Assembly (NCBI RefSeq): GCF_030503435.1
Contig: NZ_JAUKPO010000001.1
Span: 868,001-932,000 of the forward strand
Direction: 5' to 3'
Length of the DNA stretch: 64,000 nucleotides
Source of the DNA: Rhodocytophaga aerolata
Lineage (GTDB): Bacteria > Bacteroidota > Bacteroidia > Cytophagales > 172606-1
Shown piece by piece: positions 1-64,000 of this stretch. The translations under genes were made by a program, and so were the position numbers. Position 1 is the stretch's first letter; every line of letters begins with the position of its first letter. Below the pieces are notes generated by a model. The model saw nothing but the letters and a program-made list of their open reading frames with translations. It ran no database searches and was not told where the DNA came from.

Positions 1-1070
1 TACGTGATCCAATTGGTAGGAGAGCTGGGCGTATTAATGTACGGCCCTAATCTGGAACGGTTGGCTACTGCCGCCACAGCTCCATAAGGGGTTCCTACAT
101 AATTTCCATCGGCATCTTTCTGAGCCACGTTACTCACAATATCATCTGTTACATAATAAGGCAATCTGGGGTCATCTACACCCGGGGCTACTCTGTTTTC
201 CAGCAAATTGATAAATTCCTGAGCAACAGAAATATTATTCTGCCCGAATGTACCCTGCAAGAAACCAAACCAAGGCCCTGCCTGGTCATTAGTCGTACCA
301 AATACTATTTTGGCATCCTCTGCATTGCTGGTAAAAGTGCCCGCAGTAATTTGTGCCAGCGCATTGGTAGCTGACTGGGTAGCATCTATTTTACTCAAAT
401 GGTTATAATATCTGGCTTTTAAAGCTCTGGCCAGTTTTATCCATTTGGGTGCGGAAGTGGTTACCCATGCAGCTTCACTACTAGCCCGGTAAATCAGATC
501 ATTGGTGCTGGGTGAGGTGGTACTGGTGGTTTGCAAATCGGCTATGCCTTCATCCAATAATAGTTGTACCTGCTCATACACTTGTTCGCCACTATCGAAA
601 GTTGGCTGTGGGTATCTCTCCAGATCAAAAGCTGTACTATAGGGCACATCTCCCCAAAAGTCAACGGCATAGCCCAGCAGCATGGCCATCTGAATTTTGG
701 CTACACCCCGGTAGTGGGTAGCCCCGTTTTCATTGGCTTTCTGGATAATGGTATGCAGATCTTTCATGGCACCTGCATAAAATTTTTCATTCCAGGCTTC
801 ATCAAAGAAGCGGGGAAAGTAGCCATAGTCTGTAATGCTGCGCCAGTTGAGCAAAATGCCAGTCATTTGCTGTAGTAAGATGCTGGTTGTTTGAGCCGTA
901 TATTCTCCAATGGCCCAGGTCTGGTTTGCCTGAGCTACCGGCAAAAGGCCTCCTACAGCCGCATCGGTAGCATTGTTGGGATTAATGTTGGCTTCCTCCA
1001 GGTTGCAGGAATAAAATGTTAGCAGTACCAACACGAAAGAAGTCTTTATATAGCTAGGTAATCGGTTCAT
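1..1070 (-). CDS. SusD/RagB-like nutrient-binding lipoprotein, C-terminus beyond window
   Basis: Partial gene: the frame is open from an ATG at 1070 to the window edge, giving about 356 residues. The N-terminus has a lipoprotein signal ending in LLTFYSC, followed by NLEEANINPNNATDA, the typical start of SusD-like proteins of the second subfamily. A helical, TPR-like region follows (VAKIQMAMLLGYAVDFWGDVPY; WIKLARALKARYYNHL), which in this family packs onto the SusC barrel. Family role: surface lid that captures a glycan or peptide and hands it to SusC. It starts 29 bp after the stop of the upstream SusC gene, so the two form one operon. The substrate cannot be read from the sequence. Confidence 0.93.
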   Translation of the reverse strand, partial: MNRLPSYIKTSFVLVLLTFYSCNLEEANINPNNATDAAVGGLLPVAQANQTWAIGEYTAQTTSILLQQMTGILLNWRSITDYGYFPRFFDEAWNEKFYAGAMKDLHTIIQKANENGATHYRGVAKIQMAMLLGYAVDFWGDVPYSTAFDLERYPQPTFDSGEQVYEQVQLLLDEGIADLQTTSTTSPSTNDLIYRASSEAAWVTTSAPKWIKLARALKARYYNHLSKIDATQSATNALAQITAGTFTSNAEDAKIVFGTTNDQAGPWFGFLQGTFGQNNISVAQEFINLLENRVAPGVDDPRLPYYVTDDIVSNVAQKDADGNYVGTPYGAVAAVANRSRLGPYINTPSSPTNWIT

Positions 1071-1099
1071 TTGATCGGCTTTAAAAGATGGATGTATAA

Positions 1100-4000
1100 T
1101 TACAGCGTAACATTCAGGCTAATGCCATAACTTTTTGTGTTGGGTGTACCAAAAGCATCAATCCCTATGGCACTATTGGGGCTATTAGGTGAACTTACCG
1201 GCCCATACAGATTGGTTTCCGGATCAATACCTGTGTAATTGGTAATCAGAATCAGGTTTCTGCCATATACACTCAGATCCAGGTTGGTTAATTTAATTTT
1301 GCTGATCAAGGGCTTAGGGAATGTGTACGTGAGTGTGGCATCCCGTAACCTGAACCAGGAGCCGTCTTCAATCATCCGTTCTGCAATGTTTCTGTTACCG
1401 GCGTTCACCCCATAATACGAAGCCTGATTAAGTAAGGCAGGGGTGGTATTTACCTGTCCGTCGGATTCTCTGATACCTTTAAAAATAACCAGGTGGCCCC
1501 GGTCTTCGCTGTTTTTAGGGATGCCCTGTGCATTCATCCAGTTACCGGTAACATTGGCTACATCACCCCCCTTGCGGATATCCCACAAAAAGGATAAGGA
1601 CAGGCCGCTATAGGTAAAGGTATTTCGTATGCCCATTAGCCAGTCTGGCTGCGGATTACCTATTCTTTTCTCTGAGGTCGGGTTATCTGGCGTGGCTGGG
1701 TTTATCTGTGGATACCCGGCATCATTTAGTAAAAGCTGCCCTGCTTCATTACGCTTAAAGGCTGTACCGTAGAATACACCATAGGGTTCACCTTCTCTTA
1801 AGGTAGGCGCTAAATTTCCATACCCACCTAGCCTGATTTCGTCTACTGGCAAAGATTTTACGGTATTTCGGTTGCGGGTAAAATTGACCAGCGCATTCCA
1901 CTTGAATTTATTGATTTGAATGGGTGTACCAGTTAAAACCAGCTCAATCCCTTTATTTTCGATTACGCCGGAATTAATCCGTTGGTTAGTAAATCCGGTA
2001 GACCCTGGAATGACTACATTCACTATCTGATCAGCATTCAGGGAGCGGTACCAGGTGAAATCTATACCTACCCTGTTCTGAAGAAAATTCAACTCTGTAC
2101 CAAATTCAATGGTAGTATTTTTTTCAGGCTTTAATTCACTGTTGCCTGCATCATTACTTAGTTCTACACCTCCTAAACCTGCTACCGGAAACCGAAGAAT
2201 AGTGCCATACTCCGATGTTTCTACACTTCCTCCACGTTCATAATACGTCTGGGTAGCATAAATAGGCGCATCCCGTCCTACCTGTGCCCAGGAACCTTTC
2301 AGTTTACCAAAAGATAAAATATCATCCAGGCCTAGTAGTTCAGTAAATACAAAACCTAAACTGGTGGAACCATATAAGAAAGAGTTGTTCTTTTTGGGCA
2401 AAGTAGATGACCATTCGTTTCTGGCAGACAGCTCCAGAAAGAGGATTCCTTTCCACCCGGCATTAATTCTGGAAAAAGCGGCTACGGTTTTCTTGCGGAA
2501 TTCTTCCTGTATCGGATTTATACTTTCTGTGGCATTGCTGATATTATACAAACCCGGAATTTGCAGGTTGCTTCCGCTGATGTATTGCCTTTTGTTATTG
2601 GTATAAAAATGATTGTGGCCTACCATCCAGGAAAGGTCAAAATCATTAAACTGTTTGCTTGCCGTCAAGAAAAGATCAGAATTGATGGTAATGTCTGTAT
2701 AGGTATCTTCCAGTACCCGGCCAAACCGTCCGTCGCCGCCTGTAGTACCTCTGGCCCAAACCTGCGTACGCTTGTCACTGGAAAAATCTGAACCTAAGCG
2801 GTACATCACATTGAGCCAGGGAAGCACATCATAATTAGCCTGCATATAACCGATTAAGCGGTTTACATCATCTTTGAAGGGATTGTTGTTAATAGTCCAG
2901 TAGGGGTTATCGGGCGTTCCGGTATCAGGACTGTTGGGGTTGTAATTAAAACTTCTCTGGTGGCCGTTTGGCAGCACATATCCTTCCGCATTATTAAAAC
3001 TTCTGGGTGTGCGGATGGTGCCCTGAATGACATCGGCAAAATTATCGCCCCGGCCAAACCTAGTGCTTGCGCTGTTGGTATAAAAAGCAGAGCCAGTTAA
3101 ACGTATTTTATCGGTTAACGAAGATTCTGCAGTCAGTTTGAAAGATGTTCTGCGGTAATCGTTTTTTGGAATAATTCCGGACTGGTTCAGGTTGCCCACA
3201 GAAAAGTACACACTTCCATTTTTATTCCCACTCGATATACTCAGGTGATTATTGAAAGTCTGCCCGGTTTGAAAGAACAAATCCTGGTTATCAATATTAG
3301 GGACTCTGGCATCTGCAATGGCTCTGGGATCATTCATATCCACAATAAATCCTCTGGCATCTTTCGGGTTGTTAGGAGAACCATCATAGCGCAGGGTAGT
3401 TACCGGAGGCCCAAAATGGCTGAATGTTAAATCTCCAAAAACATCGTTATCGCCTTGTGCATATACTTCTTGTTGCGGAAAATAATTGATAATCCGGTCA
3501 ATGGAGGCAGTAGAGGAGAAATTTACTCTGGTATTCCGCCCTTCTGACCTGGAGCCTTTTTTAGTAGTGATTACCACTACCCCGCTTCCTGCCTGTATTC
3601 CATACAGAGCCGTCGCCGCCGGGCCTTTCAGCACCGTCATGGATTCTATGTCATCCGGATTAATATCGATGGCCCGGTTAGAAACGTCTACCCCTGACCC
3701 GGCAGCAGTTGAAGTCCGGAAACTATTATTGATGGGAATGCCATCTACCACAAATAAAGGTTGATTGTTGCCGCTGATAGAGGAATTACCCCGGATGGTG
3801 ATGGAAGAACCTGCCCCGGCTGCCCCTCCCTGCCTGACTACTTGCACCCCGGCTGCCTTAGAATTAAGGGCATCTACTAAATTAGGTTCACGTGCCTGTA
3901 TAATCTCTTTTGCCTGCACTTCCTGCACTGCATAGGCCAGTGCCTTTTTCTCCTGCGATATACCAAAAGCAGTTACCACTACCTCATCCAGATTTTGTAC

Positions 4001-4297
4001 ATCTTCGGCTAAACTTACATTAATAGTAGAAGAGGTACCTACTGGAATTTCCTGGGTAGTATAGCCAATAAAGCTAAAGACCAGAACTTCACCAGGAGAG
4101 GCTTGAATAGTGTAATTACCCTCAGGATCGGTTAACGTACCGCGGCTTGTTCCTTTAACTAATACGTTTACCCCTGGTATAGCTGTTTTTTCTGCCGCAG
4201 CGGTTACTTTCCCTGTAATATTTTGTTCTTGCGCAACCCCTTCAAAAGTGCTTATTGCACCTAGTATCAGCAAAATAATCTGTATTATTTTCTTCAT
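1100..4297 (-). CDS. SusC/RagA family TonB-linked outer membrane transporter
   Basis: 1065 residues, the usual length for SusC. Order seen: signal peptide (about 1-22), carboxypeptidase-regulatory-like beta-sandwich (about 25-105, ITGKVTAAAEKTAIPGVNVL), a TonB-box-like stretch DEVVVTAFG near 105, plug domain (about 115-235, with ATALYGIQAGSGVVVITTKK), then a long beta-barrel to the C-terminus. It should import a large ligand across the outer membrane with energy from TonB-ExbBD, together with the SusD protein encoded just downstream. No glycoside hydrolase, sigma or anti-sigma gene stands next to it inside the window; glyA is divergent on the other side. Substrate unknown. Confidence 0.95.
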   Translation of the reverse strand: MKKIIQIILLILGAISTFEGVAQEQNITGKVTAAAEKTAIPGVNVLVKGTSRGTLTDPEGNYTIQASPGEVLVFSFIGYTTQEIPVGTSSTINVSLAEDVQNLDEVVVTAFGISQEKKALAYAVQEVQAKEIIQAREPNLVDALNSKAAGVQVVRQGGAAGAGSSITIRGNSSISGNNQPLFVVDGIPINNSFRTSTAAGSGVDVSNRAIDINPDDIESMTVLKGPAATALYGIQAGSGVVVITTKKGSRSEGRNTRVNFSSTASIDRIINYFPQQEVYAQGDNDVFGDLTFSHFGPPVTTLRYDGSPNNPKDARGFIVDMNDPRAIADARVPNIDNQDLFFQTGQTFNNHLSISSGNKNGSVYFSVGNLNQSGIIPKNDYRRTSFKLTAESSLTDKIRLTGSAFYTNSASTRFGRGDNFADVIQGTIRTPRSFNNAEGYVLPNGHQRSFNYNPNSPDTGTPDNPYWTINNNPFKDDVNRLIGYMQANYDVLPWLNVMYRLGSDFSSDKRTQVWARGTTGGDGRFGRVLEDTYTDITINSDLFLTASKQFNDFDLSWMVGHNHFYTNNKRQYISGSNLQIPGLYNISNATESINPIQEEFRKKTVAAFSRINAGWKGILFLELSARNEWSSTLPKKNNSFLYGSTSLGFVFTELLGLDDILSFGKLKGSWAQVGRDAPIYATQTYYERGGSVETSEYGTILRFPVAGLGGVELSNDAGNSELKPEKNTTIEFGTELNFLQNRVGIDFTWYRSLNADQIVNVVIPGSTGFTNQRINSGVIENKGIELVLTGTPIQINKFKWNALVNFTRNRNTVKSLPVDEIRLGGYGNLAPTLREGEPYGVFYGTAFKRNEAGQLLLNDAGYPQINPATPDNPTSEKRIGNPQPDWLMGIRNTFTYSGLSLSFLWDIRKGGDVANVTGNWMNAQGIPKNSEDRGHLVIFKGIRESDGQVNTTPALLNQASYYGVNAGNRNIAERMIEDGSWFRLRDATLTYTFPKPLISKIKLTNLDLSVYGRNLILITNYTGIDPETNLYGPVSSPNSPNSAIGIDAFGTPNTKSYGISLNVTL

Positions 4298-4324
4298 ATA
4301 CTAAATATTATAGGTGATGAAAAT

Positions 4325-4332
4325 CAAATATA
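4325..4332 (-). promoter_or_regulatory. Candidate -7 element of the left susC promoter
   Basis: On the minus strand this reads TATATTTG, an exact match to the Bacteroidota -7 consensus TAnnTTTG, 28 bp upstream of the susC ATG. No convincing TTG -33 element is at the expected distance, so the call is tentative. Confidence 0.4.
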
Positions 4333-4499
4333 TAAACAGAATTTAATAATGGAAATAAATCAATGAATAATATTTTACACTGTTAATTATAACAAAATCA
4401 ATTTTTTACAACGTTGACAACACAAAAAATTCTCTTGATTTTACCCGAAATTCCATAGATTATTCAGAAATTTTACTACTGATCCGGAAACTCTTTTGG

Positions 4500-4531
4500 A
4501 TTGGCTTTAACAACCAATTAGGATATTTTTG
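4500..4531 (+). promoter_or_regulatory. Candidate glyA promoter
   Basis: ATTG at 4500-4503, a 20-bp spacer, then TATTTTTG at 4524-4531. This fits the Bacteroidota pattern of a TTG -33 element and TAnnTTTG -7 element. Transcription would begin near 4538, downstream of the longest possible glyA start at 4529, and so supports the ATG at 4610 with a leader of about 70 nt. Confidence 0.55.
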
Positions 4532-4609
4532 CGATTTGCAGCTAAATTCAGGAAGCCAGAAAGGTATATACAAAAAATACACTTATTTTTACGCAAACTT
4601 ACCAACCTC

Positions 4610-5902
4610 ATGAGTAACTCAACACTGGTATCGTTACAGGATACCCAAATTTTCGATTTAATCAATAAAGAAAAGCATCGCCAGGAAAGTGGTATTGAGC
4701 TGATTGCCTCCGAAAACTTTGTTTCTCCACAGGTAATGCAAGCCATGGGCACTGTACTTACCAACAAATATGCGGAAGGATTACCTGGCAAACGCTATTA
4801 TGGCGGATGCGAAATTGTAGATGAAATTGAACAACTCGCTATTGACCGGGCAAAAGAACTATTCGGCGCTAGCTGGGTAAACGTACAACCTCACTCAGGC
4901 GCACAGGCAAATGCAGCGGTATTTTTAGCCTGTTTAAACGCCGGAGATAAAATACTAGGTTTTGATCTTTCACATGGAGGACATTTAACACATGGGTCAG
5001 CGGTAAATTTTTCCGGCAAGCTATATTCACCGGTATTTTATGGAGTAGATAAAGAAACCGGATTGATTAACTGGGATAAAGTGGAGGCCACTGCCAAACA
5101 AGAACGGCCTAAGCTCATTATCTGCGGTGCTTCCGCCTACTCCCGTGATTGGGACTACCGGCGCCTGAGGGCTATTGCTGATGAGGTAGGTGCTTTGTTA
5201 ATGGCTGATATTGCTCACCCGGCAGGCTTAATTGCCAAAGGTTTGTTAAACGATCCGCTGGACCATTGCCATGTGGTTACAACCACAACACATAAGACCT
5301 TGCGTGGCCCTCGTGGCGGTATGATTATGCTGCGCCACGACTTTGAAAATCCGTTTGGGCAGCGCACCCCTAAAGGTGAGTTAAAAATGATGTCAGCTTT
5401 GCTGGATATGGGTGTATTCCCAGGTATACAAGGCGGCCCGCTGGAGCATGTAATTGCGGCTAAAGCAGTAGCTTATCATGAAGCTTTATCAGACGAATAT
5501 GCACAATATGTAGTGCAAGTACAAAAGAATGCGAAGGTGATGGCAAGTGCTTTTGTAGAAAAAGGCTACCAGATTATTTCTGGCGGCACTGATAATCACC
5601 TGATGCTGATAGACCTGCGCTCTAAAAACCTGACAGGTAAAATTGCTGAAAATACACTTATTAAAGCAGATATTACCATTAATAAGAATATGGTGCCTTT
5701 TGATGACAAATCTCCCTTTGTTACCTCCGGTATGCGGGTAGGTACTGCAGCGGTTACTACCAGAGGAATGAAAGAACAAGATATGCTACAGATTGTAGAC
5801 TATATAGATGCTGTGCTGATGAAACACGACAATGATTCGGCCATAGCCAGTATTAAACATGAGGTAAATACGTGGATGAAAAAATTCCCACTCTATTTAT
5901 AA
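4610..5902 (+). CDS. glyA: Serine hydroxymethyltransferase
   Basis: 430 residues. Converts serine and tetrahydrofolate to glycine and 5,10-methylene-tetrahydrofolate, the main cytosolic source of one-carbon units. Visible family motifs: [11 protein letters not shown] near the N-terminus, the [14 protein letters not shown] substrate loop, and the PLP-lysine motif [15 protein letters not shown] with the lysine at residue 229. The open frame runs upstream to 4529, but the 27 extra residues are basic and unlike the family, and the likely promoter overlaps them; the ATG at 4610 gives [18 protein letters not shown], which aligns with known N-termini. Single gene with its own promoter and terminator, divergent from susC. 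Confidence 0.97.
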
Positions 5903-5926
5903 GCTATTTCCCTATGCTTTCTATAA

Positions 5927-5958
5927 CTGCCCGCCCACAAAGCGGGCAGTTTTGTTTT
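5927..5958 (+). terminator. Rho-independent terminator of glyA
   Basis: Perfect 8-bp GC-rich stem, CTGCCCGC (5927-5934) with GCGGGCAG (5942-5949), a 7-nt loop, and TTTTGTTTT after it. It lies 25 bp after the glyA stop. Confidence 0.9.
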
Positions 5959-6399
5959 CAGGCTACTTAAGTTAGTGCCTATCCTTGATACCTGCCAGTC
6001 TTTTGTTCAGTCAAACGTCTACCATCGTACAGAGTAGGACAAAATATATGCACGGGCTGTATTAAAGAGAAAAGGTAATTAATGTATATACATACTTTTA
6101 CTACTTTTTATACGTTCAGCTAATACGAATCCTAATCGAAATCAATCGTTTTTCCGTTAGTGTAATATTTATATAGAATATGTAACACATGATCGTTGCT
6201 TTTACTAGCAAAATCCTCTGTTACATTTATCTACATAAATCTTTGTGGAATCAGTATACGTAACAGGTACGAATAAATGATGTAAGAAAGCTTGGATTTA
6301 CTGCTATCCATAGTAATTTTATATTTTTATGCTACCTTTTTACAACTCACTAAAGTTTATTGGGTAATAAGTTTAATTTAAAAAGTATAGCCGTTGTAG
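5959..6399. other. Intergenic region without a visible gene
   Basis: About 440 bp, AT-rich, between the glyA terminator and the histidine kinase. I see no open frame with coding character, no tRNA-like fold and no known riboswitch. It probably holds the kinase promoter; no full TTG/TAnnTTTG pair could be placed with confidence. Confidence 0.5.
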
Positions 6400-8784
6400 A
6401 TGAGGTTAGAAAAAATCGTAAATATAATTTATTTAACAGGCGTCCTTGCCCTGATCAGTATAGGTATAGCTACCTATCATAACTTTCAGGCAGTTCTGGA
6501 GAGAAACAATTTACTTAGTCATTCACATGCCGTAATCCGGACAGCAGAGAAAATAGAAGCATTTATCAAAGAGGCAGAAACCAGCCACCGGGGGTATTTT
6601 CTTACCAGCGACAAAACATATTTAGCACCTTACCATACCAGTAAAGATTCTTTGCCGGTTTATCTTAAAAAACTTCAGCAATTTACTGCCGCTAATGCCT
6701 CTCAGCAGGCACGCCTGGAGAACCTGAGCCGCCGGACAGAAGATAAACTAGAGTTTTTGCAAGAATCCATCCTATTAAAAGATAGCCTGGCTTTAGCCTC
6801 CCAACTTCCGGTAAGCAGTATATTTCCCAAAGCAGGTAAAAAACTTATGGCCGATATCCGGGCAATTATTGCTTCTATTATAGCAGAAGAAAACCGCTCA
6901 CTCGCTTTGCGTACCACAGACCTGGATAATAGCATTAGCCTGACCAGGTTAATTATTTATCTTGTTATTCTGCTTACCGCCATTATTGCCTGTGTTTCAT
7001 TTATTGCCATGCGGAAACTCATCCGCAGTAAATCGAGCTACGAACAAAATTTGCACAACCTGAATAAGGAAGTGAACCGGTTTAATGAAGAGCTTAACAG
7101 TAGCAATGAAAAACTGCTCTCCACCAATGAGAAACTGGAAACAAGCAATGAACAATTGCAGGCCAACAACCGGTTGCTGCAACTATATGCCGACGAAATA
7201 AATGAGTTGTATAACCATGCACCCTGTGGGTATCATTCTACGAATGAAGCTGGGCTGATACTCAATATAAACGACACAGAACTTAAGTGGCTGGGTTATA
7301 CGCGGGATGAAGTAATTGGCAAACTGCACCTAACCGATATTATTTCATCAAATGGTGCAGAGGCTTTCAAGCGTACCTATGAGCAGTTTCTGGCACAAGG
7401 GTATATTAATAATCTGGAGTCGGAAATGATCCGGAAAGATGGCACCCGTTTTCCAATATTAGTCAATATAAACTACCTGAAAGATGGCAATGGCAAATTC
7501 CTTAAAACCCATGCGAACATCTTCGATATTACAGAACTGAAAAAGGTACAGCAGAAGCTCCAGGAAAATGAGTACCATTACCGGCTAATGGCCGATAATA
7601 TTACCGATATGATTTCAAGGCATTACCCGGATGGCACCTATTTTTATGTTTCCCCTTCATGCAAAAAGCTGCTAGGCTATACTCCAGAAGAACTGCAGGG
7701 AAGATCCTTATACGATCTTATTCACTTAGATGACCTGGAATCTGTGGTGCAATCTTATCTTTCGCTGACTGAGGTACCAGAGGTGCATACCTTTATTTAC
7801 CGTATCCGCCGCAAAGACCGGAAGTGTATCTGGTTTGAAACGATTAACCGGTATTTTAAAGATCCGGAAACAAACCAGATTCAGGAAGTATTATCTGTAT
7901 CCAGAGATGTAACCCAGCGGAAAGAAGTAGAAGAAAAACTGAAGGTAGCCAACCTGGAACTGGAACAGATAAAGCAAGACCTGGAATACCGTGTACAGGA
8001 GAGAACAACAGAATTGCACCATGCGCTGCAGGAGCTCCGCCTGCGTAACCATGAACTGGATAACTATGTGTACAAAGTTTCACACGATTTGCGGGCGCCA
8101 CTGGCTTCTATCTTAGGCTTGGTTAGTTTATCTAAACTGGATAATGATATTAGTACCATTAAGCATTACATTGCCCTGATCGAGAACCGGGTAAACAAAT
8201 CGGATGAGTTTATTAAGTCTGTAATGAACCACTCCCGGATTCTGAATGCCGAGCTGAATGTACAAAGTATAGATTTTGCAAAGCTGATTACTACCTCTAT
8301 TGATGAACTCCGCTATATGCCGGAAGTAGATCAGATAGACTTTTCTATTAATATCGAAAATCAGCAAACAGGTTTTTTTAACGATGAAGAGCGGCTTTCT
8401 ATCATATTCAAAAACTTTTTATCCAATGCCATAAAATACCGCAATCCACAGGCAGAAAAGAGTTTTGTACGGTTTACGATTACCCTTACCCCTCAGGAAG
8501 CTTTTATTCAGCTAGCCGACAACGGTGTAGGTATTGAATCTTCGTACCTGGATAAAATTTTCGATATGTTTTTCCGGGGTCCTATCCGCTCAGAAGGTTC
8601 TGGCCTGGGCTTATATATTGTGAAACAAACCTTAGACAGGCTTGGCGGTACAATAGATGTTAGCAGCCGGTTCAACAGAGGCACTACCTTCAAAATGGTA
8701 ATTCCGAATTTAAAAGACGAAGTGAAACTGGAAACCCCACACGAGGCGGACCAACCGGTAGCAGATAATTCTGCCAAGCTGTAA
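6400..8784 (+). CDS. Membrane histidine kinase with CHASE3 and two PAS domains
   Basis: 794 residues. Order: transmembrane helix (about 7-28), CHASE3-like extracytoplasmic helical bundle (about 35-175, with the typical ETSHRGYFLTSDKTYL), second transmembrane helix (about 181-203), coiled coil rich in N/E (about 210-265), PAS domain 1 (about 265-385), PAS domain 2 (about 390-515), linker coil, HisKA with VSHDLRAP (phospho-acceptor His562), and HATPase (KNFLSNAIKY N-box, ADNGVGIE, GSGLGLYIVKQ). A complete sensor kinase. CHASE3 is thought to sense an outside signal; the PAS domains may bind small ligands. No response regulator is next to it, so its partner is elsewhere. Confidence 0.95.
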   Translation: MRLEKIVNIIYLTGVLALISIGIATYHNFQAVLERNNLLSHSHAVIRTAEKIEAFIKEAETSHRGYFLTSDKTYLAPYHTSKDSLPVYLKKLQQFTAANASQQARLENLSRRTEDKLEFLQESILLKDSLALASQLPVSSIFPKAGKKLMADIRAIIASIIAEENRSLALRTTDLDNSISLTRLIIYLVILLTAIIACVSFIAMRKLIRSKSSYEQNLHNLNKEVNRFNEELNSSNEKLLSTNEKLETSNEQLQANNRLLQLYADEINELYNHAPCGYHSTNEAGLILNINDTELKWLGYTRDEVIGKLHLTDIISSNGAEAFKRTYEQFLAQGYINNLESEMIRKDGTRFPILVNINYLKDGNGKFLKTHANIFDITELKKVQQKLQENEYHYRLMADNITDMISRHYPDGTYFYVSPSCKKLLGYTPEELQGRSLYDLIHLDDLESVVQSYLSLTEVPEVHTFIYRIRRKDRKCIWFETINRYFKDPETNQIQEVLSVSRDVTQRKEVEEKLKVANLELEQIKQDLEYRVQERTTELHHALQELRLRNHELDNYVYKVSHDLRAPLASILGLVSLSKLDNDISTIKHYIALIENRVNKSDEFIKSVMNHSRILNAELNVQSIDFAKLITTSIDELRYMPEVDQIDFSINIENQQTGFFNDEERLSIIFKNFLSNAIKYRNPQAEKSFVRFTITLTPQEAFIQLADNGVGIESSYLDKIFDMFFRGPIRSEGSGLGLYIVKQTLDRLGGTIDVSSRFNRGTTFKMVIPNLKDEVKLETPHEADQPVADNSAKL

Positions 8785-8909
8785 CCTTAGAAATTAGGTG
8801 CCAAAAACAGCATACTATTTAACAAAACTAGTATCTTGAGCCCGAAACAAGTTAATGGGACATGTATCCCGGCAGCTGATAAAATCCGCTAACTTCTAAT
8901 TTCTATACC

Positions 8910-9425
8910 TTGACAGCCCTCCGACTGGAATTACTGGCTTTACCACATGCGCCAGCTATTCAGCTAATGGCTTCCGATCCGGAAGTAGCCGCTACTACCC
9001 GGGTGCCGCACCCGTATCCGGCAGGCGCAGCCAAAGCCTTTATTGAAATGAGTATACAGGAAGCCGCCGCCGGACGAATGTACAATAATGCCATTATAGC
9101 TGGAGACACCTTGGTGGGCGTAGCAGGCCTCATGCAGATTAAACCTGGTGATAAAGCGGAATTGGGCTACTGGATTGGTAAACCTTATTGGGGAAAAGGC
9201 TATGCCACCTTTGCTGTGCAAAACCTGTTGCCGTATGCTTTCATGCGGCTACATTTAAAAAAAGTGTATGCCCACGTACTGGATTATAATTTTGCTTCTC
9301 AGAAGGTATTGAAAAAAAACGGTTTTTTGTTTACCAGACAATTTATAGAATACGATGCTAAGTGGCGGAAAGATATCCTTCTGTATGAATATGAAATTAC
9401 CCGGGAGCATTGGCAGCAGAGATAA
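8910..9425 (+). CDS. GNAT acetyltransferase, RimJ/RimL type
   Basis: 171 residues. The RimJ/RimL-like pattern is clear: AELGYWIGKPYWGKGYATFA carries the acetyl-CoA pyrophosphate loop, followed by LKKVYAHVLDYNFASQKVLKKNGF. Proteins of this subfamily acetylate N-terminal amines of ribosomal or other proteins, or small amines; the substrate cannot be told here. No ATG is available: an in-frame stop at 8880-8882 precedes a TTG at 8910, and TTG gives TALRLELLALPHAPAIQLMA, which matches the family N-terminus. The use of TTG is therefore likely. It stands alone, with a strong terminator downstream. Confidence 0.88.
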   Translation: MTALRLELLALPHAPAIQLMASDPEVAATTRVPHPYPAGAAKAFIEMSIQEAAAGRMYNNAIIAGDTLVGVAGLMQIKPGDKAELGYWIGKPYWGKGYATFAVQNLLPYAFMRLHLKKVYAHVLDYNFASQKVLKKNGFLFTRQFIEYDAKWRKDILLYEYEITREHWQQR

Positions 9426-9458
9426 AAGCTACCACTCAAATAATCAGTGCATGTAGTA

Positions 9459-9507
9459 TGCCGAAATGTGAAGGGAAACGAATGACTTTTCCCTTCACAT
9501 TTCGGCA
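9459..9507. terminator. Bidirectional terminator between the GNAT and S9 peptidase genes
   Basis: Perfect 20-bp inverted repeat, arms 9459-9478 and 9488-9507, with a 9-nt loop, between two convergent genes. It lacks a long T-run but is placed as a shared terminator. Confidence 0.75.
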
Positions 9508-9579
9508 CTCCTTGTTTCTCTGGTCAATATTTATAACACTTTACAGCCCTTTCTTCTAGGAGATTTAGCGGTAATAGCC

Positions 9580-11757
9580 TTACTCTGCTGTAGTTACTAC
9601 TTCCTTTTCCTGCATGCCTAATACATCCATAATAAAAGCATATTCCCTGGCGGTGTCATAAAACTTCTTAAACCTGCCAGATGCTCCGCCGTGTCCTGCT
9701 TCCATATTGGTATACATCAACAACAGATTGTTATCCGTTTTCATGGTGCGTAGTTTGGCTACCCATTTGGCAGGCTCCCAGTATTGTACCTGTGAATCGT
9801 GCAATCCGGTGGTAACGAGCATATTCGGATACGCCTGCTTTTTTACATTATCATAGGGCGAATACGAAAGCATGTAGTCAAAATACTCTTTTGTATTTGG
9901 GTTGCCCCACTCATCGTATTCCCCAGTGGTTAGCGGAATTGATTCATCCAGCATGGTAGTCATTACATCTACAAACGGCACATGGGCTACTACCGCTTTA
10001 TACAGATCTGGCCGCATGTTTACGACGGCTCCCATTAGTAAACCTCCAGCACTTCCGCCCATGGCTACTAGTTTTTCCGGATTCGTGTATTTCTCTTTAA
10101 TTAAAAACTCAGAACAGTCTATAAAGTCAGTAAAGGTATTTTTCTTTTTCAGCAGTTTGCCATCTTCATACCACTGGCGGCCCATTTCCTGGCCACCCCG
10201 GATATGGACAATGGCAAAAATAAAACCCCGGTCCAGCAGGCTGAGCCTGGAAGAACTAAAGGTAGCTTCTGAACTAATGCCATACGAACCGTAGGAATAT
10301 TGATACAAAGGATTATTACCATCTTTGTTAATGCCTTTGCGGTAGACTAAAGATATAGGAATTTTCACCCCATCTCTGGCTGTGGCATATACCCGTTCCG
10401 ATACATAATTTTCTTTCGTAAATCCGCCTTGTACTTCCTGCTGCTTCAGCAATTTTTTCTCTTTGGTTTCCATGTCATATTCATATACAGACCCAGGTGT
10501 GGTAAGAGAGGTATAGCCATAGCGGAGTTTGGGTGTATCCATTTCGGGATTAATATCTGTATAAGCCAGGTAAGCTGGTTCGCCAAAATCCAGGTAGTGT
10601 TCCCCTTTATCTTGCCAGCGAATTATGCGCATGTGCAGTAGCCCTTCTTTCCGCTCATTCAGTACCAAATGGTTTTTAAACAGCTCAAAATTATCCAGAT
10701 ACACCTCTTTCCGGTGGGGAATTACTTCTTTCCAGGCTTTTTTATCGGCCGACTTTGCTACTGGCACTTCCATTAAGCGGAAGTTTTGCGCCTGCCAGTT
10801 AGTAAGAATATAAAACTGATCGTTCAGGTGTTCGGCTGTATATTCGTGTTCCTCTTCGCGGGGCAATACCACCGTAAATTTATCCTCGGGCCGGCTGGCA
10901 TCCAGGTAATGCATTTCGGAAGATAGAGTGCTGCCAATATGCAGCATAATGTATTTTTTGGATTTGGTGCGGAAAAGAGAAGTATAAAAAGTATCGTCCT
11001 CTTCTTCATACACCAGTTTATCAGTCTTTGGGTCAGTGCCTAGCACGTGTTTGTATACCTGGAAAGGCAGCAGTGTTTCGGTATCTTTCTTTACATAGAA
11101 AACTGATTTACTATCGCTTGCCCAGGCAAAGCCCGGATCTACATCCTGAATTATTTCCGGATAGAACTTGCCGGTTGCTAAATTTTTGAATTGAAGGGTG
11201 TATAAGCGGCGGCTTACGGTATCTACCGCATAGGCCAGTATCTGTTCGTCGTCACTTACTTCCAGGCCTGCGGCATCAAAATAATCATGCCCTTTTGCCA
11301 TGTCATTTTCATTCAGGATGATTTCTTCCGTTGCCTCCAGCGAGCCTTTTTTCCGGCAATGAATTGGGTACTCAAAGCCTTCCTCGTAGCGGTAGTAGTA
11401 GTAATAATTTCCATCTTTAAAAGGAGCCGATTCGTCTTTCTCCTTTATCCGGCCTTTCATCTCATTGAATAATTTTTCCTGCAAAGGCTTGGTATGAGCC
11501 ATTACTGTATCCAGGTACTTGTTTTCCGCTTCCAGGTAGGTAATCACTTCAGGGTTTTCCCGGTCACGCAGCCAGTAATACTTATCGGTGCGGTCTTGTC
11601 CGTGAGTAGTTAAAATTTTAGGGATTTCTTTCGCTTTTGGGGCATTTACTTGTACGCGCATAGGTTTGGTTTTATCTATTTTCTCCGTACTAGGCTGGCA
11701 GGCTATCAGCCATGCAAAACTAAGGAGGTATAAAGGTACAAATGGTTTAAAATTCAT
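9580..11757 (-). CDS. Prolyl oligopeptidase family (S9A) lipoprotein, oligopeptidase B-like
   Basis: 725 residues. Lipoprotein signal with lipobox WLIAC (residue 20), so the enzyme is exported and lipid-anchored, unlike cytoplasmic OpdB of enterobacteria. The N-terminal S9 propeller begins with HGQDRTDKYYWLRDRENPEV, the hallmark of oligopeptidase B/PtrB. The catalytic domain has Ser569 in GGSAGG, Asp654 in GLHDSQV and His689 in EAGHGG, so the triad is complete. It should cleave short peptides, in OpdB-type enzymes after basic residues. Monocistronic, convergent with the GNAT gene and divergent from the GNAT-nitrilase gene. Confidence 0.95.
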   Translation of the reverse strand: MNFKPFVPLYLLSFAWLIACQPSTEKIDKTKPMRVQVNAPKAKEIPKILTTHGQDRTDKYYWLRDRENPEVITYLEAENKYLDTVMAHTKPLQEKLFNEMKGRIKEKDESAPFKDGNYYYYYRYEEGFEYPIHCRKKGSLEATEEIILNENDMAKGHDYFDAAGLEVSDDEQILAYAVDTVSRRLYTLQFKNLATGKFYPEIIQDVDPGFAWASDSKSVFYVKKDTETLLPFQVYKHVLGTDPKTDKLVYEEEDDTFYTSLFRTKSKKYIMLHIGSTLSSEMHYLDASRPEDKFTVVLPREEEHEYTAEHLNDQFYILTNWQAQNFRLMEVPVAKSADKKAWKEVIPHRKEVYLDNFELFKNHLVLNERKEGLLHMRIIRWQDKGEHYLDFGEPAYLAYTDINPEMDTPKLRYGYTSLTTPGSVYEYDMETKEKKLLKQQEVQGGFTKENYVSERVYATARDGVKIPISLVYRKGINKDGNNPLYQYSYGSYGISSEATFSSSRLSLLDRGFIFAIVHIRGGQEMGRQWYEDGKLLKKKNTFTDFIDCSEFLIKEKYTNPEKLVAMGGSAGGLLMGAVVNMRPDLYKAVVAHVPFVDVMTTMLDESIPLTTGEYDEWGNPNTKEYFDYMLSYSPYDNVKKQAYPNMLVTTGLHDSQVQYWEPAKWVAKLRTMKTDNNLLLMYTNMEAGHGGASGRFKKFYDTAREYAFIMDVLGMQEKEVVTTAE

Positions 11758-11967
11758 TTTAGTTTAAATGGAAGCTTAGGTTAGTATGCCGGCAATCTAC
11801 TGATTTTAGTAAAATATATTTTCCAAAGTTTTGGTGTAAGCAGCTAAGTTAGCTGAATTGGCGGCTAACTTTCTGAGTTTTTATTCTATTCCTTTTCTTA
11901 TAGAGGAACGCTTGACCCCTAATAGCCGTTATACTAATCGAACCAACCCATTTTTGATTACCCAGGT

Positions 11968-13509
11968 ATGGAAAAGACCCTACAACAGACCTCTGAATAT
12001 ACAATTATATTAAGGAATCTTGAACTTTCAGACTATGCCGATTTTAGTGAGGCGGCTACTCTGGCCTACACCGGTATGAGTGGCACCTGGCAACCCAGGC
12101 ATCTGGAAAAACTACTGGAAATTTTTCCACAAGGACAGCTTTGTATTGAAGTAAATGGCAAAGTAGTAGCTGCTGCGCTGTCGTTGATTGTAGATTATGC
12201 TAAATACGGCGATAACCACACGTATGTGCAGATAACCGGTAATTATGAATTTACTACGCACGACCCAAATGGCGATGTGTTGTACGGCATAGATGTATTT
12301 ATTCATCCTGATTTCAGAGGCATGCGGCTGGGAAGGCGTTTGTACAATGCACGGAAAGAACTGTGCGAATACCTGAATTTGCGGGCCATTGTAGCCGGTG
12401 GACGTATTCCTGGATATGGCGAATATGCAGCGGAACTAACGCCTAAACAGTATATAGAGAAAGTACGGCACCGGGAGTTGTATGATCCTATTCTGTCGTT
12501 CCAGTTTGCCAATGATTTTCACGTCAAGAAAATTCTGACCAAATACCTGCCTTCCGACCATGCTTCTCAGGCCTATGCTACGCTTATTGAGTGGAACAAC
12601 ATTTATTATGTAGAAAAGAAGCCGGCATTTAATGATAAAAAATCCGTGGTGCGGCTGGGTATTGTCCAGTGGCAGATGCGGAATGTGCAGTCGGTAGATG
12701 CCCTGATCAGCCAGATTGAGTTTTTTGTAGATGCAGTAAGCGGCTACAAATCTGACTTTATTTTATTTCCGGAACTATTTAATGCGCCATTAATGGCTGA
12801 GTTTAATCAGTCTTCTGAACCGGAAGCTATCCGTCGACTGGCCGGGTATACTGATCAGTTACGGAATAAGTTTACAGAATTTGCCGTATACTATAATATA
12901 AATATTATTACCGGAAGTATGCCTTACTATGAAGAAGGCAAATTGTACAATGTGGCTTACCTCTGCCGCCGCGATGGAACCTGGGAACCGCAATATAAAA
13001 TTCATATTACACCCAATGAAGCATACCATTGGGGTATGGTAGGTGGCAACGAACTCAAAATATTCGATACGGACCGTGGCCGCATTGGCATCTTAATCTG
13101 TTATGATGTAGAGTTTCCGGAACTGCCCCGTTTACTGGCCGACCAGGGTATGGAAATCTTGTTTGTGCCTTTCCTGACAGATACACAGAATGGGTATAAC
13201 CGGGTAAGGTTTTGTGCCCAGGCAAGAGCCATTGAAAATGAATGCTATGTGGCTATTGCCGGCAGTGTGGGTAATTTGCCAAAAGTAAACAACATGGATA
13301 TTCAGTATGCCCAGTCAGCGGTATTTTCTCCCTCTGATTTTCCTTTTCCTACAAATGCCACTGTTTCAGAGGCTACTCCCAATGCTGAATTAACTTTAAT
13401 TGCGGATGTAAACCTGGATTTATTGAAAGAGTTGCATACCTCCGGAAGTGTAAAAAACCTGAAAGACCGCCGGAAAGATTTATATAGATTATCCTGGATA
13501 GCAAAGTAA
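11968..13509 (+). CDS. GNAT acetyltransferase fused to carbon-nitrogen hydrolase
   Basis: 513 residues. The N-terminal part (about 10-200) is GNAT-like: DVFIHPDFRGMRLGRRLYNA carries the acetyl-CoA loop. The C-terminal part (about 225-500) is a nitrilase-superfamily amidohydrolase with a complete Glu-Lys-Cys triad: Glu269 in LFPELFN, Lys344 in PQYKIHI, Cys378 in LICYDVEFPE. This two-domain build is a known family whose natural substrate is not established to my knowledge. The link suggests acetylation and amide hydrolysis of the same or related amines. Single gene with a strong terminator. Confidence 0.93.
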   Translation: MEKTLQQTSEYTIILRNLELSDYADFSEAATLAYTGMSGTWQPRHLEKLLEIFPQGQLCIEVNGKVVAAALSLIVDYAKYGDNHTYVQITGNYEFTTHDPNGDVLYGIDVFIHPDFRGMRLGRRLYNARKELCEYLNLRAIVAGGRIPGYGEYAAELTPKQYIEKVRHRELYDPILSFQFANDFHVKKILTKYLPSDHASQAYATLIEWNNIYYVEKKPAFNDKKSVVRLGIVQWQMRNVQSVDALISQIEFFVDAVSGYKSDFILFPELFNAPLMAEFNQSSEPEAIRRLAGYTDQLRNKFTEFAVYYNINIITGSMPYYEEGKLYNVAYLCRRDGTWEPQYKIHITPNEAYHWGMVGGNELKIFDTDRGRIGILICYDVEFPELPRLLADQGMEILFVPFLTDTQNGYNRVRFCAQARAIENECYVAIAGSVGNLPKVNNMDIQYAQSAVFSPSDFPFPTNATVSEATPNAELTLIADVNLDLLKELHTSGSVKNLKDRRKDLYRLSWIAK

Positions 13510-13512
13510 ACA

Positions 13513-13537
13513 AAAAGCTGCCCTAAGGGCAGCTTTT
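13513..13537. terminator. Bidirectional rho-independent terminator
   Basis: AAAAGCTGCCC (13513-13523), loop TAA, GGGCAGCTTTT (13527-13537): a perfect stem with A-run before and T-run after, so it can stop transcription from both of the convergent flanking genes. Confidence 0.93.
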
Positions 13538-13538
13538 C

Positions 13539-14846
13539 TTATTCAAACTCATCTTCAAATACGAGCTTCTTGTGTTTATCCCACAGCCGTACATAGTTTA
13601 CCGCACCTGCTCCCATAAACTTATAGCGGATACCTACTACTTTCCCTGCATCATTTGAGTATACCGTTCTATATATCTGTTTCCCATTCAGAAAAATAGA
13701 TACCTGCCGGTTTTTCACCTCCAACCGGAGCTTTTGCCACTGCGACAAATCACATCCAAAGGCAGATAAATCATTTATGCGGCCTTCCAGATACAAGTCG
13801 CCTAGGGTAAGATTAATGTTGCCGACACAGCCTGGAATAGCTAGTGGGACAAGCATCCGGCCATTGGAACACATAATAGTGATGCGGCTTTCCTGGCAAA
13901 CAGCATTACCAGTATTTGTTTCGTTCTTTACTTCGGTTTCAAAAGAAAAATCATCACTGGCGAGTTCACCAAAATCTTGCACATTGTAATAGTCTAGCCA
14001 GGGAATCTGCTCATTAGAAGCTAGTTTAAATTTCTCTAGTGAAGAGAGTGAAGCCTGCAATATACCTTTGTCAATAATTTTATCTTTCACATACAAGGGA
14101 ACCGGTTCATTTTCTATTAAAGCCAGCCATCCATCGGTTTTTATGTATACATCGTGCTCTTTAATTACCTGATTGTTAATCAGCAGTTTTGCCCGGTGAT
14201 ACCCGGGATAATAATAGGTAGTGGTGTACTGGTGGCCTTCTCTGGAAACATTTTCCCGCAGCCGCTGGTCCCAGGATTGCTGAATGGCTATATCATCTGA
14301 GGGAGAAGCTGTGGCATCATAATGAAATATGACTGTATTCGGTACGCCAAGGGTTACTGGCTGGCTGCTGAACCGGATTGCTGACGGATCAACAGAAAAA
14401 GATTTAAAAATCAGCCCGTATGAGATAAATCCAACCATAATGAGTATCAGGCAAATCGCCAATGTATAAACATAAGCAGTTGCCTTACGGTGGGAGCGTA
14501 TTTCCTGCGGTAATTCCGGTAAAGCAACTTCAGATACAACTGCTTCTGTAGGTGGCTCTTCGGGGAGAGCCGCAGGTGTATGTGCCAGTTTAAATGCGCG
14601 CCAGGTTGAGTATCCGGCAAACGCGGCCAGTGTATTCAGGGTTTGTAACGTAGGCGAACTAGTATAGGCAACTTTACCCCATAGCCGTTTTAAAGTTGTC
14701 ACACTTAAGCGGATTTTGGTTGTGCAGTAAATGCGTTCACTGAGTTCCTCAAAATCCTGATGTGTCCAACGGCTGTTTTCCCCCCAGCCAAGTTGTTGCT
14801 CTATTTGGGTAAGACAAAGCTGGAGGAGCTGTATATTTTCTTCCAT
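13539..14846 (-). CDS. Membrane-anchored protein with DNA-binding-like N-terminus and outer LamG-like domain
   Basis: 435 residues; function not established. The first 95 residues form a soluble domain (TKIRLSVTTLKRLWGK, then LQTLNTLAAFAGYSTWRAF) that reads like a helix-turn-helix module; similar N-termini recur in Bacteroidota membrane proteins (from memory). A Pro/Glu-rich linker leads to one transmembrane helix (about 122-147). Outside are a beta-rich segment with PKD-like character (about 155-255) and a LamG/concanavalin-like jelly roll (about 290-435, WQKLRLEVKNRQVSIFLNGK). The build resembles one-component membrane regulators of the ToxR/CadC type, with the LamG part as sensor. It is divergent from a secreted LamG-like gene across a 141-bp spacer with palindromes, so that gene is a plausible target. 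Confidence 0.75.
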   Translation of the reverse strand: MEENIQLLQLCLTQIEQQLGWGENSRWTHQDFEELSERIYCTTKIRLSVTTLKRLWGKVAYTSSPTLQTLNTLAAFAGYSTWRAFKLAHTPAALPEEPPTEAVVSEVALPELPQEIRSHRKATAYVYTLAICLILIMVGFISYGLIFKSFSVDPSAIRFSSQPVTLGVPNTVIFHYDATASPSDDIAIQQSWDQRLRENVSREGHQYTTTYYYPGYHRAKLLINNQVIKEHDVYIKTDGWLALIENEPVPLYVKDKIIDKGILQASLSSLEKFKLASNEQIPWLDYYNVQDFGELASDDFSFETEVKNETNTGNAVCQESRITIMCSNGRMLVPLAIPGCVGNINLTLGDLYLEGRINDLSAFGCDLSQWQKLRLEVKNRQVSIFLNGKQIYRTVYSNDAGKVVGIRYKFMGAGAVNYVRLWDKHKKLVFEDEFE

Positions 14847-14866
14847 GATCCGAATAATTGGCGTAC

Positions 14867-14890
14867 TTCAAATAGTTGAACCGGTTTGAA
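14867..14890. promoter_or_regulatory. Palindrome in the divergent spacer, possible operator
   Basis: TTCAAA (14867-14872) and TTTGAA (14885-14890) flank a spacer containing AACCGGTT. The element sits in the 141-bp region between the membrane regulator-like gene and the secreted LamG-like gene. Its role as an operator is an inference from position. Confidence 0.35.
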
Positions 14891-14894
14891 CAAA

Positions 14895-14904
14895 CTTGTA
14901 CAAG
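14895..14904. promoter_or_regulatory. Second palindrome in the divergent spacer
   Basis: CTTGTACAAG, a perfect 10-bp palindrome 4 bp from the preceding one. Together they could form a composite operator; there is no direct evidence. Confidence 0.3.
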
Positions 14905-14987
14905 CTATGCGCTCATAAAATTTAGCCTGCTCCTTACATTTGGCTTAGGAAATTTACCAAAGTTCAGCCAATAAACTTACCGTTCGT

Positions 14988-16103
14988 ATGAAAAAGTATG
15001 CAACCTTTATTTCACTCCTCTTGCTGTGGTGGAGCATTTTACCCGCAGTGGCACAGACAGAAGATGCCATTCCTTTCTCATCCGGCCAATGGGTAATAGA
15101 AGCCCAGGACCAGAAGATAGAGGAATATGCCGGCAAACAGAGTTTATACCTGCGTAATGGCGCAGCTTTTCTCAAAGATGTAGCTTTTACCAATGGCATT
15201 ATCGAGTTTGACATTAACTTCCATAAACAAAGAGGCTTTATGGGAGTGATGTTCCGCATGGCCGACAAAGCCAATTTTGAAGAATTTTATCTCCGCTCCC
15301 ATCAGTCTGGCAATCCGGATGCTATGCAATATACGCCGGTAAATAATACCCTGGCTGCCTGGCAATTATACCATGGAGAAGGATATTCTGTTGCTTTTCC
15401 GTATGCCTTCGATGAGTGGATGCATGTAAAACTGGTTATTGCCGGAGATCAGGGGGAGGTGTATATCAACAATATGGAAACTCCGGTTCTTTTTATGCAT
15501 GACTTAAAACGGGAGGGTAAACCTGGTATGATAGGTGTAAAAACGTTGGGTGAAAATGGCCGCTACGCCAATTTTACATTCACTAAAATAGATAACCCGG
15601 TGCTGAAAGGAGAAGGAAAAGCAGAACCAGCCACAGAACCGGGTACTGTTACCAGCTGGCAAATCTCTCCTGCTTTTCATGAAAAACAATTGGAAAATAA
15701 ACTAACTCTAACAGATGCTGACTCAAAAACCATGACCTGGCAAAAGCTTATTACCGAGAAAAACGGACTTGCTAACATTGCTACACTAACAGGGTTTACT
15801 AAAGAACAGAATACAGTGTTTGCCAGAGTAAGCATAGAATCTGACAAAGCACAGGTAAAAAAGTTTGTTTTTGGTTTCAGCGACCGGGTAAAAGTGTTTC
15901 TCAATAATCAATTGCTGTTCAGCGGCAACGATGATTTTACTTCGCGGGATTACCGGTTTTTGGGAACAATTGGCTATTTCGATGCGGTGTATCTCCCGCT
16001 GAAAAAGGGCAAGAATGAACTCTGGCTGGCAGTATCAGAAACCATGGGCGGATGGGGCCTGAAAGGAAAATTCGAAACCATGGAGGGAATACAGGTGAAG
16101 TAA
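14988..16103 (+). CDS. Secreted LamG/DUF1080-like protein
   Basis: 371 residues. Sec signal peptide (about 1-22, ending PAVAQ). Residues 30-200 look like a concanavalin/LamG jelly roll of the DUF1080 type (IIEFDINFHKQRGFMGVMFR; WMHVKLVIAGDQGEVYINN). Residues 215-371 form a second beta-rich domain (VKVFLNNQLLFSGNDDF; LPLKKGKNELWLAVSETMGG) that resembles the accessory sugar-binding sandwiches in glycoside hydrolases. No catalytic motif was found, so it is more likely a binding protein than an enzyme. Divergent from the membrane protein that carries a similar outer domain. Confidence 0.8.
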   Translation: MKKYATFISLLLLWWSILPAVAQTEDAIPFSSGQWVIEAQDQKIEEYAGKQSLYLRNGAAFLKDVAFTNGIIEFDINFHKQRGFMGVMFRMADKANFEEFYLRSHQSGNPDAMQYTPVNNTLAAWQLYHGEGYSVAFPYAFDEWMHVKLVIAGDQGEVYINNMETPVLFMHDLKREGKPGMIGVKTLGENGRYANFTFTKIDNPVLKGEGKAEPATEPGTVTSWQISPAFHEKQLENKLTLTDADSKTMTWQKLITEKNGLANIATLTGFTKEQNTVFARVSIESDKAQVKKFVFGFSDRVKVFLNNQLLFSGNDDFTSRDYRFLGTIGYFDAVYLPLKKGKNELWLAVSETMGGWGLKGKFETMEGIQVK

Positions 16104-16152
16104 GGTAGTAATAGGAACTACAGATTGAATACTACAGTCCTTTCTTCTCAAT

Positions 16153-16187
16153 CATTCCAGCAACATGAGCCCACTTTTGCTGGAATG
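16153..16187. terminator. Hairpin between convergent genes
   Basis: CATTCCAGCAA (16153-16163) pairs with TTGCTGGAATG (16177-16187) across a 13-nt loop. It lies between the LamG-like gene and galT, which converge. The T-runs are poor, so termination efficiency is uncertain. Confidence 0.5.
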
Positions 16188-16196
16188 CTAGTACTC

Positions 16197-17246
16197 CTAT
16201 CTGTTTTTATAATGCACCTCCGGTAAACCCCTTAACCGTTCGGCAGCGGCTTCTGGGGTGATATCCCGTTGCGGATTACCCATCATTTCATAACCTACCA
16301 TAAACTTCTTCACGGTGGCAGACCGTAGCAGTGGCGGATAAAAATGCATATGCCAGTGCCACTCCGGATAAATGCCTCCATCCGTTGGTGCCTGGTGCAT
16401 ACCTGCCGAATAGGGAAAAGATATGTTAAACAGATTATCGTACCGGGTCGTGAGGCGCTTGAGTATATCTGCCAGGGCATCTTTTTCATCATCATGAAAG
16501 GCACTGATGGTTTGTACTACCCGGCGACTGATAATCATAGTCTCAAAAGGCCATACTGCCCAGAAAGGTACCAGCGCTACAAAATGCTCATTCTCTATGA
16601 GAATACGTTCTTTTTTCTCCAGTTCAATAGCTAAATAATCTTCCAGCAGACTTTTGCCGGTAGCTTCGTAATAATTTTTTTGTTGCCTGGTTTCTTTCGT
16701 TACCTCTACCGGAACTGAACTTTGTGCCCATATTTGCCCGTGCGGATGCGGATTACTGGCTCCCATCATTTCTCCTTTATTTTCGAAAATCTGCACATAG
16801 CTAATATCCGGCCTGCCACCTAGTTCATTGAATTGGTCAATCCACAAATCTACTACTTTACGGATAGCAGCTACTTCCATCAAAGGTAAAGTCAGGTCAT
16901 GCCTGGGCGAAAAGCAGATCACTTTACAAACGCCTCTTTCGCTTTTCGCAATGAGCAGATTATTCTCATTGATGTCTCCTTCTGGTGAATCTGCCTGTAG
17001 TGCGGCAAAATCATTAGTAAACGCAAACGTTTCTGTATACGCCGGATTTTTTATACCCCCAGACCGTTCATTGCCAGGACACAAATAACATGCTGGGTCA
17101 TATACTGGCCGTTCGTCTTTCGGTAAGTCTTCTACCTTGCCTTGCCAGGGCCGCTTGGAACGGTGTGGCGAAACCAATATCCACTCTCCGGTAAGAATAT
17201 TGAGACGTTTATGCGAGTGCTCGTTGAGGTCGAATGTTTGTTGCAT
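16197..17246 (-). CDS. galT: Galactose-1-phosphate uridylyltransferase
   Basis: 349 residues, full length. Second enzyme of the Leloir pathway: swaps UMP between UDP-glucose and galactose-1-phosphate in the cytosol. Seen: the Zn-site motif [15 protein letters not shown] near the N-terminus, [11 protein letters not shown] with the nucleophilic His, and a C-terminal [13 protein letters not shown] metal-binding stretch. It follows galK by 67 bp on the same strand, so the two are very likely co-transcribed. galE and galM are not in the window. Confidence 0.97.
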
Positions 17247-17276
17247 AGGTGAAAAAATTAGTTAAGTTACGATTTT

Positions 17277-17309
17277 ACCCCTACAGGTTTTGGAAACCTG
17301 TGAGGGGTA
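17277..17309 (-). other. Hairpin in the galK-galT spacer
   Basis: ACCCCTACAGGTTT and AAACCTGTGAGGGGT pair with a one-base bulge around a 3-nt loop. It begins right after the galK stop. Without a T-run it is more likely an RNA-stability or processing element, or a dispersed intergenic repeat, than a terminator. Confidence 0.45.
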
Positions 17310-17313
17310 TGAG

Positions 17314-18486
17314 CTACCGCTTGATCACCGATGTGCCGTCTTCTATTTTGCCATCGTATATTTTAAGATTAATACCGGTTTGCTGTTTATAGGCTTTGGA
17401 AATCCGGTCGAAAAACGCTTCTATATTTTCTTCTTTTACTAAGTTAATGGTACAGCCCCCAAAACCGCCACCCATCATCCGGGAGCCCAGTACAATGTCT
17501 TCTTTCTCAGTAAACTCTACCAGGTAATCCAGTTCCGGGCAGCTTACTTCATAAAGGTCACGCAAGCCATAATGGGTTAAATACATCCGGTTGCCAAAAG
17601 AGGCCATATCTCCCCGCTGTAAATCTTCGGTAGCCAGTAGTAAGCGGGCAATTTCTTCTACTACATATAGGCAACGGTTGTAAATAACCGGCTCCATTTC
17701 CATACGGTGTAGTTCCAGTTGCTCTAAGCTTACATCCCGCAGGCTCTTAATTTCCGGGTAATAGCTTTGCAACAACTTTACACCAGCTTCGCATTGCTCG
17801 CGGCGGGTATTGTACTCTGTAGCCACTAAAGAATGTTTTACACCAGTATCACACAAAACAATGCGGATATCCTGCATTTTAAAGGGAAAATACTCATACT
17901 CCAGAGAGCGGCAGTCCAGGCGGATTACATGGTCTTTCTTCCCGAACACGCTGGCAAACTGATCCATGATACCAGATTTCACGCCTACAAACTCATTCTC
18001 CACTTTCTGCCCCAGCTTTACCAGTTCTATCCGGGAAATATTGAGATTAAATGCCTCACTTAAGGCAAATCCTACGGCACATTCCAGGGCAGCTGATGAA
18101 GACATACCTGCGCCAATAGGCACATTGGCACTGATGACACAGTCGAAACCTCTAATCTTATGCCCGGCTTTCACCAGTTGCTGCACCATGCCAGACAAAT
18201 AATTTGGCCATCCTTTATCTGATTTCTGGATATCCGGAAGCTTTCCGCTGTAGGTATCATTGAGGTCAGCAGCTACCCAGTTGTAGTAATCATCTTGCCT
18301 GGGAGTTAAGGCTACATAAGCGGCTTTATCTACCGCAGCAGGCAGCACAAACCCTTCGTTATAGTCGGTATGTTCTCCGATCAGGTTTACCCGGCCCGGA
18401 GACCGGACAATAATAGGCTTCGTATGAAAATGCTGTTTAAAAACTTCTTCCAGGTGGCTGACAATATCGGTGGCGGCTGTTGACAT
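17314..18486 (-). CDS. galK: Galactokinase
   Basis: 390 residues from the ATG at 18486. GHMP kinase that makes galactose-1-phosphate from galactose and ATP. Motifs: galactokinase signature GRVNLIGEHTDYNEGFVLP, the ATP-binding PIGAGMSSSAALECA, and GGGFGGC near the C-terminus. The open frame extends 41 codons further upstream, but that part is hydrophobic noise and contains the likely promoter; MSTAATDIVSHLEEVF fits the family. Between the GH5-like gene and galT, all on the same strand. Confidence 0.97.
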   Translation of the reverse strand: MSTAATDIVSHLEEVFKQHFHTKPIIVRSPGRVNLIGEHTDYNEGFVLPAAVDKAAYVALTPRQDDYYNWVAADLNDTYSGKLPDIQKSDKGWPNYLSGMVQQLVKAGHKIRGFDCVISANVPIGAGMSSSAALECAVGFALSEAFNLNISRIELVKLGQKVENEFVGVKSGIMDQFASVFGKKDHVIRLDCRSLEYEYFPFKMQDIRIVLCDTGVKHSLVATEYNTRREQCEAGVKLLQSYYPEIKSLRDVSLEQLELHRMEMEPVIYNRCLYVVEEIARLLLATEDLQRGDMASFGNRMYLTHYGLRDLYEVSCPELDYLVEFTEKEDIVLGSRMMGGGFGGCTINLVKEENIEAFFDRISKAYKQQTGINLKIYDGKIEDGTSVIKR

Positions 18487-18564
18487 AAGTAAAAAATTTA
18501 TAGATAAGGTTATAACGAATGAAAAAGTATTCAGTTGAGGATGGGTATAGTAACAATGCCGGAA

Positions 18565-18572
18565 CAAAAGTA
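18565..18572 (-). promoter_or_regulatory. Candidate -7 element of the galK promoter
   Basis: TACTTTTG on the minus strand, matching TAnnTTTG, 79 bp upstream of the galK ATG and just after the stop of the GH5-like gene. No clear -33 TTG. If real, galKT can be transcribed separately from the GH5-like gene. Confidence 0.4.
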
Positions 18573-18610
18573 AAAATAGCCAGTTAAATCTCCTATTTTC
18601 AGTAACCAAC

Positions 18611-20113
18611 TCATGGAATCCGCTTGATTAATAATGCTATGTCTGTCCATCCAAGTGGCAGTTCTATTGATAGAAGACCTTTGTTAGTGGTGTGGGCTTT
18701 CGTAAAATCTTGAGCAGTATTGGCTTGTGTGTGCCAGAAAATAACCTTGTAATTTCCTATAGCCATAGAAAGCCGTAACATTACCGGAGCTGAAGAAACC
18801 TGCGGAGCCACCATTCCTCCAATGGTGTTGGTATGCAGCAGCCAGATAATTGCCTGGTTGCTGTCGCCGCAAGCAAACACTTGTATGTTTTTAGAAGATA
18901 CTTTTATAGCTTTGGCGATATTCCGTCTGCTAAAGGTCGTCCAATCTACTAATTCACAGAAGGCTGCCATACTTTTCTGTGCCAGCTGCATACCTTGGGT
19001 TAATACATGCGGATGCCGGTAAGGCCAACGCATCCCCCCGCCTGCACCACCCGATGCCAGATGTGCCCATTGCATGAAGCGGAAATATTCTTCATCGAAT
19101 GTCTGAGGCAGAGTGCCTTTCCTTTTCCGGAAGGCACGGATTGGCCCGTGTTCACTGTCGAAAAAAGGCCGGCTATTGCTGAGTTGAGCTAGTGCTTTGC
19201 TTGCTAATTTTTCTGTACCAATGGCGGCTTTTACAGTATCCGTGGGAGCATCCAGGGCTGTTAACCCGTAAAAATGTGTGGTAGCAAAATCTAAGGAGGG
19301 ATGCCTGAAAATAATTTCCTGCAAAGCCGGATACTTGTTTAGATGCGGAGCAAAGGCAGAAACTGTTTGCAAATGTGCTTTTCCATGAATTTGTATTTCC
19401 AGGCCCCGTAAGAAAGTACTTATGTCCGTAACAAATTCATCAATAGCGGCAACTTCATTATTGGAATGAATGGGTTCTACTTCGTTCCATAAATCCCAGG
19501 CAAACAATACGCCGCTTTTGCCCCAACGCCCTGTTACAAAAGCCAGTCTGTTTTTCAAGGCTTGTTTAGTATTTGTACAGGCCAACCATTGAGATTTACT
19601 GCTGCATGGGCCACCGTTCCGCTGGTTATAAGGATGTTTTCTCCACCTCCGGCGCATCCAGAAGGTATCAAAGGGGGTGAGCAGCAGCCGTACCCTATGC
19701 TTTTCGCATAAGCTGAACAAATCGTCCCACAACTGAATCATAAACGGATTAAATACACCTGCCGGATATTCCAGATAGCGGTGTTCCGTCTGGCAATACT
19801 CCAGCATCAGCCGCAAACAGGTTACGCCCTGGGCTGCCAGATTCTGCAGATACATATCTACCGCTGCCATATTCTTCCGCCTGTACAAACCGGCCAGTCC
19901 AGGCCAGGTAATGGCATCATTCTGCCCGATAGGTGTCCATGCATGGCCTTCTTCCGTTATAAAATAAGGCGCTGAGGGTGCTACTTTTATCCAGGGTACT
20001 GGTGGAATAGCATAAACTGGTTTTGAAGCGGAGTAAGGCAGAGAAAAAATATCCGGGTGTGTAGCTGCTATCACAGGCGAAGAAAAGATTGCTGCAAAAT
20101 ACGATGAAGTCAC
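18611..20113 (-). CDS. Glycoside hydrolase, GH5-like TIM barrel
   Basis: 500 residues. TIM-barrel glycosidase of clan GH-A: acid/base Glu in FAWDLWNEVEP and nucleophile Glu in FFDSEHGP, both at the expected strand ends. The nearest familiar groups are GH5-type beta-mannanases and cellulases. The only start is a GTG at 20113, because an in-frame TAG lies two codons upstream. The N-terminus does not look like a normal signal peptide although the first 20 residues are mildly hydrophobic, so the location is unclear. It is upstream of galK on the same strand with a 124-bp gap. A link to galactose-containing glycans is plausible but not shown. Confidence 0.82.
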   Translation of the reverse strand: MTSSYFAAIFSSPVIAATHPDIFSLPYSASKPVYAIPPVPWIKVAPSAPYFITEEGHAWTPIGQNDAITWPGLAGLYRRKNMAAVDMYLQNLAAQGVTCLRLMLEYCQTEHRYLEYPAGVFNPFMIQLWDDLFSLCEKHRVRLLLTPFDTFWMRRRWRKHPYNQRNGGPCSSKSQWLACTNTKQALKNRLAFVTGRWGKSGVLFAWDLWNEVEPIHSNNEVAAIDEFVTDISTFLRGLEIQIHGKAHLQTVSAFAPHLNKYPALQEIIFRHPSLDFATTHFYGLTALDAPTDTVKAAIGTEKLASKALAQLSNSRPFFDSEHGPIRAFRKRKGTLPQTFDEEYFRFMQWAHLASGGAGGGMRWPYRHPHVLTQGMQLAQKSMAAFCELVDWTTFSRRNIAKAIKVSSKNIQVFACGDSNQAIIWLLHTNTIGGMVAPQVSSAPVMLRLSMAIGNYKVIFWHTQANTAQDFTKAHTTNKGLLSIELPLGWTDIALLIKRIP

Positions 20114-20360
20114 CGGCTATCCAACCTTCTTTTTTATGCTTTTTAAATACAGTTGAGAATCAAAACAGGCTCTAGAATTTTCAACTATTTGCTTTGTGAA
20201 AAGGAAACATAGCCGTTCCATTCTCCTATACGTATATTAAACACTCTCCAGGAGAGATGTATGAAGCACCCTATAGTGTTGACTTTATGAAGTATATTTT
20301 TTGTAACGGGTAATTCATTTTCAAATTTTCACATTTCCTAATTTACACATTGATGTAGGT
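20114..20360. other. Divergent intergenic region
   Basis: 247 bp between the GH5-like gene and rtcB. It must carry both promoters. I could not place a full Bacteroidota promoter; no RNA gene or repeat is visible. Confidence 0.4.
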
Positions 20361-21818
20361 ATGGCCAAACAGTTAAATAATAATGAGCTAAGAGCTATCG
20401 GGTTTTATGAATCGGATGTGTTGAAAAGTGCCGGAAAACTGGCAAAAAACCTGATCAAGCAGAAGGAGTTTACCAAAGAAGAACTATTAGCCTGGTATGC
20501 CAAAATTCTGGAAAACCCGCAGGACTTTACCGATCATGAAGTATTTGGAGGTATAGCCCAGGCCATTCAAGTAAAGCAACCCGCAAAAAAGACCCAGAAA
20601 AAGCAGACCAGTCAATATGAGTTGAAGCAGGACAAACCAGCCTACAAAGTATACGGACCCGAACAAATAGAAGCCGGTGCCCTGCAGCAGATGGATACTG
20701 CCATGAAATTGCCTGTGGCCGTGGCTGGCTCCCTCATGCCCGATGCCCATCATGGCTATGGATTGCCTATTGGTGGCGTACTGGCAACTACGGCTAACAC
20801 CGTTATTCCCTTTGCCGTGGGAGTAGATATTGCCTGCCGCATGTGTATGTCCGTTTTTGATATAGAAGCCCATTATATAGCTCATAAAGATCATCTGCTG
20901 AAAAGTTATTTGCAGAACAATACCGTTTTTGGCCTGGACACCAAAAACATGAACTCCCTGCCCGACGACATATTTGATAACCCCAACTGGAAGGCCACCA
21001 GTGTAATTCGTGGCCTGCGCCAGAAAGCGGAAGCTCAACTCGGCTCCTCAGGTACAGGCAATCATTTTGTTGAATGGGGAATATTGGAAATTACCGAAGA
21101 AACCAAAGAACTGCGCTTACCTAAGGGTAAATACCTGGCGCTCCTCTCCCACTCTGGTTCCCGGGGTTTTGGGGCCAATATTGCTAACCATTATTCTAAA
21201 CTAGCTATGGAACGCACCAAGCTGCCCAGAGAAGCACAGCACTTAGCCTGGCTAGATTTGAATACCGAAGAAGGGCAGGAATACTGGATAGGGATGAACC
21301 TGGCGGGTGAATATGCCTCGGCTAACCACCATCAGATTCACCGGAAAATGGCCAAAGCATTGGGTGTAAAACCCTCTCTGGTAGTAGAAAACCACCATAA
21401 CTTTGCCTGGAAAGAAACCCTGGCTGATGGCACGCCTGTTATTGTGCACCGGAAGGGAGCCACACCTGCTGGGAAAGGTGTATTAGGAATTATTCCTGGT
21501 TCTTCGGCACAGCCAGGTTTTGTAGTGAAAGGAAAAGGGAATCCGTTCTCTATTAACTCTGCTTCTCATGGAGCAGGCCGCCTGATGTCCCGCTCCAAGG
21601 CATTAAATAGCCTCAACAAAAAAGAGGTAAGGGAGTTTCTGGCAGAAAAAGGAGTAACCCTGATTGGCGGCGATCTGGATGAGGCACCTATGGTATACAA
21701 GGATATTCATGCCGTAATAGCAGCCCAGGCTGATCTGGTAGAAGTACTTGGTAATTTTACCCCCAAGATTGTCCGCATGGCTGACCCTGACAGGCGCAAA
21801 GGATGCAGGGAAGATTAA
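20361..21818 (+). CDS. rtcB: RtcB family RNA ligase
   Basis: 485 residues. RtcB joins 2',3'-cyclic phosphate or 3'-phosphate RNA ends to 5'-OH ends using GTP and Mn2+. Seen: the metal Cys in VGVDIACRM, GSSGTGNHFVEWG, LLSHSGSRGFGANI, VENHHNFAWKE, HRKGATPAGKG, and ASHGAGRLMSR with the His that becomes guanylated. The DIACRM form, instead of DIGCGM of the archaeal/E. coli type, marks the shorter bacterial RtcB branch. No archease, RtcA or RtcR homologue is next to it. Expected role: repair of RNAs cut by toxins or stress nucleases; in this organism that is inference. Confidence 0.95.
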   Translation: MAKQLNNNELRAIGFYESDVLKSAGKLAKNLIKQKEFTKEELLAWYAKILENPQDFTDHEVFGGIAQAIQVKQPAKKTQKKQTSQYELKQDKPAYKVYGPEQIEAGALQQMDTAMKLPVAVAGSLMPDAHHGYGLPIGGVLATTANTVIPFAVGVDIACRMCMSVFDIEAHYIAHKDHLLKSYLQNNTVFGLDTKNMNSLPDDIFDNPNWKATSVIRGLRQKAEAQLGSSGTGNHFVEWGILEITEETKELRLPKGKYLALLSHSGSRGFGANIANHYSKLAMERTKLPREAQHLAWLDLNTEEGQEYWIGMNLAGEYASANHHQIHRKMAKALGVKPSLVVENHHNFAWKETLADGTPVIVHRKGATPAGKGVLGIIPGSSAQPGFVVKGKGNPFSINSASHGAGRLMSRSKALNSLNKKEVREFLAEKGVTLIGGDLDEAPMVYKDIHAVIAAQADLVEVLGNFTPKIVRMADPDRRKGCRED

Positions 21819-22219
21819 GCAACAAACTGGATTAGAAAGATAATAATGATAAAGGTGAGTATACTGCTTTTTGTAGTAAATAACTCTTTTCTTTTCCGAA
21901 GGCTAAACCCTAAATATCTACTAATCAAATAATTGCTCTAAATACAAACCAACAACAGGACACGATACTATATATTTTATTCCAGCTATTTTTTTGCAGA
22001 TCAAAGGATTCTCGTCTTGCAATTGCTGCTGTAGAAGAAATTATTACATCCCAGAATTCTGAGAATAAAGTAAAAGTTGTGCTAAACATATAAAAAACGT
22101 AAATTTTCCATTAACCTTTTCTGAGAATAGTTGGTATATATTAAGAAATTGTTAAATTTATATTACTAAGTTTTAACAAAACAATTTGTTTGTGCAGTAC
22201 TTTAACCCAGTGTATATCC
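21819..22219. other. Intergenic region without a visible gene
   Basis: About 400 bp, strongly AT-rich toward the right. One 28-codon frame starts at 21846 but has no coding character. No terminator with a good stem was found after rtcB. Confidence 0.4.
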
Positions 22220-23074
22220 TTGAAAAGAAATTTACTCATCTATATCTGGCTTTTTCTGGCTCCTTTGGCTAGCCTATGTGCACAGCCAGTAGCCTATGTT
22301 TCTTCGGTTGAAAAAAAGGCATTTGCCCTTGCCAAAAATGCTTCGCCAGAAAATCTTTTTATGCTCCTGCTTGCGTCAGATCCACAGATGACGCACGAAA
22401 AAGTTAGCCATCTGCAGCAGCAACTGCATAGCTTTATCCTTCATTTACAAGAGAAAAAACATCAGTTTGCCTCAGAGAAAAAATACCTGCACTGGGTAGT
22501 ACAAGAGGTTAGAAACCAGTATCTGCACGATTACGAATTATACCCTTCCTTTCACCAACTATTCGCTAACGGCACCTACAATTGCTTATCGGGTACAGCC
22601 TTATACGGATTAATTTTACAGAAGCTAAATTATCAGGTAGAAATCCATGAAACGGCTTTTCATGCCTATCTTATCATTCATACACCTAAACGGAAGATAT
22701 TGCTGGATGCCACAGATGCTGAAAATGGATTTGCCTATTATGCCTACCAGATACAAGCCAGAGAAGCCTTGTACCGGGAAAATGAACGGGCCAGGTATCA
22801 GCCTGCGTTTAACCGGGTAATTGATTTTTATGAACTGGCCGGATTGCATTATTATAATGAAGGGATCATTCAATTTAATGCACAAAATTACACTGCTAGT
22901 TTAAATTACCTGGAGAAGGCCGCTCAATTATACCCCCGCTCTGAACGTATCCAACATTTACAGGCAAATGCATTACAGAGTCAGCAAAGATTTGAAGCCT
23001 CACAGGTTACCAGACGATCGAACAAGCCCAAAGGAATTAGTGCTGTTCAAACCAATGAATCTGCCCATAAATAA
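22220..23074 (+). CDS. Exported transglutaminase-like protein with TPR tail
   Basis: 284 residues from a TTG at 22220, chosen because it gives a normal signal peptide (KRNLLIYIWLFLAPLASLCAQ); another TTG lies at 22190. The middle resembles a transglutaminase/papain-type fold: Cys122 in YNCLSGTALYGLIL, His148 in AFHAYLII and Asp163 in LLDATD, in the expected order and spacing. A TPR-like pair follows (AGLHYYNEGIIQFNAQNYTA). It may be a periplasmic peptidase, amidase or a non-catalytic binder. Family function unknown. It ends inside a strong terminator shared with dsbD. Confidence 0.75.
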   Translation: MKRNLLIYIWLFLAPLASLCAQPVAYVSSVEKKAFALAKNASPENLFMLLLASDPQMTHEKVSHLQQQLHSFILHLQEKKHQFASEKKYLHWVVQEVRNQYLHDYELYPSFHQLFANGTYNCLSGTALYGLILQKLNYQVEIHETAFHAYLIIHTPKRKILLDATDAENGFAYYAYQIQAREALYRENERARYQPAFNRVIDFYELAGLHYYNEGIIQFNAQNYTASLNYLEKAAQLYPRSERIQHLQANALQSQQRFEASQVTRRSNKPKGISAVQTNESAHK

Positions 23075-23110
23075 AGAAGAAAGGCTCCATGAGGAGCCTT
23101 TCTTCTTTAT
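23071..23110. terminator. Bidirectional terminator containing both flanking stop codons
   Basis: Perfect 18-bp stem, arms 23071-23088 and 23093-23110, with an ATGA loop. The stop codon of the left gene (23072-23074) and that of dsbD (23107-23109, minus strand) both lie inside the arms. Confidence 0.93.
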
Positions 23111-25272
23111 CTGGAGGTAAGGGGATTATTTACTTTTACCGTATTTCCTTGTTTAAATTGGGCAATTCCTTGCTGCAGGAATGCATGAAATTTATCAGCA
23201 TCCAGGTCGTACGCTTTAGGCTCCATCAGTTTTTCACCATTATGGTTTAATAGGAGATAAAAAGGCTGAGCATTGTTATTGAAATTGGTAATCTGGAAAT
23301 CGGCGTTTTGTGCGCCTATGGTCCGCTTCACTTTATTGTCATAGGTAGACGTATACCATTCACTTTGTGGCAATTCATATTTATCATCTACATATAAGGC
23401 AATTACTACATACTCATTAGCCAAAGTATTCAGTACCTGCGGGTTAGACCATACACGGGCTTCCATCTCACGGCAGTTTACACAACCATGGCCTGTAAAA
23501 TCAATAAAAATAGGCTTGTTCACTTTTTTCGCATACGCTAAGCCTTGCTTGTAGTCAAAAAATCCTTTCAGGCCATGTGGTAATTTCAGAAAATCACTGT
23601 ACTTAGGATTTTCTGTAAACTCCTGCTGATTTGCCACAAACAACCCGGTACTTGCTTTATTCAGGTCAAAATCCTGTGTGGTTTGTGGAGGCAGGTACCC
23701 TGCTAAGCTTTTCAACGGAGCGCCAAACATACCTGGCAACAGATACACCACAAAGGTAAAAGTAAGAATGGCTAATATGGTTCGGGGCACACTTACTTTG
23801 GTAGTATCCGGATCGCTAGCCAGTTTAATTTTGCCTAATAGATAAAATCCAATAATGGAGAAAATGACTATCCAGAAAGCCAGGAACACTTCCCGATCTA
23901 AAATCCCCCAATGATATACCTGATCGGCAATACTCAGGAATTTTAAAGCCAGAGCCAGTTCCAGAAAACCAAGCACTACTTTTACCGAATTAAGCCAGCC
24001 ACCAGATTTAGGTAAACTGCTGAGCCACTGCGGAAAAATAGCAAACAAACTAAATGGCAAGGCAAAAGCTAAAGAGAAAGCAAACATCCCGGCTACCGGC
24101 TTTATTACCTTGCCTCCGGCAGATTCTACTAAAATGCTTCCTACCAAAGGGCCAGTACAAGAGAAAGAAACCAGTACAATGGTAAAGGCCATAAAAAACA
24201 CCCCTAAATAGCCTCCTTTATCAGCCTGGGCATCTACTTTGGTTATGACAGAACCAGGAATATTAATGTCGAATAAGCCTAAAAAAGAAAGGCCAAACAG
24301 GATGAATATAAAAAAGAACAATAAATTAGGCAGCCAGTGCGTACTGACAAAATTGGCAAACCCTGGTCCATTAATTAAAGAAACAACTGTACCGATCAGT
24401 ACATATAATACAATAATAGAAAGTCCATAAATCAAAGCTTTTACAATTCCCTGGCTACGGCTGGCACTATGTCGGGTAAAAAACGTAACCGTCATTGGAA
24501 TCATAGGAAACACGCAAGGCGTAAGTAAAGCGGCTAAACCAGCCAGGAATGCCAGCAACATAAATGCACCTAAAGAATAAGGATCATTATCACTTACAGC
24601 TGGTGTAGCTTGTGTATCTGTGGATGTAACTGCTTTCTCTGTGGAAGTCTGGGGAATAGTTTTCTCTTTTACCACATTGGCTTGAGCACTACTGGTAGCA
24701 GACATGGTATCTGCTGAGGCAGCGGCAAGCGTATTTTCTGAAGCTGTATTAGTTTGTGCTACTTTCTCTTCCGTTACCGGAGGGCTGCTTGCATTGGCAG
24801 CGGCTACTTTGATGCCGGTAAAGGAAAAATCGTCTTCAAAAGGAATACACTGGCCGGTAACATCCGTGCAAACCTGGTATTCGGATGTGCCCTCTATACG
24901 CGGATTAGCTTTAAGAATCTTAACTGTCTGCCGGAACTCGCCTTTGCCTGTAAAATAGGTATAGTCGCCATCAAATACGTCGCTGTATTTTTTCTTAGGG
25001 TTGATAGGTTTCACTTTTCCCACCAGCTCATAGGTATCATTCGGTTTGAAGGTAAAAGTAGTCACCTGTGGACCCAGGTCTGGATCAAAATCTGAAGAAT
25101 ACACATACCAGTCCTTTTCTACCACTGCTGTGAAGATAAGATCTATTTGTTCGCCGGCTTTTACATCTTTCTTAGAGGGCTCATAGGTCCATTTAATGGG
25201 TTTAAGTACTTGAGCATAAGAGCCCATGGACAAAAGCAGAAAGAAAATACCGGATAAAAATTTCAGTTTCAT
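23107..25272 (-). CDS. dsbD: Thiol:disulfide interchange protein DsbD
   Basis: 721 residues. Moves electrons from cytosolic thioredoxin through the inner membrane to periplasmic thiols. Order: signal peptide (1-20), N-terminal DsbD-alpha/beta-sandwich (about 25-165), Ala/Thr/Ser linker (165-230), eight-helix CcdA/DsbD membrane domain (about 235-525) with the two redox Cys in LTPCVFPMIPMT and SFSCTGPLVG, and a C-terminal thioredoxin domain with CVNC in FTGHGCVNCREMEARVW. All redox Cys pairs needed are present. Likely role: reducing power for cytochrome c maturation or oxidised cell-surface proteins. Divergent from the PorE-like gene. Confidence 0.95.
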   Translation of the reverse strand: MKLKFLSGIFFLLLSMGSYAQVLKPIKWTYEPSKKDVKAGEQIDLIFTAVVEKDWYVYSSDFDPDLGPQVTTFTFKPNDTYELVGKVKPINPKKKYSDVFDGDYTYFTGKGEFRQTVKILKANPRIEGTSEYQVCTDVTGQCIPFEDDFSFTGIKVAAANASSPPVTEEKVAQTNTASENTLAAASADTMSATSSAQANVVKEKTIPQTSTEKAVTSTDTQATPAVSDNDPYSLGAFMLLAFLAGLAALLTPCVFPMIPMTVTFFTRHSASRSQGIVKALIYGLSIIVLYVLIGTVVSLINGPGFANFVSTHWLPNLLFFFIFILFGLSFLGLFDINIPGSVITKVDAQADKGGYLGVFFMAFTIVLVSFSCTGPLVGSILVESAGGKVIKPVAGMFAFSLAFALPFSLFAIFPQWLSSLPKSGGWLNSVKVVLGFLELALALKFLSIADQVYHWGILDREVFLAFWIVIFSIIGFYLLGKIKLASDPDTTKVSVPRTILAILTFTFVVYLLPGMFGAPLKSLAGYLPPQTTQDFDLNKASTGLFVANQQEFTENPKYSDFLKLPHGLKGFFDYKQGLAYAKKVNKPIFIDFTGHGCVNCREMEARVWSNPQVLNTLANEYVVIALYVDDKYELPQSEWYTSTYDNKVKRTIGAQNADFQITNFNNNAQPFYLLLNHNGEKLMEPKAYDLDADKFHAFLQQGIAQFKQGNTVKVNNPLTSR

Positions 25273-25780
25273 GTGTATATCAATTTAATTTTCAATGGTC
25301 ACATGGAATGGCCATTTCATATACGTACGTGTATGGCAGGTTTGCTTCTGTTATAACAATACATTTTTAAAATAATTTCATTCACTGGCTACTATTCATA
25401 GGCTCCCAGGGAACAATCAGGTGGGCAACTCCCGCATTTTATACATCGGTACCCGCAACAGCTTTATAGAACAGCAAAACGTAGAAATAGTTTGGAAATA
25501 TCACCTCCCCGGCTGCTGCGACTTTTCCTTCTCATTTGTAAAGAACAAATGGCTCTTATAAATTTCTAATAAGCAAGTTCTGCCTGCAATCAGCACTTCA
25601 TAAAAAGGATACATTCCACAACAAAAACTGCCTCTGGCTCTTTTACCTGAATGCTTTTTATGACCTGCTGCAAAACTACAGAATTTACCGACCTATACCA
25701 CCTGCTGAAAAGCTTTCAATGTATAAATAGATAAGTATCTATCTGATTAACTAAAAAATAAAGACAAGAAGCCATTTTTA
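25273..25780. other. Long divergent intergenic region
   Basis: 508 bp between dsbD and the PorE-like gene. It must hold both promoters. No TAnnTTTG element or known RNA family was recognised. A minus-strand frame of 37 codons (25501-25614) and an overlapping open frame without ATG upstream of it have a faint coding look and could be a gene remnant. A small RNA cannot be excluded. Confidence 0.4.
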
Positions 25781-28114
25781 ATGAATGTTTGTATGAACCG
25801 CAAATCTTACACCTGTGCTTTCCTGTTACTTATTTCCAGCCTCTCTTTTCAGAGCTACGACAGCTTTGGACAAAGCGCAGAAATAGACAGAAAAATAAAG
25901 AAAGCCGATGCTTTACTCAATATTAAGGATTATGCGCAGGCATTACCTTTATATCTGGAACTAGATAAAGCAACCCCCAATGATCCTCAGACCAGCTATG
26001 CCATAGGCGTATGTTATTTCAATATGCCAGGCCAGTTATTGAAGTCTATTCCCTACTTCGAGGCAGCCATCAAAAGTAAAGATGCCGGTATTCCCCCCAG
26101 GGCACACTTTAACCTGGGAAAAGGGTATCATCTGGACGGTAAATTCGATGCAGCTATTGAACAGTTCAATTTGTATAAAACAGTAGCCAAAGAAGCAGAA
26201 AAACTTGCCGAAGCAACCCGCCAGATTCAGTTTTGTACCAATGCCAAGGTACTAAACCAGGTAGAAGCTGTGGTATTTGTGCAGAATATAGGGGCACCCG
26301 TTAACACACAACATACAGAATACGGCCCCGTAATTTCTGCAGATGAAAAAGTACTTGTGTACACGTCTCTTAAACCTGGTACAGCTACTACTCCGGGCTC
26401 CAAACCCTTAGATATAGAAGACATTCTGGTTTCTAACAAAATAAGTAATGCCTGGGCTGCTCCGAAAAGCATTGGCATTGTGGCCCCGGTAGTAAATAAT
26501 ATTAAAAGTAATATCGGCTCAGTTGGTCTTTCGCCGGATGGACAAAAGTTGCTGCTCTACATGGGTACTACCGCTAACACCGGTGATATTTATACGAGCT
26601 TACTGCAAGGGGACAAATGGGCGGCTCCTGTCCGTTTAGGGAAAGAAGTAAACTCTCCCTCTCAGGAAAGCAGCGCCAGTTTTACCCCTGATGAAAAAAT
26701 CATGTATTTCTCCAGCAACCGTCCGGGTGGCATTGGCGGCATGGATATTTATAAGGTAGAAAAACAGCCGAATGGCGAATGGGGAACCCCAATTAACCTG
26801 GGTCCTGCCATTAACACGCCTTACGATGAAGAAGCTCCTTTTATTCACCCAGATAAGAAAACCCTGTATTTCTCTTCTGACGGACACAACTCAATGGGTG
26901 GTTTTGATATTTTCAAAGCTGTTTTGGACAAAGGCCGCTGGTCGGTTCCAGCTAATATGGGAGTGCCGGTAAATACGCCTTACAACGATAGTTATTTTGC
27001 TTTGTCTGCCGATGGAAAAAAAGGCTATTTCTCCTCTGACCGTCCGGGTGGATTAGGCGGGCAGGATATTTACTTCCTAGGTATTCCGGAAGAGCAGGGT
27101 GTAGTGCCATTAACCATGATGAAAGGTAGAATATTAGCCGGCACACCTCCAAAAGCGTTGAAAACGGTAATTAAGGTGGTAGATAAAGAAACACAAGAGA
27201 TTATCAAAGATGTATATAACCCGAATGCAAAAACAGGCGATTATCTGGTAATTTTCCCTCCCGGCAAAAACTATGATATGATTATTGAGGCAGAAGGATT
27301 TAAACCATATCTAGTGAATATTTATGTGCCTAACCAGAATTACTTCTATGAGCTATACCAGGAAATTTTACTGAATCCGGTGACCAAAGACGGTAAAGTA
27401 GTAGGACAGGAAATATCTGTAAAGAATGCCTTTTATGATGTAGAAAAAGAGGGAGATGCCAAAGCGAAGCAAAACAATTCTGAAGTATTTGCCTTAATGG
27501 GCAACATTATGTCAGCTGCTGACTCTGCTGCCTTGAGTGCCCTGCTGGATGTTGCTTACTCCGACCGGGTAGACATGAACAACCTGGCCAAGAACGAAAC
27601 CCCAGCTGGTGACCGGTTCATGTACACCGATGCTAGCGGAAAGTTGCAGCCTTTTGTGGTAGGTAAAGATACATTATATACGATGGCAGCAGTAAACACC
27701 AATGAGATCAAGAAAACGCCTGCTCAGAATAAAGTACAGATTACTAAAGAAACGGTTATTAAACCCAACCAGATTTATATCGTCTATTTTGATACAGATA
27801 AGGCTAATTTAAAAGCAGAAGCAACGCCTGAACTGGAAAAAGTATATGAATTCTTGAAGAAGAATCCAACGTACGGAATTAAAATAGCCGGCCATACCGA
27901 TAATGTAGGTACCAAAGAACGGAATCAGCAGATTTCCGAAACACGTGCCAAAGAAGTAGTTAAATACATGGTGGCCAAAGGCATTTCAGCCAACCGTACC
28001 TTAGCCAAAGGCTACGGACAAACGGACCCGCTGAATAATAATGAAACGGAGGAAGATAAGAAAAAGAACCGGCGTGTAGAAATTACCCTGGTTGAGTTGC
28101 AAAAAGCAGATTAA
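25781..28114 (+). CDS. TPR, PD40-propeller and OmpA-domain protein, PorE-like
   Basis: 777 residues. Order: signal peptide, TPR repeats (about 35-145), a PD40/WD40-like beta-propeller (about 175-435, blades with SPDGQKLLLYMG, MYFSSNRPGGIGGMDIYK, YFSSDRPGGLGGQDIYF), a carboxypeptidase-regulatory-like sandwich (about 445-530), and an OmpA peptidoglycan-binding domain (about 660-777, YFDTDKANLKAEA, AGHTDNVGTKERNQ, KNRRVEI). This is the same order as PorE of the T9SS in Porphyromonas, which ties the secretion complex to the cell wall. PorE is a lipoprotein, and no lipobox is visible here, so it could instead be a paralogue. Starts at 25781 or 25793 are possible. Confidence 0.85.
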   Translation: MNVCMNRKSYTCAFLLLISSLSFQSYDSFGQSAEIDRKIKKADALLNIKDYAQALPLYLELDKATPNDPQTSYAIGVCYFNMPGQLLKSIPYFEAAIKSKDAGIPPRAHFNLGKGYHLDGKFDAAIEQFNLYKTVAKEAEKLAEATRQIQFCTNAKVLNQVEAVVFVQNIGAPVNTQHTEYGPVISADEKVLVYTSLKPGTATTPGSKPLDIEDILVSNKISNAWAAPKSIGIVAPVVNNIKSNIGSVGLSPDGQKLLLYMGTTANTGDIYTSLLQGDKWAAPVRLGKEVNSPSQESSASFTPDEKIMYFSSNRPGGIGGMDIYKVEKQPNGEWGTPINLGPAINTPYDEEAPFIHPDKKTLYFSSDGHNSMGGFDIFKAVLDKGRWSVPANMGVPVNTPYNDSYFALSADGKKGYFSSDRPGGLGGQDIYFLGIPEEQGVVPLTMMKGRILAGTPPKALKTVIKVVDKETQEIIKDVYNPNAKTGDYLVIFPPGKNYDMIIEAEGFKPYLVNIYVPNQNYFYELYQEILLNPVTKDGKVVGQEISVKNAFYDVEKEGDAKAKQNNSEVFALMGNIMSAADSAALSALLDVAYSDRVDMNNLAKNETPAGDRFMYTDASGKLQPFVVGKDTLYTMAAVNTNEIKKTPAQNKVQITKETVIKPNQIYIVYFDTDKANLKAEATPELEKVYEFLKKNPTYGIKIAGHTDNVGTKERNQQISETRAKEVVKYMVAKGISANRTLAKGYGQTDPLNNNETEEDKKKNRRVEITLVELQKAD

Positions 28115-28145
28115 GCAATTAGCAGCCTCCGCCTTATCTTTAAGT

Positions 28146-28186
28146 AAAACAAAAGCCGTAATCTTGTGGATTACGGCTTTTGTTTT
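28146..28186. terminator. Bidirectional terminator
   Basis: Perfect 18-bp stem (28146-28163 with 28169-28186), 5-nt loop, A-run and T-run at the ends. It separates the PorE-like gene from the convergent Lrp gene. Confidence 0.93.
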
Positions 28187-28225
28187 TATTTGCATTACGT
28201 ATCTATAATTATCCTGGGATAACTA

Positions 28226-28714
28226 TTAGGCTACATCAGGCATGGGTATGGGCATTACTTTGCTGTCTTTCACCACAGACAACACCACCATTGACTCCAG
28301 ATTGCTAATCTCCTCAATACTGCTCATCTTATCCATCAGCAATTCCTGAAAAGTAGTCAGGTCTTTTGAAATAACTTTCAACAGGAAATTTCCAGAACCA
28401 GTAATATGATGGCATTCTATTACCTCGTCTATCTGGTCTATTTTTTCCAGAAAAGCATCTATCTGAGGTTTCTTGTTGCTGGCTAAAGATATCTGCACGA
28501 AAAAGGTAATGCCCAGCCCGGCTTTTTTGGTATCCAGCTGCGCATAATAATTCTTTATCAGGCCGGCAGCTTCTATGCGCTTCACCCGTTCGAATACGGC
28601 TGCCTGCGACAGACCTATTTCTTTGGACAAATACAGATTGGTGACTTTAGCATTCGTCTGTAACAATTCTAACAACTGATAGTCTATTTTATCTAGTTTG
28701 ATCGGCGGATTCAT
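28226..28714 (-). CDS. Lrp/AsnC family transcriptional regulator
   Basis: 162 residues from the ATG at 28714; the frame extends to 28759 but the extra 15 residues are not family-like. N-terminal winged HTH (LDKIDYQLLELLQTNAKVTN, then LYLSKEIGLSQAAVFERVKR), C-terminal RAM domain (about 75-150; VIECHHITGSGNFLLKVISK) that binds amino acids and drives octamer formation. It probably controls amino-acid metabolism genes and possibly itself. A motif copy lies about 93 bp upstream (28807-28823). Confidence 0.93.
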   Translation of the reverse strand: MNPPIKLDKIDYQLLELLQTNAKVTNLYLSKEIGLSQAAVFERVKRIEAAGLIKNYYAQLDTKKAGLGITFFVQISLASNKKPQIDAFLEKIDQIDEVIECHHITGSGNFLLKVISKDLTTFQELLMDKMSSIEEISNLESMVVLSVVKDSKVMPIPMPDVA

Positions 28715-28806
28715 ATGTCTGATGATTAATTTTTGAGGTATAGGAAAGGAAAAAAACATATTGAATAATACGTATATAAATTTACTAAACGATTGTGCAG
28801 CTACTC

Positions 28807-28823
28807 TACCTCATACTGGGTGA
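28807..28823. promoter_or_regulatory. Copy 1 of the recurring TCACCC-N5-GAGGGA motif (degenerate)
   Basis: TACCTCATACTGGGTGA on the plus strand; it matches the reverse complement of the 37916 copy at 14 of 17 positions. It lies upstream of the Lrp-type gene. The meaning as an operator is an inference. Confidence 0.35.
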
Positions 28824-28910
28824 TTTTTCTGAAACATTCGCTAATCCCTGTTTATTTTATTAGTAAAGTGGCCCAGAACAGAAAAATTTATTGCTTATTG
28901 CAGAATTTAC

Positions 28911-28956
28911 AAAAGCTATACCGGCAAATAGGTAAGCGTCTGCCGGTATAGCTTTT
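28911..28956 (-). terminator. Terminator of the small secreted-protein gene
   Basis: AAAAGCTATACCGGCA (28911-28926) pairs perfectly with TGCCGGTATAGCTTTT (28941-28956). The minus-strand product ends in a T-run. It lies 18 bp after the stop at 28975. Confidence 0.88.
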
Positions 28957-28974
28957 CCAAGAATGAGCGAGCGG

Positions 28975-29424
28975 TTAATCATTAATTTGCAATGAACGGG
29001 CTGATAACGTTTGCAGGCTTATATCTTTACTTAAGGTTTCTGTACCGTTAGATATCTCGAACGTATATTGGCCATCGGCCATGGTGCTGAAATCGAACTT
29101 GCGGATATATTTAGAAACATCTTTTACTTTCTCTTCATAGAGCACTTTATGAGAAGCATCTTTGATCCGGATGTTTACATTGTTGCCTGCATAGTTTTCC
29201 ATATGTACTTTAAACTTCAACGTGTTTTCTACCTGAAACACTGCCATGTCCAGTGTTTTGGGGGCTACTATATTTGGATGCCTGGCCAACTTAGTTAATT
29301 TACCTTTGGCACTTATCGACTTCCCTTGGGCAGCTGCCTCTGTTACGTATCCCATACTTACAATTAGTGCTAAACTTAAAGCTAGTCCGGCTTTTTTTAG
29401 CATGGTTATGACTACATTCTTCAT
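28975..29424 (-). CDS. Small secreted beta-sandwich protein of unknown function
   Basis: 149 residues; signal peptide (about 1-32, ending TEAAAQ), then about 115 residues of alternating beta-strands (LKFKVHMENYAGNNVNIRIK; DFSTMADGQYTFEISNGTET). The pattern resembles DUF3244-like or T9SS C-terminal-domain-like sandwiches, but a standard sorting signal is not evident. No catalytic residues stand out. Monocistronic, with its own terminator and two motif copies upstream (82 and 253 bp). Confidence 0.78.
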   Translation of the reverse strand: MKNVVITMLKKAGLALSLALIVSMGYVTEAAAQGKSISAKGKLTKLARHPNIVAPKTLDMAVFQVENTLKFKVHMENYAGNNVNIRIKDASHKVLYEEKVKDVSKYIRKFDFSTMADGQYTFEISNGTETLSKDISLQTLSARSLQIND

Positions 29425-29505
29425 GATTTCTCCCTTTTTATGTTAAACTTTTTAGTTGTCTTGTTTTTGTTGATTCAAAGATACAGGAGGAAACAAGGGC
29501 TACTC

Positions 29506-29522
29506 TCACCCTATTTGAGGGA
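29506..29522. promoter_or_regulatory. Copy 2 of the recurring motif
   Basis: TCACCCTATTTGAGGGA, matching the copy at 37916 at 15 of 17 positions. It lies 82 bp upstream of the small secreted-protein gene. Confidence 0.45.
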
Positions 29523-29676
29523 TTACCTAAGAGCGGATAAAACGCAGGCTGAACGGCAGCGAAGGGAGATGGATGGAAGGGTGTTGGATGAACGGTTTTT
29601 CTGCTCCATGAAAAGATTTTTATAGGGTAATTTAACCTGCATTATTCATGTAAAATAGCAGATTTATTAATTCTAT

Positions 29677-29694
29677 TCACCCATTTTAGGGTGA
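29677..29694. promoter_or_regulatory. Copy 3 of the recurring motif, perfect palindrome
   Basis: TCACCCATTTTAGGGTGA: inverted 6-bp arms TCACCC/GGGTGA around a 6-bp AT-rich spacer. The symmetry suggests a dimeric DNA-binding protein. Confidence 0.45.
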
Positions 29695-29728
29695 TCTGTT
29701 CCGGGTGATAGCCTTACCCAGAAACAAA

Positions 29729-29755
29729 AAAACCTTAGCCGGTAGCTAAGGTTTT
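29729..29755. terminator. Terminator of the 29796 gene
   Basis: AAAACCTTAGC (29729-29739), 5-nt loop, GCTAAGGTTTT (29745-29755). It lies 40 bp after the stop of the minus-strand gene at 29796. It reads well in both directions. Confidence 0.85.
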
Positions 29756-29795
29756 GGTACATGATGTTAGCACTGTATGTCTGCTAAAGTTATTC

Positions 29796-30506
29796 TCAGA
29801 GACTATTATAGTACCCGATAATGCGTAGCGCATCTTCTTTTCTGGATAGTTTTGCTTTATTTTCTTTGGCAAACTGCTGAATTGCTGCCTGTTTGTCTCC
29901 AAAAATTGAGTAGTCGTCTTTTCCTTTCAACTCGGTAAGTTTTTTTTCTCTGGCTACATAAAGCTTTTCTTTTTTTATAAGTTTATCTGCCTTACTGCCT
30001 ACATCCAACGCCACATTATAATTAGACTTTTTCCTCTCCAGTTCTATTCTAGAAAGAAGTTGCAGATCACCGGCAGCCAAGACTTCAAATACACCCAGCA
30101 AAGGTGTGCCATCTAAGGTATAATATTCACTGTTTACAAATGAGGTACTCCGGCCTGTTTTATCCTGCCATTCAAAGGCAATTACTTTTTCGCCGGGCAA
30201 AATTTTAATTACCTCTTTTGCCTGAATCTCCAAGGTGCGTTTATCGAGATCGTACATCAATGGAAAATTGTTTAATGTATCGCCTGACTTTAAATAAATG
30301 GTACCTGTGTTCCATTCTGGGCTCAGGTAGTTGGTACCTTCCACCCCGGCAGGTCTGGATTTTACTTCGGCAATAATGCCAAACTGCCGGTCAAGTACTG
30401 GGTCACGGTAATTAGGCTCTTTTGTTTGAACAGCTTGGGCATTTACAAGGCTACATATGCCTACTAAGGCAATAGAAACAATGGTTTGTTTTAGCTTTTG
30501 CAACAT
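29796..30506 (-). CDS. Exported protein of unknown function
   Basis: 236 residues from the ATG at 30506, which starts a clean signal peptide (MLQKLKQTIVSIALVGICS); the frame extends to 30575 but the extra residues cross the terminator of the upstream operon. After the signal the chain is beta-rich (GTIYLKSGDTLNNFPLMYD; EVIKILPGEKVIAFEWQDK) and ends in a Lys/Glu-rich helical tail (about 170-236). Similar Bacteroidota envelope proteins are common, but I do not recognise a named family. It is outside the SusC/SusD operon, since a terminator separates them. Confidence 0.75.
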   Translation of the reverse strand: MLQKLKQTIVSIALVGICSLVNAQAVQTKEPNYRDPVLDRQFGIIAEVKSRPAGVEGTNYLSPEWNTGTIYLKSGDTLNNFPLMYDLDKRTLEIQAKEVIKILPGEKVIAFEWQDKTGRSTSFVNSEYYTLDGTPLLGVFEVLAAGDLQLLSRIELERKKSNYNVALDVGSKADKLIKKEKLYVAREKKLTELKGKDDYSIFGDKQAAIQQFAKENKAKLSRKEDALRIIGYYNSL

Positions 30507-30530
30507 AGGAACAGGGAAGTTGTGATCAGG

Positions 30531-30559
30531 AAAAAGGCAGCCTCTAACAGAGGCCGCCT
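30531..30559 (-). terminator. Terminator closing the SusC/SusD operon
   Basis: On the minus strand an 11-bp stem with one G-U pair (AGGCGGCCTCT / AGAGGCTGCCT) with a 3-nt loop, followed by TTTTT. It lies 31 bp after the stop of the last operon gene. Confidence 0.88.
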
Positions 30560-30589
30560 GGTAAAAGTTTGACATGTAGTTTGTTTAGT

Positions 30590-31099
30590 TTAATGTTCGT
30601 CTTCCAGAAAGCCTGTTCTCCGGTGGCCAGAAACAATATACGTAGTTCCATAAGGCTCTTCATCATCGTCAAAAGCTACCTCCAGGTAAAGGCTATCGGT
30701 TACTACACCACTGGTAGAACGGCCTTGCCCCATCAATACCTTCCCATTGGCTATCCGCACTTTGCTATCATATGCCACATTTTGGCCTTCATTTATGGCA
30801 AAAGCTCTGTTTGGTAAATCTAAACCTGCCTTTACTTGATACTCCCAAAAGCTATTTGCATCAGATACCCAAATAGAATCAGGCCGGTTAGAAGCGGTAT
30901 TGTAGGTCAGTAAAGGATAATATCCTCCTCCAACATCCTCTAGTTGCCCTTCGGGATTTCGTACCTGATAGGTTACCCACCACTCGCCTGAAACCGGGTA
31001 AGTAGCGGTATTCTGTATTTCCGGATCATCTTTCTCGCAGGCCGTAGTCAAACCCAGACCAAGAAAGAGAAGTAGTATATGCCAATAATTGATTTTCAT
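30590..31099 (-). CDS. Lipid-binding-like lipoprotein of the SusC/SusD operon
   Basis: 169 residues from the ATG at 31099. Lipoprotein signal with LGLTTAC, then a beta-rich domain with GEWWVTYQVRNPEGQLEDVGGGY and the end VSGHRRTGFLEDEH, typical of the calycin-like lipid-binding family found at the end of SusC/SusD operons. Fourth and last gene of the operon (78-bp gap to the preceding gene, then a terminator). Probable role: surface or periplasmic accessory binder. Ligand unknown. Confidence 0.8.
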   Translation of the reverse strand: MKINYWHILLLFLGLGLTTACEKDDPEIQNTATYPVSGEWWVTYQVRNPEGQLEDVGGGYYPLLTYNTASNRPDSIWVSDANSFWEYQVKAGLDLPNRAFAINEGQNVAYDSKVRIANGKVLMGQGRSTSGVVTDSLYLEVAFDDDEEPYGTTYIVSGHRRTGFLEDEH

Positions 31100-31177
31100 T
31101 GTATAAAATTGTTTAAATCGAGTGTAATACCTTAAGTAGCCAATATGGCTATTCACTGCTTTTAATGTATGAAATAC

Positions 31178-31876
31178 TTAGTTAGCCTTTACCCAGTCTT
31201 TAACCAAGTCTATCAACGGTGGCGGGCCGAATGTAGGGCGAGACATAAGTAAGTTGAGGGTACCGTTTGCCGCAACAGTTCCATGGCCAAAAATGCGTAC
31301 AGTACTTTCTTGTTGAGGTACGTTTACATTTACACCATCCGTACAGATCAGGTAGGCAGGAATAACAACTGTACTTCCGCCACCCCAGGCGTTTGATGAA
31401 TAGAATACGCCATCGGCCACTTTTGTAATGGTAGCCCCAGGTGATGTACCACTTGCATATGAACCAGATAAATCTACTGCCGGGTCTGGCTGCTGATCTA
31501 ACACAAAAACGGTTCTGGTAGTGGTACCACTAAAGCCATCGGGATTGGTGGAAGAATAAGTAATAATATATATACCTGGAACATTGGTATCTACTGCTCC
31601 ACTTGTATATACTACATCGGTTGGCTGAGTTTTACCAGGCACAATATAGGCGCTGCCTGTTATAGAGGAGGTTACAGGGTAGCCTTCTACAGTGGTAACG
31701 CCAGGATCTGTAAATGTGCCTCCTTTTACTACCGTTACAATTTCTTCGCCCTGCATTTGAAAGGTAGGAAACGAGGTAATTCTGGAAATTCCTTCTGTAT
31801 CCAGTATCCTTTCGCAGCCTGAAAAGAAAATGACAGCCATTAAAAGAACCAGCAATAAATATCTATTATTTTTCAT
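31178..31876 (-). CDS. Surface lipoprotein with Ig-like (DUF5011/DUF5012) domains
   Basis: 232 residues from the ATG at 31876. Lipoprotein signal (AVIFFSGC), then an Ig-like sandwich of the DUF5011 type (about 30-120: GGTFTDPGVTTVEGYPVTSS ... GIYIITYSSTNPDGFSGTTT) and a C-terminal beta-domain (about 130-232). Such proteins usually act as surface binding partners (SusE/SusF-like) for the nearby SusC/SusD transporter. Third gene of the operon, 114 bp after susD. Confidence 0.83.
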   Translation of the reverse strand: MKNNRYLLLVLLMAVIFFSGCERILDTEGISRITSFPTFQMQGEEIVTVVKGGTFTDPGVTTVEGYPVTSSITGSAYIVPGKTQPTDVVYTSGAVDTNVPGIYIITYSSTNPDGFSGTTTRTVFVLDQQPDPAVDLSGSYASGTSPGATITKVADGVFYSSNAWGGGSTVVIPAYLICTDGVNVNVPQQESTVRIFGHGTVAANGTLNLLMSRPTFGPPPLIDLVKDWVKAN

Positions 31877-31990
31877 CTGTGTATAAGTTGTTTTTATGGT
31901 CAGATGGAGTGGCCAATTACATTTGCCACCTGATAGCAGCCTGTTTGTCAGCCATTTCATCTGAAGTTTTCTGCTCAATAATGACAAATA

Positions 31991-33472
31991 CTAATTTCTA
32001 TCCCACCATACTGGTTCGGTTATGGGTACCTGCACAGGTGTATTTGGATTGCGGCTCCGCTCAGTGTCCGGGAACAATAAACGTCTGGGGAATTGCTTGC
32101 CGGGGGTTACACCTTCGATAGAATACGTTAACTGGCCAGGCACATAGGCAGCATCGGAAGCGGCTACCGGACTTATGCGAGGGTACCCGGTTCGGTTTTG
32201 TTCAAAAAATGATTCAATGCCCTGGAAAGTACCGGCTAGCGCTACCCATTTTTGCATAATAATGGCTTCCAGTTTTTGCTCAACCGTGCCTGCAACCGGA
32301 AACTCATAAGGACCGCCAGCGCTATAAAAAGCCGTACCATCTAACCCTTCCTGTTCAAAGGCAGCGGCTACTCCGGCCTCATACAACGCTTGTGCATCTC
32401 CTGTTCCGAAGCCCCGCAATACTGCCTCCGCTTGTAAGAAATAACTTTCAGCTACGGATACAAAATATACCGGATCTGTTGCACCAATTTTTACCTTAGA
32501 TACGGAGGCGGGCACAATAACTGTACTAGGCGCATTAAAATTACCTTGATCTAAAGACTTCTGGCCACTAGAACCGGGAATAAAATAGGCATCTAACCTG
32601 GGATCGTTTCTATTTTGCAGATAAGAGAACAGCGTAGTGCTTGCCTTGATATTTTCAGTAGTATTCAGCTGGCGCTGATCTGATTCGAACAGGGGATTAC
32701 TCTTGCTGGGCTGATCTAAAAATATAGTAACGGCAGCGGGATCTGTTAAAAACTCTGCGCCTGCTGTATACAATGCTCTGATACCAGCTTCGGCTACCTG
32801 TGGCCGCGCGTACACCTGGCGAAGGTATATTTTCAATTTCAGGGTGTTGGCAAAACGTATCCATTGATCCATATCTCCCTGGAATACAAAATCTGTATTA
32901 CCTGGGTCTAGGGATGTACTTGCTTCCAGATCTTTTCCTAACGCTTCATCTATACGCACAAGCAGGGAATCATACACAGCATCGCCGGCCAGATAGGTAG
33001 GTGTAATATTTCCTTCATCTCCTTGTAAGGCATTATCAAAAGGAATCTGATCGTATAGGTCTACTAAGTTCTGGTAAGTATACGCCTGCATGACTGTAGC
33101 CATCAGGTAAAAATTCCAGTTTTCATCAGCCGCTGCTTTATCTCTAACAAACTTGTAATCGTTGAGGGCACCGGTATATAACTCCTGGAAAGAAAAATCC
33201 AGGTCAGTAGGCTGAATATTGTATGAGTCAAAATCTTTGTACTGGTTAGAGCCATTGTTCTGTGTCCAGTGTTGCGACCACATCCCTCCCAGAATAGCAT
33301 ACCATCCACCAACCACACTGGCCGTAGAAGTAACTGCTGTAGGGAATACCAGGTTTACAGGTGCATCACTTGGATTATTAGGGTCCACATTTACATCCAG
33401 AAAGTCGTCACCGCAGGAAGTAGCATACAGCAGCAGTGAAAATACAAGTCCTATATTAAATAACTTTTTCAT
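31991..33472 (-). CDS. SusD/RagB-like lipoprotein (second subfamily)
   Basis: 493 residues from the ATG at 33472 (an ATG at 33484 is also possible). Lipoprotein signal LLLYATSC, then GDDFLDVNVDPNNPSDAPV, the hallmark N-terminus of SusD-like family 2. Helical TPR-like scaffold (DQWIRFANTLKLKIYLRQVY; ESYFLQAEAVLRGFG). It captures the ligand and closes the SusC barrel. 69 bp after susC in the same operon. The ligand cannot be predicted; no CAZyme or sulfatase is in the operon. Confidence 0.94.
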   Translation of the reverse strand: MKKLFNIGLVFSLLLYATSCGDDFLDVNVDPNNPSDAPVNLVFPTAVTSTASVVGGWYAILGGMWSQHWTQNNGSNQYKDFDSYNIQPTDLDFSFQELYTGALNDYKFVRDKAAADENWNFYLMATVMQAYTYQNLVDLYDQIPFDNALQGDEGNITPTYLAGDAVYDSLLVRIDEALGKDLEASTSLDPGNTDFVFQGDMDQWIRFANTLKLKIYLRQVYARPQVAEAGIRALYTAGAEFLTDPAAVTIFLDQPSKSNPLFESDQRQLNTTENIKASTTLFSYLQNRNDPRLDAYFIPGSSGQKSLDQGNFNAPSTVIVPASVSKVKIGATDPVYFVSVAESYFLQAEAVLRGFGTGDAQALYEAGVAAAFEQEGLDGTAFYSAGGPYEFPVAGTVEQKLEAIIMQKWVALAGTFQGIESFFEQNRTGYPRISPVAASDAAYVPGQLTYSIEGVTPGKQFPRRLLFPDTERSRNPNTPVQVPITEPVWWDRN

Positions 33473-33541
33473 TTTAAAAATCATGATGGGTTAATCAGGC
33501 AATACCCGTGTGTACAGATACTACCCTTGAAAAAACTATGC

Positions 33542-36500
33542 TTAGAAAGTAGCCCGTAAGCTGGCACCAAAACTCCGAACAGTAGGTCCCTGGCCAAATT
33601 CGCCAAAGTCGCCTGCCAAATCATTTCCAAAAGTAGTTACCTCAGGGTCAATGATGTTATTGCTTTCAGGCGTCCAAAGTAGCAGGTTTCTTCCTACCAG
33701 GTTGATGCTTAGCGTAGAAATAGGCAAGCGGTCGAACAAAGATTTTGGCAGTTCATAACCAAGGGTGACTTCTCTCAGTTTTACAAAAGATCTGTCGCGC
33801 ATATGTTCTCTTTCAATGGGAGGATTGCTATTCTCATTCCAATAATCTACTACACTTGCTACATCCACAGCGGTAGTATTTTCCCGGTAAATTGGGTTGC
33901 CATTGTCGTCTGTTCCATCTTGCACCACTGAATTAGGGACAATGAATGGCTGGCGGTTGTTATACAGGGTATTGGTAGAGTTTCCTACAAACTGTGTCAG
34001 TTTTTGGGTATACGAATAAATTAACCCGCCCTGACGTATATCAAAGCCAAAGGAAGCAGATAAGCCTTTGTAGGTGAAGGTATTATATAATCCCATCAGG
34101 TATTTTGCCTGCGAGTTGCCATATATCTCTTTTTCAGGAGCGGATACAGGGAAACCGGTAGTTTCATTGACAACTGTACGGCCTTGCGCATCTTTTAAGG
34201 GAACATATCCCAGATACGTACCTAAAGGCTGTCCTTCTATAGCCACAAACTCAACACCATAGGCACTGGTCAAGGTAACTTTCTCCAGTCCGGGTGCCAG
34301 TTGTATTACTTTGTTGCGGTTGTTAGAGAAAGTATAGCGGATATCCCAGTTAAAACTTGGGGTGCGGATTGGGTTTAAGGTCACCAGCAACTCAATACCT
34401 TTATTCTCAATCTTACCCAGGTTCATTACCTGGAAGCCATATCCGGAAGAAGAGGCAATAGGCACGGCCAGAATCTGATCTGTGGTAGAACGGTTGTAGT
34501 AGGCTACATCTACTCCTATGCGGTTGCTGAAAAATTGCAGATCGGCGCCAAATTCGTATTCAGTAGTGATTTCCGGCTGAAGTTTAGGATTGCCAATGGT
34601 GTTAGAAACTTCAAAACCATTAATGCCATTGATGGGGAAAGTAATATCACCAAAAGGCATAAATATCTGGCCGGGAATCATTACAGAGTTTACCTGGTAC
34701 GGGTTGGCATCATTACCAGTCTGCCCCCAGGCGGCACGTAGTTTACCATATGATAAAGCTCCTTTTATACCCGGAACCAAATCGGTAAACACAAAGCTGG
34801 CATTTATCCCAGGGTAGAAAAAGGAATTATTTTCCTTTGGCAAGGTAGAAGACCAGTCATTTCTGGCAAGCACATTCAGAAACAGGAAATCCTTATAAGA
34901 CAAGCCTACCTGACCATAAATTCCATACAATCTGCGCAATGAAGTAGAAGTTTGTGCTACCGGCGGATTAGAGCTATTGGAAAGGTTATAATAATTTGGA
35001 ATGTTCAGCTCATTAATATATGCTAGGTTATCTTTAAAAAACCGTTCATTTACATTGTACCCTACTACGGATGTCAGGTTGAGGTCAGGGGTAATATCAT
35101 TGTTGGTGCTCAAAATAAAATCACTGTTCAACTCTCTGGCAAAGCGGGTTCTTTCGCTTACACGGCCAGGAATCTGTTTAACAGACGCATTAGGGCTACC
35201 TGGAGTAGTTCTGGCGATGGCTACAAAACTATTTACCAAGGCATTTGATATATCTCCGCCAACTCTCCAGGAGGCATTTAACCAGGGAGTAATCTGGTAT
35301 CCTAAGTTTACATTACCAAATATGCGGTTTTCATCGAAAACGTTGCCGTTGCGCTTAATGGGCCAGTAAGGGTTTTGTGCATATAAGGTAAAATAATTGT
35401 CCAGATTATTGAATTTATTATCCAGGTCGGCAAAATCAACAATACTCATATCCCTGGGAATCTGGATGATTTCCTGGAATAAGGTAGTTCCCTGAGAACC
35501 CTGGCCGGAAGTAAGGGCTTTGGCATCTTTCCGTACATAATTTAACGAAGCAGATGCAGAAAGTTTTTCTCCTTTGGTAGACCCACGAAGCGCCAGCGTA
35601 TTCCGCTTATATGAATCTGCATCTGTAGGCACTATACCATCTTCGGTAGCATTTCCATACGACAGATAGAAAGTAGATTTGTCGGTACCACCGCTTAAGG
35701 CAATCGTATTAATAAAAGAGGTGCCTCTGGTATAGAAATCTTTCAGATTGTTTCGTTGCGCACTGAAGGGCTTTAATTGCTGAGTGTTGTCCACCACATT
35801 TCCCCACAAGCGCTCTTGGCCATCTAGCCTTGGACCCCAGCTTCCGTTTTCTTCAAAGGCAAAATGGCCGCTCCAGCCCTGGCCAAACTCATTTTGCAAT
35901 TGTGGAAGCCGCAGAGGTGTTGTAACGGTTACCGAACTGGTGAAATCTACATTTACTTTTTCGGCAGACTTTCCTTTTTTGGTCGTGATAACAATAACCC
36001 CATTTGCAGCCCTGGAACCGTACAAAGCCGTTGCAGAAGCTCCTTTTAACACAGTAACGGTTTCAATGTCGTCGGGATTGATGTCATTTGCCCGGTTACC
36101 GAAATCCTGATAATCATTTAAGTCTGTTCTGGGATCATAGTTAATGTCGTCGGTAGAGAAGTTGTTAGAACTATTGTTGATAGGTACCCCATCTACTACA
36201 TACAATGGATTATTATTCCCGGTAACAGAAGAATATCCCCGCAAAATAACCTTTGTAGAGGCACCGGGAGCTCCGGAAGCCGTAGAAATGTTTACCCCGG
36301 CTATTTTTCCCTGCAACGAATTCATCACGTTTGCACTTCTTCCTTTGGTTAATTCCAGGTTATTCACAGTAGAAGCAGCATACCCCAATGATTTGGCTTC
36401 TCTTTCGATACCGAGTGCGGTAACCACTACTTCGGTAAGACTGGTAACATCTTCAGATAATTGAGCATTTATTACCGTCTGGTTGCCTACAGCTATTTCT

Positions 36501-36742
36501 TGGGCTTTAAATCCGATAAAGCTGAATACCAGGGTAGCTCCATCCGGAACCTGTAAGCTATAACTACCCTCCCCGTTAGTGGTGGCGCCATTATTTGTTC
36601 CTTTCACAAGTACGTTTACGCCGGGCAAGGGTGAGTTATCTGCCACCGAACGTACAGTTCCAGTAACTGTTCGGGTTTGCGCCCAGGCATGCTGCAATAG
36701 AAGTAAGGTGAACAGCATGCCCATTAGTAATTTTTTTGGCAT
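33542..36742 (-). CDS. SusC/RagA family TonB-linked outer membrane transporter
   Basis: 1066 residues. Signal peptide (about 1-21, HAWAQ), carboxypeptidase-regulatory-like domain (about 24-105, VTGTVRSVADNSPLPGVNVL), TonB-box-like EVVVTALG near 105, plug (about 115-235, GSRAANGVIVITTKKG), beta-barrel to residue 1066 ending in F, the usual barrel signal. First gene of a four-gene operon with SusD, an Ig-like lipoprotein and a lipid-binding-like protein. A candidate promoter (36850-36857) and a degenerate motif copy (36893-36909) are upstream. Similar in layout to the left SusC but clearly a separate gene. Confidence 0.95.
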   Translation of the reverse strand: MPKKLLMGMLFTLLLLQHAWAQTRTVTGTVRSVADNSPLPGVNVLVKGTNNGATTNGEGSYSLQVPDGATLVFSFIGFKAQEIAVGNQTVINAQLSEDVTSLTEVVVTALGIEREAKSLGYAASTVNNLELTKGRSANVMNSLQGKIAGVNISTASGAPGASTKVILRGYSSVTGNNNPLYVVDGVPINNSSNNFSTDDINYDPRTDLNDYQDFGNRANDINPDDIETVTVLKGASATALYGSRAANGVIVITTKKGKSAEKVNVDFTSSVTVTTPLRLPQLQNEFGQGWSGHFAFEENGSWGPRLDGQERLWGNVVDNTQQLKPFSAQRNNLKDFYTRGTSFINTIALSGGTDKSTFYLSYGNATEDGIVPTDADSYKRNTLALRGSTKGEKLSASASLNYVRKDAKALTSGQGSQGTTLFQEIIQIPRDMSIVDFADLDNKFNNLDNYFTLYAQNPYWPIKRNGNVFDENRIFGNVNLGYQITPWLNASWRVGGDISNALVNSFVAIARTTPGSPNASVKQIPGRVSERTRFARELNSDFILSTNNDITPDLNLTSVVGYNVNERFFKDNLAYINELNIPNYYNLSNSSNPPVAQTSTSLRRLYGIYGQVGLSYKDFLFLNVLARNDWSSTLPKENNSFFYPGINASFVFTDLVPGIKGALSYGKLRAAWGQTGNDANPYQVNSVMIPGQIFMPFGDITFPINGINGFEVSNTIGNPKLQPEITTEYEFGADLQFFSNRIGVDVAYYNRSTTDQILAVPIASSSGYGFQVMNLGKIENKGIELLVTLNPIRTPSFNWDIRYTFSNNRNKVIQLAPGLEKVTLTSAYGVEFVAIEGQPLGTYLGYVPLKDAQGRTVVNETTGFPVSAPEKEIYGNSQAKYLMGLYNTFTYKGLSASFGFDIRQGGLIYSYTQKLTQFVGNSTNTLYNNRQPFIVPNSVVQDGTDDNGNPIYRENTTAVDVASVVDYWNENSNPPIEREHMRDRSFVKLREVTLGYELPKSLFDRLPISTLSINLVGRNLLLWTPESNNIIDPEVTTFGNDLAGDFGEFGQGPTVRSFGASLRATF

Positions 36743-36849
36743 AGTTAAAATAATAATAAGTTTTGGTTAAAAAAATTTGGCTGTTTTGAGATACATCTAG
36801 TATTTATTTGGCATACGAACCAAACAAATAACAATTGTACTTTTCAAAG

Positions 36850-36857
36850 CAAAGTTA
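36850..36857 (-). promoter_or_regulatory. Candidate -7 element of the SusC operon promoter
   Basis: TAACTTTG on the minus strand, matching TAnnTTTG, 108 bp upstream of the susC ATG. The -33 region is weak, which would fit a promoter that needs an activator. Confidence 0.42.
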
Positions 36858-36892
36858 TTATTCAAAATTGGGGATTTAAAACCTGAAAAAAA

Positions 36893-36909
36893 TCACGCAA
36901 ACTGGGGGA
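36893..36909. promoter_or_regulatory. Copy 4 of the recurring motif (degenerate)
   Basis: TCACGCAAACTGGGGGA, 12 of 17 positions shared with the 37916 copy. It lies about 36 bp upstream of the candidate -7 element of the SusC operon, where an activator would sit. Confidence 0.3.
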
Positions 36910-36983
36910 TTTATGATAAAAAATCAATTAATAGATTTAATTGAGCATACTATACCATAAAAGCTAGCTTACACACACTATAT

Positions 36984-37013
36984 AAAAAAAGCACTAACAA
37001 GAGTTAGCGCTTT
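36984..37013 (-). terminator. Terminator of the response regulator gene
   Basis: On the minus strand AAAGCGCTAAC pairs with GTTAGTGCTTT (one G-U), 4-nt loop, followed by a T-run. It lies 80 bp after the stop at 37093 and isolates the regulator from the SusC operon. Confidence 0.85.
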
Positions 37014-37092
37014 ATGCAAAAAATTATACTATTTATATATTTTCTCACTGAAAATTATTTGGCTGCCAGAGGGTAATACTAAAAATTCTTTG

Positions 37093-37722
37093 CTAAATCA
37101 GTTTATGCTTAAGGGCTTTTTCTATGGCTTCGGCTTTGGAATGTACTTCCAGCTTCCAGTAAATATTTTTAATGTGTGTACGTACGGTTTCTTTATCTAC
37201 AAATATCTCTTCCGCTATAGTACTGTAGCTTTTGCCTTTAGAGAGTAGTTCCAGCACTTCGGTTTCCCTGGCCGTTAGCGGAGAATTGCGGTTTTTCTGA
37301 AAAGAAGATACCACCATCCGGGCAATATTGGTGCTCATAGGCGCCCCGCCTTCCTGTATATCCTTTATAGCTTCCAGTAGCCTGGCTGGCTGCATATTTT
37401 TGGTCAGGTAGCCACCAGCCCCGGCACATAGGGCCTGAAATACAAGCGAATCGTTATCATACACGGTTACTACAATAATGTTGGTTTTGGGCCTGAGCCG
37501 TTTTATCTTCTCAATGCCCTCTATCCCATTCATGCCGGGTAATTCAATATCCATCAGCACTACGTCGGGAGCATCTTCTGGTAGGTGTTTAATTGCATCC
37601 TCACAGTTGTTATACGCATTTACTATCGTGTATCCGTATGTACTGTTGATTAACAAAGCAAATCCATCCCTGATCAGATTGTCATCTTCTACAATGACAA
37701 TGCGTATATTTTGCAAAGCCAT
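37093..37722 (-). CDS. NarL/FixJ-type response regulator
   Basis: 209 residues. N-terminal receiver (about 6-125) with acidic pocket EDD (12-14), phospho-acceptor Asp58 in VVLMDIELPG, a Thr in VVTVYDND and the conserved Lys in GGYLTKNMQP. C-terminal LuxR-type HTH (about 145-209; LTARETEVLELLSKGKSYST, IFVDKETVRTHIKNIYWKL). All key residues are present. No sensor kinase is adjacent. It lies just upstream of the SusC operon, although a terminator separates them; with a motif copy upstream, it may control that operon and itself, but this is an inference. Confidence 0.95.
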   Translation of the reverse strand: MALQNIRIVIVEDDNLIRDGFALLINSTYGYTIVNAYNNCEDAIKHLPEDAPDVVLMDIELPGMNGIEGIEKIKRLRPKTNIIVVTVYDNDSLVFQALCAGAGGYLTKNMQPARLLEAIKDIQEGGAPMSTNIARMVVSSFQKNRNSPLTARETEVLELLSKGKSYSTIAEEIFVDKETVRTHIKNIYWKLEVHSKAEAIEKALKHKLI

Positions 37723-37961
37723 AGTGCACGTGTTAAGGTTAAAAAAATAAGTAGGTTCTAATGTAGAAGCTTTGAATGGATATAATGAATTTATTTACAC
37801 TAACGGCTTAAAAGGGGTAATTGGAGTTTGTGTTTTGTGATGGCTGGTAGAGTGCCTACTGAAGTCATACAGCCTAGTATAATAAGCAGTACGTACAGAC
37901 ATGCCACACAGAAAATCACCCATTTTGAGGGACTCCGGCCATCGAAACAACTGTATACTTT
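37723..37961. other. Regulator upstream region
   Basis: About 240 bp holding the motif copy at 37916 and presumably the response regulator promoter. No gene or RNA recognised. Confidence 0.4.
37916..37932. promoter_or_regulatory. Copy 5 of the recurring motif (best copy)
   Basis: TCACCCATTTTGAGGGA, 194 bp upstream of the response regulator ATG and 30 bp after the stop of the LolA-like pseudogene. Used as the reference for the other copies. Confidence 0.45.
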
Positions 37962-38698
37962 TTAAGGCATCCAGTGTATTTTGCCAAATAAATGTGCCGA
38001 AAACAAGCCCTCTGGTAATGGCATATTGGCTTGCAGATTCTTATATACTTCCAGCTGCTGCGGCTTGCCATCTGTCAGGAAAAGCACTTCTGTTTCTGTC
38101 CATCCGCCCGCCGTCCGGATGTGTTTACGGAATTGAGCTTCCTGTATATGCCCGTCAGGCTGGGCAGCAAGTGTACGTACCAGATATAGGTGTTGCTTAT
38201 CAAGCCAGAACTGGTTGCTTTGTACATCTCCTTGCCTGGCACCTACCACGTACACCGGCCTGCCATTCCAGGTATCTTCGTAAAAAGCAGCTGTATTGTA
38301 GCCAGCTTCGTTTAGTCTTCTTAATGCTTTTTCTTTTGATAAAAAATAAATACCGCCTGCCAGAAGCATCAGGTTATTTACTTGTTTTTTACTAGCCGTT
38401 AATTCTTTGTTCTTAAACTGGTACACTGAATCATTTCATTGGTAAATAGTACCGCATTGCCTAAGGATGGGTCACCAAAATCTATCCTGAACTTATCCGG
38501 GTATTTTATAGCTTCATACCAAACGGATGTACCCGAAATGGTATCTTTCTCATAATGTGTATTGTACTGCGTAAAAGTAAGCGTATGGGCCCATTTACCC
38601 ACATATTTTTTTTGCATGGCTTCCAGCAATTTTTCCGCAGTATCTATCTTAGGCGGATTTATCAGCAGAATAAGGGTCAGGTAGAAAGAGAGGAGCAT
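37962..38698 (-). pseudogene. LolA-like lipoprotein carrier gene with a frameshift
   Basis: Two overlapping frames read as one protein of about 245 residues. The first (38698 to 38399) has a signal-like start MLLSFYLTLILLI and KLLEAMQKKYVGKWAHTLTF, and ends soon after LFTNEMIQ. The second (from 38426 to 37962) continues with VYQFKNKELTASKKQVNNLM and ends ENLQ-like, LFGKIHWMP. Joining them needs one missing base near 38420. No slippery heptamer is present in the overlap, so a programmed -1 frameshift is unlikely. Either a real pseudogene or a sequencing/assembly error. LolA-like proteins of this type are periplasmic carriers or binders; the family call is moderate. Confidence 0.7.
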
Positions 38699-38757
38699 AC
38701 AATATCAGGGGTGTTTACTAGTGTGTACTGAGGACTACTTATAAATTGCTTATACAA

Positions 38758-38787
38758 AAACCGCTGCTTTATACAAAGCAGCGGTTT
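38758..38787 (-). terminator. Terminator downstream of the GMC oxidoreductase
   Basis: AAACCGCTGCTTT (38758-38770), 4-nt loop, AAAGCAGCGGTTT (38775-38787), followed by T-run on the minus strand. The transposon-like element lies between it and the GMC stop codon. Confidence 0.9.
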
Positions 38788-38809
38788 CCTTTTACAATAA
38801 TATATCTTA

Positions 38810-38970
38810 GAAGCTGTTTGAATTAATTTCTTTAAGCTACAAACATGCCTTTTCAGCTGCAACTCCGTTACTTTTTCGGTCCGTAGCATCCGGCTACGCT
38901 CCTACAAAGTGCCTCGTTTCGCTTGAAAATTCATTATTTTCGCTATTAAATTAATAACTCAAACAGCTTC
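38810..38970. mobile_element. 161-bp MITE-like element flanked by TTA
   Basis: Terminal inverted repeats begin GAAGCTGTTTGA at both ends (38810-38821 and, inverted, 38959-38970) and continue imperfectly for about 20 bp. The element is flanked by the direct repeat TTA (38807-38809 and 38971-38973), as expected for a 3-bp target duplication. It has no transposase and contains a short hairpin GTAGC-N5-GCTAC. A TNA duplication fits the IS5/IS1031 group, by established IS knowledge; the link is an inference. It sits in the 3' untranslated region of the GMC gene and seems not to have destroyed the terminator. No second copy is in the window. Confidence 0.72.
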
Positions 38971-38977
38971 TTATTTA

Positions 38978-40675
38978 TCAAATGTTCATTTTCTTCATTT
39001 CCTTTACAGCATGATCGCAGGCACGTGCCGTTAAGGCCATGTAGGTAAGTGAAGGATTTACACAAGAAGCAGAAGTCATACAAGCACCATCTGTAACAAA
39101 CACATTTGGTACTGAATGCACCTGATTAAAGGCATTTAATACAGATGTTTTCGGGTCGCGGCCCATTCTGGCAGTGCCCATTTCATGAATAGCCATTCCA
39201 GGATAAGAACCTCTGTCGTAGGTTTCAACATCTTTTAGTCCGGCAGCTTCCAGCATTTCAGCGGCATCATTTGCCATATCTTTCCGCATCTTCATTTCAT
39301 TCTCTTTGAACTCTGCATTGAATGTTAAGGTAGGTTGTCCCCATTCATCTTTCTTATCTTTATTCAGCAGCACCGAATTTTCATGGTACGGCAGACATTC
39401 GCCAAATGCGCCTATGCCCATTACCCATGGGCCTGGTTTAGTTAGTTCATCTTTAAAGTCGGCGCCAAAGTTCATTTCGGCAATACCCCGCTGCCATCCT
39501 GTGCGGCTTGCCCCTCCCTGGTAACCAAAGCCGCGGATATAGTCGCGTTTGTCGCTGCCTACATTCCGGTAACGTGGAATATAAATACCATTTGGACGGC
39601 GTCCATAATAGTATTGATCATCCATCCCAACAGCTGTACCTTGTGCCCCTGTGCGGAAATGATGGTCCATCAGGTTGTGGCCCAGCTCTCCGCTATCGTT
39701 GCCCAATCCATTTGGAAACCGGTTAGACATCGAGTTGAGCATAATAAAGGTAGTGCTGATAGTAGAGCCATTCAAGAAAATAATTTTGGCATAATACTCA
39801 GTCATTTCCTTGGTATCATAATCTATTACCTGTACGCCGGTAGCTTTTTTCTTTTGTTCATCATAGATAACAGAACTTACAATAGAACGTGGCTTCAGGG
39901 TAAGATTTCCGGTAGCCATAGCTGCCGGCAGCGTAGAAGATTGTGTACTGAAATATGCACCAAACTGGCAACCCCGGCTACACATATTGCGGTACTGGCA
40001 TTGAGAGCGGCCTGGTAATGCTTTTGTTAAATTAGCTACCCGGCCCATGGTTACTTTCCGGTTTTTGAAGTTAGATTCTATGCCTTTCTTTACTTCTTTT
40101 TCCACACAATTCATGGGCATGGCAGGCTGGAATTTACCATCTGGTAACTGAGGCAAGCCTTCCTTTTGTCCGCTGATACCGGCAAAAGTTTCTACGTAGT
40201 CGTACCAGGGAGCTATATCTTTATACCGGATGGGCCAGTCTACAGCTATGCCATCCTTTATATTAGCTTCAAAGTCCATATCACTCAGGCGGTATGACTG
40301 GCGACCCCACATAATAGACTTACCCCCTACGATATCTGGGCGGTACCAGTCAAACCGTTTCTTTTCGTCATAAGGCGATTTCATATCGTCGAACCAGTAA
40401 TGCGCATTGTATTCGCTGTAAGGATAATCGCGGCTTAGGAACGGATGCGATTTCTCCATAGCAATAGTACGTCTTCCCCGGTGCTTATATTCCCAGGGAT
40501 GTTTGTTAGCTTCCGGATAGTCTTTTACGTGTTCCAGGTTTTTACCTCTGTCGAGCATCAGTACTTTTAATCCTTTTTCGGTTAATTCTTTTGCTGCCCA
40601 TCCACCGCTAACGCCAGAGCCCACCACAATGGCATCGTATGTATTTTGTTGTTTTGCTTTTATATTCAGGTTCAT
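38978..40675 (-). CDS. GMC family FAD-dependent oxidoreductase
   Basis: 565 residues. N-terminal FAD-binding Rossmann motif IVVGSGVSGGWAAKEL (about 17-32), middle GMC signature regions including VGGKSIMWGRQSYRLSD, C-terminal SYPGMAIHEMGTARMGRDP with the active-site His and VTDGACMTSASCVNPSLTYM. Resembles the large subunit of membrane-linked sugar or polyol dehydrogenases (gluconate 2-dehydrogenase type). The protein begins without a signal, but its partner subunit has a Tat-like signal and could carry it across, as in such complexes. The substrate is not predictable. Follows the subunit-3 gene by 85 bp. Confidence 0.93.
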   Translation of the reverse strand: MNLNIKAKQQNTYDAIVVGSGVSGGWAAKELTEKGLKVLMLDRGKNLEHVKDYPEANKHPWEYKHRGRRTIAMEKSHPFLSRDYPYSEYNAHYWFDDMKSPYDEKKRFDWYRPDIVGGKSIMWGRQSYRLSDMDFEANIKDGIAVDWPIRYKDIAPWYDYVETFAGISGQKEGLPQLPDGKFQPAMPMNCVEKEVKKGIESNFKNRKVTMGRVANLTKALPGRSQCQYRNMCSRGCQFGAYFSTQSSTLPAAMATGNLTLKPRSIVSSVIYDEQKKKATGVQVIDYDTKEMTEYYAKIIFLNGSTISTTFIMLNSMSNRFPNGLGNDSGELGHNLMDHHFRTGAQGTAVGMDDQYYYGRRPNGIYIPRYRNVGSDKRDYIRGFGYQGGASRTGWQRGIAEMNFGADFKDELTKPGPWVMGIGAFGECLPYHENSVLLNKDKKDEWGQPTLTFNAEFKENEMKMRKDMANDAAEMLEAAGLKDVETYDRGSYPGMAIHEMGTARMGRDPKTSVLNAFNQVHSVPNVFVTDGACMTSASCVNPSLTYMALTARACDHAVKEMKKMNI

Positions 40676-40760
40676 TGAAATAAATTTTTTAGGTATATGT
40701 CGTAAATGACTACTGCTTGCTTAACTATTTTTACTATATGGACACTAATAGTATAGTATG

Positions 40761-41456
40761 CTAGACCGATGCCTGAGCTTTCTGACCTTCCTTGTAAGGG
40801 ATACAAGGCTCATATCTGCCAGGTACCTGTTTATAATCTAATGCCTGTGTAGCGCCAATCTCAGATGTAAAATAACCCAGTAACGTTAGTTCTTTCAGCG
40901 TCCGGAAGAAGGGAAGAGGGGCTTTTTGTTCCTCTTGGGGCTTTGGCGCACCGGTTACAGCCGTTCCAGACTGGCCGGCTCCTGCCTGAGTTTCTCCCTG
41001 GCGGTCTTCATCGGGTTTGGCTGGTTCTGGTTCCGGTTTTTTTTCATCTTCAGCAGCTATTTCTTTCAACAAGGCGGTTTGTTGATCGGTAGTTAGCTCC
41101 AGGAAAGTCTTCTTGTGAGCTTTCTGACTTTTATCCTCCAGGCGGTCCAGGCCTTTCAAAAAGCTTTTCTGATCTTTTTCTTCATAGCAATCCGTCAGCA
41201 TCGTTTCTATAAATTCATTCACCTTTGCCTCTTTTGCACCTGGTGTACTCGTTTTAGGAATGATTATCTCTGAGAGCTCTGCCACCATTTTGTCTTGTTC
41301 GGCAGTAAATGCAAAACCCGCGTCAGTGGCCGCCTTTGCTGCCGTTTGCTCTGCTTTTTTAGAGGTGCAACCATTCAGAATTCCTGTAAGAGCAGGGGCA
41401 GAAAGGGTTCCACCCATCAGCAAACTTACTTTAAGTAATGCTTCTCTTCTTTTCAA
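40761..41456 (-). CDS. Gluconate 2-dehydrogenase subunit 3-like lipoprotein
   Basis: 231 residues. Starts MKRREALLKVSLLMGG, a Tat-like signal, and has a lipobox-like LNGC near residue 29. The core (about 45-125 and 175-231) is the subunit-3 domain (QDKMVAELSEIIIPKTSTPG; LKELTLLGYFTSEIGATQAL). A Pro/Glu/Gln-rich linker of about 50 residues (about 128-175, KPEPEPAKPDEDRQGETQ) is inserted in the middle, which is unusual. It probably anchors the GMC subunit to the outside of the inner membrane. No cytochrome c subunit is nearby, so the electron acceptor is open. Confidence 0.88.
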   Translation of the reverse strand: MKRREALLKVSLLMGGTLSAPALTGILNGCTSKKAEQTAAKAATDAGFAFTAEQDKMVAELSEIIIPKTSTPGAKEAKVNEFIETMLTDCYEEKDQKSFLKGLDRLEDKSQKAHKKTFLELTTDQQTALLKEIAAEDEKKPEPEPAKPDEDRQGETQAGAGQSGTAVTGAPKPQEEQKAPLPFFRTLKELTLLGYFTSEIGATQALDYKQVPGRYEPCIPYKEGQKAQASV

Positions 41457-41774
41457 GGGTATGTATAATTTAGTGGTTGGATAAAATAATTAACTGTTGC
41501 TTACAAGTATTGTTCAAAAGCAGCTTATAAGCACAGGCAATGCATAAGTATTCCCAGCTAATAAGTACATCTGCTTTTCATATCATATTCAACTCCTAAA
41601 ATTAAGAAATATCTGCCAAAGGACAGTTGATTCTTACAATTTTTTAAAGGAAAGGTCCTAAATTCTGAACAGCTGTATCAAAAAACTGGATAGAAGCGGA
41701 TTGTGAAGTTTTTGTTAAACTTATTTTTAGCTCAATGCGTATGACGCTTTAAAGACATACTGCCATTTTTTTAC
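41457..41774. other. Intergenic region
   Basis: 318 bp, AT-rich, between the subunit-3 gene and a small coiled-coil ORF; divergent promoters expected. Nothing else seen. Confidence 0.4.
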
Positions 41775-41939
41775 ATGACCACAGATTACGAAAAAACTCT
41801 CCGTGATTTGCAAGAGCGTGAGAAGGTAATTATCAGAAGGCTACAAGAATTAGATAAACGAAATCAGATTCTGAAGGAAGTTAATGAAAAGTTGAAAACC
41901 CGGTGTTTGAGCCAGTTTTCTGATAGAGTCAGGCTTTAA
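41775..41939 (+). CDS. Small coiled-coil protein, 54 residues
   Basis: ATG to TAA without interruption, 54 residues. Sequence is highly charged with heptad-like leucines (LQEREKVIIRRLQELDKRNQ, ILKEVNEKLK) and forms one predicted long coiled coil, followed by a short polar tail. No known family. It has its own 180-bp gap to menE and could be an independent small gene or a spurious frame; the clean heptads favour a real gene. Confidence 0.5.
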   Translation: MTTDYEKTLRDLQEREKVIIRRLQELDKRNQILKEVNEKLKTRCLSQFSDRVRL

Positions 41940-42125
41940 CACTCCTAATTTCATATAGAATGCTATACAATTTACCTTTCAGTCAGAAAGGCAGTAATCA
42001 TCTATTTTTTAGTTAATTTAGCCAGGCAGACTTTACTTGTGTGCCTGATCACTTGCACAAAGCACTTTCCTGCACAATACCAGGTTTGTCTTCTGGATAG
42101 TACCATTTATGTATAGTCGCTATTT

Positions 42126-43232
42126 ATGCCTACTCAACTTTCGGATGTTCTTCACATAGGAAATTATACGCTATCGTATGATGCCATCCGGCAAGGCAGA
42201 TTTCCAGGTGCACTTTCTGCGTATGAAACCCAAACATTGCTTTTCTGCCAGCAGTGGCTTAGTGGGCAAGAAACCTTTACTCTGTTTACTTCAGGATCTA
42301 CGGGAACACCCAAATCTATTACCTTTCACCGCCAGCAGATGATTGCCAGCGCCCATATGACAGGCAAAGCCCTGGGATTAGTTGCCGGTGACCGTGCATT
42401 GGTTAGCTTACCTACCCAGTATATTGGCGGGCAGATGATGCTTGTACGAGGATTTGAATTGCAACTACATCTAACTATTCTCCCGCCATCATCGATGCCT
42501 CTCTCCGCTTTTACTGAAGATACCCATTTTGATTTTTTATCTTTCGTACCCCTGCAACTACAAAACAGCTTGGCACAAACCCCTGAAAAAATAGCCATTT
42601 TACATAGAGCTAAGGCTATCTTGTTAGGCGGCGCACCAGTAAGCCAGAGTCTGGAAGCACAACTGCAAGCAATACAAGCCCCTATATATCATACCTATGG
42701 TATGACAGAAACCATTTCCCATATTGCATTAAAAAAGCTTACTACATCGGGCAAGCAACCCTATTTTACTGTGTTGGAAGGAATTAAAATTTCCCTTGAC
42801 GGCAGAGGCTGCCTGGTGATTCGTGCACCTTTTCTGAACGATGAACCAGTGGTTACCAATGATGTGGTGCAACTTCTCTCCCCCAGTACGTTTGAATGGA
42901 TGGGCCGGATAGATCATGTGATTAACTCCGGAGGTGTGAAAGTGCAGGCTGAAAAGGTAGAACAAGGGGTAGAAAAGGTATTGCTTAAACTAAATCTTCA
43001 CAAACGTTTTTTTGTGGCTCCGCTGCCTGATGCTTTGCTTGGAGAAAAGGTGACCCTTTTTATAGAAGGCTCTCCCCTATCTACTAGTGAGGAAAAGTCG
43101 CTTACCGATGAGTTAAGTATCTTTTTAACTCACTACGAAAAACCGAAATCCATCCGGTATGTGCCGGCTTTTTCCCAAACGGCTTCTGGCAAGCTCGACA
43201 AAAGGCAGTCTATGGCCAGTATAGCTGTATAG
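42126..43232 (+). CDS. menE: o-Succinylbenzoate-CoA ligase-like AMP-binding enzyme
   Basis: 368 residues, short like other Bacteroidota MenE. AMP-forming acyl ligase: FTSGSTGTPKSITFH (P-loop), HTYGMTETISHIAL (A5-type motif), VINSGGVKVQAEKVE (A8-type) and the catalytic Lys in TASGKLDKRQS. MenE activates o-succinylbenzoate in menaquinone synthesis. No other men genes are in the window, so the assignment depends on family shape and length; other small AMP ligases remain possible. Confidence 0.85.
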   Translation: MPTQLSDVLHIGNYTLSYDAIRQGRFPGALSAYETQTLLFCQQWLSGQETFTLFTSGSTGTPKSITFHRQQMIASAHMTGKALGLVAGDRALVSLPTQYIGGQMMLVRGFELQLHLTILPPSSMPLSAFTEDTHFDFLSFVPLQLQNSLAQTPEKIAILHRAKAILLGGAPVSQSLEAQLQAIQAPIYHTYGMTETISHIALKKLTTSGKQPYFTVLEGIKISLDGRGCLVIRAPFLNDEPVVTNDVVQLLSPSTFEWMGRIDHVINSGGVKVQAEKVEQGVEKVLLKLNLHKRFFVAPLPDALLGEKVTLFIEGSPLSTSEEKSLTDELSIFLTHYEKPKSIRYVPAFSQTASGKLDKRQSMASIAV

Positions 43233-43470
43233 TATTTAGAACCTTCCTTCTTGAGCTGCCCTTAATCAATAGATTTTTGCTTTTACCGTATTTAACTTTT
43301 GGTCTTTTGTTGATCAGAATGTAGCCAAAAAGGAATATAAGCTACCTGAAATAAAATTGAAAAAATATTCTTTTACACGGTTACTTCCCTTCTGTCTCAC
43401 CATAAAGGCTAAAAATCGCTTGTACTTAGCAATCACACATAACACTAAAACATAAACTATTATTACTTCA

Positions 43471-43965
43471 ATGAAAAATTTAAGATTACTTATTATTGCC
43501 CTAACTCTGGTAACTTTCTTTTCTGCCTGTAAAAAAGACGATGCGCCAAAAGTAAAAACTAAGTCAGAAATGATTTCTAGCGACTCTGGTAAACAATGGA
43601 GAATCACATCTATGAAAGCCAAGTATACATTAAATGGCCAACAGCGGGAAGAAGATGTGATGAATCTTGCATTCGATGAGGCTTGCGAAAGAGACAACTT
43701 AACTGTGCTTTTTAGAAACAAAACCTACGAGGCCAGAGAAGGAGCTTTAAAATGTGGCAGCGCTGATTTATTAGACACAGGAACATGGGAATTAAAAAAT
43801 AATGATACGGAATTACATGTTACTACTCCTAAAGCAGGCTCATTGTACTCAACATTGAAAGAAGTTACTGAAACTAGCATTACTGGTGAGTTTCCACAAA
43901 CATTTCCTTTAACTTCTGGTGGAACTGTCGAAACTATGGTAACAGTTGTATATACTGCTCAATAA
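43471..43965 (+). CDS. Lipocalin-like lipoprotein, copy 1
   Basis: 164 residues. Lipoprotein signal TFFSACKKDD, then a beta-rich domain with SSDSGKQWRITSMKAKYTLN and GTWELKNNDTELHVTT, as in lipocalin-like proteins of Bacteroidota. Two internal Cys (EACERD; LKCGSAD) are conserved in copy 2 and may form a disulfide. Ligand unknown. Has its own terminator; the next gene is a diverged duplicate. Confidence 0.8.
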   Translation: MKNLRLLIIALTLVTFFSACKKDDAPKVKTKSEMISSDSGKQWRITSMKAKYTLNGQQREEDVMNLAFDEACERDNLTVLFRNKTYEAREGALKCGSADLLDTGTWELKNNDTELHVTTPKAGSLYSTLKEVTETSITGEFPQTFPLTSGGTVETMVTVVYTAQ

Positions 43966-44024
43966 ATTAAAAACAATAAACTATACATCACTTCCTAAGC
44001 ATAAAGCTTAGCTGCAACACTGAG

Positions 44025-44074
44025 AAGGAAATTTTGTAGCCCTACTTGTATGGTTACAAAATTTCCTTTTTTAA
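44025..44074 (+). terminator. Terminator after lipoprotein copy 1
   Basis: AAGGAAATTTTGTA (44025-44038) pairs with TACAAAATTTCCTT (44055-44068), 16-nt loop, then a T-run. Confidence 0.85.
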
Positions 44075-44229
44075 TGCCCTCCTATCTCTTCCAGAGGTAA
44101 AACAAAAATACAACAAACTAGTAATTATTATAAATTGATTTACTTTCAAGGTTACCAAGGACTATTTCTCCCATAAATAGTACAAATTTCAATAAACTCC
44201 CTGAAACTTAAATTCCCTAAAAAAAACCT

Positions 44230-44712
44230 ATGAAAAATTTCAGACTGCTTGCTATTACACTTTCTCTCCTTACGTTTTTTTCTGCCTGTAAGAAAGACGA
44301 TGCCCCTATTAAAACCAAAACCAAATCAGAAATGATATCCAGTACTTCCGGCAAACAATGGAAGTTGGTTGCATCTACCGTTACGTATATACAAGACGGA
44401 GAAACCGAAACTGACAACATGCTGGAAGATTATGAAGCTTGTGAGCTAGATGACTTATATATTATGTTCGCCGACAAAAAATACGAAGAACGGGAAGGTG
44501 CTTCCAAGTGCGATCCTACCGACAGCGACCTGATGAACAGTGGCACCTGGGAACTGAGAAATAATGATACTGAACTGGTATTTACTGTTAATGGCAATGA
44601 ATTAGTATATAAAGTACTGGAAATATCTGAAAGCTCTATCAAAGTGGAAGATTCATTAACCTTAGCGGATGGAGATAAACTCATCTTCACTGAAACATAT
44701 AAAGCACAATAA
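44230..44712 (+). CDS. Lipocalin-like lipoprotein, copy 2
   Basis: 160 residues. Nearly identical in its first 50 residues to copy 1 (FFSACKKDDAP; KTKSEMISSTSGKQWKL) and less so later, with GTWELRNNDTEL and the same two Cys (EACELD; SKCDPT). A tandem duplication followed by divergence, mainly in the C-terminal strands, is the simplest reading. Each copy has its own promoter region and terminator. Function unknown. Confidence 0.8.
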   Translation: MKNFRLLAITLSLLTFFSACKKDDAPIKTKTKSEMISSTSGKQWKLVASTVTYIQDGETETDNMLEDYEACELDDLYIMFADKKYEEREGASKCDPTDSDLMNSGTWELRNNDTELVFTVNGNELVYKVLEISESSIKVEDSLTLADGDKLIFTETYKAQ

Positions 44713-44742
44713 TTCCATAGTATTTCTCCTTTCTTGTTTTAG

Positions 44743-44776
44743 CAAAAAAGCGTGAGCCGTAACTCACGCTTTTTTG
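44743..44776 (+). terminator. Terminator after lipoprotein copy 2
   Basis: CAAAAAAGCGTGAG (44743-44756), loop CCGTAA, CTCACGCTTTTTTG (44763-44776). Confidence 0.92.
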
Positions 44777-45066
44777 TTGTGCTTATTTACGCAAACCTTT
44801 GTTACAAGTGTGTTTCCTTACCTATAAGATATTCCTATGTAGACAATAATTCATCCACTACCAGAAAACAAGAAATTTTCACTTTTCCAGGAAACAATAT
44901 AACCCTCTTATCAGTACGTATATATAGTTAGTGCAATCATCTGTTGATTTATTTTGCCGCTATCGTGCTGACTGAAAATAAGGCAGTGTGTAAACAAAAG
45001 GTGCGGCAAGGGAAGTTAACTAGCATTGGCGCTTTAGTTTTTAATCTATCTAATCACTCAACTGCT

Positions 45067-45768
45067 ATGAAAATGCATAGAAAGCTCCCGGAGAAAAGGA
45101 ACCGCCAAATCAATGTAACCACTGCCTTTCTTATCTCATTCTCTCTACTCTTAGCCTCCTGTTATCCGCAAGGTCCTGAAATTGTGTCGGATTATGATGT
45201 GGTGGGCACCTCTTACGATTCTACCTTTAATTTTTCCCAAGTACGCACGTATGCTCTCATAGACACCGTACTGGTTATGCAAGGCAACAATGGCAATAGA
45301 AGGTACCTGGCCCCAGCTTTAAACGACTTTGTTATTAGCCAGGTAGAAAACAACTTAAACCGTTTGGGGTATACCCGCATCTCCACCATAAGCCCCAATC
45401 AAGTGCCTGATGTAGTAATGCAGGTTTCTGCTTTTTCTAATACATCTGTGGGTGCATACTACGATTCCTGGTACAATAACTGGGGCTGGTACTCAGGTTG
45501 GAATAGCTGGTATCCCGGAACAGGATTTGGCCCGGGATGGTACCCTTCAGGCGTAACGTATTATTATTCTGTTACCACTGGAACCGTATTGCTGGAGATG
45601 ATTAATCCTGCAGCAGCCGATAATACTACGCAGCGCCTGCCGGTAGTCTGGCTGGGTACCTTAAACGGCTTATTGGAATTTGACGATAACAATAGTAACC
45701 GCGAAAGAATTGCCAATGGAATAGACCGTGCCTTTACGCAATCGCCCTACCTGCGCAGATCGTTATAA
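45067..45768 (+). CDS. DUF4136 lipoprotein
   Basis: 233 residues from the ATG at 45067; the frame goes on to a TTG at 44944 but the added 41 residues are not signal-like. Lipoprotein signal SLLLASC, then the DUF4136 pattern (SDYDVVGTSYDSTFNFSQVR, TYALID; QVENNLNRLGYTRI), and a Gly/Trp/Tyr-rich segment (YYDSWYNNWGWYSGWNSWYP). Function unknown. The stop overlaps the ATG of the next gene (TAATG), so the two are translationally coupled. Confidence 0.85.
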   Translation: MKMHRKLPEKRNRQINVTTAFLISFSLLLASCYPQGPEIVSDYDVVGTSYDSTFNFSQVRTYALIDTVLVMQGNNGNRRYLAPALNDFVISQVENNLNRLGYTRISTISPNQVPDVVMQVSAFSNTSVGAYYDSWYNNWGWYSGWNSWYPGTGFGPGWYPSGVTYYYSVTTGTVLLEMINPAAADNTTQRLPVVWLGTLNGLLEFDDNNSNRERIANGIDRAFTQSPYLRRSL

Positions 45769-46403
45769 TGAGTATGAACTTAAAGCGAAAAGCTATGAAA
45801 TTACTAAATAAAGTCTTCTATATATGTCTATTGATCTGCCTGGTTAATTATGCTTCGTATGCCCAAGGCGGATATACCAATATTACCTACAATATGGCTA
45901 TGCCGTTAGGCAGTACAGCCGATTATATTAGCAATACCAGTTTCCGGGGTATTAGTCTGGAGATTGGTACTGCTTTTAACGAAAACTTTTCCATTGGACT
46001 AGGAGGTTCCTGGCATATATTCTATCAACATCCGGGCTACAGTACAGTGGAACTCAGCAATACATCTGCTATTTCAGGTATGGAATACCGGTATATTAAT
46101 GCATTACCCATTATGGCGATTGGACGTTATCTTTTCAATAGTCAGGGCAAATTTACACCCTTTATCGGAACAGGCGTTGGAACAGCTTATATTGAACAAC
46201 GCACAGATATTGGATCTGTTCCATTTGAGTCCAGTGCCTGGCATGTAGCCGTAGCACCAGAAGTAGGTGCCATTGTAGAAGTAGGCTACCGGACTAATTT
46301 GTTTCTGAATGCCAGGTTCACGAACGCATTTAAATCCGGCGATATGGACAATCTATCTATGGCGGGCCTCAATTTGGGTATTACTTACAGTTTGTCACGA
46401 TAA
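45768..46403 (+). CDS. Outer membrane beta-barrel protein
   Basis: 211 residues. Signal peptide (about 1-32, NYASYAQ), then eight or so amphipathic strands typical of small OmpA/OmpW-like barrels (RGISLEIGTAFNENFSIGLG; MAIGRYLFNSQGKFTPFIGT; LNLGITYSLSR). The coupling with the DUF4136 lipoprotein suggests a lipoprotein-barrel pair in the outer membrane. Another start at 45795 would also give a signal peptide. Confidence 0.8.
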   Translation: MSMNLKRKAMKLLNKVFYICLLICLVNYASYAQGGYTNITYNMAMPLGSTADYISNTSFRGISLEIGTAFNENFSIGLGGSWHIFYQHPGYSTVELSNTSAISGMEYRYINALPIMAIGRYLFNSQGKFTPFIGTGVGTAYIEQRTDIGSVPFESSAWHVAVAPEVGAIVEVGYRTNLFLNARFTNAFKSGDMDNLSMAGLNLGITYSLSR

Positions 46404-46454
46404 CAACAAATGTTATCTATCTTGAATTCATATTTTAGGTCTGTATGCCTGTTG

Positions 46455-46488
46455 AAACCCGTAGCGGTAACTTCGTTCTACGGGTTTT
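46455..46488 (+). terminator. Terminator of the DUF4136-barrel pair
   Basis: AAACCCGTAG (46455-46464), 13-nt loop, CTACGGGTTTT (46478-46488). Confidence 0.85.
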
Positions 46489-46586
46489 CTAATCTCCATT
46501 TATTTTAGCTGTAGCCGGTAGTTTCAATAACCCAAAGGTTGGTTTTATCGTAGAAAACCTCTGTAGAATCAACCTTGATAACAGTT

Positions 46587-47066
46587 ATGGAAAATATAAA
46601 AAGAACAATGAAACAAAGCCTGTATGCCTTGCTAATTGCAGGGATGATAGGCAGCGTAAGTGCTTGTAGTAGCAACGAGCGTGAAAAAAATATAGACACC
46701 AGTTCAAGCACAAATACGGCTAAAGCTTATGAGAATGATAATGATGCCGAAACCACGGAGATAGATAAAAATGCCTGGATGCAGGAAAGAGATACTTATG
46801 TATCTACTCAGCGAGCTACACTTAAACGCATAGATAACGATATAGATAGCTGGCAAAGCAAAATGGAAGGCAAAAAAAATGCGGCCATGAATGAGGGGAT
46901 GAAATCGTTAAAAATCAAAAGAGACCAGTTTGAAGATAAACTAAATGAGATAGAGACCTCTACAGAGGAAAACTGGACAAGAATGCGTAATGAACTTGAT
47001 GAAAGTGCCATGGAGTTGGAAAGTACGCATAAAGCCTTTACCAAGGAATATGGCAAAAACAGTTAA
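46587..47066 (+). CDS. Lipoprotein with long coiled coil
   Basis: About 159 residues from 46587 (ATGs at 46575 and 46608 are also possible). Lipoprotein signal GSVSAC, a Ser/Thr/Asp/Glu-rich segment, then a helical coiled-coil region (about 65-155: LKRIDNDIDSWQSKMEGKKN; KIKRDQFEDKLNEIETSTEE). Reminiscent of small stress-induced or wall-spacer lipoproteins, but no named family is certain. Followed 48 bp later by a small soluble gene on the same strand. Confidence 0.72.
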   Translation: MENIKRTMKQSLYALLIAGMIGSVSACSSNEREKNIDTSSSTNTAKAYENDNDAETTEIDKNAWMQERDTYVSTQRATLKRIDNDIDSWQSKMEGKKNAAMNEGMKSLKIKRDQFEDKLNEIETSTEENWTRMRNELDESAMELESTHKAFTKEYGKNS

Positions 47067-47114
47067 TCTTAAATTCACATAAAATAAATCTGTAAAAATT
47101 AAGCATACACATAT

Positions 47115-47477
47115 ATGGCAACTTCAAGCAAAGATTATAGTGATCTAGTAGATGCAACGCAGGATCTGCAACAAAGGGGATACGCCAGTGATTTTAAAAT
47201 CATTGATAAACCCGGTTCAGACGACGAAGCCGAAGCATGTCAACTGGAATCTCTTACCACTGGTAAAATATATACGGCCAATCAACTCAAAATAAGGGAG
47301 CATTATCGTTTTGAGGGTCCCTCTAATCCGGGAGATATGTCAGTGGTGTATGCAATTGAGTGTGAAGGTGGAGAAAAAGGGTCAGTTATAGATGCGTTTG
47401 GCACTTATTCCAGCAGACGGCTTTCTGAATTTTTCAGAAGTATTCCTATAGAAACAGACTCTTCTCAGGATGTATAA
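47115..47477 (+). CDS. Small conserved protein of unknown function
   Basis: 120 residues, soluble, acidic. Pattern: DYSDLVDATQDLQQRGYASD, KIREHYRFEGPSNPGDMSVV, YAIECEGGEKGSVIDAFGTY. Bacteroidota have many proteins of this type, sometimes labelled phosphoribosylpyrophosphate synthetase, a label that this sequence does not support (no PRPP loop). Function unknown. Probably co-transcribed with the preceding lipoprotein gene; a terminator follows. Confidence 0.72.
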   Translation: MATSSKDYSDLVDATQDLQQRGYASDFKIIDKPGSDDEAEACQLESLTTGKIYTANQLKIREHYRFEGPSNPGDMSVVYAIECEGGEKGSVIDAFGTYSSRRLSEFFRSIPIETDSSQDV

Positions 47478-47522
47478 GGTTTATCCTACTTTATAAACAA
47501 ACCACCTAACTTTACTATGCAG

Positions 47523-47547
47523 AGGCTGCCAGCAGGCAGCCTTTTTT
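47523..47547 (+). terminator. Terminator after the small conserved gene
   Basis: AGGCTGCC (47523-47530), loop AGCA, GGCAGCCT (47535-47542), then a T-run. Confidence 0.93.
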
Positions 47548-47660
47548 GTGTTTATAATAAGACCCGAAAGGACTGCCTTTTTGGTAAATGCTTGTAAAAA
47601 TTGTAATTTGGTTTGCAAATAAGCAATCTTTCCTCATTCGCATTCAGCCAACAGCTATCC

Positions 47661-48791
47661 ATGTTTTATCCATCTGTCGACCTACTCACTGTTAGTGATC
47701 TTACGTACCGTATTAAAGAGATATTGGAATATGAACCAGAACTACAAGAAGTAAGCCTGCAGGGAGAAGTCTCTAATTGTACCTTACACAGTTCCGGTCA
47801 TGCATATTTTACATTAAAAGACGAGTATGCTCAAATAAGCTGTGTTATGTTCCGGGGAAGTATTACCGGAAAAACAAAAGAGATATTAAAACACGGAGCT
47901 AAAATTGTTGTAAAGGGCAGTGTAACGGTATATCCGCAAAGAGGAAATTACCAATTATTGGTACAGGAAGTGCAAGCCTATGGGGTAGGCAATCTGTACC
48001 AGCAGTTTCTAATGCTAAAAGATAAATTGCAGCTGGAAGGCTTGTTCGACGAATCTAATAAAAAGGAAATACCTGCTTACCCAACTACTATTGGCCTGAT
48101 TACGTCTCCTACAGGAGCAGTCATAAAGGATATTTTACATACTCTGCAAAGGCGGTATCCCGGCATAAAGCTGGTACTTTCCCCGGCAACTGTTCAAGGC
48201 GAACAAGGAGCCGCCTCTGTAATAGCTGCCTTGCAGCTTTTGTGCAAGCAGCCAGCAATAGATGTAATTATAATCGCCAGAGGAGGAGGGTCCATAGAAG
48301 ACTTATGGTGCTTTAATGATGAATCTCTAGCTAAAGCTGTGTATGCTTGTCCTATTCCGGTTATTTCAGCTATTGGCCACGAAACCGATTTCACTATTTT
48401 AGATTTTGTAGCAGACTTACGGGCGGCTACCCCAACGGCTGCAGCCGAACATGCTGTGCCAGACAAAACAGAGTTAGCAAATTACCTATTACAAATGCGG
48501 GCAAGCATCCGCACAGCTGTCCAATACAACCTTTATAACCGGGCGCAGCAACTGGATGATATGGCTGAAAAGACAAGTATGCAATGGAATTACCTGCTTG
48601 CTCAGAAAAAGAATGAATTAGCTGTACTCGCCGCTACTCTTCAGCAGTATAATCCCAATGCTTATCTGGATAGAGGTTACAGCTTAACTCTAAAAGATGG
48701 CAAGGTAGTAAAATCGGTGGCTGAGGTGGCCTCTGGCGACTCTTTAGAGATAGTATTGAAGGATGGTACGATCAGAACAGTAGTGGAATAG
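47661..48791 (+). CDS. xseA: Exodeoxyribonuclease VII large subunit
   Basis: 376 residues from the ATG at 47661 (a TTG at 47613 extends it by 16 residues that do not fit the family). OB-fold N-terminus (EVSLQGEVSNCTLHSSGHAY, FTLKDEYAQISCVMFRG), catalytic domain with IPAYPTTIGLITSPTGAVIKD, IIIARGGGSIEDLWCFN, SAIGHETDFTILDFVAD, and a C-terminal tail with YLDRGYSLTLKDGK. ExoVII trims single-stranded DNA in repair. The usual short partner xseB is not next to it. Confidence 0.95.
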   Translation: MFYPSVDLLTVSDLTYRIKEILEYEPELQEVSLQGEVSNCTLHSSGHAYFTLKDEYAQISCVMFRGSITGKTKEILKHGAKIVVKGSVTVYPQRGNYQLLVQEVQAYGVGNLYQQFLMLKDKLQLEGLFDESNKKEIPAYPTTIGLITSPTGAVIKDILHTLQRRYPGIKLVLSPATVQGEQGAASVIAALQLLCKQPAIDVIIIARGGGSIEDLWCFNDESLAKAVYACPIPVISAIGHETDFTILDFVADLRAATPTAAAEHAVPDKTELANYLLQMRASIRTAVQYNLYNRAQQLDDMAEKTSMQWNYLLAQKKNELAVLAATLQQYNPNAYLDRGYSLTLKDGKVVKSVAEVASGDSLEIVLKDGTIRTVVE

Positions 48792-48884
48792 AAGCAAGGT
48801 TACGTATTTTATAAAAATCTACCTTACAAGGGGTTTACCTTTGGTATAATAGTTCATTAAGTGTATAAAACCACTTAAGAAATC

Positions 48885-49046
48885 ATGAGAACCATCACCA
48901 AAACTGAAGTATTTATTAGATTTTTATTCCTTGTTTGTGTTATTTCCGGTGCCTTAGTAAGCTCTATATTTTCTTCCGGGGCTGAAGAACTAACCAAAGC
49001 GGATCAGCAGAAAACCATTACCTTGCATAATCCTTCCCACAACTAA
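48885..49046 (+). CDS. Small single-pass membrane protein, 53 residues
   Basis: ATG to TAA, 53 residues. Polar start (MRTITKTEVF), one hydrophobic helix (IRFLFLVCVISGALVSSI, about 11-28), polar tail. Not the ExoVII small subunit, which would be a charged coiled coil. Family unknown; the clean helix suggests a real microprotein, though a chance ORF is possible. Confidence 0.45.
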   Translation: MRTITKTEVFIRFLFLVCVISGALVSSIFSSGAEELTKADQQKTITLHNPSHN

Positions 49047-49126
49047 CTCATACAGATTTTTTAATCTGGGACAAGCAAGCGTTTTTCCGGTACATATATT
49101 GTACACGTAGCAGCTAAAGAACTCGT

Positions 49127-49579
49127 ATGAAGTCATTCACCATACCTATTTTCCTGCTATTGACAATCTTATGGAGTACCTATACTTCTGGTTGCCGCTC
49201 ACAGCGCTCGCATCCAGCTACGTATACAGGCAAACAATTATTGTTTGGCAATGGCGGGGGTTTTACGGGCGAGACTACTACATACCTATTACTAGATAAT
49301 GGATACTTGTTCCGTGTGACAACTGACATGCGTACTACTAAAGAAAACTATACCCCTCTAAAAAAGCTTTCAGGTAAAATTACCCAGCAACTATTCAGTA
49401 AGGCAAATGACTTACAAATATCCCAGACTGAGTTTAGTCATCCCGGCAATATCTATTATTTCATTGGGATCAAGAATAAGCAAACTACACACCGCATCAC
49501 ATGGGGCGACCCAAGCTATACGGCTCCCATCGATGCAGAAAATTTATATCATCAACTAACAGCTAGCCTTCCTCAGTAA
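49127..49579 (+). CDS. Lipoprotein of unknown function
   Basis: 150 residues. Export signal with Cys in TYTSGC, then a small mixed domain (QLLFGNGGGFTGETTTYLLL; GNIYYFIGIKNKQTTHRITW). I recall no named family; proteins of this shape with FxGETxxY occur as anonymous Bacteroidota lipoproteins. Stands alone; a 286-bp gap with nothing recognisable follows. Confidence 0.7.
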   Translation: MKSFTIPIFLLLTILWSTYTSGCRSQRSHPATYTGKQLLFGNGGGFTGETTTYLLLDNGYLFRVTTDMRTTKENYTPLKKLSGKITQQLFSKANDLQISQTEFSHPGNIYYFIGIKNKQTTHRITWGDPSYTAPIDAENLYHQLTASLPQ

Positions 49580-49865
49580 TACTTATTCTCTTATTTCCTG
49601 TTATGTATGTAAGGTATAGCTAAGACGAGTATACAAAACCTACACTGGCTTTCGTTTGTAATCTACTTAATCACCAGAAATCATCTTTCTTAAATTGTCC
49701 ATCCGTCCCTTTATTGAAAGAAGTTAATCATCCGGGCATTTCTTACGTATGTCTTTTGTATTGGCTTGGTTTGATTACCTTTACAAAGTGAAACCGAACT
49801 GGCTTAATTATTGCCAAATTGAGTTAGTCTAAGATGAATAATTCAGCGTTTAGTAGAGAGCATTC

Positions 49866-51470
49866 ATGAAGTTTATATATTATATTATCCTAGTTAGTTG
49901 TTGTTTGCTTCTTCCGGCAGGTTGCCTGTTTGCCCAGACGGATGAACCAGATATGGTAGAATTAGAGCAAGCAGACTCTTTACTGGGAGGTACTCCAAAA
50001 AATGGGCAAGAAGTAAGAAGAGTAATTGGCCATGTCAGGTTCAGACAGAAAGGTGCCGTAATGACCTGTGACTCTGCCTACCAGTATGTAGCCACGAATA
50101 CCTTGGAAGCTTTTGGCAATGTACGGATTGTGCAGGGAGATACATTAACAGTTACTGGCAATAAAGCATTTTACGATGGCAATACGAGGGTAGCTCAGAT
50201 GCGGGGAAATGTAGTATTGGTTGATAAGACAATGACTTTGTATACCGAGGAACTGGATTATAATATGAATACCAGTCTGGCTTATTATTACACAGGTGGC
50301 CGCATTATAGACGGAGAAAATGTACTGGTCAGCAAACAAGGGTATTACAATACCAAGTCGAAACTGCTGTTCTTCAAAGAAGAAGTTAATCTAACTAATC
50401 CTGAGTATAGTCTCAACTCCGATACTTTACAATATCATACAGTTACTAAGGTTGCTTATTTCAAAGGTCCTACAAAAATTGTAGGTAAATCAGGAGATTT
50501 ATATACTACTAATGGCACATATAATACAGTTTCGCAGCAATCTACTTTTATCGGCAGAACTACTATTGATTATGATAAATATACCCTAACCGGCGACAGT
50601 GTGTATTATGATAAATTAAAGGAAATAGGTATTGCCCGTATGAATGTAGAACTGGTAGCCAAAGAAGACAGCACTGTTATAGAAGGAGACATCGGGACAT
50701 ATAATGGTATAAAAGGAATCTCTAAAGTGTATGGCAGACCAGTTATGAAAAATATCGCTGCTGGTGATACTTTATATATGACAGCAGATACGCTGGTATC
50801 TATAGATGATACAGTTAAAAAAAGCCGGAAGTTATTTGCTTACAATAATGTAAAAATTTTCAAATCGGACCTGCAAGGAAAGTGTGACTCACTGCTGTAC
50901 AATTTTACCGACTCTACCATTTATTTCTACCGCAACCCGGTACTCTGGAGTAGTGGCAACCAGCTACTGGCAGACTCCATCCATATCCAAATGGCAAACA
51001 ACAAAATCAGCAGAATGTATTTACGGACAAATTCCTTTGTTGTAAGTCAGGATAGTATCAAGAATTTTAACCAGATTAAAGGCAGACGCATGACTACCTA
51101 TTTTACAGATAATAAAGTAAGTAGTGTATTTGTAGATGGGAATGCAGAAAGCCTATACTTTGCCTTAGACGAAGGCGATAGTGTGTTGATTGGCATGAAC
51201 AAAATGCTTTGCAGCAAAATGGATATCCGTTTTAAAGATAATAAGGCAAATACCATTAAAGCACTTACCACGCCAGATGCAGTATTTATTCCTCCACACG
51301 AAATAGAAGAACCAGACAGGCGGCTAAAAGGCTTCAGGTGGCGAATTGAAGAGAGACCTCTAAAATCTGAAGTCTTGATACGAAACCAACCATCACCCCT
51401 AAAGCCTGTTAAGAAACAAACTGTAGAAAAACCTCAAGATATCCTGGGTAGATCTAATCCAAGGCGGTGA
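49866..51470 (+). CDS. OstA/LptA-like organic-solvent-tolerance protein
   Basis: 534 residues. Signal peptide (about 1-24, AGCLFAQ), then repeated short beta-strands of the OstA-type beta-jellyroll (VRRVIGHVRFRQKGAVMTCD; QMRGNVVLVDKTMTLYTEEL; YFKGPTKIVGKSGDLYTTNG), with a polar tail. This is the Bacteroidota OstA-like family that takes the place of, or joins, LptA/LptC in moving LPS to the outer membrane. A 12-codon ORF ends on its ATG. In the envelope-building stretch with bamD. Confidence 0.85.
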   Translation: MKFIYYIILVSCCLLLPAGCLFAQTDEPDMVELEQADSLLGGTPKNGQEVRRVIGHVRFRQKGAVMTCDSAYQYVATNTLEAFGNVRIVQGDTLTVTGNKAFYDGNTRVAQMRGNVVLVDKTMTLYTEELDYNMNTSLAYYYTGGRIIDGENVLVSKQGYYNTKSKLLFFKEEVNLTNPEYSLNSDTLQYHTVTKVAYFKGPTKIVGKSGDLYTTNGTYNTVSQQSTFIGRTTIDYDKYTLTGDSVYYDKLKEIGIARMNVELVAKEDSTVIEGDIGTYNGIKGISKVYGRPVMKNIAAGDTLYMTADTLVSIDDTVKKSRKLFAYNNVKIFKSDLQGKCDSLLYNFTDSTIYFYRNPVLWSSGNQLLADSIHIQMANNKISRMYLRTNSFVVSQDSIKNFNQIKGRRMTTYFTDNKVSSVFVDGNAESLYFALDEGDSVLIGMNKMLCSKMDIRFKDNKANTIKALTTPDAVFIPPHEIEEPDRRLKGFRWRIEERPLKSEVLIRNQPSPLKPVKKQTVEKPQDILGRSNPRR

Positions 51471-51611
51471 TATTACCGTTTATAAGATAATAATTCCATT
51501 TGTACAAAAGTACTGCACAAATAATATTATTGCGATTATTGGCATACTTTTGTATACAATTTTGTATATATTTACGTTATACTGAATTTTTCCTCAACCC
51601 GCTGTATACAT

Positions 51612-52103
51612 ATGAGAAGAAACTTACTAATAGCCATCTCATTTATCACCTGTTTATCCTTTGCCAAAGGCACTAAGGCTAATCATATAAGTCAAGCTAA
51701 AATAACGAATACTTCTGCATCCTATGTTGCTACTAGTATTCCATCAAAACCTGCGGGCGTAGAAAAATTATCAGAACCTGTGATGCATGAGAATGACTCT
51801 ATGCGTTCTATGCGGGGAGAAATTCTTTTCTCAAATGAAAAAATTAGTATTTCCAGCGTATATCCTAATCCGGCCAGTGCCTATGCCTCTATCGATTACC
51901 AGCTTTTTAGAGACACGGACAATGCCAAAATTATTCTGTGTAATGTTTTGGGCAATGTGGTAGGTGAATATACGTTAATCAGAGACGCAAAAAGATTACA
52001 TATCTCTACTTTAGAACTAAATTCCGGCGTATATTTTTACACGCTGTCTGTAGATGGAAAAAGCTTAATTACGCGAAAGCTGATTATTAAGCACCACTCT
52101 TAA
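51612..52103 (+). CDS. Very short T9SS C-terminal-sorting-domain protein
   Basis: 163 residues. Signal peptide (about 1-23), a short low-complexity region (about 24-80), then a type A sorting domain of about 75 residues (VYPNPASAYASIDYQLF; STLELNSGVYFYTLSVDGKS; LITRKLIIKH). The sorting domain makes up half of the protein and no cargo domain is visible. T9SS should secrete it and attach it to the surface. Its role may be structural or regulatory, or it may be a truncated cargo. Confidence 0.85.
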   Translation: MRRNLLIAISFITCLSFAKGTKANHISQAKITNTSASYVATSIPSKPAGVEKLSEPVMHENDSMRSMRGEILFSNEKISISSVYPNPASAYASIDYQLFRDTDNAKIILCNVLGNVVGEYTLIRDAKRLHISTLELNSGVYFYTLSVDGKSLITRKLIIKHHS

Positions 52104-52130
52104 TGAAATAGCCTAATTTTATTACATATA

Positions 52131-52176
52131 GAAAACAAATAATAGCTTGTGTATCAATACGCTATTATTTGTTTTC
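52131..52176 (+). terminator. Terminator of the T9SS cargo gene
   Basis: Perfect 16-bp stem, arms 52131-52146 and 52161-52176, with a 14-nt loop; T-rich on the plus strand. It lies 28 bp after the stop. Confidence 0.88.
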
Positions 52177-52190
52177 GCGTTTATATACAA

Positions 52191-52222
52191 ATTGTAAAAC
52201 TGCAATTTATACTTTATATTTG
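52191..52222 (+). promoter_or_regulatory. Candidate bamD operon promoter, almost leaderless
   Basis: ATTG (52191-52194), 20-bp spacer, TATATTTG (52215-52222), a full match to the Bacteroidota promoter pattern. The bamD ATG starts 7 bp after the -7 element, so the transcript would start at or next to the start codon. Confidence 0.62.
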
Positions 52223-52228
52223 CACCTT

Positions 52229-53059
52229 ATGCAAAATTCGAAATACCTGTTATTCATATTGTTTATTGCCGGAGTTTTTTTTAGTTCCTGTAGCAAATTT
52301 ACCAAATTGCAAAAAAGTACTAATGTAGAAGAAAAGTATCAGGCGGCCGTCAATTACTATACGAAGAAAGATTATAATAAAGCTAGTTTACTATTTGAAG
52401 AAATTATCCCTCTAATACAAGGAACACCCGAAGCTGAACGGGCGCAGTTTTACCTGGCAAATGCGCATTTCCAGCAAAGAGATTATATTTTAAGTGCACA
52501 TTACTTCAAAAAGTTTTATGAGACTTACTCCAGAAGCGAGTTCGCCGAAGAAGCAATGTATTTATATGCCTATTCACTCTATGAGGACTCCCCTTCCTAT
52601 AACCTGGATCAAACTAATACATATACGGCTATAGAGGCCATGCAAACTTTTATAAATGCATATCCAGGCAGTAAGTATAAGGAGAAATGTAATGAGATAA
52701 TTGCCCTGCTGCGAGCCAAGTTAGAAAGAAAAGCCTATGAAAATGCAGAACTTTATTCGCACAAAGAAGATTATAAAGCAGCCGTAGTAGCTTTTGAAAA
52801 TTTTCAACGGAGCTACCCGGATTCAGATTACAATGAACGGGCAGCCTACCTCAAATTAGTTAATGCCTATAATCTGGCAAAGTCAAGCACAGAAGCCAAA
52901 AAGAGGGAGCGGTATGAAAGCACCATTGAATATTATGAAAATTTTATTGACAAATATGCCAAAAGTAGATACCTGCGGGAAGCGGAGAACATTTATGAGG
53001 CCTGTGTAAAAATAGTTGGTGAAGCAGCAGGCGCTGAATTACAAAGTACAAAGAAGTAA
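52229..53059 (+). CDS. bamD: Outer membrane assembly lipoprotein BamD
   Basis: 276 residues from the ATG at 52229; the longer frame to 52169 crosses the promoter and terminator and is unlikely. Lipoprotein signal AGVFFSSC, then TPR units (YQAAVNYYTKKDYNKASLLF; AQFYLANAHFQQRDYILSAHYF; YKAAVVAFENFQRSYPDSDY). BamD helps BamA fold beta-barrels. First gene of a five-gene string with rpoZ, coaBC, porD and an Sm-like gene. Confidence 0.95.
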   Translation: MQNSKYLLFILFIAGVFFSSCSKFTKLQKSTNVEEKYQAAVNYYTKKDYNKASLLFEEIIPLIQGTPEAERAQFYLANAHFQQRDYILSAHYFKKFYETYSRSEFAEEAMYLYAYSLYEDSPSYNLDQTNTYTAIEAMQTFINAYPGSKYKEKCNEIIALLRAKLERKAYENAELYSHKEDYKAAVVAFENFQRSYPDSDYNERAAYLKLVNAYNLAKSSTEAKKRERYESTIEYYENFIDKYAKSRYLREAENIYEACVKIVGEAAGAELQSTKK

Positions 53060-53156
53060 TATACATCTGCTATGAGATAAACATATTCCTAATGGAATTA
53101 TCATGTAGTAGTCTTTTATAATTTATACAATTTACAATAAAATCAACCAATCAAAT

Positions 53157-53474
53157 ATGGCTACATCACCCTCTATTATTACCAGAGACGTAGAAAAAAT
53201 AGCATCGCCCACCGGAAATATCTATCAATCGGTATCGGTAATTTCCAAAAGAGCGCGGCAAATTTCTACAAAGATGAAAGAAGAATTGAACAATAAATTA
53301 TCAGAATTTGCTTCCACAGTAGATAATCTGGAAGAGGTGTTTGAAAACCGGGAGCAAATTGAAATATCCAAGTTTTATGAGCGTATGCCCAAGCCAACAT
53401 CTGTTGCTACAGATGAATTTCTGGCTGGCAAGATCATGTTCAGAAAACCAGACATTGACGAACTTTCCAGGTAA
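53157..53474 (+). CDS. rpoZ: DNA-directed RNA polymerase omega subunit
   Basis: 105 residues. Rpb6/omega pattern: NIYQSVSVISKRARQISTKM and YERMPKPTSVATDEFLAGKI, both at the expected places. It stabilises the RNA polymerase core. 97 bp after bamD, 34 bp before coaBC; this string is common in Bacteroidota. Confidence 0.93.
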   Translation: MATSPSIITRDVEKIASPTGNIYQSVSVISKRARQISTKMKEELNNKLSEFASTVDNLEEVFENREQIEISKFYERMPKPTSVATDEFLAGKIMFRKPDIDELSR

Positions 53475-53508
53475 TACTACACTACCTATTAAATAATTTA
53501 ATTTCTGC

Positions 53509-54720
53509 ATGCTTGCTCAAAAGAAAATTCTCCTGTGCGTAAGTGGCAGTATAGCAGCCTATAAGGCAGCTTTATTAGTTAGACTATTAGTAAAAGAGCA
53601 GGCAGAGGTTAAAGTAATTCTTACTACCTCTGCCTCTCAATTTATTACCCCTCTTACATTAGCTACCCTCTCCAAAAATCCGGTACTTACCGATTTTATC
53701 AAAAATGATGCTGGCGAGTGGAATAACCATGTAGCGTTAGGTTTATGGGCAGATGCCATAGTTATAGCGCCTGCAAGTGCCAACACATTAGCTAAATGTG
53801 CTCAAGGCATTTGCGATAATTTATTGGTAGCTACTTATTTATCTGCGCGTTGCCCTGTATTTTTTGCTCCAGCCATGGATTTGGATATGTATCAGCACCC
53901 AAGTACGATACAAAACCTGCAAAAACTAGCCTCTTTTGGCAACCATATTATTGCAGCTGAATATGGCGAACTGGCCAGTGGCCTTACTGGTGTGGGCCGC
54001 ATGGCAGAGCCTGAGCAAATTTTGCAGATTTTGCAACGATATTTTTCTCCAACTCAACCACTTCTTCACAAGAAAGTACTGATTACGGCCGGTCCAACAT
54101 ACGAAGCTATTGACCCTGTGCGTTTCATTAGTAACCATTCCACTGGTAAAATGGGATATGCCTTAGCCCATAGTCTGGCTGAAGCAGGGGCGCAAGTAGA
54201 TCTGGTAAGCGGACCTACACATTTGCAGGTAAAACACCCAACTATAAATCTCCTACAGGTAGTATCTGCACAGGAGATGTATGAGCAAAGTGCCCGTCAT
54301 TTTAGCAGTGCCGATATTATTATACTAGCAGCAGCTGTGGCAGATTATACACCTGCACATAAAGCTTCTCAGAAAATAAAGAAAAAAGAAACTAATTTTA
54401 CTCTGGAACTAACCAAAACGATAGACATTGCCGCTACTCTGGGCAAACAGAAGAAACCTAAACAACTTTTAATAGGTTTTGCATTAGAGACCAACAATGA
54501 ATTAGAGAATGCATTTGGAAAGTTGGTGAATAAAAACCTTGATTTTATTGTTCTAAACTCAATGAATGACGCAGGGGCAGGCTTTGGACACGATACGAAT
54601 AAAGTGACAATTATTGAAAAGGACCATACTATTCATGAGATACCTTTGAAAGAAAAAACGGCTATAGCGAAAGATATTACCAATTTATTAATCAGCAAAC
54701 TACAATCAGCAAATGCTTAA
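53509..54720 (+). CDS. coaBC: Bifunctional CoaBC: phosphopantothenoylcysteine decarboxylase/synthetase
   Basis: 403 residues. N-terminal flavoprotein decarboxylase CoaC (about 1-180; [28 protein letters not shown] with the catalytic His, [20 protein letters not shown]), C-terminal ligase CoaB (about 185-403; [31 protein letters not shown]). Makes 4'-phosphopantetheine from phosphopantothenate and cysteine on the way to CoA. It overlaps porD by 8 bp. Confidence 0.96.
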
Positions 54721-55645
54721 GAAATACATCCATCCATTTATTCTCATTTGCTTAGTTACATTCGCATGTAGCACGTTCAGTCAGGCGCAGGAGCTTAGAT
54801 GCAATGTAATAATTGATACAGATCAGCTTAGAAGCTCTATGGTTACAGAAAAGCAAGTATTTGTAGATATGCAAACGGCTATTTCTAACCTGATGAATAA
54901 TCAACGATGGACTAACGACAAATATCTCCCTCAAGAACGCATCAACTGTAATTTGGTGATCCGTATTACCGATATGCCTAGTATCAAGTCATTTGTTGGT
55001 ACGGCTCAGATTCAATCATCCAGGCCAGTATATGGTACGGATTACGAATCTTTTCTGCTCAACTTCATTGACCGTGAATGGCAATTCGAATATACGCCTG
55101 CCCAGCCAATGGATTTTAACGAGAATACCTTTACAAACAACCTTACCTCTATGTTGTCTTTCTATGCCTATATTATTATCGGCTTAGACAATGATTCTTT
55201 TAGCAGGCTGGGGGGTAGTGCATATTTGCAAAAAGCCATGATTATTGCTAACACCGCCCAGCAAGGAGCAACAAATGGAGAAAAGGGCTGGGGATCTACA
55301 GAAGATAACCGGAACCGCTATTGGCTTATTGAAAATCTATTGAGTCCGCAGATGCTTCCGCTAAGAGAGGGATTATATACCTATCATCGCCAAGCACTCG
55401 ATAATTTTCTGGCAAGCCCGGAACAAGCACGCACACAAATATTAGAGGTATTAGGCAATATCAAAAAAATAAATCAGATCAGACCAGCAGCTTTGTTGAC
55501 TAACACCTTCTTTGATACCAAAATCAATGAATTAATCAATTTTTTCCTGGAGGGAACACCACAGCAGAAACAGACAGCTTATAACTTACTAGTGGAATTA
55601 GATCCTACCAAAACAGATAAATATAATGCCTTAATTAAGAATTAA
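54713..55645 (+). CDS. porD: T9SS protein PorD (DUF4835)
   Basis: 310 residues. Signal peptide (about 1-26, ending STFSQAQ), then the DUF4835 pattern (ISNLMNNQRWTNDKYLPQER; LNFIDREWQFEYTPAQPMDF; MLSFYAYIIIGLDNDSFSRL; RYWLIENLL). PorD is required for T9SS in Porphyromonas gingivalis and gliding relatives. Translationally coupled to coaBC by an 8-bp overlap, which is the conserved context. Confidence 0.92.
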   Translation: MLKKYIHPFILICLVTFACSTFSQAQELRCNVIIDTDQLRSSMVTEKQVFVDMQTAISNLMNNQRWTNDKYLPQERINCNLVIRITDMPSIKSFVGTAQIQSSRPVYGTDYESFLLNFIDREWQFEYTPAQPMDFNENTFTNNLTSMLSFYAYIIIGLDNDSFSRLGGSAYLQKAMIIANTAQQGATNGEKGWGSTEDNRNRYWLIENLLSPQMLPLREGLYTYHRQALDNFLASPEQARTQILEVLGNIKKINQIRPAALLTNTFFDTKINELINFFLEGTPQQKQTAYNLLVELDPTKTDKYNALIKN

Positions 55646-55682
55646 TTATTTATTCATTCAATTTTTATTGATTAGTTTATTT

Positions 55683-55910
55683 ATGGGTAAAAGACAAGCC
55701 AGAATTTTTGCAAAAGATATTCCCATAAAATTGCTTGATTTAGTAAATAAGGAGGTAAATATTCTGTTAAAAAATGGCACTGTATTCCATGGAATAATAA
55801 AGAATACTGCTGGTTCGGCCATTCATTTAACCGATATGCTTGGCAGAAAGCACATTGTGGAGATGAGTTTGATTGCTGAAATAATTTTAGATATAGAGTC
55901 TTTATATTAG
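55683..55910 (+). CDS. Small Sm/Hfq-like protein
   Basis: 75 residues from the ATG at 55683. After a basic N-terminal helix (GKRQARIFAKDIPIKLLDL), the chain shows five short beta-strands in the Sm order: KEVNILLKNGTVFHGIIKN (strands 1-2), SAIHLTDML (strand 3), KHIVEMSLIAEIILDI (strands 4-5). The NG turn after strand 1 and the G in strand 2 are the positions that are most conserved in Sm1 motifs. Hfq is not known from most Bacteroidota. It is 37 bp after porD on the same strand and overlaps the convergent mce gene by 4 bp. The Sm call is by pattern only. Confidence 0.6.
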   Translation: MGKRQARIFAKDIPIKLLDLVNKEVNILLKNGTVFHGIIKNTAGSAIHLTDMLGRKHIVEMSLIAEIILDIESLY

Positions 55911-56317
55911 GCTGTATGGTTTATATCCTGGCAGAGTTCAATTAGTACTCCATTGGTTGTTTTAGGATGGACGAAGCAAACAAGCTTATTATCGGCACCT
56001 CTTTTAGGCATTTCGTTCAGTAAAATAAATCCTTCTTGTTTCAGCCTTTGCATCTCCTGTTCTATATCTGTTACCTCAAAAGCAATATGGTGTATTCCTT
56101 CTCCGCGTTTCTCAATAAATTTATTTATTACACTATCGGGATTAGTAGCTTCTAATAATTCTATTTTTGTTTCTCCAACTTTAAAAAACAGGGTGGTTAC
56201 TCTTTCGCTTTCTACCGTTTCTTCTTTGTATGGCTTTACACCAAGTAATTTTTCATACAACCTGCTAGCTTCTTTTAGATTCTGAACAGCGATTCCAAAA
56301 TGTTCAACTTTGTGCAT
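55907..56317 (-). CDS. mce: Methylmalonyl-CoA epimerase
   Basis: 136 residues, one VOC module pair. MHKVEHFGIAVQNLKEASRL and GEGIHHIAFEVTDIEQEMQR with the metal His residues, KIELLEATNPDSVINKFI, and NGVLIELCQ with the last Glu ligand. Interconverts (2R)- and (2S)-methylmalonyl-CoA in propionate/succinate metabolism. Mutase genes are not in the window. Converges with the Sm-like gene with overlapping stops. Confidence 0.94.
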   Translation of the reverse strand: MHKVEHFGIAVQNLKEASRLYEKLLGVKPYKEETVESERVTTLFFKVGETKIELLEATNPDSVINKFIEKRGEGIHHIAFEVTDIEQEMQRLKQEGFILLNEMPKRGADNKLVCFVHPKTTNGVLIELCQDINHTA

Positions 56318-56460
56318 ACTTCATTTGAATTGATATTGTTGGGTAAATGAAGAAACTTTTTGCTTACCAAAAAAGTTTTACCGTAGATTTGTATTACAAG
56401 CGTCAAATTCGAATATTTTACAGATATATAAATTATCACAACTATTTACTTCCTACTGCC

Positions 56461-56787
56461 ATGATAAGCGTTACTGATAAAGCAAAAGAAAAAATAATAG
56501 AACTGCGGTCAAAAGATGGATTAACCGATAATCATAATATTCGCGTATCTGTGCAAGGTGGTGGCTGCTCGGGATTAATGTATGATCTTGATTTTGATTC
56601 TAATGTGAAACCTTCTGACCAGACTTTTGAGGATAAAGGCATCCGAATACTCGTTGATAAGAAAAGTTTGCTTTATTTAATCGGCACTGTTTTGGATTTT
56701 TCTGATGGATTGAATGGAAAAGGCTTCCAATTTATTAATCCTAATGCCAGTAGAACGTGCGGCTGTGGCGAAAGTTTTGCAGTATAA
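56461..56787 (+). CDS. A-type iron-sulfur carrier (IscA/ErpA/SufA-like)
   Basis: 108 residues from the ATG at 56461; the frame opens at 56347 but the extra 38 residues are not family-like. A-type carrier signature: SVQGGGCSGLMYDLDF with the first Cys, and SRTCGCGESF with the CGC pair near the C-terminus. It passes Fe-S clusters to target proteins. Stands alone; terminator follows. Confidence 0.94.
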   Translation: MISVTDKAKEKIIELRSKDGLTDNHNIRVSVQGGGCSGLMYDLDFDSNVKPSDQTFEDKGIRILVDKKSLLYLIGTVLDFSDGLNGKGFQFINPNASRTCGCGESFAV

Positions 56788-56809
56788 TTATTTCCTTACG
56801 TCTTTTAAC

Positions 56810-56847
56810 AAACCTTTGCTGATACTAAGTTAGCAAAGGTTTTTTTA
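56810..56847 (+). terminator. Terminator of the Fe-S carrier gene
   Basis: AAACCTTTGCT (56810-56820), 11-nt loop, AGCAAAGGTTT (56832-56842), then a T-run. Confidence 0.88.
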
Positions 56848-57253
56848 TGCTCTACTGGCATATATAATATATTTAAGTTTTTACTGTTTACTAAAAATTC
56901 ACAAGATGTATCTAGTTAACAGATGACGCTTAAAAAGTACACTTGTAAGAAAAGAGTTTCAAATTACAGAATGGATATTTAATAGCTTAATTACCTATAA
57001 TTAAGCTATTATGAAATAAATAGGTCTAATAGTTTTATTGCATAAAAAGAACTGCTATTTTTAAATGTTTAACTTTTAAAAGTCTATTCTTGAATCATCC
57101 AATAAACAAAAATACTATTTATTTGCATTTTTCTAATATCAACAAGTTACTCTTAAATTTGCAATAACTTAGTTAGTCAACAAGACTAAAACTGTATTCA
57201 GTAATTCAACCATTTGACTAACGTATTTCTTTGGTAAAAAATAATAGAATATT
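56848..57253. other. AT-rich intergenic region with a hairpin
   Basis: About 400 bp, one of the AT-richest stretches of the window. A perfect 13-bp inverted repeat (56981-56993 with 56998-57010) without a T-run lies inside. TAAATTTG at 57154-57161 matches the -7 consensus for the glycosyltransferase genes but lacks a -33 element. Confidence 0.5.
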
Positions 57254-58219
57254 ATGGAAGTAATCCCAAGTAGATTCAAGAATATAGTAATGGATAATAA
57301 CTCTGCTTATACATTTGAGCAGTTAAATGAAACCGTTTTTTTAATTCAATTCTTCGATCATCTTAAAGAAATTCTGGGTAACAGCTTTGAGGAGTATCAA
57401 TTTTACATCTATGCAAACATAGATAGTACTATTCTCCCCGACTCACTAAGCATAAAAAATCCCAAAAAAGTATTATTATTTCTATCCAATCAGAATCATG
57501 AAATAAATGAGGGGCTTCCTGGAAATTATTTTGCTGTTTTTAAATGCCATTTACCAGCCGATATAGTAAGGGAGAGAATATTTCATTTCCCATTAGGCTA
57601 TGTAAAAGACACCAAGCATCATCCGGTAAAAAAGATAGAACAACGAAAATATAAAGTATTTTTTTCAGGCAATCTTAATAAGGGCCGGGTATCTCTATAT
57701 AAGGTATTGTCTAATTCCATTATCCCTGATATAATTTATGGGCAATTAATGAAGGTATTTAAACGGGTACCTAGCTTGATTAAGAGAGATTTTTCTTCCA
57801 GATTCCCTTCCTCGTATGTGCACTTCACAAATGGATTCAAGAAGGGCTTAGATTCTGAAGCATATTCTCAGATTTTATATGAAAGTCAGATTGTACTTTG
57901 CCCAAAAGGATTTCTTAGAGCAGAAACCTACCGGCATTTTGAGGCTATGCGGGCTGGCTGTGTTATTATATCTGAAAAGCTGCCAAATACGTATTTATAC
58001 AGAGACTCTCCCATTATACAAACGGACACCTGGAAAGAAGGAATAGCCTATGCTCAAAAATTAATAAATGATCCGGTTTTACTAGCTCATCATCATACAG
58101 AAACACTTAAATGGTGGGCTACTGTATGTAATGAGCTGTCAACTGCCCGACGGGTTGCTGAGGTATTACGCTCCCTAAATACAGCGACTACAAAGCCTCA
58201 AGCAGTTAAATCTTTATAA
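57254..58219 (+). CDS. Glycosyltransferase, exostosin-like
   Basis: 321 residues. The C-terminal half carries SQIVLCPKGFLRAETYRHFE, AMRAGCVIISEKLPN, a pattern of GT47/exostosin-like transferases. N-terminal half less recognisable (FLIQFFDHLKEIL). Adds a sugar to an outside polymer or lipid-linked glycan. 23 bp before a second glycosyltransferase, with which it forms an operon. AT-rich compared with neighbours, so transfer from elsewhere is possible. Confidence 0.8.
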   Translation: MEVIPSRFKNIVMDNNSAYTFEQLNETVFLIQFFDHLKEILGNSFEEYQFYIYANIDSTILPDSLSIKNPKKVLLFLSNQNHEINEGLPGNYFAVFKCHLPADIVRERIFHFPLGYVKDTKHHPVKKIEQRKYKVFFSGNLNKGRVSLYKVLSNSIIPDIIYGQLMKVFKRVPSLIKRDFSSRFPSSYVHFTNGFKKGLDSEAYSQILYESQIVLCPKGFLRAETYRHFEAMRAGCVIISEKLPNTYLYRDSPIIQTDTWKEGIAYAQKLINDPVLLAHHHTETLKWWATVCNELSTARRVAEVLRSLNTATTKPQAVKSL

Positions 58220-58242
58220 ATTTTACCTAGTTTTTCAACATA

Positions 58243-59499
58243 ATGAAAATTTTATTATCAGCATACGCTTGTGATGCTAAAAGCGGAAGTGAATCAGGAA
58301 TAGGCTGGAACTTTGCTAAAGAGTTAGCTAACCAGGGAAATAAGGTAACCATACTCACCAAAAACCCCGCAAAAGATACAGCCTTCACAGAAGAAATACA
58401 AAGACTCGGCCTGCAGAACAGGATATCTGTACTCTATTACGATCTTCCAAGATGGCTTCAAACTATTTATAAATCAGGTGGCAGATCTGAACAATTATTC
58501 TATATCTTCTGGCAAATAGGCATTTACTTTTATGTAAAAAAGCTTTTAAAAAAGCAAGAAGTTGATCTAATTCATCACATAACCATAGGTGTATTCCGCA
58601 CACCTAGCTTTCTATATTCCCTAGGAAAGCCCTTTGTTTTTGGACCGGTAGGCGGGGGCGAAGAATTTCCTAAAGTATTGATGGAAAATTTTTTACCTAA
58701 ATATAGATTATTAGAAAACCTCCGATCTTTTGCGAATTCTACAGCTAGGTTCAACCCCTGGTTAATCCAATGTTTCAAAAAGAGTCAATTAATTCTATTG
58801 AAAACCAGTGATAATTTAAATTTTATCCCAAAAGAATTTCATTATAAATGTAAAGTTTCCTTGGAAGTTGGCATAGCGCAGATACCGGATTTCGATAATA
58901 CAAGGCACAACAAAACCATAAAAATACTATATGCGGGCCGGCTGGCTTATTTCAAAGGAATACATTTAGCTATCAAAGCTTTTGCCAAGGCAGTTGCCAT
59001 TCATCCCGATATTGAATTTACGATAGTTGGTTCAGGTAATGACGAAAAGTGGCTAAAAGATATAGCCCGGCAGCAGCAAGTATATGACAAAATAACCTGG
59101 GTTCCTTTTGTTGCGCGCAATGTGCTGTTTGAGATGTATAAAGAATATGACCTGCTTTTGTTTCCAAGTTTGCACGATTCCAGTGGAGGTGTTGTATTAG
59201 AAGCTTTATCGTTTGGATTGCCCGTAGTATGCCTGGATCTGGGTGGACCTAAAGAAATTATAGACTCAAAATGTGGTTTCATAATCAGTACTAAAAATTT
59301 AACAGAAGACGAAGTAGCAATTAAGCTTTCCGAAGCATTGAACCAATTAATAAGCAATCCTGCGCTATTGGCACAAATGCAAGCCCACGCACGGATGCAA
59401 GCTTCTACATTCACCTGGGATAAGGTTATTCAAAAGATTTATACCTATGTGCATGAGTCTATGGAGAAGAAAAACAGGCTAGTAGAAGCAAAAGTATAA
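58243..59499 (+). CDS. Glycosyltransferase family 4
   Basis: 418 residues. GT-B fold: N-terminal domain with ACDAKSGSESGIGWNFAKEL, C-terminal donor domain with KILYAGRLAYFKGIHLAIKA, FVARNVLFEMYKEYDLLLFP, SSGGVVLEALSFGLPVVCLD and the usual E residues. Retaining hexosyltransferase acting on a polysaccharide or lipid acceptor. Follows the exostosin-like gene by 23 bp. Acceptor and sugar unknown. Confidence 0.93.
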   Translation: MKILLSAYACDAKSGSESGIGWNFAKELANQGNKVTILTKNPAKDTAFTEEIQRLGLQNRISVLYYDLPRWLQTIYKSGGRSEQLFYIFWQIGIYFYVKKLLKKQEVDLIHHITIGVFRTPSFLYSLGKPFVFGPVGGGEEFPKVLMENFLPKYRLLENLRSFANSTARFNPWLIQCFKKSQLILLKTSDNLNFIPKEFHYKCKVSLEVGIAQIPDFDNTRHNKTIKILYAGRLAYFKGIHLAIKAFAKAVAIHPDIEFTIVGSGNDEKWLKDIARQQQVYDKITWVPFVARNVLFEMYKEYDLLLFPSLHDSSGGVVLEALSFGLPVVCLDLGGPKEIIDSKCGFIISTKNLTEDEVAIKLSEALNQLISNPALLAQMQAHARMQASTFTWDKVIQKIYTYVHESMEKKNRLVEAKV

Positions 59500-59572
59500 G
59501 AATACAATTAGTAACGCAGGTATAATAATACTACCTGGCAGGGTTGCAGAAATTAGCAACTTATTCAACTTT

Positions 59573-59612
59573 AAGGCAAAGGGTAAGCAAAATCAGGCTT
59601 ATTCTTTGCCTT
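59573..59612 (+). terminator. Terminator-like hairpin after the glycosyltransferases
   Basis: 16-bp stem with two G-U pairs, arms 59573-59588 and 59597-59612, 8-nt loop. Weak T-run. Confidence 0.6.
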
Positions 59613-59821
59613 ACTGCTTATTAGCCTTCCCTCCTCATATATTCAATCGAAGCTAGTATGTAGCTGTAACACCTATGTTATTCTTGTAACTATACTCCTG
59701 CAAGTTTCTTTGTAAGTCAGCTTTTCAGTTTCCCCGGTTTATTATTTATTGATTAGCAAAATAATTTTTCTTCTTCAGTAGCTAAGCTTAGTTTTGGCTA
59801 CTACAATTAAGCACTTAAGAT
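59613..59821. other. Intergenic region before the helicase
   Basis: About 210 bp, no gene seen; presumably the helicase promoter. Confidence 0.4.
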
Positions 59822-61762
59822 ATGACACAGCAAGCCTCCGACGAATTAAATCAATTGCTCAGGTTGTTGGCAATGGAAAAAGAAGTTGATTTAGCGCAGT
59901 ATCAGGAGAAAATCGTAAACACTCCCTTGCATACACGCCGGGAGCAGGGCACAAGCTGGTATCCGGTAATTATAGTAGAATCTGGCTTTGGTATTGGTGA
60001 AAGATTATATATTGAAGTAGAGCGTACAGCCCAGACACATATGCCTCATACATTTGGCCAAGGCAAAGCAGTTTCATTATTCAGTAATGCAGGAAATACT
60101 AAAGAAAAGAACGCGATAGAAGGAGTAGTAGTGTATGCCGGATTAAACCGGCTCAAAATCAGCTTTAATGAAGATGATTTACCAGACTGGATTGATGACG
60201 GCAAACTGGGAGTAGATCTGCTGTTTGACGAGAGTAGTTACAGAGAGATGGAAACAGCTGTAAAAAAAGTTAAGGAAGCTGACAAAACCCGGTTGGCACA
60301 GCTCCGTAATGTTCTTCTTGGATATAGCAAAGCTGGTTTTACTTGTTCTGTTTTTTTTAGTGGACTTCCTCACCTCAATGAAAGCCAAAATAAGGCGGTG
60401 CATCATGTGTTACAAGCACAGGATGTAGGAATTATTCACGGCCCTCCGGGTACTGGTAAAACTACTACACTGGTTGAAGCTATTATTCAGACATTAAAAA
60501 CGGAAAAGCAGGTTTTGGTTTGTTCGCCTAGTAATGCAGCAGTCGATTTGTTAACAGAAAAATTAGCAAACAAAGGAGCAGCAGTAGTACGCGTAGGAAA
60601 TCCCGCCAGAGTTAGTGAAGATATGCTGCAGCACACAGTAGATGCGAAAGTACAAACAGACCGTAACTTTCCGCAAATCAAACAACTACGCAAACAAGCC
60701 GATGAGTATAACCGCATGGCCCGAAAATACAAAAGGCATTTTGGTAAAGCTGAACGTGACCAGCGGAAATTAATTCTGGCCGAAGCACGCAAACTTTCGC
60801 AGGAAGCAAATAACACCGAAAAGTACATTACCGAGGGTATATTTGCCAGAACGCAGGTAATTACTTGCACATTGGTGGGAGCTGCTAACCGGATGCTTGG
60901 AGATAGAACTTTTCAAACTGTATTTATTGACGAAGCGGCTCAAGCATTGGAACCTGCCACCTGGATACCAATCCTGCGGGCTTCCCGGGTAATATTTGCC
61001 GGAGACCATTGCCAGCTCCCGCCTACCATTAAATCGCAGCAAGCAGAAAAAGCAGGTTTAGCAATAACCTTGTTTGAAAAAACTATGGCCCGTCAGCAGG
61101 CAGATGTAATGCTTACCATACAATACCGGATGCATGAGCAGATTATGCAATTTTCTAACAATCAGTTCTATAAAGGAGAGTTACAAGCTGATGAGAGTGT
61201 AAAAGAAAAAACATTAGGTATGGATGAATGGCTCAGTCAACCTCTTACTTTTATAGATACAGCTGGCTGCGGCTATGAAGAAAAATACAACCCCGAAAAC
61301 CAGAGTGTGTCTAATGGCGAAGAAGCAAATTTACTGCTTAAGCATCTCAACATATTGTTAGAACATATTAAAACGCACAATCCCGGAAAATTGCAGGAAA
61401 CATTCCAGATAGGTATTATCTCTCCTTACCGCGCTCAAATAGACTATTTGCAAGCACACATCACTTCTTATTCTTTATTAGCTGAATGCAGGAAATTCAT
61501 ATCCATAGGTACAGTAGATGGATTCCAGGGACAAGAAAGAGAGATAATCTACATTAGTATGGTCCGCTCTAACGACAGGGGCGAAATAGGCTTTTTGAAC
61601 GATATACGCCGAATGAATGTAGCCCTAACCAGAGCCAAAATGAAATTAGTGGTAATTGGCGATAGTGCTACTTTATCTGTTCATCCTTTTTACCAGGATT
61701 TTTTAACGTATATTGAAGACATAAACGCTTATAAAAGTGCTTGGGAATATATCAATGACTAA
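59822..61762 (+). CDS. Superfamily 1 helicase, UPF1/IGHMBP2-like
   Basis: 646 residues. Walker A GIIHGPPGTGKTTTLVEAI (about residue 206-224), Walker B VFIDEAAQALEPAT, GDHCQLPPTI, QYRMHEQIMQFSNNQFYKGE, IGTVDGFQGQEREIIYISMV and NVALTRAKMKLVVIGD, all SF1B motifs in order. An N-terminal beta-barrel (about 40-150) sits ahead of the motor as in UPF1 relatives. Unwinds DNA or RNA 5' to 3'. Single gene. Confidence 0.93.
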   Translation: MTQQASDELNQLLRLLAMEKEVDLAQYQEKIVNTPLHTRREQGTSWYPVIIVESGFGIGERLYIEVERTAQTHMPHTFGQGKAVSLFSNAGNTKEKNAIEGVVVYAGLNRLKISFNEDDLPDWIDDGKLGVDLLFDESSYREMETAVKKVKEADKTRLAQLRNVLLGYSKAGFTCSVFFSGLPHLNESQNKAVHHVLQAQDVGIIHGPPGTGKTTTLVEAIIQTLKTEKQVLVCSPSNAAVDLLTEKLANKGAAVVRVGNPARVSEDMLQHTVDAKVQTDRNFPQIKQLRKQADEYNRMARKYKRHFGKAERDQRKLILAEARKLSQEANNTEKYITEGIFARTQVITCTLVGAANRMLGDRTFQTVFIDEAAQALEPATWIPILRASRVIFAGDHCQLPPTIKSQQAEKAGLAITLFEKTMARQQADVMLTIQYRMHEQIMQFSNNQFYKGELQADESVKEKTLGMDEWLSQPLTFIDTAGCGYEEKYNPENQSVSNGEEANLLLKHLNILLEHIKTHNPGKLQETFQIGIISPYRAQIDYLQAHITSYSLLAECRKFISIGTVDGFQGQEREIIYISMVRSNDRGEIGFLNDIRRMNVALTRAKMKLVVIGDSATLSVHPFYQDFLTYIEDINAYKSAWEYIND

Positions 61763-61806
61763 TAATGAATAAGTAGCGTTTACCTGTTTATCCATTATTA
61801 GTCATT
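61754..61806. terminator. Hairpin between the helicase and SDR genes
   Basis: AATGACTAATAATG-type arms, 61754-61772 and 61788-61806, with one mismatch in 19 bp. The helicase stop codon lies inside the left arm. AT-rich, so moderate strength. Confidence 0.7.
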
Positions 61807-61815
61807 AGGTATTAT

Positions 61816-62577
61816 TTATTGAGCCAGAAATCCACCGTCCACGGCAAGAGAATGGCCTGTTACAAATGTAGCCTCCTCTGAACTTATCCAAAGCAATGCA
61901 TCAGCTACTTCCTCAGGTTTACCCATGCGCTTCATCGCGTGCATATTTGCTATAGCCTGATGCAATTTATCGTCTTCAGCCAATCCGGCATTTTCCAACA
62001 TAGGTGTATAAATAAATCCTGGGCAAAGCGCATTAATGCGGATACCTTGTGGAGCATATTCTAGAGCAGCCGTTTCTGTCAGGCCCACTACACCATGCTT
62101 GGCGGCAACATAAGCGGCAGAACCCATAAAGCCTACTTTACCCAGAATGGAAGCCATATTCACTATATTTCCTTTTTTTGCTTTTACCATTTCCTGTAAT
62201 TCATATTTCATACACAGGTAAACGCCAGTCAGGTTTACATTGATTACTTTTTGCCATTCATCTTCCGGATAGTCGGCAGTATGAGCAGAGGCTCCGCCGA
62301 TACCTGCGTTATTTATGGCCACATCTATACGTCCAAACTTGCTGATACTTTGCTTTATCATTTCTTTTACACTCGTAGCATCGGTCACATCGCAATGGAT
62401 GAACAAACTTTCTTTAGATTTTTTTATAACTTCTTCCAAAGTGGCTTTCCCCTTCTCTTCAGATATATCGGCAAGTATAAGTTTAGCTCCTTCTGCTGCA
62501 TACCTGATGGCTGATGCTTTTCCTATACCGGTAGATGCTCCGGTAATTAATACTACTTTGTCTCTGAATCTTTCCAT
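61816..62577 (-). CDS. Short-chain dehydrogenase/reductase (SDR)
   Basis: 253 residues. VLITGASTGIGKASAIRY (dinucleotide site), INNAGIGG, the Ser-Tyr-Lys active site in ASILGKVGFMGSAAYVAAKH (Tyr and Lys in YVAAK), and INALCPGFIYTPML. The acidic residue in LILADISEEKG favours NAD over NADP. Classical SDR; oxidises or reduces an alcohol/ketone. Substrate unknown. Confidence 0.93.
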   Translation of the reverse strand: MERFRDKVVLITGASTGIGKASAIRYAAEGAKLILADISEEKGKATLEEVIKKSKESLFIHCDVTDATSVKEMIKQSISKFGRIDVAINNAGIGGASAHTADYPEDEWQKVINVNLTGVYLCMKYELQEMVKAKKGNIVNMASILGKVGFMGSAAYVAAKHGVVGLTETAALEYAPQGIRINALCPGFIYTPMLENAGLAEDDKLHQAIANMHAMKRMGKPEEVADALLWISSEEATFVTGHSLAVDGGFLAQ

Positions 62578-62750
62578 AAAATTTAGTGGTTTATCAATAT
62601 ATTAACTCTGGCTATCTTAATTTGTTTGTACGGAAACAACTATAAAAGAGACAAAAATGATTAACATTTAGCCAATTCCTTAGCAATAAAGAAAACTATA
62701 TCAAAAGAGCTTAGTATTTTAGAAGTTACTTTACTAATTTTCACGAGCTG

Positions 62751-63140
62751 TTAAGCGGTAATTTCTATCCGGTTCCCATCCGGGTCCAGAATTACACTCT
62801 CATAGTATCCATCGCCTGTTTGCCGCGGTTCACCTACTAAGCGTATTCCATTCATACGCAATTGTTCAGTGAGCAAATCAACCTGCTCTTTTGTGCCAAC
62901 TGAAAAAGCCAGATGTGTAATCCCAGTAAATTCCGCCCCCTGCCCGTATGTAGATTGTGGAACAGAGGGCTTATGCATGAGCTCAAGCCTGGCTCCCGAA
63001 TCGAATGAGATAAAATAGGAAGAGAATTGCTTAAATGGATTGATATATTTAGTAGTTGCTTTTCCACCAAAATACATAGTATAAAAATCTTTAAGCTCTT
63101 CCAGCTGGTTTGTCCAGATAGCTATATGTTCAATACGCAT
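62751..63140 (-). CDS. VOC family protein, glyoxalase I-like
   Basis: 129 residues. MRIEHIAIWTNQLEELKDFY, GITHLAFSVGTKEQVDLL and ESVILDPDGNRIEITA carry the metal His and Glu ligands of the VOC fold. Close in form to lactoylglutathione lyase or fosfomycin-resistance-like proteins, but the function cannot be told. 65 bp downstream of the DMT transporter gene. Confidence 0.85.
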   Translation of the reverse strand: MRIEHIAIWTNQLEELKDFYTMYFGGKATTKYINPFKQFSSYFISFDSGARLELMHKPSVPQSTYGQGAEFTGITHLAFSVGTKEQVDLLTEQLRMNGIRLVGEPRQTGDGYYESVILDPDGNRIEITA

Positions 63141-63205
63141 ACAAGATGATTAGTTTAAAGTAAGGGTAGTTAAAAGGATTTATGTAATTGGTAATTTTCC
63201 TATTG

Positions 63206-64000
63206 TTAATTGTTAAACAAAATAATTAATGCGGAACCAGCCACCATAATACAGGCGCCTACCAGCTTTTTAAGTATATCGGTTTCTTTGAAAAATCTAT
63301 GTCCTAATAAAACACTTAGCAAAGCTGAGAGTTGAAAAAGTGCCAGAGCATACCCAACAGGCATATGGTCAAATGTATAATTTGTTGTGAATTGCATAAG
63401 CCCGATACAAAAAATAAGCATTGCATACGTATTTATATGTCCGCCGGTAAGCCTGATTTGTCCAATGAGCTGAGCAGATTTCTGATAATAAACAATACCA
63501 AAGGAGAACAAAGCGCCAAACCAGCACCAGATAATAAATGATACTTCAGGGGAAGAATAATTAATTACTTTTTTAATCAATACTGCTTCTATGGCAGCCA
63601 GGAACATGGCTAGTAACCGGTATTGAATATCTTTGCGCGTAAACACAACCCATGAAAATCTTTCTTTGGCTGTATTTAACACAACATAACTTCCCACCAC
63701 AATCAAAACAATTCCTAAACCACCCCAGATTCCGGGTACTTCTCCTAATAAAAAGAAAGCAACTACCAAACTAACTACAGATTTGTAAGCATTTACAGGT
63801 CCCAGAATTGATAAATCACCTTGTTGTAAGGCTTTTATTAAGAAGCCATTTCCTAAGGCTCCCAGAAACCCAACACCTATAGAAAAAAACCAGAACTCCT
63901 TAGGAAAACTAAGCCAGTTAATGGTAATAGCATATATACCCGATAAAAGGCCCAAAAACAGATAAGTAACAAAATTAATAAACAATGGATCGGCCCGGTT
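63206..64000 (-). CDS. DMT (EamA) transporter, N-terminus beyond window
   Basis: About 264 residues visible. The frame stays open to the window edge, and the first transmembrane helix of the family is missing, so the gene starts outside; an internal TTG at 63985 is unlikely to be the start. Eight to nine hydrophobic helices with two EamA-type halves (LVVAFFLLGEVPGIWGGLGI; SALLSVLLGHRFFKETDIL). Exports or imports a small metabolite across the inner membrane; substrate unknown. Confidence 0.88.
   Translation of the reverse strand, partial: NRADPLFINFVTYLFLGLLSGIYAITINWLSFPKEFWFFSIGVGFLGALGNGFLIKALQQGDLSILGPVNAYKSVVSLVVAFFLLGEVPGIWGGLGIVLIVVGSYVVLNTAKERFSWVVFTRKDIQYRLLAMFLAAIEAVLIKKVINYSSPEVSFIIWCWFGALFSFGIVYYQKSAQLIGQIRLTGGHINTYAMLIFCIGLMQFTTNYTFDHMPVGYALALFQLSALLSVLLGHRFFKETDILKKLVGACIMVAGSALIILFNN

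Follow-up and report, generated by a model that had tools for sequence, protein, structure and literature searches.

A conserved 19-bp palindrome as the probable operator of a NarL-type response regulator at a SusC/SusD locus

In the window, i.e. the whole 64-kb stretch of DNA that was analysed, a palindromic motif with the refined 19-bp consensus ATCMCCCA-N3-TGGGKGAT was found before the gene of a NarL/FixJ-type response regulator, the SusC/SusD operon, the gene of a small DUF3244-type protein and an Lrp-type gene (Table 1). The motif is most probably the operator of this regulator, which would activate all four, its own gene included. What the DNA of this and related genomes shows directly is the motif, how it is conserved, where it lies and that it goes with one regulator clade. 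A preliminary description had given the element as 17-bp TCACCC-N5-GAGGGA; the corrected form is a palindrome of 19 bp whose centre measures 3 bp. As a consensus the strict 17-bp form was rejected; it appears to have drifted from the palindrome.

Table 1. Genes, predicted operator sites and -7 elements of the locus (window positions)
Feature	Position	Strand	Basis or remark
Lrp/AsnC-type regulator	28226..28759	-	domain match
Lrp promoter -7-like element	28777..28784	-	TAAATTTA, one mismatch, 31 nt from site centre
Operator site, Lrp/AsnC gene	28806..28824	-	ATCACCCAGTATGAGGTAG; predicted, motif match
Small DUF3244-type protein, presumed secreted	28975..29424	-	25.2 bits (cut-off 25)
DUF3244 promoter -7 element	29476..29483	-	exact TATCTTTG, 31 nt from site centre
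Operator site, DUF3244-type secreted protein gene	29505..29523	-	predicted, motif match
Exact 18-bp palindrome TCACCC-ATTTTA-GGGTGA	29677..29694	.	half-site gap one base longer than consensus
p259, uncharacterised 259-aa protein, last in presumed SusC operon	29796..30575	-	no Pfam family
Lipid_bd family lipoprotein, SusC operon	30590..31156	-	domain match
Surface protein with Bact_surface_Ig-like domain, SusC operon	31178..31987	-	domain match
SusD-like lipoprotein (SusD-like_2)	31991..33484	-	domain match
SusC-type TonB-dependent receptor	33542..36742	-	domain match
SusC promoter -7-like element	36863..36870	-	CAATTTTG, one mismatch, 31 nt from site centre
Operator site, SusC/SusD operon	36892..36910	-	ATCCCCCAGTTTGCGTGAT on coding strand; predicted
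NarL/FixJ-type response regulator, presumed site binder	37093..37722	-	Response_reg 9.7e-29, GerE 3.5e-17
Operator site, response regulator gene	37915..37933	-	predicted, motif match

Occurrence of the motif in the window and the genome

TCACCC-N5-GAGGGA was found exactly at 29506(+) and 37916(+), with one mismatch at 28807(-) and with two mismatches at 36893(+). These four positions, all inside 9 kb, are the only ones in the 64-kb window with ≤ 2 mismatches, which bears out the claim that the window has no equal matches elsewhere; the remaining matches carry three mismatches each. With ≤ 3 mismatches the window total is 40 against 27.7 expected, a number reached in 2 of 100 shuffles, i.e. it is modestly raised and the excess at three mismatches is small. 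The fifth copy originally counted, at 29677, is an exact palindrome as described, but an atypical one whose spacing is unlike that of the other four because it reads TCACCC-N6-GGGTGA. All five copies are intergenic by annotation, as had been stated, with 37916 overlapping a small antisense ORF alone.

The concentration of the motif in this region held in a genome-wide scan. With ≤ 1 mismatch, TCACCCNNNNTGAGGGA occurs six times in the 9.07-Mb genome and its reversed control eight times; three of the six matches, including the sole two exact ones, lie inside this 9.1-kb stretch, for which the control rate gives an expectation of 0.008 (P of three or more ~9e-8). The palindrome derived from relatives, ATCMCCCANNNTGGGGGAT, has a single genomic occurrence with ≤ 1 mismatch, at 36892. 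Compared with ATCMCCCA-N3-TGGGKGAT, the window sites have one (SusC), two (regulator), three (DUF3244) and three (Lrp) mismatches. Two-mismatch places were found at 18 other positions in the source genome (G000) and its congener (G001), 12 inside called ORFs and six intergenic. Among these six, a -7-like box (one mismatch, at 32) was seen at G000:C11:200246 alone; the other five are without a -7 box at ≤ 1 mismatch, and for this reason no wider regulon is claimed.

Individual sites

Lrp orthologs of G001 and of the family relative G002 have a -7-like box at the same 31-nt distance as in the window, with one mismatch each, and both Lrp copies of G006 have it with two mismatches. The arrangement of site and -7 element at the DUF3244 gene is repeated at five of eight orthologs in family relatives. 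The SusC promoter additionally carries an exact TAACTTTG at 44 nt. At the window's regulator promoter no recognisable -7 element was found at 31-32; the orthologous regulator site of G001 has TAACTTTC at 31.

At the 29677 palindrome a -7 element is absent from the 31-nt distance. The corresponding gap of G001, which follows the p259 gene, contains a normally spaced site together with a second SusC; the palindrome is possibly the relic of a second SusC promoter, and a blastn search beside it gave no convincing remnant of such a gene. p259 relatives are present in 11 of 80 other loci. When spacers were compared in 80 loci at ≤ 2 mismatches, spacer 3 gave 91 sites, spacer 4 gave seven, and spacers 0-2 and 5-8 gave 0-3 sites each; the N6 palindrome was rejected as the type copy by the counts for spacers 3 and 4.

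Conservation in related loci

Near orthologs of the NarL-type regulator the motif takes the form of the 19-bp palindrome, is mostly intergenic and stands before the propeller-sensor kinase, the regulator and SusC, so that the expected conservation in related genomes was found. In 80 related loci, 91 sites with ≤ 2 mismatches were counted versus none for the reversed pattern and 12 for ten permuted palindromes combined, and at three mismatches 141 sites versus 11 reversed; the counts are not independent, because the 80 loci include close relatives (about nine Larkinella). As anticipated, the motif is commoner between genes than inside them: 121 of the 141 sites (≤ 3 mismatches) lie outside ORF interiors, in DNA which makes up 18% of the total. 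An unbiased dyad count ranked TCCC-N9-GGGA first, with 28 of 80 loci versus ≤ 0.5 expected. A site lies ≤ 450 bp upstream of 40 of the 56 kinase genes, 28 of the 77 regulator genes, 25 of the 43 SusC genes and three of the ten DUF3244 genes, and 13 of the 80 loci have no site at ≤ 3 mismatches. Three-mismatch sites taken by themselves are weak, because the reversed control at three mismatches matched 7 of 22 loci (duplicates included) of the closest identity class. Because of such duplicate loci, counts split by identity class were set aside.

With one mismatch allowed, the strict palindrome occurs at 21 places in 79 relatives, 11 of them at the regulator's locus (control: 1) and ten elsewhere. 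All seven places with ≤ 1 mismatch in G000, G001, G003 and G005, which represent two genera, are at the regulator or a SusC gene. Among five later loci (L308-L312, regulators 62-84% identical), two have a one-mismatch site, one has three-mismatch sites without a -7 box and two have none.

A sequence-only model was built from 32 sequences with ≤ 2 mismatches and a -7 box with ≤ 1 mismatch, thinned at 80% identity. It contained no sequences of G000 or G001 and three rows from family relatives (G003, G004, G006), and it leans to the -7 geometry by construction, because its sequences were chosen for the -7 box. Among its best matches were the SusC and regulator sites in both genomes, G000 and G001, together with the DUF3244 site of the latter; the SusC site at 36892 is its best match in the source genome. 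The match at the window's regulator site points away from the gene, and the window's DUF3244 and Lrp sites are not among the 17 G000 matches.

The genes are scattered in other genomes. The congener G001, assembled as one contig, has the regulator at 6.73 Mb, the SusC operon at 1.05 Mb and the DUF3244-Lrp pair at 4.18 Mb, with sites kept at each; in other family members, the pair is on a different contig from the regulator. Scattered genes thus keep their sites in related bacteria. The proposed local regulon of the NarL-type regulator is supported by the association with orthologs, but 'local' is true of this genome alone, because the congener's parts sit at three separate places. Counting G001, a site stands before DUF3244 in five of eight copies of the pair and before Lrp in four of eight; no site accompanies the pairs of G003, G005 and G007 or three additional DUF3244 genes.

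Promoter geometry

Of 111 site-gene pairs, 51 have a -7 box (TANNTTTG, ≤ 1 mismatch) whose first base is 31-32 nt from the centre of the site, and the others have none there; any other distance has a mean of 1.3 and a maximum of five. After thinning at 70% identity and exclusion of the window, 36 of 90 pairs have the box at 31-32 (mean elsewhere 1.1). In Flavobacterium johnsoniae, TANNTTTG is numbered -12 to -5 in the available part of PMC6847099. By analogy with this numbering, the site centre would be near -43/-44, i.e. ~43-44 bp before the transcription start, because the -7 box starts 31-32 nt from the centre. Such a placing would suit an activator in contact with RNA polymerase. A search of 16 loci, those of paralogous pairs and of some orthologs, for other palindromes at the same -7 distance gave no consistent motif, and so no general validity is claimed for the geometry.

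Association with a regulator clade and a sensor kinase

Of 77 distinct regulators with Lys177, 66 have a site ≤ 4 kb away, against none of the seven without this residue; 14 of the 98 distinct proteins were set aside for short flanks. The 11 Lys177 regulators without a site ≤ 4 kb away are L109, L115, L116, L120, L126, L131, L151, L156, L159, L160 and L064. Receiver-domain position 109 shows a slightly stronger link to sites than position 177 does, which means that the Lys177 link is confounded by relatedness. Position D58 of the regulator is invariant in 15 aligned sequences and, by the family pattern, would be the phospho-acceptor aspartate.

Of the 80 related loci, 59 include a linked kinase; no partner kinase lies in this window. 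Three ortholog-linked kinases have HisKA_3 and HATPase domains, and the genomes of the group hold many propeller-sensor kinases. An unlinked orphan kinase elsewhere in the genome, at G000:C202:128977-132207, is the candidate partner of the window's NarL-type regulator and may serve as such; a further kinase belongs to a paralogous pair on contig C66. No site was found in the 18 kb examined around the orphan kinase gene.

Alternative explanations

Contact with RNA polymerase demands a fixed distance, and repressor sites tolerate varied positions. The same regulator could use the same operator as a repressor, blocking RNA polymerase until a signal arrives, and the site does end ~22 nt before the -7 box, touching the -33 element region, where a bound protein could block. 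The distance to the -7 box, where one is found, is however constant within one bp across genomes and promoters, a constancy which contact with RNA polymerase demands and which counts against repression; we consider repression improbable. Another, unlinked NarL/LuxR member might bind the site with the linked regulator as a bystander, given dozens of such regulators per genome (39 scored matches in G000 and the same number in several genomes of the group). Yet no site was found at the loci of paralogous regulators (53-56% identical; 0 of 11) nor at the seven regulators without Lys177, and the congener's regulator lies far from its targets and still has a site at its own promoter, which leaves an unlinked binder quite unlikely.

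Lrp proteins often regulate their own genes, and the Lrp-type regulator could bind the site that precedes its gene in this and three other genomes, acting on itself and its neighbours. Against this, the site goes with the NarL-type regulator, the kinase and SusC where Lrp is not a frequent neighbour, and it is absent upstream of the Lrp orthologs of G003, G004, G005, G007, G016, G023, G033 and G048; Lrp as binder was rejected, as eight of 11 relatives' orthologs and six paralogs are without an upstream site, and we give it very little credence. A chance cluster or mobile repeat without regulatory role would fit the three-mismatch window total, which barely exceeds expectation. Genome-wide rarity, sites at regulator and SusC genes, intergenic placing in 80 loci, trans conservation at orthologous promoters and the set -7 distance led to its rejection, and it can practically be dismissed.

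Discussion

In the preferred reading, activation by the NarL-type regulator, a propeller (Reg_prop/Y_Y_Y) histidine kinase would presumably phosphorylate the regulator, whose dimer would bind the 19-bp palindrome; the palindrome's centre usually lies 31-32 bp ahead of the TANNTTTG -7 box. From there the bound regulator would switch on transcription as class II activators do, and the targets here would be the four named above. Binding by this regulator, its phosphorylation, activation rather than repression, a ligand and nutrient uptake as the output are what we infer.

In Bacteroides, SusC/SusD loci are controlled by hybrid two-component systems (HTCS), whose sensors, too, belong to the propeller/Y_Y_Y type. 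In the part of PMC3878776 available, the Bacteroides HTCS combines a large periplasmic sensor built on a histidine kinase core with control over SusC/SusD transporter genes, features which the proposed system shares; HTCS operators are described there as direct repeats, unlike the single inverted repeat found here. An HTCS unites kinase, receiver and AraC domain in one polypeptide, whereas sensor and regulator are separate here and the regulator has a GerE (LuxR/NarL) domain. NarL recognises the heptamer TACYYMT in a 7-2-7 layout. The present regulator resembles NarL in its receiver and GerE domains and its predicted palindromic operator, with a half-site CACCCA similar to the NarL heptamer; it differs in the 8-3-8 half-site layout, the set place before a Bacteroidota-type -7 box and the SusC/SusD targets. 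CRP is a class II activator at -41.5. As with such activators, the palindrome directly precedes the core promoter, with a constant spacing in 51 of 111 pairs, but its centre would be at ~-43/-44 by the F. johnsoniae numbering in the available text of PMC6847099. In open-licence literature, including the available parts of PMC6847099, PMC3878776, PMC9723704 and PMC11253607, no earlier description of the operator and no DNA site for a propeller-kinase/NarL-type pair were found.

We lean, with reservations, towards a two-protein system, present throughout a lineage, as the counterpart of the HTCS: a propeller-kinase/NarL pair under its own control, with its operator at -43/-44, whose one regulon would be intact across many Cytophagales whether its genes are linked or scattered. 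Its members would be the kinase, the regulator, SusC/SusD and the DUF3244-type protein, joined by the Lrp regulator in some genera. One regulator clade thereby gains an operator, a promoter geometry and a directly testable target list, and a possible way of controlling SusC/SusD uptake comes into view that differs from the HTCS scheme in gut Bacteroides.

Motif copies in the window and in its genome

The preliminary description had claimed five recurrences of TCACCC-N5-GAGGGA or similar forms, all between genes and with no equal matches elsewhere in the window. At up to two mismatches, four such sites were found, which are the full set in the window; the fifth copy, at 29677, is indeed a perfect palindrome, with a spacer of N6. 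The placement between genes holds for all five. Using TCACCCNNNNTGAGGGA with at most one mismatch, six places were found in the 9.07-Mb genome (reversed control, eight), three of them in the 9.1-kb stretch carrying the motif, for which the reversed-control rate gives an expectation of 0.008 matches (P about 9e-8).

Features of the window locus
Feature	Position	Spacer	Location
Motif site, ≤ 2 mismatches	28807	N5	intergenic
Motif site, ≤ 2 mismatches	29506	N5	intergenic
Perfect palindrome	29677	N6	intergenic
Motif site, ≤ 2 mismatches	36893	N5	intergenic
NarL/FixJ-type response regulator (Response_reg, GerE)	37093-37722
Motif site, ≤ 2 mismatches	37916	N5	intergenic
Gene of two overlapping ORFs	37962-38698

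Pfam families were matched for the Lrp/AsnC regulator, a Lipid_bd lipoprotein, an Ig-like surface protein, SusD-like_2, SusC and the NarL-type regulator (hereafter, the regulator). The DUF3244-type protein scored barely above the cut-off, and a 259-aa protein matched no Pfam family. No carbohydrate-active enzyme was present among the ten window proteins scanned. The gene beside the regulator is broken into ORFs of 99 and 154 aa that are out of frame with each other, owing either to gene disruption or to a sequencing error; its one-ORF counterpart in the congener (7.23 Mb, L222; judged by eye) has a two-mismatch operator-like site 64 bp upstream.

Conservation of the palindrome

In a first comparison of 20 stretches around regulators, relatives and paralogs together, a symmetric form of the motif adjoined the regulator in most orthologs. 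The operator candidate (the site) is the 19-bp palindrome ATCMCCCA-N3-TGGGKGAT; at family level, it precedes 8 of 10 regulator copies, window included. It was then counted in 80 loci from named genomes, mostly labelled Cytophagales or its families (Larkinella, Siphonobacter, Runella, Emticicia, Fulvivirga, Xanthocytophaga and other genera). At ≤ 2 mismatches 91 sites were obtained, whereas the reversed pattern gave none and ten permuted palindromes gave 12 in total; at three mismatches the counts were 141 and 11 (reversed). A motif-free count of all 4-mer dyads in the intergenic DNA of these loci ranked TCCC-N9-GGGA first (28/80 loci, where shuffles predict 0.5 or fewer), and the majority of the best 30 dyads are fragments of the palindrome. 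The motif is not equally common inside genes: of the 141 sites, 121 fall in the 18% of the sequence that is not ORF interior. It is also kept in relatives of the regulator, 67 of the 80 loci having a site at ≤ 3 mismatches and 51 at ≤ 2. L152, from a MAG labelled Ignavibacterium, has kinase, regulator and sites, and represents a transfer or a mislabelled bin.

At ≤ 1 mismatch, the palindrome occurs once in the window's genome and twice each in the congener (G001) and the family relatives G003 and G005, always at the regulator or SusC; two mismatches gave 41 places in these four genomes (control, 9). The stricter ATCMCCCANNNTGGGGGAT with one mismatch gave 21 places in 17 of 79 relatives (control, one), 11 at the regulator locus and 10 elsewhere. 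A sequence-only model combining the site with the -7 box (TANNTTTG), built from 32 sequences excluding the window's genome and the congener, matched the SusC sites of both genomes best, followed by the regulator and DUF3244 sites of the congener and the regulator site of the window's genome, where the match points away from the gene. Since unexplained places come next in the ranking and the 17 matches in the window's genome include neither its DUF3244 nor its Lrp site, the model is a weak detector of single sites; the case for an operator rests on conservation. A two-mismatch site lacking a good -7 box at 31 also precedes look-alike genes in both genomes (L211, G000:C138:24861; L221, G001:C1:7052483; likeness judged by eye, both proteins with PPSGDNQKS near the start), a possible further target.

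Regulator specificity

Sites (≤ 3 mismatches) were sought within 4 kb of the 84 distinct regulators whose flanking DNA was long enough. They accompany 66 of the 77 regulators with lysine 177 in the DNA-binding domain and none of the seven with another residue. This link is partly explained by relatedness; receiver-domain position 109 scores slightly better. No sites were found at 11 paralog loci (nine of one genus, the pair on contig C66 of the window's genome and its congener ortholog). Five loci carry regulators of 62-84% identity: a one-mismatch site is present in L310 and L312, only three-mismatch sites in L311, and none in L308 and L309. The last two were already among the initial 80 loci, and L309 spans just 3.3 kb. 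A more distant group (L155, L157, L158; 58-60% identical) is linked to a HisKA_3 kinase (the one scanned also has PAS) and shows variants of the site, ACTACCCA-N3-TGGG among them. In two cases an exact -7 box lies 31 or 32 nt away, and a shift of specificity is possible.

A probable scattered regulon

A local regulon had been proposed. The shared sites were kept, but in the congener (a single 9-Mb contig) the parts are scattered over three places: 1.05 Mb (SusC operon), 4.18 Mb (DUF3244-Lrp pair) and 6.73 Mb (regulator). There, one site precedes the regulator, two SusC, one DUF3244 and one, with three mismatches, Lrp; a second SusC, downstream of the 259-aa protein gene, has one in front. This SusC copy is absent from the window, and its gap, with a normal site, matches that of the 29677 copy, which is therefore probably a relic or auxiliary site; the latter is one base longer than the consensus and has no -7 box at the set distance.

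The DUF3244-Lrp pair stays together in all seven family relatives searched and, except in the one-contig congener, lies on a different contig from the regulator. DUF3244 has a site with a -7 box (≤ 1 mismatch) at 31 in 5/8 copies (G001, G002, G004, both of G006), and Lrp a site in 4/8 (G001, G002, both of G006); the Lrp boxes have one mismatch each in G001 and G002 and two in either copy of G006. The pair has no site in G003, G005 and G007 (one genus); at the regulator locus of G003 (L103), of the same family as the window's genome, another DUF3244 gene is flanked by sites on both sides. Upstream sites were absent from three further DUF3244 genes, DUF3244 and Lrp of G023, Lrp of G016, G033 and G048, and six Lrp paralogs.

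Cassette and kinase

The usual order in relatives is site, kinase, (site), regulator, site, SusC, SusD, some genomes adding site and DUF3244. The kinase cluster is present in 59/80 loci, and all three of the scanned representatives combine Reg_prop, Y_Y_Y, HisKA_3 and HATPase_c domains. A site lies within 450 bp upstream of 40/56 kinase, 28/77 regulator, 25/43 SusC and 3/10 DUF3244 genes; many regulator genes directly follow the kinase gene and may be served by the same promoter.

A kinase of this type is missing from the window. Its closest relative elsewhere in the genome, an orphan encoded on contig C202, shares 42% identity over nearly the whole length with the kinase of Xanthocytophaga, a genus assigned to Rhodocytophagaceae at NCBI. 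In comparisons with 60 cassette kinases this orphan outscores the kinase of the C66 pair 55 times, and it is a candidate partner of the window's regulator. Within the 18 kb fetched around it, neither a regulator relative nor a site (≤ 3 mismatches) was found.

Promoter geometry and proposed mechanism

Distances were counted from site centre to box start in 111 site-gene pairs not selected for the -7 box. The box (≤ 1 mismatch) lies at 31 (27 pairs) or 32 nt (24) in 51 of them, other distances (10 to 99) having a mean of 1.3 and a maximum of 5. With the window excluded and thinning at 70% identity, 36/90 pairs remained at 31/32 (others: mean 1.1, maximum 4). SusC and DUF3244 promoters favour 31, kinase promoters 32. 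The window's DUF3244 promoter has an exact box at 31, those of Lrp and SusC one-mismatch boxes at 31, and that of the regulator none at the set distance. One palindrome between a kinase gene and a divergent gene (L099:6768) lies 32 nt from an exact box in either direction; its counterparts in L100 and L101 have one on the divergent-gene side only.

The kinase and regulator are of known protein types; no description of such a pair with this operator, position and scattered regulon was found in the open-licence papers searched. The 19-bp length fits a dimeric GerE-domain regulator, which would bind the palindrome as a dimer. Because the Flavobacterium johnsoniae start-site mapping places the T of the box at -12 (PMC6847099), the site centre would lie at about -43/-44. 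The bound regulator would then adjoin the place of the -33 box and contact the polymerase; with the distance held within one bp, activation fits better than repression. If the regulator is an activator, the sites at the kinase and regulator genes would mean positive autoregulation.
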